A program made the translations under genes and the position numbers. Source: a virus. From it: 31,830 nucleotides of DNA. Positions 1 to 31,830 of the stretch are shown here, one piece after another. Under the pieces are notes generated by a model. That model was not told the DNA's origin. It did not search any database and saw nothing but the letters and a program-made list of their open reading frames with translations. Within the stretch, counting starts at the first letter, position 1. Each line of letters begins with the position of its first letter. Where the stretch lies: positions 1 to 31,830 of the IMG/VR virus record IMGVR_UViG_3300042945_001048, one strand, 5' to 3'.

Positions 1-1
1 T

Positions 2-400
2 TCTGGTGGACAGGCCACTAAGTTTTATTCATCTTGCATTATTAAGTTATTTTCCTCTGAGTCTGACAATCAGGCTATTAAGGGTAAAATTAAAGTTGGC
101 GACAAACTCATTGAAGAAAAAATTGGCAGAAAGATTCGTTGGGAATTACAATTTTCTAAAACGTCTCCTGGATTCCAGTCTGGAGAATACGATTTTTATT
201 TCCGTGGAGATGATATTGGTCTTGACACTATTGGTGATCTTGTTGATACGGCTGAATCAATAGGTTTAGTAAATAGAACTGGCGCATGGTATCAACTTGA
301 TGATGGTACTAAAGTTCAGGGAAGAGACGGAATAGTAAATCGAATTAAAGAAGACCTAGATTTACAGCAACAACTAAAAGATAAGTTGAAGAATGTCTAA
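2..400 (+). CDS. recA: RecA-like recombinase, C-terminal part (5' end outside window)
   Basis: The frame is open from the first bases and encodes 132 residues without a start, so the gene is cut by the window edge. The start of the visible part reads GGQATKFYSS, matching the conserved GGxALKFYxS of bacterial RecA just after loop L2. Further on come an EYDFYFRGDDIG stretch (RecA: EFDI.YG.GIS) and DTAESIGLVNRTGAWY, which corresponds to the RecA helix 'DLGVEHGFIRKSGSWY'. RecA forms an ATP-dependent filament on single-stranded DNA and catalyses strand exchange. The acidic bacterial C-terminal tail is replaced by a lysine-rich end. It overlaps the next gene by 8 nt and heads a recombination module with two resolvase-like proteins and a Cas4-like nuclease. 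The ATPase core with Walker A lies upstream and could not be seen. Confidence 0.88.
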   Translation, partial: SGGQATKFYSSCIIKLFSSESDNQAIKGKIKVGDKLIEEKIGRKIRWELQFSKTSPGFQSGEYDFYFRGDDIGLDTIGDLVDTAESIGLVNRTGAWYQLDDGTKVQGRDGIVNRIKEDLDLQQQLKDKLKNV

Positions 401-575
401 AGACTTTACAGTATATCCAGGAAAGTTTCCATGCAAAACGTGCCAAGAACAAGTGTTGTCATTAAGGTATTGGAGAGAAACTGGAGAAGCAACGTGGATG
501 TGTTCTCAAAAACATATATCAAAAATAGGTTTAATACCACCAAAAAGAAAGAAAAAAGATTTTTCTAATGAGTGA
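393..575 (+). CDS. Small basic protein, possible zinc knuckle
   Basis: This 60-residue protein has CKTC at residues 14-17 and one further Cys at 37 (MCSQKH), where a following His could complete a metal site. The C-terminus is very basic (PPKRKKKDF), which would suit nucleic-acid binding. The ATG overlaps the recA stop by 8 nt and the gene overlaps the next start by 8 nt, so translation is probably coupled. I do not recognise the family; placement within the recombination module is the only functional hint. Confidence 0.6.
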   Translation: MSKDFTVYPGKFPCKTCQEQVLSLRYWRETGEATWMCSQKHISKIGLIPPKRKKKDFSNE

Positions 576-858
576 GCGTAGCGAATCTAAAAGAATTGGG
601 GCTAAGCAACATAAAAATTCTGGTCGTAACAATCAGAAGGGTGATGCAACATGGAGAAGTTTTGTCGTAGACTTTAAAGAGGTTAGTAAATCTTTTACAT
701 TAAATAAAGATGTATGGGCTAAGGCTGTAACTGATTCAATAAAATCAGGAACGGATAAGTCTCCAGCCATTATTATAATTTTAGGAGAGGGTAACACAAA
801 GGTAAGGCTTGCTATAATTGAAATGGATTTATTAGAACAATTAACAGAAAAGGAATAA
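568..858 (+). CDS. Holliday-junction-resolvase-like PD-(D/E)XK protein
   Basis: This 96-residue protein has the layout of phage PD-(D/E)XK resolvases: a basic N-terminus with GAKQHKNSGRNNQKGDA, then VDFKEVSKSF, where D of GDA and D-x-K of VDFKE can serve as the metal-binding core. It continues with KDVWAKAVTDSIKSG and SPAIIIILGE, the helix and strand that usually follow the catalytic lysine. Such enzymes cut four-way or branched DNA during recombination and packaging. The usual Glu before x-Lys is Asp here, and the protein is short. The start overlaps the upstream gene; the next gene begins 1 nt after the stop. The family assignment is from motif memory and is moderate. Confidence 0.6.
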   Translation: MSERSESKRIGAKQHKNSGRNNQKGDATWRSFVVDFKEVSKSFTLNKDVWAKAVTDSIKSGTDKSPAIIIILGEGNTKVRLAIIEMDLLEQLTEKE

Positions 859-859
859 A

Positions 860-1177
860 ATGACAGAACAAGCACAGGCAAATAGTACAACATTAGATAT
901 GGTTAATGGTTTAACAGAAATTGCTGACTACATGAAAGATGAAGAGTTAACAATTGCTTTAACAATGATTGCTAAGTTAATTATTAAACCAGATGTTCCT
1001 TTAAATGTTGCTACTGTTGAAATAGTTAGACTACAGGCAATTGCAGCAAAAATGTCATTTAGAGCCACATGGATGGCAAACGTAGATAAGTCTGATAGAG
1101 CAAAGAAAAATATTTATTTTACAGCAGCAGAATCAATTAAAGACCTGGTATCAGCACTTAAGTACATAATTCGCTAA
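860..1177 (+). CDS. Small helical phage protein, unknown function
   Basis: This 105-residue, largely helical protein was not assigned to a family. Its second half (residues 55-105) alternates hydrophobic and basic positions: IVRLQAIAAKMSFRATW, then DRAKKNIYFTAAESIKDLV and a short end, SALKYIIR. Being one nucleotide downstream of a resolvase-like gene and close to RecA, it could be a recombination accessory protein comparable in role to UvsY of T4, but that is a guess from position and helix pattern, not from a match. A promoter for the next gene begins just after its stop. Confidence 0.6.
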   Translation: MTEQAQANSTTLDMVNGLTEIADYMKDEELTIALTMIAKLIIKPDVPLNVATVEIVRLQAIAAKMSFRATWMANVDKSDRAKKNIYFTAAESIKDLVSALKYIIR

Positions 1178-1179
1178 CC

Positions 1180-1188
1180 TGGTATACT
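1180..1188 (+). promoter_or_regulatory. Extended -10 promoter (TGGTATACT)
   Basis: TGG followed by TATACT lies just after the stop at 1177 and 21 nt before the ATG at 1210. It leaves a short leader with an AGGG Shine-Dalgarno (aaagggataaaATG). The same extended -10 form recurs at other gene starts in the window. No good -35 was found. Confidence 0.6.
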
Positions 1189-1209
1189 TATATAAAACAA
1201 AGGGATAAA

Positions 1210-2025
1210 ATGACAAAGAGTTTATTACAGCAAGTTATGCTTAAAAGTGTTTCTAAGAAAAGTACAATTATTGATTCAGATGCATTAATTGAAAAAATTA
1301 AATCTGGTTATATTGTTAACCGTGGTCCAAAGTTTCAGACAAAGAAAACTTTTGCCCCATCGACTATTGCTTATAGCCATGGGGAGTGTCCACGATATTG
1401 GTATTTAGCCTTTGATGGTGCTACATTTGAAGATAACGCTGATGCTTACGGTGCTGCAAATATGACTGCAGGAACACTATCACATGCCAGAATTCAAGAC
1501 GCAATGATAGGTGCTGGAGTTGCCAAAATTTATAAAGATGATGATGGAAATCCAACAACAGAGTTTAAAATTAGATATGATGATCCACCAATCTTTGGTT
1601 ATGGAGATGCCATGCTTGATTGGGAAGGCGAAGAAATTGTTGGAGAAATCAAGACAATGCTTAATGAAGGTTTTGAGTATCGTAAAAATTCTATGAAGCC
1701 TAAAACTGGTCACTTAATTCAATTATTAATTTATATGAAGATACTTGGAAAAAAGAAGGGAGTTCTTATTTATGAAAATAAAAATAATCATGAACTCTTA
1801 GTCTTACCTATTGAAGTAGATGATAATTACCGTGAATGGATTGATAATGCTTTTCAATGGATGCGTGAAGTCCGAAAGGCTTGGTTAGATCGTACACTTC
1901 CAGTTAAAAACTACCGTGCTAACTCAAAAATATGTAAGACATGTCCAATTAAAGCGACATGTGATGATGCAGGCACTGGTGTTCTTAAAATCAAATCCAT
2001 GGAGGGGTTGATTGAAACTTTGTGA
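1210..2025 (+). CDS. Cas4-like PD-(D/E)XK nuclease with Fe-S cluster
   Basis: The 271-residue protein has the RecB/Cas4 nuclease pattern: H92 in AGTLSHARIQDA, D133 in GYGDAML, E146-x-K148 in VGEIKTM and the QxxxY helix at 171-175 (QLLIY). Four cysteines, C60 (ECPRYWY) and C242, C245, C251 (CKTCPIKATC), give the C...C-x2-C-x5-C arrangement that binds a 4Fe-4S cluster in Cas4 and AddB. Family members are single-strand exonucleases that process DNA ends for recombination. In a phage with its own RecA it probably resects ends; no cas1/cas2 or repeat array is in the window, so a CRISPR role is not supported here. It starts at ATG after AGGG. Confidence 0.85.
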   Translation: MTKSLLQQVMLKSVSKKSTIIDSDALIEKIKSGYIVNRGPKFQTKKTFAPSTIAYSHGECPRYWYLAFDGATFEDNADAYGAANMTAGTLSHARIQDAMIGAGVAKIYKDDDGNPTTEFKIRYDDPPIFGYGDAMLDWEGEEIVGEIKTMLNEGFEYRKNSMKPKTGHLIQLLIYMKILGKKKGVLIYENKNNHELLVLPIEVDDNYREWIDNAFQWMREVRKAWLDRTLPVKNYRANSKICKTCPIKATCDDAGTGVLKIKSMEGLIETL

Positions 2026-2302
2026 AAGGTGTAATAAAGTATTTACTCCTAAAGTAACTTATCAAATTTATTGCAGTGCTGAATGTCGATCATCTGCAAC
2101 AAAAGATAAAATTGTAGAAAGATATAATTTAACTCGTAGACAAAAAAGAATTGGAAAAGTTAGAAAATGTTTTGGTGGTTGTGGCCAACAACTATCTATT
2201 TACAATGACTCTGGATTTTGTTCTAGTTGTAATGTAAGTAAAAAAGAAGTAGATAAAATGTTAAAAGAAATAAAAGGATTTTTTAATTATGAACAAGAAT
2301 AG
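2012..2302 (+). CDS. Small double zinc-ribbon protein
   Basis: This 96-residue protein begins at a TTG preceded by GGAGGGG, overlapping the Cas4-like gene by 14 nt. It carries two apparent zinc-binding units: CERC (residues 4-7) with CSAEC about 15 residues later, and a second one, KCFGGCG with CSSC. The linker is basic (TRRQKRIGKVRK), which suits DNA or RNA binding. The first unit resembles the FYCSxxCR zinc fingers common in phage proteins. Function unknown; it overlaps the RuvC-like gene by 14 nt and is probably co-translated with it. Confidence 0.65.
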   Translation: MKLCERCNKVFTPKVTYQIYCSAECRSSATKDKIVERYNLTRRQKRIGKVRKCFGGCGQQLSIYNDSGFCSSCNVSKKEVDKMLKEIKGFFNYEQE

Positions 2303-2861
2303 TCAGCCAGAAAAAGTGTGTTCTATTGATGCAAGCACAAATAGTCTTGCCTATGCAACATTTCATGGAGAACATCTAAAAGAATTTGGTAAGATTAATT
2401 TTGAAGGTAAAGATATTTATGAAAAAGTAATAGATGCTGGTAGAAAATCAAAGTCTTTATTTGAGCATATAGTAAATGTAGACGCCATTGTTATTGAGCA
2501 TACTGTTTTTATGAACAGTCCAAAAACTGCTGCTGACCTAGCACTTGTTCAGGGGGCTCTTTTAGGGGCTGCAGGACAATCTGGTATTCGTACTATTGGG
2601 AAAGTGTCTCCAATAACATGGCAAAATTATTTAGGAAATAAAAAATTAACAAAAGAAGAACAACTGTTAATTAGGTCTAAGAATCCAGGAAAGTCACTAT
2701 CTTGGTATAAATCTTTTGAAAGACAGTTTAGAAAAGAAAGGACTATAAAATTAATTGAAATTATATATGATAAAAGCATTAACGATAATGACGTTGCTGA
2801 CGCTTGTGGTATCGGTCACTGGGCTATTAATAATTGGGATAAGGCTATAGGAGAAAAATAA
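2289..2861 (+). CDS. RuvC-like Holliday junction nuclease
   Basis: The 190-residue protein has an RNase H fold signature of the RuvC family. The first Asp is D14 in CSIDASTNSLAYA, the Glu is E70 in IVIEHTVF, and the last acidic residues are D168 and D171 in NDNDVADACGIGHWA. The helix AADLALVQGALLGAA (81-95) and the strand IGKVSPITWQNYLG, which precedes a basic insertion, also match RuvC, in which the subunits dimerise and cut junctions symmetrically. Compared with bacterial RuvC it has an inserted basic segment around 120-150. It follows the zinc-ribbon gene with a 14-nt overlap and ends on the ATG of the next gene. Confidence 0.82.
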   Translation: MNKNSQPEKVCSIDASTNSLAYATFHGEHLKEFGKINFEGKDIYEKVIDAGRKSKSLFEHIVNVDAIVIEHTVFMNSPKTAADLALVQGALLGAAGQSGIRTIGKVSPITWQNYLGNKKLTKEEQLLIRSKNPGKSLSWYKSFERQFRKERTIKLIEIIYDKSINDNDVADACGIGHWAINNWDKAIGEK

Positions 2862-3508
2862 TGCCAGAATTAAATGCAAACATTCCACCCATAGAGTGTT
2901 ATGTGCGTGGAAACTTTTTAAGAGATCAGATAGATAGCCATGATCAATATTTTCCTTGTGTAATTTTTGGTGTGGCTAGTGTTCAAAATCGTAGTCCATT
3001 GTTTCATTTTTTAATGGAAGATGGCGGTATATGGTGGAGAATGCCTATTAATGCTTTTTGTACTAAACCAGATGTTCCAGAAGAAGACATACATAATCTT
3101 GTTTTATGGAATTCTTTTAGTCCATTTGTTACTGTAACTAAATTTGCAAACCTTGCAAACATGAGTATAAATTATATGGATAGGACTAAAACAAAAGTTT
3201 CTGGTAAATACCTTTTTACCCTTGATTGGCACAATCCTGATTCTAATAGACTTGATGATGGATATTCAGAAAATCCAGGTCAACATAAATGTGGTCATGT
3301 GATACAAAGAGATGACGGTAATTTTGCTATACAGCCAAATAACAGGGTATTTTTATTAGAGCCATCATTTACTACTAAACCTGGAAAACCTATAATTAAT
3401 AGGCTTATTAATACTAGGAAGTGGGATGTAGAAGATGCTTCTAAATGGATAACTGAAGATTCAGATAGTTATCATTATGATATAAATAATGAAGAAATTG
3501 ACAAATAA
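2861..3508 (+). CDS. Conserved-looking phage protein, unknown function
   Basis: This 215-residue soluble protein starts on the last base of the RuvC-like stop (TAATG). It is rich in aromatic residues and contains WWRMPINAFCTKPDVP (around 58-73), a Trp-rich core and LFTLDWHNPDSN. A short GHVIQRDDGNFAIQPNNRV segment looks like a beta hairpin. There is no signal peptide or membrane segment. I remember similar sequences in other phages near replication or recombination genes, always without a function, and cannot assign one here. Confidence 0.6.
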   Translation: MPELNANIPPIECYVRGNFLRDQIDSHDQYFPCVIFGVASVQNRSPLFHFLMEDGGIWWRMPINAFCTKPDVPEEDIHNLVLWNSFSPFVTVTKFANLANMSINYMDRTKTKVSGKYLFTLDWHNPDSNRLDDGYSENPGQHKCGHVIQRDDGNFAIQPNNRVFLLEPSFTTKPGKPIINRLINTRKWDVEDASKWITEDSDSYHYDINNEEIDK

Positions 3509-3512
3509 TCTT

Positions 3513-3668
3513 ATGAGTGGTAAACTATATAAGTCAGAGGTTTGGCTTCGTAAGAGATATCTTATGGATAAAAAATCTCCAGAAGATATTGCTAAGGAAT
3601 GTGGGGCAAGCGTAGAAACAATCTATGTATACCTTGCAAAATTTGGATTAAGGAAATCAAAACGATGA
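3513..3668 (+). CDS. 51-residue helix-turn-helix protein
   Basis: A short ORF running from ATG to TGA encodes a basic 51-residue protein. Its centre reads KKSPEDIAKECGASVETIY, a textbook homeodomain-like helix-turn-helix (SPEDIAKEC / GA / SVETIYVYLAKFGL), and basic ends flank it. This is likely a compact DNA-binding protein, either a regulator or a terminase-associated protein. The gene overlaps the next one by the ATGA motif at 3665. A longer overlapping frame starting at 3599 is discarded because this HTH frame is more protein-like. Confidence 0.7.
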   Translation: MSGKLYKSEVWLRKRYLMDKKSPEDIAKECGASVETIYVYLAKFGLRKSKR

Positions 3669-3790
3669 GTAAAACGCAGAAAATACTAATAGCATTTGGT
3701 CTTGCTAGTGCAGTTGGAATTACGTATGTATTAACAGCGCTAAAAGTATTACCAGAAGCATTAAGCATGGAAGATGATAAGAATGAGTAA
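3665..3790 (+). CDS. 41-residue single-pass membrane protein
   Basis: The start chosen is the ATG of the ATGA overlap with the HTH gene, not an upstream in-frame ATG at 3599 that would lie inside it. The protein has a basic N-terminus (MSKTQK), one hydrophobic segment at about residues 7-27 (ILIAFGLASAVGITYVLTAL) and an acidic tail (MEDDKNE). The predicted orientation is N-in with the short acidic tail outside. Function unknown. Confidence 0.6.
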   Translation: MSKTQKILIAFGLASAVGITYVLTALKVLPEALSMEDDKNE

Positions 3791-4028
3791 CAACTTGCAT
3801 ATCACAGTTGATCAAGTTAATCACCCAGTACATTATACAACTGATCCAAGTGGCGTAGAGTGCATACAAATTACTAGACATAGAAACTTTAATATAGGAA
3901 ATGCTTTTAAATATTTGTGGAGAGCAGGATTAAAAGACGAAGCCAAAACAATACAAGATTTAGAAAAAGCAATTTTTTATATTAAAGATGAAATTAATAG
4001 ACTAGAGGGTAAGTATAATGTCAACTGA
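3783..4028 (+). CDS. DUF3310 family phage protein
   Basis: The 81-residue protein carries the DUF3310 pattern: VNHPVHYTTDPSGVECI, then FNIGNAFKYLWRAGLKDEA and a DLEKAIFYI helix. This family is widespread in phages and is sometimes fused to or placed near nucleotide-metabolism enzymes; its biochemical role is not settled. ATG 3783 is chosen over the in-frame ATG at 3774 because a GGAAG sits about 10 nt upstream of it. The end overlaps terS by 11 nt. Confidence 0.85.
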   Translation: MSNNLHITVDQVNHPVHYTTDPSGVECIQITRHRNFNIGNAFKYLWRAGLKDEAKTIQDLEKAIFYIKDEINRLEGKYNVN

Positions 4029-4563
4029 GTCAGACTTAGTAAATCACCTTGATGAAGTAAACAAGGTAGTTGCAGAATATCTTAAAGGACAAGATCCAAC
4101 AAAAATTTCTAAAGATTTAGATATGCCAAGAACTCGTGTTGTTTCATTGATTAATGAATGGAAGGTTATGGCATCTGCTAATGATGCTATACGTGCTCGT
4201 GCAAAAGAGGCACTTGCTGGTGCAGATGCACATTATAGTAAATTAATTACAAAATCTTACGAGGTTATTGATGAAGCGTCAATGACAAATAACCTTAGTG
4301 CTAAAACTCAGGCAATTAAACTTGTAATGGATATTGAAAAATCTAGAATTGAAATGTTACAAAAAGCAGGATTGTTAGAAAATAAAGAACTTGCAGAAGA
4401 GATGGTTCAAATTGAACGTAAGCAGGAAGTTCTTATTGAAATTCTTAGAGATGTTGCTTCTGAGCATCCAGAGATTCGTGATTTAATTATGCATCGCCTA
4501 TCTGAAATTGCTAAAGCAGCAGAAGTGATTACACTTGTCCACAATGTTCAAAGACTTTATTGA
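4018..4563 (+). CDS. Terminase small subunit (putative)
   Basis: This 181-residue protein has an N-terminal HTH at about residues 18-50 (YLKGQDPTKISKDLDMPRTR), followed by a long helical region with many acidic and basic residues (60-175). That is the usual plan of small terminases: DNA-binding HTH, then oligomerisation helices. It directly precedes and overlaps the large terminase gene by 20 nt, the canonical order. The small subunit would recognise the packaging site and load the motor. The assignment rests on position and architecture more than on a sequence match. Confidence 0.7.
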   Translation: MSTESDLVNHLDEVNKVVAEYLKGQDPTKISKDLDMPRTRVVSLINEWKVMASANDAIRARAKEALAGADAHYSKLITKSYEVIDEASMTNNLSAKTQAIKLVMDIEKSRIEMLQKAGLLENKELAEEMVQIERKQEVLIEILRDVASEHPEIRDLIMHRLSEIAKAAEVITLVHNVQRLY

Positions 4564-6319
4564 AGTATTAAAAGAAAACCAATTTGAAGAAAAGCCAGTA
4601 GACGTAAAAACATTTGTAGAATCTTCTGATTATTTAGGTCAACCACCACTATCATCTATTCAATATGACATTGTAGAAGCAATGAGTCAAATATACAAAA
4701 AAGAAGATTTACAGGATATATATGGTTCTGTAGAGGGTTCAAGATATTATAATAAATATACAAAAAATGAAATTATTTTACAACTAGGAAAAGGATCTGG
4801 CAAAGATTTTACTTCTACTGTTGCTTGTGCTTATATAGTATATAAATTGTTATGCCTTAAGGATCCAGCCAGATATTTTGGAAAGCCAAGTGGAGACGCA
4901 ATAGATTTAATTAACGTTGCAATTAACGCACAACAAGCAAAAAATGTTTTTTTTAAAGGTTTTAAAAGTAAAATTGAAAGATCGCCATGGTTTGCTGGAA
5001 AGTATAATGCTAAAGCAGACTCAATTGACTTTGATAAGTCTGTAACAGTTTATTCTGGTCACTCTGAAAGAGAGTCGCATGAAGGATTAAACCTTTTACT
5101 TGCAGTTCTTGATGAAATTTCTGGTTTTGCATCTGAGGTTGGCACTGGAAACGAACAAGGTAAAACTGCAGAAAATATTTACAAAGCGTTTCGTGGATCT
5201 GTTGATTCTCGTTTTCCAGATCTTGGTAAAGTAGTTTTATTATCTTTCCCACGATACCAAGGAGACTTTATTTCCAAAAGATATGATGATGTAATTGCAG
5301 AAAAACAAACAATAGAAAAAAAACACACCTTTATTATGAACGAGGACTTACCACACAATGACATAAACAATCAGTTTGAAATTAGTTGGGAAGAAGATGA
5401 AATTATTTCATACAAGGTACCAAAAATATTAGCACTAAAAAGACCTACATGGGAAGTAAATCCTACTCGTAAAATAGATGATTTTAAATTAGCATTTTAT
5501 ACAGATTTGGGCGATGCAATGATGCGTTTTGCCTGCGTACCAACCTTTGCTTCAGATGCATTTTTTAAACAAAAAGAAAAATTAGAAAAATGCATGAATA
5601 CAAGAAATCCACTAGACTCTTTTAGAAGGTTTGATGAAACCTTTAAGGCAGATCCAGAAAAAATTTATTACATTCATGCTGACCTTGCACAAAAACACGA
5701 TAAGTGTGCAGTAGCAATTGCCCACGTAGATAAATGGGTTAATATTCAGGTTATTAAAGATTATGAGCAAGTAGCACCAATAGTTGTTGTTGATGCTGTG
5801 GCTTGGTGGGAGCCAAGAGCAGAAGGACCAGTAAATTTATCAGAAGTAAAACAATGGATCATTAACTTACGCAGAGAAGGTTTTAATATTGGAATGGTTT
5901 CTTTTGATAGATGGCAATCCTTTGACATCCAAAATGAATTGCAGGCTGTTGGAATTAGAACAGAGACTGTGTCAGTTGCTAAAAAACATTATGAAGACTT
6001 GGCAATGATGATTTATGAAGAGCGTGTTGCTATTCCTATGATCCCCATCCTATTAGAAGAAATGTCAGAATTAAAAATAATGAAGGGTAATAGGGTTGAC
6101 CATCCACGCAAAAAATCTAAAGACTTGGCTGATGCGGTTTGTGGAGCGGTATTTGGGGCAATTTCTCATACAACAAAGACTAATAACACAGAAATAGAAG
6201 TTCACACCTGGAGTTCTGCAACAAAACTTGCAGATAAACAGCAACGTATGGTAGAATTAGATAATCGGGAAATGCCTAACGATGTTAAGGATTTCCTGGA
6301 TAAACTAAACTTAATATAA
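4544..6319 (+). CDS. terL: Terminase large subunit (ATPase-nuclease)
   Basis: The protein is the DNA-packaging motor. Walker A is LGKGSGKD at about residue 82, Walker B plus catalytic Glu is LLLAVLDEIS at about 185. The RNase H-like nuclease domain shows IHADLAQKHDKCAVAI (Asp about 380), VSFDRWQS (Asp about 455) and SKDLADAVCGA (Asp about 527-530), the three acidic positions that bind metal and cut concatemers. ATG 4544 was chosen; a TTG at 4535 would add three residues, and neither has a clear Shine-Dalgarno, which fits coupling to terS (20-nt overlap). Length (about 591 residues) is normal. No portal gene follows, which is unusual. Confidence 0.95.
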   Translation: MFKDFIEVLKENQFEEKPVDVKTFVESSDYLGQPPLSSIQYDIVEAMSQIYKKEDLQDIYGSVEGSRYYNKYTKNEIILQLGKGSGKDFTSTVACAYIVYKLLCLKDPARYFGKPSGDAIDLINVAINAQQAKNVFFKGFKSKIERSPWFAGKYNAKADSIDFDKSVTVYSGHSERESHEGLNLLLAVLDEISGFASEVGTGNEQGKTAENIYKAFRGSVDSRFPDLGKVVLLSFPRYQGDFISKRYDDVIAEKQTIEKKHTFIMNEDLPHNDINNQFEISWEEDEIISYKVPKILALKRPTWEVNPTRKIDDFKLAFYTDLGDAMMRFACVPTFASDAFFKQKEKLEKCMNTRNPLDSFRRFDETFKADPEKIYYIHADLAQKHDKCAVAIAHVDKWVNIQVIKDYEQVAPIVVVDAVAWWEPRAEGPVNLSEVKQWIINLRREGFNIGMVSFDRWQSFDIQNELQAVGIRTETVSVAKKHYEDLAMMIYEERVAIPMIPILLEEMSELKIMKGNRVDHPRKKSKDLADAVCGAVFGAISHTTKTNNTEIEVHTWSSATKLADKQQRMVELDNREMPNDVKDFLDKLNLI

Positions 6320-6335
6320 ACTAATAAGGAGAAGA

Positions 6336-7937
6336 ATGAATTCATTTAAGAAAATCGCTTTAGTCATGGCTGCAGCCTTGTCTATTAGCACCTTAACTGC
6401 AACTCAGGCAAATGCTGTGCACAATGCAGACTCTCTTACTATTGATACAGTGTCAAGCACTATTTCAACAGGTGAGACTGCAACGGCAGTAGCAACGTTG
6501 TCTTTTTTGGCAGGTAATACTGGAGATACTTTAACAGTAACTTCATCAGTTGTAAGTCTTCCGACAGGCGCTGCTAAATTAGCAACTTTGTCTGTAAAAG
6601 AAACAACTAGCGCTGTAGTTGCTGTAGCAGCAGATGCATATTCGGCTGATGTTTCTTCATCAGTAAATGCTCTTACTTCAGTATCTACAAAGTTAAATGT
6701 AAGCCTAGTAAACCCAACGGTTGCTGGAACTTATGTTATTAAACTAACTCCATCTGTAAAGGGTGGCGGAGGAACATTAAACTCTTCTGCTGTTCTGTGG
6801 TCAGTTGTAGTTAATGCAGCAGATATTAAAGCATCTGCATCAAAGTCAACATCTATTATTAACTCTGGAGAAACAATTACAGCAACTGCTGACGCAACTG
6901 TTTTTGCTCCAAAGACAGTGTCTTCTGATGCTGCAGCAATTATTGTTGTAACACAAAAGAATGCTGCTGGAACTTCTGTTTCAGAGTCTTTGACAGCAAC
7001 AGTTTCAGGATCTGGTCTTGTTGGTACTGGTTCAAACCATGCAACAATTTCAGCACTTGGTCGCTCAATTTCAGTTGCTGGTGGCAACTATATTGGTATA
7101 TTTGCTGACGGTACATCTGGAGTAGGAACAATTACAATTACAACACAATCAGGTGTAGTACTTGGAACAGAGTCTATAACATTTTATGGCGATATTGCTA
7201 AGGTAGTAACTACTGTTAAGAAGCCTGTAATTGCTACAGGATCAAACGCTGATGCTATTTCTGCAATTGCTTATGATTCAAATGGTATAAAGGTTGGTGC
7301 TGGAACACTTTCAGCAACATCAGACACATTATCTATAGTTAATAACTCTGCAACAACTGCTTCAATCGTAAATGGTGAAGCACTATTTCCACTTACTGGT
7401 GTTGTAACTGGTAAGGCTGGAATTGTTGTAAAAAGTGGAACAATTGCTGCTGATACAGTAACTGTTCGTGTAGAAGGAACTGCATCATCTGTAAAGGTTG
7501 CTTTTGATAAAACAACATATGCACCAGGTGAGGCTGCAACAATTACATTATCAGTTCTTGATGCAAGCGGATTGGTTCTATCTGGAAAAACTAATACAAA
7601 CGTATTAACAGATGGTGGAATTTTAACAAACTATGCATTTGGTTCAAGTAGCGATACTTTAACTGCAACATCTGTAACAACAGACGCTAACGGTGTAAAG
7701 ATTTACAAAGTATTTATGCCAGCAGTAGAGGGTGCTATTAAGGTTACTGCAAAGGGTGGATCATTACTACCAACTGCTGGACAGGTGGAAGTATCTGCGT
7801 CAGCAACAGTGGTAAGTTCTGCTACAATTGCACTTACACAAATTGCTGCTTTAACAGCAACAATTGCTTCTCTACGTACCCTGATTGTTACATTAACAAA
7901 CTTGGTACTTAAGATTCAGAAAAAGGTTAAGGCTTAA
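6336..7937 (+). CDS. Secreted Ig-like, Ser/Thr/Ala-rich surface protein
   Basis: The 533-residue protein has a clear signal peptide: MNSFKKIALVMAAALSIST to ATQANA at about residue 27. The mature part is low in charge and rich in Ala, Thr, Ser and Val, in several beta-sandwich-like units; one repeat-like core is TYAPGEAATITLSVLDASGL near residue 390, typical of bacterial Ig-like folds. The C-terminus (about 497-533) is a heptad-like helix, ALTATIASLRTLIVTLTNLV, ending in basic IQKKVKA. This plan is common in surface proteins of planktonic actinobacteria, from which it may derive. AAGGAG precedes the ATG; a terminator follows. It could be exported to coat the host cell or be carried on virions; the sequence does not decide. 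Confidence 0.75.
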   Translation: MNSFKKIALVMAAALSISTLTATQANAVHNADSLTIDTVSSTISTGETATAVATLSFLAGNTGDTLTVTSSVVSLPTGAAKLATLSVKETTSAVVAVAADAYSADVSSSVNALTSVSTKLNVSLVNPTVAGTYVIKLTPSVKGGGGTLNSSAVLWSVVVNAADIKASASKSTSIINSGETITATADATVFAPKTVSSDAAAIIVVTQKNAAGTSVSESLTATVSGSGLVGTGSNHATISALGRSISVAGGNYIGIFADGTSGVGTITITTQSGVVLGTESITFYGDIAKVVTTVKKPVIATGSNADAISAIAYDSNGIKVGAGTLSATSDTLSIVNNSATTASIVNGEALFPLTGVVTGKAGIVVKSGTIAADTVTVRVEGTASSVKVAFDKTTYAPGEAATITLSVLDASGLVLSGKTNTNVLTDGGILTNYAFGSSSDTLTATSVTTDANGVKIYKVFMPAVEGAIKVTAKGGSLLPTAGQVEVSASATVVSSATIALTQIAALTATIASLRTLIVTLTNLVLKIQKKVKA

Positions 7938-7955
7938 AAACTCCTTATAAAAATT

Positions 7956-7985
7956 GAGGGTAGATTAATTTCTACCCTCTTTTTT
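7956..7985 (+). terminator. Rho-independent terminator
   Basis: GAGGGTAGA, loop TTAATT, TCTACCCTC, followed by TTTTTT: a perfect 9-bp stem with a U-tract, 19 nt after the stop of the Ig-like gene. It separates that gene from the promoter at 7998. Confidence 0.92.
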
Positions 7986-7997
7986 ATTGCATAAAAA

Positions 7998-8006
7998 TGA
8001 TATAAT
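7998..8006 (+). promoter_or_regulatory. Extended -10 promoter (TGATATAAT)
   Basis: A perfect extended -10 lies 13 nt after the terminator U-tract, so it opens a new transcription unit for the long coiled-coil protein. Its -35 region would fall in the terminator stem and is not consensus. The predicted start is near 8013, giving a leader of about 33 nt that contains TGGGG (8021-8025) and CCCCA (8040-8044), a short inverted repeat around the Shine-Dalgarno AAAGGA. Confidence 0.7.
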
Positions 8007-8045
8007 AGTCTTGTTAGATATGGGGGCTAACGTAAAGGACCCCAA

Positions 8046-10262
8046 ATTAAAAAGTTTTTAATTAGACTAAGTTTAATAGCATTATTACTGCTTATGTGGA
8101 CCTTGTTGTCCCCAACAGAAAAAGCACATGCTGAAGAAACCATACAACTAGCAACAACTAACCAACCCATAATAGATACTGCCACAGTGGTAGCACAAAC
8201 TATAGAGTCAGCAACTGCTGCTATTGCTCAGGCTGAAACAACGACGGCAGAGGTAAAGATAGACGCTCAAGCCATTACAAGCCCTACAGAGACTATAACA
8301 GCAACTATCGCTATTGCTGAAGAGTCTATACTACAGGCTAAATCAGTTGTTGATAGTGCAACTGTGGCTATAGCACACAAAGAGCAGGCAGAAACCTCAA
8401 CAGCAGTTGCTATAGCAGAAAAAAATATAGCCATATCTAATTTAGAAACAGCCACTGCTACTCTTCAAATAAAAACATCAGCATTAAACATTGCTCAATC
8501 TGCAGTAGACTCACAAACAGTTGTAGTCAATGCCGAAACATCTGAACTTACAGCATTACAAAATACCCCTTCAAATTCTATGACATACACTACTCCTGGA
8601 TATGTAGCACCAGAGGTTATCGATACAAATATAATAAGCACAACTATGCTACCTCCTATGTGGGATGCTTCTACAAGGATTGAGACTCCATTTGATATTA
8701 AATTAGGAAATACGGTTTATGAGGGACAAGGTAGCAATAGTCAATTATATGTAACCTCTAAATCAGCATTAACATTTGGCGCACCAGACTGGACATATCA
8801 TGATTGGCCATCAATTGCTGGTATTTATGTATTTCAATCAGACTATATGAGTAATGGCAATGGTGCAGATATTATCGTAACTACTACATCTAATACTCTT
8901 GCAATATCTTGGGACCTAAGAAGGTTTGGCGATGGTAATGGAGCAATAACAAATACAGATTTGTTTATGATAGTAAATCCAAACTCTGGTGAGTGGACAG
9001 CAACTGCAACAATTGCTGGTAATACTAGTGGGCTATATGGTGGTCCAAGAACTGGTGTAAGACCAGTCACTGGCCAAGCAGTTCAACCAATGACTTCTGT
9101 TGGAAATGCAGATCTACAGTCTCAAATTTCTGCTCAACAGACTATAGTTCAAGAAGAAACTGCTGAGTTAAATAGTTTAACTACAATTAAAAATACCGCT
9201 CTGTCTGAAAAAACATTAGCCACACAGCAAGCAAACTCTGCAACTATCACATATAATTTAAAAAATGCAATTGCTACAAGTGCTATTGCTAATTTAGCAT
9301 ATGCTACAAACGCAGCAAATCAAGCGATGGACCTAGTTTCTCCTGCAATAGAAAATATGAATTCAGCAGTATCAGCAGCAAATTCTGTTGTTCAAAATAA
9401 ACTTGCTGAAGAAGAAGCAATACGTCAAGCAGCAGCACGAGCAGAAGCAGAAAGACAAGCAGCCATTGCAGCAGCAAATGCTCAGGCTGCATATCAAGCA
9501 CAACTACAGGCAGAGGCTCAGGCACAAGCAGCAGCGGAGGCTGCAGCACAGGCTGAAGCAGAAGCACAAGCAGCAGAGCAGGCTGCAGCATTAGCAGAGG
9601 CAGAGGCTCAAGCCCAGGCAGAAGCAGATGCAAAGGCAGAAGCGGAGGCACAGGCACAAGCAGAGGCTGACGCTAAAGCAGAAGCAGAAGCAAAGGCTGC
9701 TGAAGAAGCAGCAGAGCAGGCAGAAGAAGAAGCCAAGCAAGCAGAACAAGATGCTATAGATAAAGCAATTGAAGATGCCCTAGATGGCAAAGAATTAACT
9801 GAAGAACAAAAGGAATTAGTTACAGAAGCATTACTTGAAAAAGCAGATGGAGAGGCAATTTCAGCGGAAGATATAGAAGATGCTGGATTAGAATATAAAG
9901 ACTTACCGCCAGAGACTCCAGTAGATGTTAGAACTGACGAAAATGGAAATGCAGTTGTTATTACAGCAGAAGTTGCTGCACAGGTAGAATTATTGCAAAA
10001 TCCATCAGAACTATTAGCAACAGCATTTTCTGATCCAGGTGCTGCCTTAGCAGCGTTAGGAAGTATAGGAGCAGATATGTCAGAAGCAGAAAGAGAAGAG
10101 GCAACAGATATGGTTATAGCAACAGTAGTGGCAGCAGGAGCAGCGATTAATGCTGCAGCGGTTGCAACAGGAGGTGCTACTGGAAGTAGTACAGGTGGCG
10201 GAAGTTCTGGTGGAGGCTCAGGAGCCAACTCACCAGGTTCAAGAGGAGGTAGAAAATGGTAA
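8046..10262 (+). CDS. Long secreted coiled-coil protein; probable ATT start
   Basis: From ATG 8094 the frame gives 722 residues beginning inside a cleavage region (LLSPTEKAHAEE). The 16 codons before it encode IKKFLIRLSLIALLLL, completing a signal peptide ending AHA. No ATG, GTG or TTG exists between the in-frame stop at 8028-8030 and 8094; ATT at 8046 follows AAAGGA (8034-8039) by 6 nt, so ATT initiation is the best model (738 residues). After helical Ala/Thr/Glu-rich repeats comes a compact beta domain at about 200-330 (WDASTRIETPFDIKLGN onward), then a TolA-like Ala/Glu/Gln coiled coil (about 430-560), an acidic part and a Gly/Ser tail. It could be a surface fibre, cell-wall anchor or virion fibre. 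Confidence 0.72.
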   Translation: MKKFLIRLSLIALLLLMWTLLSPTEKAHAEETIQLATTNQPIIDTATVVAQTIESATAAIAQAETTTAEVKIDAQAITSPTETITATIAIAEESILQAKSVVDSATVAIAHKEQAETSTAVAIAEKNIAISNLETATATLQIKTSALNIAQSAVDSQTVVVNAETSELTALQNTPSNSMTYTTPGYVAPEVIDTNIISTTMLPPMWDASTRIETPFDIKLGNTVYEGQGSNSQLYVTSKSALTFGAPDWTYHDWPSIAGIYVFQSDYMSNGNGADIIVTTTSNTLAISWDLRRFGDGNGAITNTDLFMIVNPNSGEWTATATIAGNTSGLYGGPRTGVRPVTGQAVQPMTSVGNADLQSQISAQQTIVQEETAELNSLTTIKNTALSEKTLATQQANSATITYNLKNAIATSAIANLAYATNAANQAMDLVSPAIENMNSAVSAANSVVQNKLAEEEAIRQAAARAEAERQAAIAAANAQAAYQAQLQAEAQAQAAAEAAAQAEAEAQAAEQAAALAEAEAQAQAEADAKAEAEAQAQAEADAKAEAEAKAAEEAAEQAEEEAKQAEQDAIDKAIEDALDGKELTEEQKELVTEALLEKADGEAISAEDIEDAGLEYKDLPPETPVDVRTDENGNAVVITAEVAAQVELLQNPSELLATAFSDPGAALAALGSIGADMSEAEREEATDMVIATVVAAGAAINAAAVATGGATGSSTGGGSSGGGSGANSPGSRGGRKW
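9410..9760 (+). repeat. Low-complexity Ala/Glu/Gln coding repeat
   Basis: Imperfect tandem GCA/GCT, GAG/GAA and CAA/CAG codon strings encode a long charged helix, with near repeats such as AQAEADAKAEAEA occurring twice in a row. The repeat makes several long antisense and out-of-frame open stretches that are not genes. It is prone to copy-number change. Confidence 0.75.
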
Positions 10263-10441
10263 GAATAATAAAAAATATAATCAAAGATCTAATTGATCAA
10301 GCATGGACCCTTCTTGGTATGTTTATTGCTTGGGTAGTTCTTGACGGTAGTGCTAAAACAATAGTAGGATATGGCATTATTGGAACAACTGCACTATGGA
10401 TTATTACTAGTCCTGCTAGAAATAAAGAAGATAAAGAATAA
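10256..10441 (+). CDS. Small two-segment membrane protein
   Basis: This 61-residue protein overlaps the coiled-coil gene by 7 nt. It has an amphipathic basic start (MVRIIKNIIKDLIDQ), hydrophobic segments at about 16-31 (AWTLLGMFIAWVVL) and 35-52 (TIVGYGIIGTTALWIIT), and a charged tail (RNKEDKE). Size and topology are holin-like, and a CHAP endolysin lies 1 kb downstream, but small membrane proteins here are many and I cannot single this one out as the holin. Confidence 0.65.
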   Translation: MVRIIKNIIKDLIDQAWTLLGMFIAWVVLDGSAKTIVGYGIIGTTALWIITSPARNKEDKE

Positions 10442-10449
10442 AATTAAGG

Positions 10450-10455
10450 TATAAT
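10450..10455 (+). promoter_or_regulatory. -10 hexamer for a leaderless transcript
   Basis: TATAAT is followed by exactly 6 nt (AAAACT) and then the ATG of the lipoprotein gene at 10462. Transcription would be expected to begin at or next to that ATG, and no Shine-Dalgarno can exist on such an mRNA. Confidence 0.65.
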
Positions 10456-10461
10456 AAAACT

Positions 10462-10668
10462 ATGAAAAAACTACTAACATTTTTCTTATACGGTATACTA
10501 GTATTAGGACTAACATCCTGTGGATACGATGGTCACTATCGCTATCCTTGTCAGGATCCATCAAACTGGGAAAGTGCAGAATGCAAACCACCAATTTGTA
10601 CGGCTAACGGAGCATGTCCAGAAGATTTAGCAGAACATAAAAAAGTGGAGGAAACAGCAAATGGCTAA
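10462..10668 (+). CDS. Small lipoprotein
   Basis: This 68-residue protein has a lipoprotein signal: MKKLL, a hydrophobic stretch and the lipobox GLTSC with Cys20 as lipid attachment site. The mature part is short and Cys-rich (YPCQDPSNWESAECK, PPICTANGACPED), suggesting two disulfides outside the membrane. In an actinobacterial host it would sit on the outer face of the cytoplasmic membrane, where a phage lipoprotein could block superinfection. That role is inferred from known phage lipoproteins, not from sequence identity. Predicted leaderless. Overlaps the next gene by 8 nt. Confidence 0.72.
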   Translation: MKKLLTFFLYGILVLGLTSCGYDGHYRYPCQDPSNWESAECKPPICTANGACPEDLAEHKKVEETANG

Positions 10669-11068
10669 AGAAAGATTAACTCCTCAAGAGTTAGATGCAA
10701 GACTTAAGTTCATCCTAGGAATTACTTTAGGATCAATTTTATTTATAACTGCAACAGGAATTATGTATGCTCTTATATTTGTTACACAACCAATTACAGG
10801 ACAATCAGAAAACGATAAAATGTTTTTTAATGTTCTTGGAAGCGTAGCAACATTTATTACAGGAACACTTGCTGGCTTGTTAATTGGTTCATCTGGCGCT
10901 AAAGATGTTATGGCAGCACAGATTGCAAATAAAGAAGTTGATGCCAAAAATACAATGGCAGATAAAAAACTTGAATCAGAAATTGATGAAGCAAAAGCAC
11001 GGAGATTAAACAAACCTGATGGCGCAATGCCAGAAGAACAACCAGTAGATGCAGACTGGAATAAATAA
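10661..11068 (+). CDS. Two-pass membrane protein with charged C-terminal tail
   Basis: This 135-residue protein has membrane segments at about 17-40 (FILGITLGSILFITATGI) and 55-77 (VLGSVATFITGTLAGLLIG), then a long charged helix (AQIANKEVDAKNTMADKKLE) and an acidic tail. Both ends would be cytoplasmic. The size, double-pass topology and position upstream of the endolysin fit a holin or antiholin-like role, but another holin candidate exists at 21597. Start ATG overlaps the lipoprotein stop, with GGAGG upstream. Confidence 0.65.
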   Translation: MAKERLTPQELDARLKFILGITLGSILFITATGIMYALIFVTQPITGQSENDKMFFNVLGSVATFITGTLAGLLIGSSGAKDVMAAQIANKEVDAKNTMADKKLESEIDEAKARRLNKPDGAMPEEQPVDADWNK

Positions 11069-11274
11069 TGGCTAAAGATTCTAATAAAAAAACTTTACTA
11101 AAAACAGCAAGTTGGGAAACCTTTCATCTTGTAGGTGTCGCTGGAGTTATTTATTTATTTACTCGTGAGTGGGAATATGCAAGTCTTGGCGCTCTTCTTT
11201 ATATTGGATGGGAAGCAATTGGATATTTTTTACATGAAAGAGTCTGGGCTAAATTTGGAAGCAAGGTAAAGTAA
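11068..11274 (+). CDS. DUF2061 family membrane protein
   Basis: This 68-residue protein follows the DUF2061 pattern: KTLLKTASWETFHLVGVAG at the start, a first hydrophobic segment, then ASLGALLYIGWEAIGYFLHE and RVW. The family consists of small two-pass inner-membrane proteins of unknown function in bacteria and some phages. Stop and start codons overlap on both sides (TAATG), placing it in a tight operon between a two-pass membrane protein and the endolysin. Confidence 0.75.
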   Translation: MAKDSNKKTLLKTASWETFHLVGVAGVIYLFTREWEYASLGALLYIGWEAIGYFLHERVWAKFGSKVK

Positions 11275-11849
11275 TGGCAGAACAAGGTACAGCAGAACGT
11301 TTAATTGAAGTTGCTACAGCAGAAATTGGAACTATTGAAGGTCCAAAAGATAACGAAACTAAGTACGGTGCCTTTATGAAAGCAAACTTTCAACCTTGGT
11401 GTGGTTCTTTTGTAAACTGGTGCGGTAATGAAGCAGGGGTAAAGATTCCTAATACTGTTTACACTCCAGGTGGGGCACAAGCATTTAAAAAAGCAGGATC
11501 ATGGATTGACGGAGACTTAGCAGATCCAGAACCAGGAGATATTGCTTACTTTGATTTTCCATCTGACGGGGTAGATAGAATATCTCACGTAGCCATTGTC
11601 GTTAAAGACAACGAAGATGGAACAGTATGGTGCATTGAAGGTAATACATCTGGAGATCCTAAAGGTAGCCAACGTAATGGTGGAGAGGTTTGTAAAAAAC
11701 TTCGTGCCTTTAAGAAAAATAAAAAAGGAATTATGGTTTCTATTGTAGGGTTTGGTAGACCTAAGTTTGGCTCTGCCCCTGCAAGTACTGCTAAAAAGAC
11801 TACCGCTAAGCCAAAAATATGCTCAGCCTGTGGTCAAAATATCAAATAA
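11274..11849 (+). CDS. CHAP-domain endolysin
   Basis: The 191-residue protein is a CHAP amidase/endopeptidase. The nucleophile is Cys43 in QPWCGSFVNWCGNEAG, the His is H105 in DRISHVAIVVKD, and E122/N124 in WCIEGNTSG provide the third position. PGDIAYFDFP before the His is also typical of the family. It would cleave peptidoglycan stem peptides or the amide bond. There is no signal peptide, so it needs a holin. Beyond about residue 160 a basic linker leads to CSACGQNIK, which has one CxxC pair and may be a remnant or half of a zinc site. It ends the membrane-gene cluster and is followed by a strong promoter. Confidence 0.85.
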   Translation: MAEQGTAERLIEVATAEIGTIEGPKDNETKYGAFMKANFQPWCGSFVNWCGNEAGVKIPNTVYTPGGAQAFKKAGSWIDGDLADPEPGDIAYFDFPSDGVDRISHVAIVVKDNEDGTVWCIEGNTSGDPKGSQRNGGEVCKKLRAFKKNKKGIMVSIVGFGRPKFGSAPASTAKKTTAKPKICSACGQNIK

Positions 11850-11856
11850 AAGGTCT

Positions 11857-11885
11857 TTGACTAAGCAATAATTATTTGCTATACT
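11857..11885 (+). promoter_or_regulatory. Strong SigA-type promoter
   Basis: TTGACT, a 17-bp spacer and TATACT, with TG one base before the -10 hexamer: the best full promoter in the window. A second TATACT follows at 11893. It drives the proteasome-like peptidase, whose ATG at 11915 is preceded by GAGGGG. Confidence 0.85.
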
Positions 11886-11914
11886 TAAAGGGTATACTCT
11901 GAGGGGATTTTTAT

Positions 11915-12439
11915 ATGACAGTCTTGGCTGTAGTTCGCCATGAAGGAAAAATTTACATGGCTGGGGATCGTGGTGCATCAGATGACAACACCATTCTTTC
12001 TTTAACAGCACCAAAAGTTTGGAAACTTGGTCCATATTTAATTGGATATGCAGGAGCATTAGATGGTGAACGAATTAGATATAATTTTAACCCATACGTT
12101 CCAGACATAAAAGATATAGACAAATTTATGCAAACTAAGTTTATTAAACAACTTAGAAATTTCTATGATGACTGGTGGGTAGATACATCTAAAGAAGGAG
12201 ATCTTGGTCTTATTATTTGTGTTAAGGGACAAATATATGAGCATAGTTCCGTAGACATGTCATTATCAAAATATAATTTAGATTATTTGGCTATGGGTTC
12301 AGGTGCAGAGTATGCATATGGATATTTAAATGCTACAGAAAATTTTAAAGATCCCAGAAAGCGTGTAGTTGGAGCAGTAAGTTCTGCTATTAAATTTAGT
12401 CCAACATGCATGGGTCCAGTTGACGTTGTAAGCATTTAA
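11915..12439 (+). CDS. HslV / 20S-proteasome-like Thr peptidase
   Basis: The 174-residue protein matches the Ntn-hydrolase fold of proteasome beta subunits and HslV. After Met removal the chain starts T1-VLAVV; D17 lies in YMAGDRGAS and K33 in LTAPKVWKL, exactly the T1/D17/K33 spacing of HslV. LGPYLIGYAGALDGE and LAMGSGAEYAYGYLN give the following strand and the GSG turn. Length equals that of HslV. No propeptide is present. Family members form rings that degrade proteins fed by an ATPase (HslU, Mpa/ARC). No ATPase gene is in the window, so it may use a host unfoldase or act alone. It has its own strong promoter, suggesting high or early expression. Confidence 0.82.
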   Translation: MTVLAVVRHEGKIYMAGDRGASDDNTILSLTAPKVWKLGPYLIGYAGALDGERIRYNFNPYVPDIKDIDKFMQTKFIKQLRNFYDDWWVDTSKEGDLGLIICVKGQIYEHSSVDMSLSKYNLDYLAMGSGAEYAYGYLNATENFKDPRKRVVGAVSSAIKFSPTCMGPVDVVSI

Positions 12440-12442
12440 GAG

Positions 12443-12448
12443 TATAAT
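12443..12448 (+). promoter_or_regulatory. -10 hexamer for a leaderless transcript
   Basis: TATAAT, 6-nt spacer TTATAT, then ATG 12455. It sits 3 nt after the stop of the peptidase gene; no Shine-Dalgarno lies between. Confidence 0.65.
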
Positions 12449-12454
12449 TTATAT

Positions 12455-12673
12455 ATGGCAAACTTTGACGATATATTAAAAGATTTACAAGATGAGTCAT
12501 CAAACCTTGATGAGTTTGAAATTTGGTTAACTAATGGAATTAAACGGGGCTGGGTAACAGAGCCATTTTGTAATACTCATGAAGGAGATCCTTATATGAC
12601 TGAAGAAGAGTCAGAAGAATGGGAAGAGGGCGGAGACCCTTGTCAAGTTGTAATTAAAATAAATAACAATTAA
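12455..12673 (+). CDS. Small acidic protein, unknown function
   Basis: This 72-residue protein contains FEIWLTNGIKRGWVTEPFC and then HEGDPYMTEEESEEWEEGGD ending in PCQVVIKI. I recall near-identical small proteins in many actinobacterial phages and in actinobacterial genomes, always without function. The two Cys and one His could bind metal. It is predicted to be leaderless and is followed 21 nt later by the secreted metallopeptidase gene. Confidence 0.75.
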   Translation: MANFDDILKDLQDESSNLDEFEIWLTNGIKRGWVTEPFCNTHEGDPYMTEEESEEWEEGGDPCQVVIKINNN

Positions 12674-12694
12674 AAAATAATCTAGGGGGTAAAA

Positions 12695-14101
12695 ATGTGT
12701 ATTATTTGTGTATCTACCGTAACCGTTGCATCTTTATTAGCACCAACTCATTCAGCACCTGCTCAACCAGTTTTAGCAATTGAACAAAAATATGTTCAAG
12801 AAAATAAAGTTACTAATAAATTTTGTTCTAAATCACAATTAAACAAAGTAAAAGAAAACACTATATGTCTTAAAAATGGTAAAATTTATAAATGGACAAC
12901 AAAAAAAAATAATGTAACAAATACTCCAAAAACAAATTCAATAACCTATTCTCCTCCATCTCAACCAAGTGCAAACATAGAGTTATGTAAAATTAAAGAA
13001 AACAACAACAACCGATTGAGGTGGTCTGATTCTAAACTTCCTACAGGATTTCCAGGCTATACTCATGCAAAAAAAACAGGAACAGTTAAGTGGGCTTTAA
13101 TTCCACTAGATTTTCCAAACTTACCAGGAGAGGCAAACTTTAGATCACGCATAGATGAGCAAATGAAATTAACATCAGATTGGTTTGCCACAGTAAGTGG
13201 TGGCAAATTTAAAGTTGAATGGGTTGTATTAAATAAATGGGTACGAATTCCTAATCCAACCAGTGAATATACAATTGGTAGATCAGATAATCTTGAAAGA
13301 GTGCCTAATGCTGTGAAACTTTGGAATAATGCGATGACAGAAAGTGACAAAGTTTTTGACTTTACAGGTATTCAAACAGTCAATTTTATTCTTCCAAAGA
13401 ATCAAGATTTTGTACAAGAAACATTGCAGGGATTTCCATGGCAGCCAGAGGTAAAGGGGGTTGTTACAAATGAAGGAAGCGTATCTTCATTTTCAATTCC
13501 TGGAAAACATTTTGATAAACTTAACAGGCAGTACTGGTCTTATTGGGTGCATGAGTTTGGTCATGCCATGGCATTGCCACATATTGGCTCATCTCGTGAA
13601 CCTAATCCGTTTCTTGGATTAGACATTATGGGAAATCAAGATGGTGAGTCTAGAGAACTTAGTGGGTGGATGCGTTTTGTTGCAGGTTGGCTTGATGATG
13701 AAAGGGTTTATTGTAAACAACTCAGTAAATTAGAAAACACTGAGATTACCTTGGTGCCTTTAAATGATTCTAGCAGTGGAGTAAAAATGGTTGTAATACC
13801 TTTATCTCAAACAAAAGCAATAATTATTGAATCACGCCGTGAAAATAAATTTTCATGCACTATGCCTACAAAAAGAAATGGTGTGTTGGTTTATACCTAT
13901 GATGCCACGCTGAGTCATGGTGAAAACTTTTTAAAACCTGTTACTAACGGTAGTACACCTGTGTCTAGTTCTAATTGCGCTGTAGTACCAAGTCCAAATC
14001 CTATTCATTACAAAGGTGACAAAATCTCTGTTGAAGGAGTGACAATAGAGGTGGTTGATAGTTTAAATTATGACAAAATTAAGATAATTAAAAACAATTA
14101 A
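12695..14101 (+). CDS. Secreted M6-like zinc metallopeptidase
   Basis: The 468-residue protein carries the zinc motif HEFGHAMALPH (H286, E287, H290, H296) and a following DIMG (Met-turn region), the metzincin-like arrangement of the M6 immune-inhibitor-A family. The sequence after it, LSGWMRFVAGWL, is also typical of secreted M6-like proteins. The N-terminus (IICVSTVTVASLLAPTHSAP) looks like a short signal peptide cut near PVLA. Residues 30-125 are a Cys-containing, Asn/Pro-rich linker; a beta domain follows the catalytic part. It is exported and could cut host surface proteins during entry or exit. AGGGGG precedes the ATG. Confidence 0.82.
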   Translation: MCIICVSTVTVASLLAPTHSAPAQPVLAIEQKYVQENKVTNKFCSKSQLNKVKENTICLKNGKIYKWTTKKNNVTNTPKTNSITYSPPSQPSANIELCKIKENNNNRLRWSDSKLPTGFPGYTHAKKTGTVKWALIPLDFPNLPGEANFRSRIDEQMKLTSDWFATVSGGKFKVEWVVLNKWVRIPNPTSEYTIGRSDNLERVPNAVKLWNNAMTESDKVFDFTGIQTVNFILPKNQDFVQETLQGFPWQPEVKGVVTNEGSVSSFSIPGKHFDKLNRQYWSYWVHEFGHAMALPHIGSSREPNPFLGLDIMGNQDGESRELSGWMRFVAGWLDDERVYCKQLSKLENTEITLVPLNDSSSGVKMVVIPLSQTKAIIIESRRENKFSCTMPTKRNGVLVYTYDATLSHGENFLKPVTNGSTPVSSSNCAVVPSPNPIHYKGDKISVEGVTIEVVDSLNYDKIKIIKNN

Positions 14102-14120
14102 TTATGTTAATAACATAATT
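14100..14120 (+). repeat. 21-bp AT-rich palindrome before the tRNA genes
   Basis: AATTATGTTA, one A, TAACATAATT: perfect 10-bp arms overlapping the metallopeptidase stop and ending at the base before tRNA-Gly. There is no T-tract, so it is a poor terminator; it could be an RNA-processing hairpin or operator. Confidence 0.6.
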
Positions 14121-14191
14121 GCGGATATTGCATAGTGGTAGTGCGTAACCTTGCCAAGGTTAATGTGCGGGTCCGATTCCCGCTATCCGCT
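14121..14191 (+). tRNA. tRNA-Gly (GCC)
   Basis: Folds as a complete cloverleaf: acceptor GCGGATA/TATCCGC, D stem GCAT/GTGC, anticodon stem TAACC/GGTTA with loop TTGCCAA (anticodon GCC), T stem GCGGG/CCCGC with loop TCCGATT. Discriminator T; CCA is not encoded. Confidence 0.95.
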
Positions 14192-14195
14192 CTAA

Positions 14196-14267
14196 GCCCT
14201 CATCGTCTAGTGGTTAGGACATCACCCTTTCACGGTGGTAACAGGGGTTCAATTCCCCTTGGGGGTA
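14196..14267 (+). tRNA. tRNA-Glu (TTC)
   Basis: Acceptor GCCCTCA/TGGGGGT (first pair G-U), anticodon stem TCACC/GGTGG with loop CTTTCAC (anticodon TTC), T arm AGGGG/CCCCT with loop TTCAATT. Discriminator A, CCA not encoded. It lies 4 nt after tRNA-Gly, so the two are probably one transcript. Confidence 0.95.
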
Positions 14268-14287
14268 CTAAAATTAATATTAAAACA

Positions 14288-14296
14288 TGATATAAT
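14288..14296 (+). promoter_or_regulatory. Extended -10 promoter, leaderless
   Basis: TGA TATAAT ends 7 nt before ATG 14304. The same frame opens earlier inside the tRNA-Glu gene, which cannot be the true start. Confidence 0.65.
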
Positions 14297-14303
14297 TAAT
14301 TAC

Positions 14304-15107
14304 ATGAAATCTTTATACGAAATACCATTAAATTCTGCAGAGGGCACACCAAACCATTTAGAACAGTACAAAAACAAGGTAACTCTTGTTGTCAACACAA
14401 CCGTTGGTTGCGGAAATGCTAATCAGATGGAAGTATTGCAGTGGCTACAAGAAAAATATCAAGATCAAGGTTTTGAAGTAATTGCTGTTCCAACAAATGA
14501 TTACTGTGGGCCAGGAGTTACTAAAGGAAAATGGTCACAAGGAATTACTTGTGGTGCAGACTCAAAAAAATATGGAGAAGAAGTTTACGGAACTACATTT
14601 AAATTTTCAGAAATGGTTTCATCAAATCCTAATAAACTTGTAAATCAATTAAGCGAATACAAAGAAAATGAAAACGTAAACGGTTTAGGACAACCACATG
14701 GAGAGCCTCACGAACTATATAAAGAAATTTCAAATCAAATGATGTTATTATGTAAAATAAAAGATACTATTAAAGAAGAAATTCCAGAAGGTGGTTACTT
14801 ATCTCCTTGGCTAAATAAAGGATTTTATATGGGCGCCAAGATGGGCGGAAACTATGAAAAATATTTAGTAGATAAAGATGGATATGTTGTAAAACATTTT
14901 ACATGTACAACGCTAAATTATGATATAGAAAAAACCCTTAAAGAGACATTAATATTAGAAGGAAAGCCTGCACGTATGGGTGAAGGAAGAACTATGGAAG
15001 TTTTTAATGAGGAATATGCAGTAATATGTGGTGAAATAGAAAAATTAATTGCAGGAAATAAATCTCCAATTAATCCTTTTTTTAATAATATTTTGCAAAA
15101 AATATAA
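14304..15107 (+). CDS. Glutathione-peroxidase-like thioredoxin-fold protein
   Basis: The 267-residue protein begins like GPx (MKSLYEIPLN) and has the KVTLVVNTTVGCG segment with peroxidatic Cys36, then FEVIAVPTNDYCG and later NYEKYLVDKDGYVVKHF (GPx: NFEKFLVDRxG). GPx enzymes reduce peroxides using glutathione or thioredoxin; a thioredoxin gene lies 2 kb downstream. Odd points: the catalytic Gln (NQF) reads NDY, the catalytic Trp before Asn reads Gly (GGNYEK), extra cysteines occur at 68 and 83, and there are an insertion in the middle and a C-terminal extension of roughly 50 residues. It may therefore not be a normal peroxidase. The start is set by the promoter (7-nt spacing). Confidence 0.72.
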   Translation: MKSLYEIPLNSAEGTPNHLEQYKNKVTLVVNTTVGCGNANQMEVLQWLQEKYQDQGFEVIAVPTNDYCGPGVTKGKWSQGITCGADSKKYGEEVYGTTFKFSEMVSSNPNKLVNQLSEYKENENVNGLGQPHGEPHELYKEISNQMMLLCKIKDTIKEEIPEGGYLSPWLNKGFYMGAKMGGNYEKYLVDKDGYVVKHFTCTTLNYDIEKTLKETLILEGKPARMGEGRTMEVFNEEYAVICGEIEKLIAGNKSPINPFFNNILQKI

Positions 15108-15131
15108 TAACTTTACTATATTTTATTAATC

Positions 15132-15140
15132 TGATATAAT
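15132..15140 (+). promoter_or_regulatory. Extended -10 promoter of hsp20
   Basis: TGATATAAT, followed by a leader of about 50 nt with Shine-Dalgarno AAAGGGG. The leader contains GTATC (15147-15151) and GATAC (15163-15167) that can form a small hairpin; it does not cover the Shine-Dalgarno. Confidence 0.65.
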
Positions 15141-15197
15141 AATATCGTATCTGCCAAATGGGGATACATTAACTTATTCGCTTGAAAGGGGAATAAA

Positions 15198-15614
15198 ATG
15201 GTAACACAGTTCGCTATGGATCTTTTCAATGATCCTTTTTTTATTGGATTCAACAGAGAGTTGGGTCGTTTAAATACAGCACATAAAGTAAATTCACAAT
15301 CATATCCTCCATATGATCTTCTTAAACTAGATGAAGATACATATAGACTATCTGTTGCAGTTGCTGGATTTTCAAAAGAAAACATCAATGTATCAGTAGA
15401 TGATGGAACCTTAATTATTAAAGGTGAAATTGTTGAGGTTACAGATGCTGAAGTTGTTCACAAAGGAATTGCTGGTCGTAAATTTACCCGCACATTTGCT
15501 CTTGGTGAATACATGGAAGTCTCTAGTGCTGACTTAAAGGACGGTATGCTTACAGTTAGCATTGTTCGCATTGTTCCTGAAGAAAAAAAACCAAAGGTCA
15601 TTAAGATCAAATAA
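15198..15614 (+). CDS. Hsp20 small heat-shock chaperone
   Basis: This 138-residue protein is an alpha-crystallin-type chaperone of the IbpA class found in bacteria and many marine and freshwater phages. The N-terminus has FNDPFFIGFNREL (typical of IbpA), the core PPYDLLKLDEDTYRLSVAVA and GFSKENINVSVDDGTLIIKG, and the C-terminal part GRKFTRTFALGEYMEVSSAD, DGMLTVSI and PEEKKPKVIKI, with an I-x-I-like end (VIKIK). It prevents aggregation of unfolded proteins, perhaps in virion assembly. A start at the ATG behind AAAGGGG fits the family. Confidence 0.92.
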   Translation: MVTQFAMDLFNDPFFIGFNRELGRLNTAHKVNSQSYPPYDLLKLDEDTYRLSVAVAGFSKENINVSVDDGTLIIKGEIVEVTDAEVVHKGIAGRKFTRTFALGEYMEVSSADLKDGMLTVSIVRIVPEEKKPKVIKIK

Positions 15615-15669
15615 TTTTATCTAATGTAATTCGACATTTTTATTAGTCTTATCGGTAGATAAACAACCT

Positions 15670-15690
15670 GAGCAAGTTGCAAAACTGCTC
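15670..15690 (+). other. Hairpin with GNRA-type loop
   Basis: GAGCA/TGCTC stem, bulged A, inner GTT/AAC stem and a GCAA tetraloop. It lies 56 nt after the hsp20 stop and directly before the next promoter; the following ATCTTTT is a weak U-tract. It is probably an hsp20 mRNA 3' structure or a weak terminator. Confidence 0.45.
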
Positions 15691-15696
15691 ATCTTT

Positions 15697-15705
15697 TGAT
15701 ATACT
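15697..15705 (+). promoter_or_regulatory. Extended -10 promoter (TGATATACT)
   Basis: TGATATACT is followed by a leader with TAGGAGAG and ATG 15730. It serves the FmdB-like gene. Confidence 0.65.
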
Positions 15706-15729
15706 TAGATATAACCTATAGGAGAGTTT

Positions 15730-15903
15730 ATGCCAAGATATGATTATAAATGCTCTATTTGTTCTTCACAAATTGAGTTTGAAAAAAAATTTGATGAAGA
15801 AAGATATCCAGTATGCTGTAATCAATCTATGCAAAGACTTTGGAGCGCTCCTGCTGCAATTTTCAACGGTAGTGGATTTTATTCAACAGACAATAGAAAG
15901 TAG
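15730..15903 (+). CDS. FmdB-like zinc-ribbon protein
   Basis: A 57-residue ORF reading MPRYDYKCSICSSQIEFEKK, with PVCCNQSMQRLWSAPA and FNGSGFYSTDNRK at the end. This is the FmdB/CxxC regulatory-protein pattern (MPxYDYxCxxC...GSGFYxTD). The first knuckle is intact (C8, C11), while the second is C29-C30 instead of CxxC, so zinc binding may be altered. Family members are found in bacteria and phages, and their molecular role is not well settled. A longer overlapping frame at 15740 is a shadow. GGAGAG precedes the ATG. Confidence 0.85.
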   Translation: MPRYDYKCSICSSQIEFEKKFDEERYPVCCNQSMQRLWSAPAAIFNGSGFYSTDNRK

Positions 15904-15906
15904 GGA

Positions 15907-15912
15907 TATAAT
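15907..15912 (+). promoter_or_regulatory. -10 hexamer for a leaderless transcript
   Basis: TATAAT, 6-nt spacer AGTACT, then ATG 15919, placed 3 nt after the FmdB-like stop. Confidence 0.65.
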
Positions 15913-15918
15913 AGTACT

Positions 15919-16176
15919 ATGACAAACATATTAAAAGATCATCCAAGCATAAAGCCAAAACAATGGTTTTTAGATGCAAAGGATCGTTGTGATAAATGCC
16001 AAGCGCAAGCACTTGTTAAAGTTAAAGGGGCCTCTGGAGAGTTAATGTTTTGTAGTCATCACTACGATAAGATAATGAATAATCCTGAATCATATGCAAA
16101 GATGATGTCTTTTATGTTAGAGGTTATTGATGAGCGTGAAAAGTTAGTTGAAAATAGAGCGATTGGGGCAGTGTAA
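15919..16176 (+). CDS. DUF7455-like zinc-binding protein
   Basis: The 85-residue protein has DRCDKCQAQALVKVKGASGE and LMFCSHHYDK, i.e. CxxC followed by CxHH, a zinc site. I recall the DRCDxCgAQAlVrv...G.L.fCgHH pattern from a widespread actinobacterial family (DUF7455), usually without a function, often near sigma factor or phage genes. The gene is predicted to be leaderless and overlaps the nuclease gene by the base A (TAATG). It supports an actinobacterial host. Confidence 0.75.
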   Translation: MTNILKDHPSIKPKQWFLDAKDRCDKCQAQALVKVKGASGELMFCSHHYDKIMNNPESYAKMMSFMLEVIDEREKLVENRAIGAV

Positions 16177-16583
16177 TGTATCAGTATTTTGTAAAAGAAG
16201 TAAACAATGTTGTTGATGGAGACACTATCGACGTTATTATTGATTTAGGGTTTGACATCTTGTTTGCATCTCGTGTGCGTTTGGCTGGTATTGATACTCC
16301 AGAGTCTCGCACAAAAGATAAGGCTGAAAAAGTTTTAGGTCTTGAATCTAAAGAATATTTAAAAAAGTATCTTAAAGATGCTAAGTCTGTTGTTATTAAA
16401 ACTGAAAAAATAAACTCAACTGAAAAGTTTGGTCGTATCCTTGGTTGGATATACATAAATGGCGACACAGAATCGTTAAACGATAAGATGATTAATGATG
16501 GCTATGCCTGGGGATACATGGGAGATACCAAAGTAAAAGATTTTGAAGCACTAAAAAAGGCTAGATTAAAGTCTGGCAAATGA
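16176..16583 (+). CDS. Staphylococcal-nuclease-like thermonuclease
   Basis: This 135-residue protein is an OB-fold nuclease of the SNase family: VVDGDTIDVIIDLGF, RVRLAGIDTPESR, EKFGRILGWIY and SLNDKMINDGYAWGY. The catalytic positions R35, D40, E43 and R87 are present (by coincidence with the same numbers as in S. aureus nuclease), as is a metal-binding DGD. The enzyme cuts DNA or RNA at A/T-rich sites using calcium. Without a signal peptide it would act inside the cell, perhaps degrading host DNA. It overlaps the thioredoxin gene by 4 nt. Confidence 0.9.
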   Translation: MYQYFVKEVNNVVDGDTIDVIIDLGFDILFASRVRLAGIDTPESRTKDKAEKVLGLESKEYLKKYLKDAKSVVIKTEKINSTEKFGRILGWIYINGDTESLNDKMINDGYAWGYMGDTKVKDFEALKKARLKSGK

Positions 16584-16837
16584 AGTCAATACTTTACTTT
16601 ACGGCAGATTGGTGTCAGCCTTGTAAAAAAGTAAAACCAATTGTTGAAGATTTAAACAGAGAGTCCTTCCCTGGTATTTTTCAAATAATTGACGTAGATA
16701 TAGAAAACGAAATGGCTAAAACTTTTGAAATTCGTTCTATACCAACATTTATTTTACTTACAGATGGCAAAGAAATTAATAGAATAACTGGATTACAAAC
16801 TAAAAAGTCATTGTTGGAGTTTATTAAAAATGAGTAA
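16580..16837 (+). CDS. Thioredoxin / glutaredoxin-like protein
   Basis: This 85-residue thioredoxin-fold protein has the redox motif WCQPC (C12, C15) in FTADWCQPCKKVKPI and the cis-proline stretch RSIPTFILLTDGKE. CQPC differs from the usual CGPC, which may change redox potential. It is shorter than bacterial Trx (about 105), like phage thioredoxins. Likely partners are the phage peroxidase-like protein and host or phage ribonucleotide reductase (not in this window). ATGA overlap with the nuclease gene; it overlaps the next by 8 nt. Confidence 0.9.
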   Translation: MKSILYFTADWCQPCKKVKPIVEDLNRESFPGIFQIIDVDIENEMAKTFEIRSIPTFILLTDGKEINRITGLQTKKSLLEFIKNE

Positions 16838-17165
16838 TGAAGAAGAAGAAATGATTGAAAAACTTATTCTTAATGGCGGATTAGAAACTGTGGGAATTGA
16901 TCAAGAAACTGGAGAACTTTTATATTCTTTTACTCCTAAAATTAAAAATCTTATGCCAGATCTATACGATGAGCATATAACAGACGTTAATTCTTGTGTT
17001 ATGAAATTATGGGAAAAAAGATTTTTAGAAATAGATTTTTTTGCTGAAGAACCAATTATTACTTTGTCTGAAAAAGCGTTTGATAAGGTAGCAGTAGAGG
17101 CTTTATCTAAAAAAGATAGGTGGAATCTTTTTGAAATTATACGACTCTTGCACCCTAAAACCTGA
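16830..17165 (+). CDS. Small phage protein, unknown function
   Basis: This 111-residue soluble protein has an acidic N-terminus (MSNEEEEMIEKLILNGGLET) and a helical C-terminal half with WEKRFLEIDFFAEEP. I remember such proteins in phages near tail or portal gene clusters, but no function is known to me. Its stop lies beside the promoter of the next gene. Confidence 0.6.
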   Translation: MSNEEEEMIEKLILNGGLETVGIDQETGELLYSFTPKIKNLMPDLYDEHITDVNSCVMKLWEKRFLEIDFFAEEPIITLSEKAFDKVAVEALSKKDRWNLFEIIRLLHPKT

Positions 17166-17171
17166 TATAAT
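17163..17171 (+). promoter_or_regulatory. Extended -10 promoter, leaderless
   Basis: TGA TATAAT, 6-nt spacer ACTAAT, then ATG 17178; TGA is also the stop of the preceding gene. Confidence 0.7.
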
Positions 17172-17177
17172 ACTAAT

Positions 17178-18128
17178 ATGCCATATCGTATAGGTGCTAA
17201 AGGGTCATTCGGTTGTTCAGGCTACCCTGCTTTAAAAGAAGGTACAAATGAGGTTATGGGTTGCCATAAAACTCGTAGTGAAGCAGCAGCACAAATTTAT
17301 GCAATCAATCGTTCCGAAGGGAATATAGGGAAAAGTATGAATGAAATTAAAGAGGGCGACTTCGTAACATATATGGGTGAAGATGATGAAATGATGGTTG
17401 GTCGTGTTGAGTACGTAATGACTAACGCAGGATTACTTGGATTACCAGGATCAGAATATTCCATGGAATATATGGAAGACGATAAGCCAGTTATTGTTCG
17501 CAAATATAAAGAAGAAGATGGCGGATGGAAAGAAAAGCCATATGTCTCTTACCACCGTATGTCTCAAGTTATTAAAATTGAATCACTATCTGTATCAGTA
17601 GATCTTGTAGTTGAAATGGGCTCTAACGGATCTGGAATCCCATTGACAGCAGATCCTAAAACTTTAATAGAAATGTATAATGTTCAAGTTGAAAAATTAA
17701 ATGAAAAAATTAGCAAATCATATTCTTCAGATAATGAAGAAGAAGATAAATGGGATAATATGGAAAAAAAATGCTGGGTTGGATATGAACAACGTGGCAT
17801 GAAAGATAAAGGTGGGCGAATGGTTCCTAACTGTGTTCCAGTTGGAAAGACATATGATATGGATGATGAAATGGAAAAAGCAAAAGAACCAAACTATGGC
17901 GAGTTTATTAAGCCTCGTAGAGGTGGATCAACACCATCTAATCCAAAGTTATATGCAAGAGTAGTACAGGCAGCAAAAGATAAATTTGATGTTTATCCAT
18001 CTGCGGTTGCTAATTCTTGGGTAGTTCAAGAATACAAGCGTCGTGGTGGCACATACAAATCAGAGTCACAATCTACAACAAAAAGTATTTGGGATGGATC
18101 TTTTAATCCTCTAAGGTTTGAAAAATAA
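17178..18128 (+). CDS. Multi-domain phage protein (DUF5872-like end)
   Basis: This 316-residue protein has four distinct parts. Residues 1-50 carry GSFGCSGYPALKEG and MGCHKTRSEAAAQIYAINRS. Residues 58-150 are a beta-rich part (GDFVTYMGEDDEMMVGRVEY), similar to short hypervariable modules in phage morphogenesis proteins. Around 197-222 is a short Cys box, KCWVGYEQRGMK followed by GGRMVPNCVP, and 245-300 holds KLYARVVQAAKDKFDVYP and SAVANSWVVQEYKRRGG, typical of a DUF5872-like domain. I recall these modules in phage capsid-protease or structural accessory proteins, so a morphogenesis role is likely but unproven. Predicted to be leaderless. Confidence 0.6.
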   Translation: MPYRIGAKGSFGCSGYPALKEGTNEVMGCHKTRSEAAAQIYAINRSEGNIGKSMNEIKEGDFVTYMGEDDEMMVGRVEYVMTNAGLLGLPGSEYSMEYMEDDKPVIVRKYKEEDGGWKEKPYVSYHRMSQVIKIESLSVSVDLVVEMGSNGSGIPLTADPKTLIEMYNVQVEKLNEKISKSYSSDNEEEDKWDNMEKKCWVGYEQRGMKDKGGRMVPNCVPVGKTYDMDDEMEKAKEPNYGEFIKPRRGGSTPSNPKLYARVVQAAKDKFDVYPSAVANSWVVQEYKRRGGTYKSESQSTTKSIWDGSFNPLRFEK

Positions 18129-18286
18129 TGGCTAATAGATCTTCAGGTTCTTATTTTAAAAACAGCGCTTTTAATTCTTTACAAATTAAGAATGGCAGAA
18201 TTGTTCGTTTAAGAAAAGACGGTACTGTAAAGGCCGATCTTGGTCCGTACACAAAAACAAAGGTAGGGGTAACTCATGGCAAATAA
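18128..18286 (+). CDS. 52-residue basic protein
   Basis: A short ORF whose ATG overlaps the stop of the previous gene (TAATG). The product (MANRSSGSYFKNSAFNSLQI ... VRLRKDGTVKADLGPYTK) is basic and has an IKNGRIVRLRKDGTVKADLG segment that looks like a beta hairpin. No family is recognised. It overlaps the next tiny gene by 11 nt, arguing for a real translated operon. Confidence 0.55.
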   Translation: MANRSSGSYFKNSAFNSLQIKNGRIVRLRKDGTVKADLGPYTKTKVGVTHGK

Positions 18287-18380
18287 AGAACAAAAAGGAA
18301 ATGCTAATAAAAAGAAAGAGCCAAAAATGACTCTTAAAGAAAAACGTGTTGCTAAACAAGAAAAAAAGAAGTCAAAATGA
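18276..18380 (+). CDS. 34-residue Lys-rich peptide
   Basis: ORF ATG-TGA preceded by AGGGG. About half of its residues are lysine or glutamine and the rest mostly polar, with no hydrophobic core (ANKEQKGNANKKKEPKM, then KEKRVAKQEKKKSK). It may bind nucleic acid or be a weakly expressed coupling ORF. Coding status rests on the Shine-Dalgarno and on overlaps of 11 and 4 nt with its neighbours. Confidence 0.45.
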   Translation: MANKEQKGNANKKKEPKMTLKEKRVAKQEKKKSK

Positions 18381-18484
18381 GTACATTTTATTTCTTGCAT
18401 TCATTAGCAATAGGTTTGTTAATGATCGGATCATTTTTTTGGGGTAAATCTTATGAAACAAAAAGGGTAAAGAAAAATGGCTGA
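18377..18484 (+). CDS. 35-residue membrane micro-protein
   Basis: ATGA overlap with the Lys-rich ORF. The product has one hydrophobic stretch (FYFLHSLAIGLLMIGSFFW, residues 4-22) and a basic tail (YETKRVKKNG), predicted to be a single-pass membrane peptide. It overlaps the next gene by 8 nt. Function unknown. Confidence 0.5.
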   Translation: MSTFYFLHSLAIGLLMIGSFFWGKSYETKRVKKNG

Positions 18485-18848
18485 TACATACACTCCTAAT
18501 GCTGGTATGAAGGCTGCTGCTCGTCGTGCTTTAAAGTGGAAAGAAGATGGTAAAGCAACTGGTGCTGGAACTCCTGTTGGTTGGGGTAGAGCAACAGATA
18601 TAGTTGCTGGTAGATCAATGTCTTTAAGTACTGTTAAACGTATGTTTTCATTTTTTTCCCGTCATGAAGTAGATAAAAAAGGAAAAGGTTTTTATGATGG
18701 TCCAGAGTTTCCATCTAATGGAAGAATTATGTGGGATGCCTGGGGTGGAGATGCAGGATTTGCTTGGAGCCGTGCCATTACAGAAAGAGAAAAGAAACAA
18801 GTTGAAAAGGTTTGGAACGGAAGTCCATTTAGTTTTAAAAAGGGGTAA
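18477..18848 (+). CDS. Conserved-looking phage protein
   Basis: The 123-residue protein contains MKAAARRALKWKEDGKATGA, GRATDIVAGRSMSLSTVKRM and FFSRHEVDKKGKGFYDG. I recall this pattern (AARRAL.W...G...G...A..I..G..MS..TVKRM..FF.RHE) as a small domain found alone or attached to phage morphogenesis or head-protease proteins; the segment around residues 38-58 resembles a HTH. No precise function. Four consecutive overlapping small ORFs precede it. Confidence 0.65.
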   Translation: MADTYTPNAGMKAAARRALKWKEDGKATGAGTPVGWGRATDIVAGRSMSLSTVKRMFSFFSRHEVDKKGKGFYDGPEFPSNGRIMWDAWGGDAGFAWSRAITEREKKQVEKVWNGSPFSFKKG

Positions 18849-18850
18849 AA

Positions 18851-19024
18851 GTGGAGGATTTAAGCCTAGAAGAAATAAAACAGTTAGTTATTTTTTATAA
18901 ACAAAAAAGCGCAGATCTTGAATTTAATTTGTTGCAGTTGCAGATAAAGTTAAATAGGATTACTGCGCTTCAAGACACTGTAGAATTACAAGAAAGCAGT
19001 GATTCTGCTTTAGGTAAAAAATAA
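18851..19024 (+). CDS. 57-residue coiled-coil protein, GTG start
   Basis: ORF beginning at GTG, 2 nt after the previous stop, with GGGG 6-9 nt upstream. The product (MEDLSLEEIKQLVIFYKQKS, then DLEFNLLQLQIKLNRITALQ) has regular hydrophobic heptads predicting one coiled-coil helix. Short helical phage proteins of this type can be scaffolding or regulatory subunits. No family recognised. Confidence 0.5.
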   Translation: MEDLSLEEIKQLVIFYKQKSADLEFNLLQLQIKLNRITALQDTVELQESSDSALGKK

Positions 19025-19036
19025 AATATTACGATA

Positions 19037-19450
19037 ATGCAAGAATTAATAGGAATATTCTTGACATTAGGCGTTTTTTGGGTTATAATTAATAGAACAA
19101 AAAAGACTGAAAAAAAGAAAACTTTAATAACCTTGTCTCGCCAAAGCGATGTGCATAAATTGTTAAAACATTTTTTTTCAATTTCTTTAGCAAGTAATGA
19201 TAACTCTACGCAGTTGACAAAGCATAGACAAAAAGGTATGATTAGAGTTATTGTTTTAGGTAATCAGGCTTACTGGGTATCTAACAATAAATTTTATGTT
19301 GCAGAGGCTATTAATGGTGAGGTACAAAAAAGCACTACAAAGCCAGTAGACATAGATAATTTGTCAAAAGTAGATTTAGATAAGATGTTGTTTATACTAG
19401 ATAGTTTAAAGGATGGGAAAAGAAATGATCGTGGCAGTTCAGGGAACTAA
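19037..19450 (+). CDS. Membrane-anchored phage protein
   Basis: This 137-residue protein has an N-terminal membrane segment (LIGIFLTLGVFWVIIN, 4-19) followed by a basic stop-transfer (RTKKTEKKK), giving a cytoplasmic domain of about 110 residues. The domain is beta-rich with MIRVIVLGNQAYWVSNNKFY. No function recognised. No Shine-Dalgarno is visible before ATG 19037. The end overlaps the next gene by 26 nt. Confidence 0.6.
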   Translation: MQELIGIFLTLGVFWVIINRTKKTEKKKTLITLSRQSDVHKLLKHFFSISLASNDNSTQLTKHRQKGMIRVIVLGNQAYWVSNNKFYVAEAINGEVQKSTTKPVDIDNLSKVDLDKMLFILDSLKDGKRNDRGSSGN

Positions 19451-19775
19451 TGAGTTCAATGACTATGGAGTTTTTATTCGCTCCATGGGTGTTGCTATGT
19501 CAAATATGAGCCAAGAGGATAAAGAGTTTATTATTTATTCTGCTGGTCCTACAAGAGTAAATTCTTTTGTTTCAGAATTTTCTAATGTATCAGAAAAAGG
19601 AATGAAAGCAAGAGGAAAAAAAATAAAATTCTATAAGGTTGCTCCACTTTGGTTAAAAGAAAATTTAAAACAAATAAATTATTTTGCATTTTTAAGCAAG
19701 CCAAACGAAAGCATGTCTAAGTTAGTTTCAGAAGCACAACTACAAAATGTAGAAATTGGTATATTTAAATACTAG
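19425..19775 (+). CDS. Possible Rossmann/SLOG-like phage protein
   Basis: This 116-residue protein starts with a strand and turn, MIVAVQGTNEFNDYGVFIRS, then EFIIYSAGPTRVNSFVSEFS, which resembles the first units of SLOG/DUF2493-like nucleotide-binding proteins (xVaVtGxrdFxDY ... vvxGxaxGaD). Basic KARGKKIKFYKVAPLW and a final FAFLSKP strand continue the alternating pattern. ATG 19425 is preferred to the in-frame ATG 19413 because GGGAAAAG precedes it. The assignment is weak. Confidence 0.55.
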   Translation: MIVAVQGTNEFNDYGVFIRSMGVAMSNMSQEDKEFIIYSAGPTRVNSFVSEFSNVSEKGMKARGKKIKFYKVAPLWLKENLKQINYFAFLSKPNESMSKLVSEAQLQNVEIGIFKY

Positions 19776-19784
19776 GGGGTATTT

Positions 19785-19994
19785 ATGTTTATTAGAAGTT
19801 TGAATACTATGGAAAAAATTGTTTCCAAAAATAATAATTTACTTTGGAATGGATGGGATGTTATTGATTTAAAAGAATCAGACATTGCAAAAACATCCCC
19901 AAAAGGCATTAGGGTAAAAGATAAATGGTATGTTCATAAAATTTATTCACCTAGTCGCAATGGTTGGGATATTCCAAACAAGTATCGAGATTAA
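19785..19994 (+). CDS. Small conserved-looking phage protein
   Basis: This 69-residue protein follows AGGGGG. The sequence MFIRSLNTMEKIVSKNNNLL and WNGWDVIDLKESDIAK, ending WDIPNKYRD, matches a family I remember from actinobacterial phages, where it has no assigned role. It overlaps no upstream gene and ends 2 nt before the whiB ATG. Confidence 0.65.
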   Translation: MFIRSLNTMEKIVSKNNNLLWNGWDVIDLKESDIAKTSPKGIRVKDKWYVHKIYSPSRNGWDIPNKYRD

Positions 19995-19996
19995 AA

Positions 19997-20281
19997 ATGA
20001 AACAGCATTTATGGAAAGATAACGCTATTTGTTTAGGACTTGAAACTAATATTTATTTTGATAAATATGAAGACAGTCCTGATAGTAGAGGAGTAGTTGA
20101 CTCTATGTGCCAAATGTGTCCAGTAGCCAAAACTTGTTTTGCTGTAGGCATATCTGGAAAAGAGTGGGGAGTTTGGGGCGGTGTATACTTAGAAAATGGA
20201 GAAGTGTCAAGAGAGTTTAACAACCACAAAACTAAACAAGACTGGTCAGTTACTTGGCAGTCATTAACAATGGAAAAATAA
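19997..20281 (+). CDS. WhiB-family Fe-S transcription regulator
   Basis: The 94-residue protein has the WhiB (Wbl) signature. Four cysteines, C12 (NAICLG) and C38, C41, C47 (CQMCPVAKTC), bind a 4Fe-4S cluster; GVWGGVYLENG (58-68) is the conserved G-[VI]-W-G-G turn that contacts sigma factor region 4, and a basic tail follows (NNHKTKQ). Wbl proteins occur only in Actinobacteria and their phages and control transcription with SigA. Phage homologues can block septation or superinfection. ATG 19997 is chosen because the family begins near W-x-D-x-A-x-C; an upstream in-frame ATG at 19964 overlaps the previous gene. The neighbouring genes share no obvious WhiB site. Confidence 0.92.
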   Translation: MKQHLWKDNAICLGLETNIYFDKYEDSPDSRGVVDSMCQMCPVAKTCFAVGISGKEWGVWGGVYLENGEVSREFNNHKTKQDWSVTWQSLTMEK

Positions 20282-20511
20282 TGTATACAGATAAAATGAA
20301 AATGGCTTTTCATTCAATACCATCCCCTAAAAATTTTAAGGTAGACATTATAGACAACGAATATTTTATTACAGTTAAGGCCAATGAGGCTATGTTTATG
20401 CGTTTATTTGACACAGATAAGCGACAAGCGATAGAATATATGGTAAGAGTAAAAAAGGCTTTAGAAGATAATGGAGCAATAGTTATGATTACTAGAGAGG
20501 CTATCAAATAA
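20281..20511 (+). CDS. Small phage protein, unknown function
   Basis: This 76-residue protein starts on the last base of the whiB stop (TAATG). MKMAFHSIPSPKNFKVDIID is followed by a strand-helix pattern (YFITVKANEAMFMRLFDTDK) and a C-terminal helix. No recognised family; an upstream in-frame start at 20254 inside whiB is discarded. It ends on the start base of the glycosylase-like gene. Confidence 0.6.
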   Translation: MYTDKMKMAFHSIPSPKNFKVDIIDNEYFITVKANEAMFMRLFDTDKRQAIEYMVRVKKALEDNGAIVMITREAIK

Positions 20512-21005
20512 TGCAAACCTTTCTACCTTATAAAGATTATGACCAATGTGCAAAAATATTAGACAATAAAAGATTAAATAAACAAATATTAGAAGCCTAT
20601 CAGATACTTAAGGTTTTATCTGGTCAATCTCCTTCAGGCGCTTGGCGTAATCATCCAGCGGTATTGATGTGGAAAAACTCTGAATATTCACTACGTACTT
20701 ATGCTAAAGCCATGATTACAGAGGCTAAGGTAAGGGGTATTAAGACAGACAAGAATGAGGCCAATATAGAGGCTCTAGAGGCCGTTTGTGGGCAGATTTG
20801 GGGTACTAATAAGCCAGTCTGGAATAAGCCATCTCACATAAACCGTGTAAATATCACTCATAGGGCTAACCTATATCGTAAAGATCCTATTTACTACGCT
20901 GAGTTTTATTTAGACACTAAGAACGAGTATAATAGACCTTGCTGTGATAAATGTTTATACTATTGGGCAACGCATGTTGATAAAAGATTATTGGGGGTAG
21001 CGTAA
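20511..21005 (+). CDS. Pyrimidine-dimer glycosylase-like protein
   Basis: This 164-residue protein has the pattern MQTFLPYKDYDQCAKILDNK, RLNKQILEAYQIL and AWRNHPAVLMWKNSEYSL that I associate with the actinobacterial MSMEG_6728-type pyrimidine dimer DNA glycosylase family, which shares the T4 endonuclease V fold. The conserved N-terminal segment would carry the catalytic residue; the later C-x2-C near residue 146 (CCDKC) is an addition that could bind zinc. Such an enzyme would start base-excision repair of UV-damaged phage DNA, plausible for a surface-water phage. The family call comes from motif memory and is moderate. Confidence 0.6.
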   Translation: MQTFLPYKDYDQCAKILDNKRLNKQILEAYQILKVLSGQSPSGAWRNHPAVLMWKNSEYSLRTYAKAMITEAKVRGIKTDKNEANIEALEAVCGQIWGTNKPVWNKPSHINRVNITHRANLYRKDPIYYAEFYLDTKNEYNRPCCDKCLYYWATHVDKRLLGVA

Positions 21006-21433
21006 TGCAAAATGGTTTATTAATATTTTTTGCATTGTTGTCTATTTCATTTGCTATATCATACTTAGCAGTATTATCTAAGTTAAAAAGTCTTAGTATA
21101 TCTTCCGCTCAATTATTTTTAGAAAATCTTAAACTTAGCCAGCACATTGAATCTATAAAAGCAAATCAAGAATTAACTGATAATGATATACACAGAGAAA
21201 ACTTTATTAAATTTTTATCAGACTCTCGTGATTGGGCTTTTACATATATTGAGGATGTTCAAAATGGTTTAAATAAATTTGTTGAAGAGGTTGATCCAAC
21301 TATTAACTATTTCCTTAATTTTAGTTCTATAACAGAAGGAGATCCTTTAAACGATAGTATGAAAAAAATATCTACTGCCTACAAGGATCTAAAAAAGTTT
21401 TTGCCAAATGAATCAGAAATAAAAAATACATGA
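21005..21433 (+). CDS. Membrane-anchored coiled-coil phage protein
   Basis: This 142-residue protein has an N-terminal membrane segment (LLIFFALLSISFAISYLAVL, residues 5-24) and an extended helical, acidic cytoplasmic or periplasmic domain with FIKFLSDSRDWAFTYIEDVQ near residue 70. The RDWAFxYIEdVQ piece recurs in phage proteins of this size that I recall, without a function. It overlaps the XapX gene by the ATGA motif at 21430. Confidence 0.6.
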   Translation: MQNGLLIFFALLSISFAISYLAVLSKLKSLSISSAQLFLENLKLSQHIESIKANQELTDNDIHRENFIKFLSDSRDWAFTYIEDVQNGLNKFVEEVDPTINYFLNFSSITEGDPLNDSMKKISTAYKDLKKFLPNESEIKNT

Positions 21434-21588
21434 GGGATATATTTCTTTCAGTATTAACAGGTTTTGGGTGCGGTATCGTGTTTGCTGCATTCAAATTGCC
21501 AGTACCAGCACCACCAGTTTTTGCGGGAGTCGCAGGAATTATTGGGCTTTGGATTGGCTTTACAACACTAACACGAATTATATCCTAG
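21430..21588 (+). CDS. XapX-domain membrane protein
   Basis: This 52-residue ORF gives MRDIFLSVLTGFGCGIVFAA, then FKLPVPAPPVFAGVAGIIGL and WIGFTT. The core (LPVPAPPxxAGVxGIxG) is the XapX domain, a two-helix membrane motif. Its function is unclear in bacteria; in phages it may be a small membrane effector. It is translated from the ATGA overlap and precedes a gene with a perfect Shine-Dalgarno. Confidence 0.8.
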   Translation: MRDIFLSVLTGFGCGIVFAAFKLPVPAPPVFAGVAGIIGLWIGFTTLTRIIS

Positions 21589-21596
21589 GAGGAATA

Positions 21597-21860
21597 ATGA
21601 ATAACTTACTAAACGATAAGACAAAAGCAATGCTAGCGTCCTACGGTCGCTCAGTTCTTGCATCTGGTCTTGCACTATACATGGCTGGCGTAACAGATCC
21701 AAAAGATTTGTGGGCTGCACTAGTTGCTGCTGTAGCGCCCGTTGCGTTAAGAGCGCTAAATCCTGCAGATAAAGCATTTGGCATCTTGCCTTCCGCTGCT
21801 GAGGTTGATAAGGCTCTTAAGTCTGCAAAAGCAAAAGTAAAGAAAGTTACTAAAAAGTAA
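21597..21860 (+). CDS. Holin-like phage membrane protein
   Basis: This 87-residue protein starts at ATG after AGGAGG with 6-nt spacing. An upstream in-frame start at 21468 lies inside XapX and is rejected. It has two moderately hydrophobic stretches (ASYGRSVLASGLALYMAGV and WAALVAAVAPVALRALNP) and a Lys-rich tail (KALKSAKAKVKKVTKK). The pattern resembles holin-like proteins I recall in actinobacteriophages, which pore the membrane for the endolysin. The distance to the endolysin (9.7 kb) is unusual, so the role is uncertain. A terminator follows. Confidence 0.6.
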   Translation: MNNLLNDKTKAMLASYGRSVLASGLALYMAGVTDPKDLWAALVAAVAPVALRALNPADKAFGILPSAAEVDKALKSAKAKVKKVTKK

Positions 21861-21877
21861 TTTATCTTTTATCAGAT

Positions 21878-21904
21878 AGCCAGTCTAGAGATAGGCTGGC
21901 TTTT
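21878..21904 (+). terminator. Rho-independent terminator
   Basis: AGCCAG / CTGGCT stem around a 12-nt internal part, followed by TTTT. It closes the long rightward region; the leftward glycan operon ends 5 nt beyond, at 21909. Confidence 0.8.
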
Positions 21905-21908
21905 CTGT

Positions 21909-22946
21909 TTATTCATTTATAACTTTTAACCATTTATCTTTTAATATTTCAACTGAAAAATTATTAAATCCAATTTCTATAGCCTTTTGTTTACTATCAT
22001 ATATATTTATATTATTAAAATAGTTATCAATAGATTTTGCTAATTCTTTGTGGTTAGCCTCATAAATATCTACCATTGACTTAGTCTTAAATTCTCCAAT
22101 TTTATCTGATTTTACTAACCACTCTTTAGGAAGTATTTGGTTATTAGGGGATACGTCTGTCATAAAAACGGGTAAACCAGAAATTAAAGCCTCATTCATA
22201 GGCAAACAAAGACCAGCATAGCGTCTAGGAAGAACCATAGCGTCATAGCCATTATATAAATCTTCTCTATTTTTAACATTATCTTTGTTTATTTTTAAAC
22301 GGCTATCTTTGGTTATAAAGTCTAAAGGGGTTTGTGTTGCTATCACAAGTTCATAATCTGCACTAGAATATTTAAGCATTTCTACTACAGTATTAGTTCC
22401 ATTTCTATCTTTGGCTGCTTTTTTACCAGCAACATGAAGTATTCGTTTATGGATTTTTGATAGGTTATTTTCTCTTGCAGCATTAAACAATGATGTATCT
22501 GTTGGTGGTGGTAGATGATATACTTTGCATTTTGATCCAAACTTTTCTTTAACAACATCTATATTCCAACTGCTTGGTGACAACAATACATCTGGTAACG
22601 GCCACTCTGGATGAACTAAATTTCCAAATAGTTCATAGTTATATTGCAATATTGTTTTTATATTTCTTTTTCTTGCTATGTCCACAAAGTCTAAATGGTA
22701 AAATGTTTCACAACTTATAACAACATCGACATTATCTAAAAAATCAAGAATTTCTTTTGTTCTAGGCATGCCCTTTGTTGTTTTTATTACGTTATATCCG
22801 TCATACCATTGCGGGTATTGTTTGTTGTTATTAAAAAAATATGAGTCAATAAGTAAAATTTTATCAGGATTTAACATTTTTACTAATTCTCTGGTTTGAT
22901 TACCAAGACCAGTGTTGTCACATCTGGTTATAATTCCTAATCTCAT
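21909..22946 (-). CDS. GT-B glycosyltransferase
   Basis: The 345-residue protein is a family 4-like GT-B enzyme: an N-terminal Rossmann start MRLGIITRCDNTGLGNQTRE with the GxGN acceptor loop, and a C-terminal donor domain with DAMVLPRRYAGLCLPMNEAL, which contains the glycine-rich loop and the conserved Glu of the nucleotide-sugar site, then ISGLPVFMTDVS. The donor and acceptor are unknown. It is the last gene of the leftward glycan operon; its ATG overlaps the previous stop by 4 nt. Such phage enzymes usually glycosylate virion proteins, phage DNA bases or the host surface. Confidence 0.85.
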   Translation of the reverse strand: MRLGIITRCDNTGLGNQTRELVKMLNPDKILLIDSYFFNNNKQYPQWYDGYNVIKTTKGMPRTKEILDFLDNVDVVISCETFYHLDFVDIARKRNIKTILQYNYELFGNLVHPEWPLPDVLLSPSSWNIDVVKEKFGSKCKVYHLPPPTDTSLFNAARENNLSKIHKRILHVAGKKAAKDRNGTNTVVEMLKYSSADYELVIATQTPLDFITKDSRLKINKDNVKNREDLYNGYDAMVLPRRYAGLCLPMNEALISGLPVFMTDVSPNNQILPKEWLVKSDKIGEFKTKSMVDIYEANHKELAKSIDNYFNNINIYDSKQKAIEIGFNNFSVEILKDKWLKVINE

Positions 22947-23815
22947 TGTATTGACCTCAAAACGTCTTCATCATTTTTAAATAATTCAGATTCGCTTAAT
23001 ATTTTTTTTGCATCTTTAATACTTGTGTATGACCAAAACTCATCGTCTTGGGTAAATTTTCTAGTGCTTTGTCTTCCATCTAAATGTAAAACCCTGCTTA
23101 CATTTTGACCATTATCTGGGTAGTAAATAAACATTTTATGTGCTTCCCAATTTCTAATTTTAAAAACGTATGGCTCTACAGTGACAGGTTGTTCTCCAGG
23201 CAAATACTCGCAATCAACTTGTGCTTTTCCATAAAACTCATCTTCAATATAATTTTTATCACCAATATTTGGCAAAATTATATTTTTGTAATATTTGGTA
23301 AAACTTAAGTGTGGGTTTTGACTCCATTGAACAGTTTTCATAAAAATATCTTCTTGACCACACATCATATGAATATGTTCTTGTGGCATTTCTTCTCTTA
23401 AATAAAATCTTATTGTATTTGCTTTATTATATTCAAACATATCTAAACACTTATTCCAGTCAATATCTCTATCAATTCTTAAAGGAAGATCGCCCTCTAT
23501 ATAAAGAATTAATGGTGTTTGCACTAAGTTAATAGTTTTTTTCATCATTGTACTTTGATGGCTGTGTTGGTCAAAAATTATTGGTAATACATTTTGCCAT
23601 TCATGCAAACATTTCCAAAGCACTCTATTTTTATGTTCATCATAATCTTTTTTGTATTCTGCTTGCTCTATTCTAAGTCCATCTATTTGTAAAATAATTT
23701 CACTATCTGGAAAGTGAAATCTGGTATTTTTAATTGTTGTCTCTATTATTTTAGTACTAGGATGACTAGGTATATATGATGTTGGAATTATAATTGTTAT
23801 ATCTTTTTTATTCAT
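22943..23815 (-). CDS. GT-A (family 2-like) glycosyltransferase
   Basis: The 290-residue protein begins KKDITIIIPTSYIPSHPSTK and has SEIILQIDGLR and PLILYIEGDLPLRI; the E-G-D stands where GT2 enzymes have DxD for metal and nucleotide sugar binding. The remaining domain is rich in Asp, His and Trp. It is preceded by AGGAGGGG about 12 nt before the ATG, the best Shine-Dalgarno of the operon, and is followed with a 4-nt overlap by the GT-B gene. Donor and acceptor unknown. Confidence 0.8.
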   Translation of the reverse strand: MNKKDITIIIPTSYIPSHPSTKIIETTIKNTRFHFPDSEIILQIDGLRIEQAEYKKDYDEHKNRVLWKCLHEWQNVLPIIFDQHSHQSTMMKKTINLVQTPLILYIEGDLPLRIDRDIDWNKCLDMFEYNKANTIRFYLREEMPQEHIHMMCGQEDIFMKTVQWSQNPHLSFTKYYKNIILPNIGDKNYIEDEFYGKAQVDCEYLPGEQPVTVEPYVFKIRNWEAHKMFIYYPDNGQNVSRVLHLDGRQSTRKFTQDDEFWSYTSIKDAKKILSESELFKNDEDVLRSIQ

Positions 23816-23864
23816 ATTTTATTTTACCCCTCCTTCTATTTTTGTATGTTCTATTACTTTAACT

Positions 23865-24449
23865 TTATATACACTTTTGTAGGTTATCTATAAGTAGACC
23901 TGCTCTAGGTCCATCACACCAAACTGCGTGTGAACTTTCTTTTGGTAAATAAAATAAATCTCCTGGATTTAAAATATAGGTAATGTCATTGTTTACTTTC
24001 CAAAAAGAAGTTCCAAGAATTTGCCAATAAAATATATCATGTGGATCGTGATGGTCTGTTACAAAACGATTTGATAAAGATATTCTTATTCCCTGAAAAT
24101 GCCAAGGCATATCACAAGAACACAAAATATTTTTATAATAATCGCAATGACTGTTATCTTTTAAATTGTTTAACTTATATAATAATTCAGAAACTCCATT
24201 AAAATCTTTAAATATATCATGTGTTTGTGGGGAGAGCCAAAGTCTATTTTGTATTTGAACATTTCCAATTAAGTCAAAATGTTCATAATTATTTATGTTT
24301 TTTACTTTTTTTTGTAAATTATCATTAGTTTTTATTGACTCTTTGTATAAGAATAACAAAACATCTTCCCATGTAATGTTTGGTATTTGATATTTTTCAA
24401 TTACAAAACCTTTATTATTTTTTTTAGCATTTATTATTTGATTAAGCAT
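23865..24449 (-). CDS. Cupin/JmjC-like Fe(II) oxygenase
   Basis: The 194-residue protein ends in a double-stranded beta-helix core: RFVTDHHDPHDIFYWQILGT (H133, D135 as HxD), TYILNPGDLFYLPKESSHAV with H174. That H-x-D...H set is the facial triad of Fe(II)/2-oxoglutarate enzymes of the cupin-8/JmjC and ROX type, and GTSFWKV-LNPGDLFYLPK matches them. Such enzymes hydroxylate proteins or small metabolites; in a glycan operon the target could be an enzyme or a residue used for glycosylation. N-terminal 1-110 is less typical. The gene has its own promoter and appears leaderless. Confidence 0.72.
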   Translation of the reverse strand: MLNQIINAKKNNKGFVIEKYQIPNITWEDVLLFLYKESIKTNDNLQKKVKNINNYEHFDLIGNVQIQNRLWLSPQTHDIFKDFNGVSELLYKLNNLKDNSHCDYYKNILCSCDMPWHFQGIRISLSNRFVTDHHDPHDIFYWQILGTSFWKVNNDITYILNPGDLFYLPKESSHAVWCDGPRAGLLIDNLQKCI

Positions 24450-24455
24450 AATACC

Positions 24456-24464
24456 ATTGTACCA
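24456..24464 (-). promoter_or_regulatory. Extended -10 promoter, leaderless
   Basis: On the minus strand: TGG TACAAT, spacer GGTATT (6 nt), then ATG 24449. It lies in the 18-nt gap after the exostosin-like gene, so it is an internal promoter of the glycan operon. Confidence 0.65.
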
Positions 24465-24467
24465 TTT

Positions 24468-25322
24468 TTACTCATTTATTTGCCTCATTAACTTAATAGA
24501 AAGATCTCTTTTATATTTAATCCACCAACAAACAACTTGATGCATATCGGATGTGTAATTATTTAATAATTCAGGTAACAATTCGGGCAACTGCTGCCAA
24601 TTTTCAACGCTTTTTATTGAGTGTCTATCTTCAAAAACAAAATTAAAAAAATCTGTATTTATACCTTTTGAATCTATTCTATCTCCTATAGGCAAACAAA
24701 GCATTTCAATGGCTTCATAAAATCTAAAAGAATCTATTACTTCTGCTCCGCTGGGACATGGAACAATTTTTGATATGCTCATGGCATCGTAATAGGATTT
24801 TGGCTTTAGTCCTTCTGCAAAACCAGTAGTTGGTTTGTAAAAAGAATTTGGAACGCTTGACATTATTTCTGCCAACTGTTGTCTTCTTTGATGAGTTATT
24901 TGACCAGCAAAGAATACGTCATATGATTTATCCTGGTATTGTGGTAAATTTTTAGATAAATGCTGTGGCACCCCAAGGGCTAGTTTATTATATTGTGCAT
25001 GTTTTTTATGAGGGTATTGAACCCAAACTTCAATATTCTTATGTTTTATTTTATTAATATTAAAGGTAGCGCTTTCATCTCCAGTAATGAATAAAACTAC
25101 TCTATCTATCTTATCTAACTCATCGGATATTTGTTTTTCATAGTCAACATTTTGTGGTCCAGGAATTACAACAAAGGCTTTTTCCGTATTGGGCAATTCA
25201 GTTACCTTAATTTGTTCAATCTTGTTTTTATTAAAAATTTCTTTAATTAATCCGTAGTCCCATTTATCAGCAGCGCAGTCTTTTTCTTTAACTGAATATA
25301 AATAGGCCTTAATGTTGCTCAT
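24468..25322 (-). CDS. Exostosin-like glycosyltransferase
   Basis: The 284-residue protein contains KSYDVFFAGQITHQRRQQL, SYYDAMSISKIVPCPSGAEV and SFRFYEAIEMLCLPIGDRI, the exostosin (GT47)-like donor-site region (FxGxxxxxRR... S.f.lCP.G....S.R..EAi..GciPV). GT47 enzymes transfer hexuronic acids or other sugars; in phage and bacteria they act in surface polysaccharide synthesis. The N-terminal 100 residues are less typical. It overlaps the fusion gene by 4 nt (ATGA). Confidence 0.78.
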   Translation of the reverse strand: MSNIKAYLYSVKEKDCAADKWDYGLIKEIFNKNKIEQIKVTELPNTEKAFVVIPGPQNVDYEKQISDELDKIDRVVLFITGDESATFNINKIKHKNIEVWVQYPHKKHAQYNKLALGVPQHLSKNLPQYQDKSYDVFFAGQITHQRRQQLAEIMSSVPNSFYKPTTGFAEGLKPKSYYDAMSISKIVPCPSGAEVIDSFRFYEAIEMLCLPIGDRIDSKGINTDFFNFVFEDRHSIKSVENWQQLPELLPELLNNYTSDMHQVVCWWIKYKRDLSIKLMRQINE

Positions 25323-26152
25323 TTTTTAGTTCCATCTTGCATAAAATTAGCGGGATCGCAGGCTGCACATGTGTCAACCTGTAAATTTCCATTAACAGAC
25401 ATTGATTTAAAAGAATTTCCACAAACACAGGAAACAACTACTTCAACAAATATCTGTTTTTCTTTTTGAAATTCTTTTTTTATCCATTCATTATAATAGT
25501 CATCTGTAAAGTATCCTAAACCTTTTTCTGGGTCATTAAAAGGATAAAAATAAGAATTGTATGGATCTTCACTTGTTGAAGGATATCTACCCCATTTTTT
25601 ATTGTAATATTCTCTTGTTACACCCATTCCTGGATCAACGCCACCAAGTTTAATACTATGACCCATTATTGTATCTTTAATATCTATTTTAACTTTTTGC
25701 CACATAGTTTTATTTTCTTTTATTGTTTTCCAATGATCATCGTAATCTAATAAAAATGCTCTTTGTATTCTCATGCTATAGTCCAAATCTTCATAGCCAT
25801 ATGGGGTAAAATTTGTATCCCATAATCCAACCTTATCAATTAAAGTTTTATGAAAAGCAATAAAGTGCCAACCAAAAACTCCAAGAGATTCAACTATTAC
25901 ATGCTTAGTATCTTTTAATATTTCAATAAAATCTAAACCGCCAGGTTCTCCAAAACGAACTGCAGCGCTCATGGCTATGTACCACTCAGCGCCTTCGTCA
26001 TACATTTTTTTTATACCTAAGTTATGACTCGCTGTAAATCCTATATTATTTTCAGTATTATCAATTTCAAAAACATTTTCTAACTTACATGTTTCCATAA
26101 GTTCATCTCTAAAAGACTTAATTCTATAAGGAAGACCAACAACATATTTCAT
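25319..26152 (-). CDS. GT2-like glycosyltransferase fused to bL31-like zinc ribbon
   Basis: The 277-residue protein starts at ATG 26152, one nt after the previous stop (an in-frame start at 26197 lies inside the upstream gene). Residues about 1-225 resemble a GT-A fold: NNIGFTASHNLGIKKMYDEG, AEWYIAMSAAVRFGEPGG, GWHFIAFHKTLIDKVGLWD and TPYGYEDLDYSMRIQ, the D-Y-G-Y-E-D acceptor-site signature of GT2. Residues 236-277 read VEVVVSCVCGNSFKSMSV, then QVDTCAACDP, with C242, C244, C262, C265; this matches the zinc-bearing ribosomal protein bL31 (EVTVTCSCGNSF...VEVCSACHP). The ribbon may bind nucleic acid, ribosome or only shape the enzyme. Confidence 0.8.
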   Translation of the reverse strand: MKYVVGLPYRIKSFRDELMETCKLENVFEIDNTENNIGFTASHNLGIKKMYDEGAEWYIAMSAAVRFGEPGGLDFIEILKDTKHVIVESLGVFGWHFIAFHKTLIDKVGLWDTNFTPYGYEDLDYSMRIQRAFLLDYDDHWKTIKENKTMWQKVKIDIKDTIMGHSIKLGGVDPGMGVTREYYNKKWGRYPSTSEDPYNSYFYPFNDPEKGLGYFTDDYYNEWIKKEFQKEKQIFVEVVVSCVCGNSFKSMSVNGNLQVDTCAACDPANFMQDGTKK

Positions 26153-26153
26153 C

Positions 26154-26927
26154 TTAACACTCAATCTTTTCATATAGGGTTTGCCAATTTTTAACAAGAC
26201 CTAGTATCTTATTATTATTCATAAGTTTTGACTTAATAAATATATAGTTGTTTTGTTTTTCATACTCATAGTCTCTTGCTATTGGAACAAAATCTTGAGA
26301 TACTAAAAATTTTATAACATCTTCAGCAAGCCATTGATCCTGCCAAAATTTAAAATGTTCTGCTTCAATAAATATTGAGTCTACTTGTTTTAAGATTTTA
26401 CTTGAATTGCTAAGCACTTGCTCAATTGCTCCTTCAACATCAATCCACATACAAACTGTGTCACTACTATTTAAAATACCTGAATCTATAAAAAATCCAT
26501 CTAAAGTGTTGCAATCAACTTTTGGAGCAGAGTACAAGACATCATCTTGATTACGTATTAAAAGACTGTTGTTACCTATAAGCCTATTAATTCTTTTACC
26601 GTCCCATTCTCCATTATTTAAATATGCTTCTTGAATAAGAAACCTAGTCTCACCTATTTTATTTGTAATTGCAATATTTAAATATTTTACCCCAAAGTTT
26701 TGCAAACTGTTCTCATAATGTTTATGCACATATGGGTTAGCCTCAAACGCCCAGGAACTAATATTTGGATAGTCTTGTATTATTTTTTGAGAAAACTCTG
26801 CAGAGTTGGCTCCTACTTCAATACTAATTTTAGGTTTTGTTTCTTTTTGAATTAAAAAAAATAGTTCTACCAATTCATCTACCAACAATCTTTCTTGTGT
26901 TGATGAAAATTTTAATTTATTTTTCAT
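26154..26927 (-). CDS. FkbM-family methyltransferase
   Basis: The 257-residue protein has the SAM-binding IEVGANSAEFSQKII with AFEANPYVH two strands later, then YLNIAITNKIGETRFLI, GNNSLL and VDCNTLDGFF, and VCMWIDVEGAIEQVL, the catalytic-site region of FkbM proteins (WxDvEGaE). FkbM enzymes O-methylate sugars or secondary metabolites, so it may methylate a sugar in the phage glycan. It starts in the ATGA overlap with the epimerase stop and ends with TAA, G, ATG. Confidence 0.85.
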   Translation of the reverse strand: MKNKLKFSSTQERLLVDELVELFFLIQKETKPKISIEVGANSAEFSQKIIQDYPNISSWAFEANPYVHKHYENSLQNFGVKYLNIAITNKIGETRFLIQEAYLNNGEWDGKRINRLIGNNSLLIRNQDDVLYSAPKVDCNTLDGFFIDSGILNSSDTVCMWIDVEGAIEQVLSNSSKILKQVDSIFIEAEHFKFWQDQWLAEDVIKFLVSQDFVPIARDYEYEKQNNYIFIKSKLMNNNKILGLVKNWQTLYEKIEC

Positions 26928-27925
26928 TTATTAAATATATCCTGATTCACCCAAGTTTTTGGAGTTAGGTTATTTTGAATCTCAACTGGTAAATTAAAAT
27001 TAAATGATCCAGTTCCTCTTTGTCTTACCCAATCAACCATATTTGATAGAATTTCTTTTAATTCATAACGTGTTGAATAGTCAAGTAGTCTTCTGGCTTT
27101 GTCAGCAGAACAGTGGGCTAATCTTACTTCAGAAGGTCTTGCATCTAAATAAATTGGATCTAAGTCAAAACCAATAATAGAGGCTATTTCTTCTGCTAAC
27201 TCATTAATTGTTATAAAATTATTATCTGGACCAATGTTAATTACTTCTCCATTAGCCACATCAGAAAAAATAACTTTGTGAAATGGATCAATTATATCTC
27301 TCATATCAGAAAAACATCTTTTCTGGTTGCCATCTCCATAAATAATTGGTTGTTTTCCTTGAAGCATTCTGTTAATCATAATGCCAGCAACATTTCTAAA
27401 AGGATCTGTATAGTTTTGTCCATGACCAACAACATTATGTGGCACAAGAATAACAAATTCCATACCGTGAGTTTTTGAAAGATTTTTTAATGTTAATTCA
27501 AAGGCGTGTTTTGCAATTCCATATGGATCTTGTGGTTTTGGAATCATGTTTTCTGTAAATGGTAAAGTATCTTGTGTTCCATATCTAGCCATGCTTGATG
27601 TAAATATAAACTTTTTTACACCTGCTTGGATTGCACAACTCAAAACATTCATAGAGTTTCCATATGTGTTATCTGTAATAAACTTAGGAGAAAACACAGA
27701 AAGACCTTCATGTGCAGTACATGCTGCATGAACTACAACCTCAATATTTTTAAAGTCTTCTTTTGTTAAATCATTGCAATCTTTTTTAATAAAATTAATT
27801 TTTGATGGAATGTTATCTATATATCCACCCACTAAACTATCAATACCAGTAATATTATGGTCAGAAAGACTTTTTGCTAAATTACTACCAAGTAAGCCAG
27901 CAACACCAGTTATCATTATGTTCAT
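26924..27925 (-). CDS. NAD-dependent sugar epimerase/dehydratase (extended SDR)
   Basis: The 333-residue enzyme has GVAGLLGSN (GxxGxxG, 7-15) for NAD, FTSSMARYG with S110/S111, and DPYGIAKHAFELT with Y135 and K139, the catalytic Y-x3-K of extended SDRs. VPHNVVGHGQNYTDPFRN and ARPSEVRLAHCSADKAR place it with UDP-glucose 4-epimerases or dehydratases. It would supply a modified nucleotide sugar to the neighbouring transferases. ATGA overlaps on both sides. Confidence 0.9.
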   Translation of the reverse strand: MNIMITGVAGLLGSNLAKSLSDHNITGIDSLVGGYIDNIPSKINFIKKDCNDLTKEDFKNIEVVVHAACTAHEGLSVFSPKFITDNTYGNSMNVLSCAIQAGVKKFIFTSSMARYGTQDTLPFTENMIPKPQDPYGIAKHAFELTLKNLSKTHGMEFVILVPHNVVGHGQNYTDPFRNVAGIMINRMLQGKQPIIYGDGNQKRCFSDMRDIIDPFHKVIFSDVANGEVINIGPDNNFITINELAEEIASIIGFDLDPIYLDARPSEVRLAHCSADKARRLLDYSTRYELKEILSNMVDWVRQRGTGSFNFNLPVEIQNNLTPKTWVNQDIFNK

Positions 27926-28881
27926 TTTATCTCCAACTCACTTAATATGCTTGCCCACCTATGAACATAGGTATGTTCTTTTTTGGTTCGTTCATGACTA
28001 GCAATCCTTATCTTTTCTCTTGTTAGTCCATCTAGTATATAATAATCTATTTTTTCTTTAAGGTCTTTAAGATTGCCGTGCTCATAAAATATAATTTCTT
28101 TACCGTCTTCAAAGTACTCATCAAGTCCTTTTATGCGAGGGTAGATAGTAAACCCACCACGACCAGTACTCTCAAATAACCTATCACTAGTGTAATAAGG
28201 ATAGTTAAAGTTAATGTTTAAACTATCACCTATTGCTATTTTGCTTTTTGCGTAAATACGATTTAATTCATCTCCACGAACTGTTCCAGTATCACCATCT
28301 CCACCAACATGCAAGAACCTTTTGCCATATGTTTTTCTTAAAAAGTTTATTAGTTCTGGACGGTATTTATGTTCAGGATGATACCCTTTACTACCAACAA
28401 AGATAATATCGTTTTCAAAATTATGTTGGTCATAGTCTTCATGAATGTAACATTCTTTATCATATACACCAGCAGGTAAAAAGTGTCCTTTAACCTGCGT
28501 ATTTTCATTAAACCAATCACACATTAACTTATCTGTAGCAAAGAAGTGACCTATGTTTGTATAGAAATCATCATTCTTTAAATCTTTTTCACGTTCAATT
28601 CCAAACCACAAATCCAAATGATATGTCATGGTTGGTATACCAGCAGCCTTTAATTGTTTTAATACATCCGTCATAGATCTAGATCCTGGAGTTGGCCATC
28701 TATGTGTATGTACCCAGATGAATAGATTAGATTTTAATGCTGCATTTAATATTTCAGCACTGCCCGCTTTTTTCTCTTGCAATTTATGCACGGTATGTCC
28801 AAGAGACTCCAAAGACTTAGCATGATGATTTTCACTACTATAAGGCACTTCAAAATTACCAAGAAAAACTATGTTAGCCAA
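27922..28881 (-). CDS. CgeB-like glycosyltransferase
   Basis: The 319-residue protein has an N-terminal Rossmann start (ANIVFLGNFEVPYSSENHHA) and a C-terminal half with NDIIFVGSKGYHPEHKYRPE, SKIAIGDSLNINFNYPYYTS and DRLFESTGRGGFTIYPRIKG, the donor-binding E-x3-G pattern of the CgeB / glycosyltransferase_1_2 family. Sugar and acceptor are unknown. The start is TTG, with GAGGGG five nt upstream. First gene of the leftward operon; its promoter overlaps the divergent Stealth-like gene's promoter. Confidence 0.82.
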   Translation of the reverse strand: MANIVFLGNFEVPYSSENHHAKSLESLGHTVHKLQEKKAGSAEILNAALKSNLFIWVHTHRWPTPGSRSMTDVLKQLKAAGIPTMTYHLDLWFGIEREKDLKNDDFYTNIGHFFATDKLMCDWFNENTQVKGHFLPAGVYDKECYIHEDYDQHNFENDIIFVGSKGYHPEHKYRPELINFLRKTYGKRFLHVGGDGDTGTVRGDELNRIYAKSKIAIGDSLNINFNYPYYTSDRLFESTGRGGFTIYPRIKGLDEYFEDGKEIIFYEHGNLKDLKEKIDYYILDGLTREKIRIASHERTKKEHTYVHRWASILSELEIK

Positions 28882-28902
28882 GACTACCCCTCTGTTTATA
28901 TT

Positions 28903-28911
28903 AGTATACCA
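28903..28911 (-). promoter_or_regulatory. Promoter of the leftward glycan operon
   Basis: On the minus strand TGG TATACT, 21 nt before the TTG start 28881. It forms one arm of a 23-bp palindrome whose other arm is the divergent promoter. Confidence 0.65.
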
Positions 28912-28916
28912 GATTC

Positions 28917-28925
28917 TGATATACT
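28917..28925 (+). promoter_or_regulatory. Promoter of the Stealth-like gene
   Basis: TGATATACT lies 22 nt before ATG 28948, which has AGGGGGAG as Shine-Dalgarno. Confidence 0.65.
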
Positions 28926-28947
28926 TGTAATAAATTAGGGGGAGTTA

Positions 28948-29643
28948 ATGGATTTTGTTTATATCTGCCGTTCTGGAGAAAATGAAGAGTTAAGATACTC
29001 TATTAGATCTGTTCTTCATAGTTTCCCAGATGCAAAGGTTTGGTTGATTGGTGGCAAGCCAGACTGGTATAAAGGAAATTATGTATCAGTTGAACAAAAT
29101 CATAATAAATATACAAATGCTATAAATAATTTAACAACTTTATGTAAAACAGAACAAATATCTAATAGTTTTATATTAATGAATGATGATTTCTTTATAA
29201 TTAAAAAGATAGACAAAATTGACTATTCTCACGGAGGTCTATTGTCGGGCAAGATAGATAAATATGTTAAGATTACTGGGTCATCCCTGTATATTAAAAA
29301 GTTAATTCAAACCAATACCCGCTTAAGTGAGCGGGGAATTAATAAACCACTAGACTATGAACTACATACCCCAATGCCAATGGAAAGAGATAAACTACTT
29401 ACCATTATAAAGAAGTATCCAAGTTGTCTATGGAGATCTATGTATGGCAATATATTTGAGGTTGGTGGTTCACAGATGCAGGATGTAAAGGTTTATACAA
29501 ACAGAAGGCATTTTGCTAGATCAAATGAAATTACAGAACATTCTATATTTTTGTCTACAGAAGATCAGGCATTTGAAGGTATTAAAACTAAAATCTTAAA
29601 TAATTTATTTTTAGAACCAAGTGCTTATGAAATTTTAAAATAA
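28948..29643 (+). CDS. Stealth-like capsular glycosyltransferase/phosphotransferase
   Basis: The 231-residue protein begins MDFVYICRSGENEELRYSIR, has VWLIGGKPDWYKGNY and FILMNDDFFIIKKI (residues 75-88). The N-D-D-F-F box and the YIxRxGEn start match the Stealth family of proteins, which transfer hexose-1-phosphate in capsule-like polymers. Compared with cellular members (CR1 to CR4) the CR3/CR4 C-terminus is largely missing. It is divergent from the glycan operon and ends 2 nt before the convergent stop of the nuclease at 29646. Confidence 0.72.
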   Translation: MDFVYICRSGENEELRYSIRSVLHSFPDAKVWLIGGKPDWYKGNYVSVEQNHNKYTNAINNLTTLCKTEQISNSFILMNDDFFIIKKIDKIDYSHGGLLSGKIDKYVKITGSSLYIKKLIQTNTRLSERGINKPLDYELHTPMPMERDKLLTIIKKYPSCLWRSMYGNIFEVGGSQMQDVKVYTNRRHFARSNEITEHSIFLSTEDQAFEGIKTKILNNLFLEPSAYEILK

Positions 29644-29645
29644 AA

Positions 29646-30086
29646 TTACCAGCCAGCCCAATATTCATCAAAACTTAATTGTTCATATTGTTCCAAATAC
29701 CTAACTTCATCAATAATTTTAAAATTTAAGGCAGTGTCTATCATTTCTGCAGAGTAACTTTTAGGTTCAGGATTAGCAGAAAAATAAACAACATACTTAA
29801 TATCTTTATACATAGCCTTTATTAAAGCACCATTTGCAATAGATTTTTTTACATTATCAGTTCGTTTTGCTCCAGGTCTTTTTTTATTCCCAAACCTTCC
29901 ACCTTTACACTCTACATACTCGAAAGATCCATCTGGCATTGTAGCAAAAAAGTCTACCTCGCATCCAGTTAGTGGTACATAAAAGTTTTTTATAATGGTT
30001 ATAAAACCACGAGAAACTAGATCTGCGTAGACGATGTCCTCAAACTCATCACCAGATTTTTTACTTTCGCTTTGGAAGTTTATCAA
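29646..30086 (-). CDS. PD-(D/E)XK nuclease-like protein
   Basis: The 146-residue protein shows KKSGDEFEDIVYADLVSRGF, then PLTGCEVDFFATMPDGSFE and YVECKGGRFG: D of EVDFF and E-x-K of VECKGG form the catalytic metal centre, with the SGDEFE helix before it. It resembles small endonucleases of the restriction-like or Mrr-type set found in phage and conjugative elements. The TTG start overlaps the previous gene by 26 nt, and no Shine-Dalgarno is visible. Function (host DNA degradation, homing or resolution) open. Confidence 0.75.
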   Translation of the reverse strand: MINFQSESKKSGDEFEDIVYADLVSRGFITIIKNFYVPLTGCEVDFFATMPDGSFEYVECKGGRFGNKKRPGAKRTDNVKKSIANGALIKAMYKDIKYVVYFSANPEPKSYSAEMIDTALNFKIIDEVRYLEQYEQLSFDEYWAGW

Positions 30087-30288
30087 CTGTGTAATACGTT
30101 CCCCACTTATAAGAAGGTTTATATAATAGTTCTTGAATAAAAGTATAAGACCTATATCTTATTCCATAGTTATTTTTATCTTCAAGTCTAATAGATTTAA
30201 TTAAAAATTCACAGGCAATTATTTCTAAGCCATTGGCAAACCACCTTAAAGGTTTGATGTTAGTTCTTTCTTGTCTAAATGCATTCAT
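30061..30288 (-). CDS. Small protein, unknown function
   Basis: This 75-residue protein starts on the last base of the preceding stop (TAATG) and is rich in aromatic and basic residues (MNAFRQERTNIKPLRWFANG, CEFLIKSIRLEDKNNYGIRY). It ends in a basic tail (VDKLPKRK) inside the nuclease gene. No family recognised. Confidence 0.55.
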   Translation of the reverse strand: MNAFRQERTNIKPLRWFANGLEIIACEFLIKSIRLEDKNNYGIRYRSYTFIQELLYKPSYKWGTYYTVDKLPKRK

Positions 30289-30512
30289 TATTTTAATGGC
30301 CCCCTTTCATGTTGACCTCGTGCAATTGCAGCAGATATCTGAAAAGCCTTAGTAGTTCGGCGAGATTTATTAAGTCCTTTAGCCTGCCAAAGAGTATTGG
30401 TTCCTTCTATGTCTTGAGCAATTTGCTCACGAATTTCTTTTACCGTTTCTACAACAAAATACCAAATCTGTTCTTTTTGCTCATCAGTTACTTCTTCAGT
30501 CCAGTTACTCAT
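30288..30512 (-). CDS. Small charged protein, unknown function
   Basis: This 74-residue protein starts at ATG 30512 behind GAGG; an upstream TTG at 30524 is rejected. It has a helical acidic first half (WTEEVTDEQKEQIWYFVVE) and a basic second half (AKGLNKSRRTTKAFQISAAI). No family recognised. Starts inside the end of the zinc-ribbon micro-ORF (8-nt overlap). Confidence 0.55.
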   Translation of the reverse strand: MSNWTEEVTDEQKEQIWYFVVETVKEIREQIAQDIEGTNTLWQAKGLNKSRRTTKAFQISAAIARGQHERGPLK

Positions 30513-30606
30513 CTTCATCCTCAAATTCTCTTAGCGCATTTGAATTGCTTAAACAAAAATCACAACCTTCATTTTTAATTATATTTCCACACCTATTGCA
30601 AAACAT
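30505..30606 (-). CDS. 33-residue zinc-ribbon micro-protein
   Basis: This short ORF encodes MFCNRCGNIIKNEGCDFCLS followed by NSNALREFEDEDE. Two CxxC pairs (C3-C6 and C15-C18) form a rubredoxin-like zinc knuckle, and an acidic tail follows. Its ATG lies 6 nt after an extended -10 (TGATATACT), so it is predicted to be leaderless. The strong four-Cys pattern and promoter make it a likely real gene. Confidence 0.65.
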   Translation of the reverse strand: MFCNRCGNIIKNEGCDFCLSNSNALREFEDEDE

Positions 30607-30612
30607 ATACCT

Positions 30613-30621
30613 AGTATATCA
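30613..30621 (-). promoter_or_regulatory. Extended -10 promoter, leaderless
   Basis: On the minus strand TGA TATACT, spacer AGGTAT (6 nt), then ATG 30606. The TGA is also the stop codon of the 24-residue micro-ORF. Confidence 0.65.
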
Positions 30622-30693
30622 AAGTTTGCGAATAACAGCAAGTACAAGAGCCGAAATAACTACGGCAAAAATCATATCCATTAATATCTTCAT
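30619..30693 (-). CDS. 24-residue membrane micro-protein
   Basis: MKILMDMIFAVVISALVLAV ends in IRKL: one predicted transmembrane helix and a basic end. ATG 30693 is 5 nt after TATAAT and no Shine-Dalgarno is present. Its stop overlaps the next promoter. Coding status is inferred from promoter and hydrophobicity only. Confidence 0.5.
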   Translation of the reverse strand: MKILMDMIFAVVISALVLAVIRKL

Positions 30694-30698
30694 AATAC

Positions 30699-30704
30699 AT
30701 TATA
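30699..30704 (-). promoter_or_regulatory. -10 hexamer for a micro-ORF
   Basis: On the minus strand TATAAT, spacer GTATT (5 nt), then ATG 30693. Tightest member of the leaderless set. Confidence 0.5.
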
Positions 30705-30765
30705 ACTGCAATTTAGTCGGAATAGGATAAGTCAACCACACCTTGCTTTAAGAAGGCACTATTGC

Positions 30766-31458
30766 TTAAGTATTTAACTTTTTAACTTCTTTGAATATTT
30801 CTAATGCTAAACTAAAATCTGTATCTCCACTGGTATGAGTCATTATATTGTTATAACCTTTTTGTTTTATTTCCGCTACCTTTTCTTTAAAGTTAGAAAC
30901 TGATACAGCAGGAAAAAATATTATTTTGTTTTTATCAAAATTATCAAGTTTTCCTTCAATTAACCTACCATACGAAACTATATTAGAATCTCCAAAATTT
31001 TCTATATTTGGGCATATACTATCTGATAGTCCAGAAGTATAAACATAAGGTTTTTTTACTTTTAAATTACTAAATTCTTTAATGTAGGAACAAAAATATT
31101 TTTTTCTATCAATAAAACTACTAGAATCATTAACTTCTGATAATATGCCACCAAATAACTCTTCTTCTTTGTTTAAAATAAGTCCAGGAACAAAATTAAT
31201 TCTAACCCTATCTTCTTGAATTAAATCTAATGATTTTGAAATAGCCAACAAATATTGAGGAGATATGGTGTAAGGGCGAACAGCAACAAGATATTTTAAT
31301 TTTTGTTGTGTGTTAAGTGATCTTGCTATTCTGGTAAAAGGATCTGGCAAACCTGCAGCATATGGAAGTAGCCAACCATAAAATCCAGAATCTTCTAATA
31401 AATCTGAAACATAATCTAAATTTTTATCTAAATGACGACCAAACCAATAAAAATTCAT
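30766..31458 (-). CDS. Luciferase-like (LLM) flavin-dependent monooxygenase family
   Basis: The 230-residue protein opens like an LLM TIM barrel: MNFYWFGRHLDKNLDYVSDL, EDSGFYGWLLPY, DPFTRIARSLNTQQKLKYLV, AVRPYTISPQYLLAISKSLD and RVRINFVPG. Those are strand and helix units of bacterial luciferase, alkanesulfonate monooxygenases and F420-dependent oxidoreductases. It lacks about 80 to 100 residues compared with typical members, mainly in the C-terminal half, so a reduced barrel is likely. FMNH2 or F420 use is inferred. No Shine-Dalgarno; TATAAA directly precedes the ATG. Follows the partial gene upstream by 12 nt. Confidence 0.78.
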   Translation of the reverse strand: MNFYWFGRHLDKNLDYVSDLLEDSGFYGWLLPYAAGLPDPFTRIARSLNTQQKLKYLVAVRPYTISPQYLLAISKSLDLIQEDRVRINFVPGLILNKEEELFGGILSEVNDSSSFIDRKKYFCSYIKEFSNLKVKKPYVYTSGLSDSICPNIENFGDSNIVSYGRLIEGKLDNFDKNKIIFFPAVSVSNFKEKVAEIKQKGYNNIMTHTSGDTDFSLALEIFKEVKKLNT

Positions 31459-31470
31459 TTTATATCATTT

Positions 31471-31830
31471 CTATTCATATTCTTTTTTAATCCAATAGTT
31501 TTTTTTGTACCAATTAGCAAGAAGTAGTTTAGACCTTTTGCCGTTTAATTCTCCTTCATAGGTCAAACCTTTAGTTTTTTTTGCTTTCCAAGATTCTTGT
31601 TGAAATGGAATAAGTTGCATAATTGGTGTTCCTTGTGAAATAATTCCTTCAAATCCATTTTTAATATAAAAAGGAAAATTTCCATGCGGTGTATTAATAT
31701 ATGGACCATCAATTATTCCAGATAAAGTATGAAATGGTAAGTCATTTCTGTTAAGTGGATGAGTTATCAATATACTGTATTTTTTAGGAACAGAAAATGA
31801 TATATTTGTATCCCAGGTATACTCTAATGG
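31471..31830 (-). CDS. DUF6065-like protein, 5' end outside window
   Basis: The frame is open to the window edge, giving at least 119 residues, and the real start lies beyond. The visible part contains FSVPKKYSILITHPLNR, LPFHTLSGIIDGPYI and GTPIMQLIPFQQESW. I recall a similar pattern (PKGYSxLxTxPxNR.dlPf.tisGivd...GTPi.QviPfkR) from phage proteins of the DUF6065 type, with no known activity. A start at TTG 31770 would cut this conserved stretch. Adjacent to the LLM gene. Confidence 0.6.
   Translation of the reverse strand, partial: PLEYTWDTNISFSVPKKYSILITHPLNRNDLPFHTLSGIIDGPYINTPHGNFPFYIKNGFEGIISQGTPIMQLIPFQQESWKAKKTKGLTYEGELNGKRSKLLLANWYKKNYWIKKEYE

Follow-up and report, generated by a model that had tools for sequence, protein, structure and literature searches.

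A putative group I proteasome-type threonine hydrolase in a lineage of probable actinobacterial phages

The locus and its promoter

The window, by which we mean the whole stretch of 31,830 nucleotides analyzed here (positions 1 to 31,830 of IMG/VR virus record IMGVR_UViG_3300042945_001048), carries a gene for a proteasome-like protein placed between a CHAP endolysin gene and a gene for a small acidic protein. The features of the locus, and two genes further downstream that bear on its interpretation, are as follows:

11274-11849, plus strand: CHAP endolysin gene, given as context and without any claim of partnership
11857-11885, plus strand: sigma-70-like promoter, TTGACT-N17-TATACT, with an extended -10 element (TTTGCTATACTTA)
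11901-11906, plus strand: Shine-Dalgarno-like GAGGGG, 8 nt upstream of the ATG of the next feature
11915-12439, plus strand: open reading frame of the putative proteasome-like threonine hydrolase (group I), 174 amino acids, ATG start
11918-11920, 11966-11968 and 12014-12016, plus strand: predicted catalytic codons for T1 (ACA), D17 (GAT) and K33 (AAA)
12455-12673, plus strand: small acidic protein of 72 amino acids with a Cys/His motif, the next gene downstream
15198-15614, plus strand: small heat-shock protein HSP20, a speculative feeder of substrates
19964-20281, plus strand: WhiB-like regulator (PF02467, 4.6e-10), a marker of actinobacterial phages

An in-frame stop lies a few codons upstream of the ATG at 11915. 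Following its initiator methionine, the encoded 174-amino-acid protein reads TVLAVVRHEGKIYMAGD, with T1, D17 and K33 at the spacing seen in HslV and the 20S proteasome. The open reading frame is real, and the profile matches, the structural model and the conservation described below together exclude a chance resemblance.

WhiB has served as an actinophage marker before (PMC10202952, PMC6802176). The window encodes it, as do 15 of the 16 relative contigs tested, and its presence marks these genomes as probable actinobacterial phages. The GC content of the phage DNA is 33.6%. Shortly downstream of the WhiB gene, positions 20511-21005 encode a T4 endonuclease V-type pyrimidine dimer glycosylase (PF03013, 1.3e-19).

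The hydrolase gene appears to have a promoter of its own. A TTGACN-N17-TATACT motif sits 27-31 nt upstream of the ATG in 69 of the 77 relatives with enough sequence, where the extended element TTTG-N-TATACTTA is nearly invariant and the spacer partly variable. The endolysin gene directly precedes the hydrolase gene in most relatives (63 of 66 with enough sequence), but the promoter is also kept in one group (the L056-type loci) that has a different gene upstream. Because this conservation persists where the upstream gene differs, there is good support for an independent transcription start. The first-pass annotation had called this promoter the strongest in the window; the site itself is present and conserved, but better matches to the consensus occur elsewhere (12/12 at 19061 and 11/12 at three other sites). 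Promoter-like sites are no commoner in the window than expected (46 observed versus 46.6 in shuffled sequence), and the perfect sigma-70 consensus at 19061-19089 (TTGACA-N17-TATAAT) lies within an open reading frame.

Active site, fold and family placement

Searching IMG/VR, we found 234 stretches that encode a close relative of the 174-amino-acid protein, of which we kept 80. These are 89-100% identical, and every one begins M-T-V/C, with no conserved N-terminal extension that would block T1. The absence of a propeptide, proposed from the window alone, is thus borne out, as is the placement of T1 after the methionine and of D17 and K33. In an alignment of 45 sequences from the IMG/VR loci, T2, D18 and K34 (counting the methionine) and both glycines of the GSG motif are invariant, and the putative equivalent of the oxyanion-hole Gly47, the glycine of LIGYAGA (G46 counted from T1), is nearly so. 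A wider alignment of 16 phage proteins leaves M1, D18, K34, G44, G128 and G130 as invariant columns, and T2 is present in 15 of the 16. The exception, from Tenacibaculum phage pT24 (L086:3001-3597), begins M-S, so that its nucleophile would be Ser1 rather than Thr1. Across 49 distinct coding sequences of the window lineage, the median dN/dS is 0.054 at a median dS of 0.84; the gene is under strong purifying selection.

The predicted structure agrees with these signatures. An AlphaFold2 single-chain model, built from the 45-sequence alignment, reached a mean pLDDT of 91.7 and a pTM of 0.87. It runs from strands through a short helix H1 (51-57) and H2 (68-86) to further strands, helices 131-140 and 147-161 and a final strand (170-173), at which it terminates with no extra helix and no C-terminal S12/H5. 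Such a compact subunit without insertions corresponds to group I. The model and its Foldseek matches place the protein in the Ntn alpha-beta-beta-alpha core fold, as the first-pass annotation had anticipated: the top solved structures are HslV (6kui, 1.1e-12) and BPH (5ovs, 1.7e-12), and among viral models Foldseek matched phage proteins, some of them named HslV or proteasome subunit. Because H1 is short in the model, the geometry of a ring could differ from that of HslV and BPH.

Sequence profiles point to the same family. A search of PHROGs returned phrog_1040, 'peptidase HslV family', across the whole protein (E=5.8e-19), and the Pfam Proteasome score of 20.6 bits falls just under the 22.4-bit cut-off. 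Against the PDB, the 45-row profile matched HslV at 1.1e-14, BPH at 4.4e-14 and actinobacterial PrcB at 1.5e-6. By contrast, the equivalog models exclude HslV proper (23 bits versus a cut-off of 157.75), one of the identities first proposed. The protein shares with HslV (ClpQ) the fold, the triad and the Met-Thr start, but it is only 22% identical to the E. coli enzyme, and we found no hslU in 16 relative contigs of up to 111 kb, which may be incomplete. We likewise rejected an identity with the 20S beta subunit or actinobacterial PrcB, as there is no propeptide and, at 15.3 bits, the bacterial 20S beta equivalog stays below its cut-off of 191.9.

A 2021 survey divided the group I proteasome homologues into HslV, BPH, AAH, CPH, PPH, RPC and DPH, and reported a propeptide solely for the proteasome beta subunit and HslV (Fuchs, Alva and Lupas 2021, PMC8665760). 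Of these, BPH gives the best TM-scores among solved structures (0.79-0.80) and resembles the phage protein in belonging to group I and in having no unfoldase partner, but its identity to it is 16-19%. PPH is also phage-borne and in group I; however, it is ~140 amino acids long and lacks H2 (PMC8665760), whereas the window protein has 174 amino acids and H2 at 68-86, and we rejected this identity. The closest likeness appears to be to AAH, in the compact group I subunit, the lack of a propeptide and the T1/D17/K33 triad. In profile comparison the best matches were proteins of Rhizobium, Mesorhizobium and Streptomyces (rhizobial and Streptomyces plasmids) and related phage proteins (171 columns, full length, E 1.6e-19), followed by an actinophage group comprising E7 and DSL-LC01 (2.7e-12) and then by E. 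coli HslV (3.6e-4). From their distribution we infer that the plasmid proteins are AAH. The window protein differs from this presumed AAH in its ~23% identity, its own deep branch and its occurrence in actinobacterial phages. In the tree, its clade forms a separate long branch of 3.1 changes per site (support 100/100) whose placement is unsure, and because of this we describe the protein as apparently AAH-like rather than as AAH. Cellular relatives came from the plasmids alone in this analysis, since neither of two alignment-based searches of contigs from GTDB genomes returned any.

In phages, proteasome-type subunits are less rare than the first-pass annotation held: homologues occur in 155 GenBank phage records, and the enzyme family is already known from phages through PHROG 1040 and the 2021 survey. 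That survey found AAH in many phages, yet in no actinobacterial phage (PMC8665760). Homologues are nonetheless not rare among the latter, because the Planktophila phages E7 and F5 (OX376640/OX376641), DSL-LC01, Microbacterium phage Pumpernickel and Arthrobacter phages Hum25 and Pitbull encode them, some annotated as protease or HslV. The E7 homologue matches phrog_1040 at 4e-30; this family is broad and functionally undefined, and divergence is all that separates the window protein from it. The homologues of E7/F5, DSL-LC01, Pumpernickel and Hum25 share with the window protein the fold family, the triad and a setting in actinobacterial phages, but they form a separate clade and are ~27-31% identical where aligned. 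The distinct and widespread actinophage branch to which the window protein belongs seems to have escaped description so far, and the literature that we found neither assigns nor discusses a function for phage proteasome homologues.

Gene neighborhood and candidate partners

Around the hydrolase gene, the relatives keep a conserved order of endolysin, proteasome-like protein, 72-amino-acid acidic protein, a variable insert, HSP20, SNase and thioredoxin. Because these relatives all belong to one phage group, the kept order may reflect shared ancestry. The small acidic gene follows the hydrolase gene in 71 of 79 relatives at a distance of 19-63 nt. Its product exists as either a 68- or a 72-amino-acid version, which are exchangeable and share a conserved CNTHxG...GGDPC motif, and the protein encoded at 12455-12673 has no match in Pfam, PHROGs or phage records. 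We rejected it as a general partner, given the missing phage-record match and the other version in some relatives. HSP20 is encoded no more than 6 kb downstream in 46 of the 51 relatives; its link to the hydrolase is specific to this clade, and we found no HSP20 in the genomes of E7, DSL-LC01, Pumpernickel and Hum25, other actinophages that carry a homologue, which led us to reject this general partner as well.

The genes between the small acidic gene and HSP20 vary. Positions 12695-14101, variable cargo adjoining this part of the locus, encode a 468-amino-acid protein with a weak M66 match and the sequence HEFGHAMALPH, which fits the HExxHxxxxxH metallopeptidase motif. A glutathione peroxidase-like protein (14235-15107), extended at its C-terminus, occurs only in some relatives.

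No ATPase partner gene had been recognized in the window, and this holds for two unfoldase families in larger relatives of up to 111 kb. Among 16 relative contigs of 45-111 kb, which may be incomplete, AAA_2 (PF07724, the HslU/ClpX type) has no match, and AAA (PF00004, the Mpa/ARC type) has just four weak matches below the cut-off, all to short frames of 255-266 amino acids. The counterpart of these frames in the 111-kb contig starts like a P-loop kinase (IIQIIGLPGSGKTELAK), and the weak matches are probably all P-loop kinases. We therefore rejected a dedicated phage unfoldase of either type in these contigs. As no relative contig is known to be complete, a phage ATPase might have escaped detection, or the enzyme could draw on one from the host.

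The homologues of the E7 clade (L096-L175) occupy a different setting. Whereas the window-type gene adjoins an endolysin gene, the E7-type gene lies in a portal-capsid operon. In the E7 genome itself the homologue (L194:7500-8036) is upstream of genes for a scaffold-like protein and the major head protein.

Possible modes of action

Our preferred reading, to which we give slightly better than an even chance, is that the product of the gene is a catalytically competent AAH-like threonine hydrolase of group I, lacking a propeptide, which is predicted to assemble by itself and to cut without a dedicated ATPase. A methionine that precedes threonine is cleaved off under the rules of methionine excision, and Thr1 would be exposed in this way by a methionine aminopeptidase of the host or the phage. 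The subunits would then form a single or double homo-oligomeric ring enclosing the active sites, and, as has been proposed for BPH, the chamber would cleave unfolded or unstructured polypeptides of host or phage with no ATPase dedicated to it. HSP20, encoded nearby, or another chaperone might present substrates. The benefit to the phage could lie in the recycling of amino acids, the removal of misfolded proteins or the destruction of specific host proteins, three outcomes that our data do not separate.

A different division of labor, which we consider unlikely but worth weighing, would have the protein supply the peptidase of a two-component machine, with a host AAA+ unfoldase (such as Mpa/ARC or ClpX/ClpC) feeding it and the host's unfolding capacity redirected to substrates of the phage's choosing. 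Folded proteins are degraded by its HslV and 20S relatives only with the help of an ATPase, and since neither of the families looked for turned up in the phage contigs, that ATPase would have to come from the host; however, none of the newly described proteasome homologues has a co-occurring AAA+ partner (PMC8665760), and the phage protein lacks the C-terminal H5/S12 and shows no hint of a docking interface in its sequence. Still less probable, in our judgment, is an Ntn hydrolase with some function other than general proteolysis, namely a specific processing enzyme, an amidase or a protein ligase like connectase. The family does include the monomeric ligase connectase (PMC8665760), and a long separate branch of 3.1 changes per site is compatible with a new specificity. 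Against this, the profile is nearest to the bona fide peptidases HslV and BPH, and no additional helices separate S3 from S4 in the model, the place where connectase has its signature insertion.

Two further roles fared worse. PrcAB proteasomes are known from species of the presumed host phylum, and the shared fold might let the phage subunit co-assemble with a host 20S proteasome or poison it, but the equivalog score already given, the preference of the PDB profile search for HslV and BPH over PrcB and the lack of a propeptide make this replacement or subversion of the host machine, as raised by the first-pass annotation, extremely improbable. Head maturation is nearly as hard to sustain. Peptidase_S78 is the usual prohead protease; it is present in 9 of the 16 records, including the five largest contigs of the window clade, and in the 111-kb contig (G001) it adjoins capsid-sized open reading frames ~45 kb from the proteasome-like gene. 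Because a separate S78 is present, and with the window gene next to an endolysin under its own promoter, we rejected a head-maturation role for the window clade, and we consider it very unlikely that the phage threonine hydrolase is a prohead protease. What speaks for such a role comes from the E7 clade, in which the homologue comes immediately after the portal gene in 79 of the 80 loci, and from the E7 genome, where we found no S78 or ClpP-type protease. Because of this location and this absence, the E7-clade homologue could be a morphogenesis protease.

Taken together with our preferred reading, this invites a conjecture that we hold only tentatively and would not expect to stand in full: that the threonine peptidases of actinophages are stand-alone machines without an unfoldase, separately promoted near HSP20 in the window lineage and recruited into the head-assembly operon in E7/F5. 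If true, the E7/F5 homologue would be the first proteasome-type enzyme to process a scaffold or capsid protein. The 234 IMG/VR relatives, the strong purifying selection and the gene's own promoter suggest that these phages rely on the gene, and the cultured phages E7 and F5, which grow on 'Ca. Planktophila', make the role of a phage proteasome subunit testable. The actinophage link bears on the gap stated by the 2021 survey (PMC8665760).

Outside the actinophages, Aeromonas phage 4L372XY carries two adjoining HslV-family genes (L195:2474-3025 and 3043-3870). One product is AAH-like and the other combines a short core with a C-terminal extension; Thr1, Asp and Lys are present in both.
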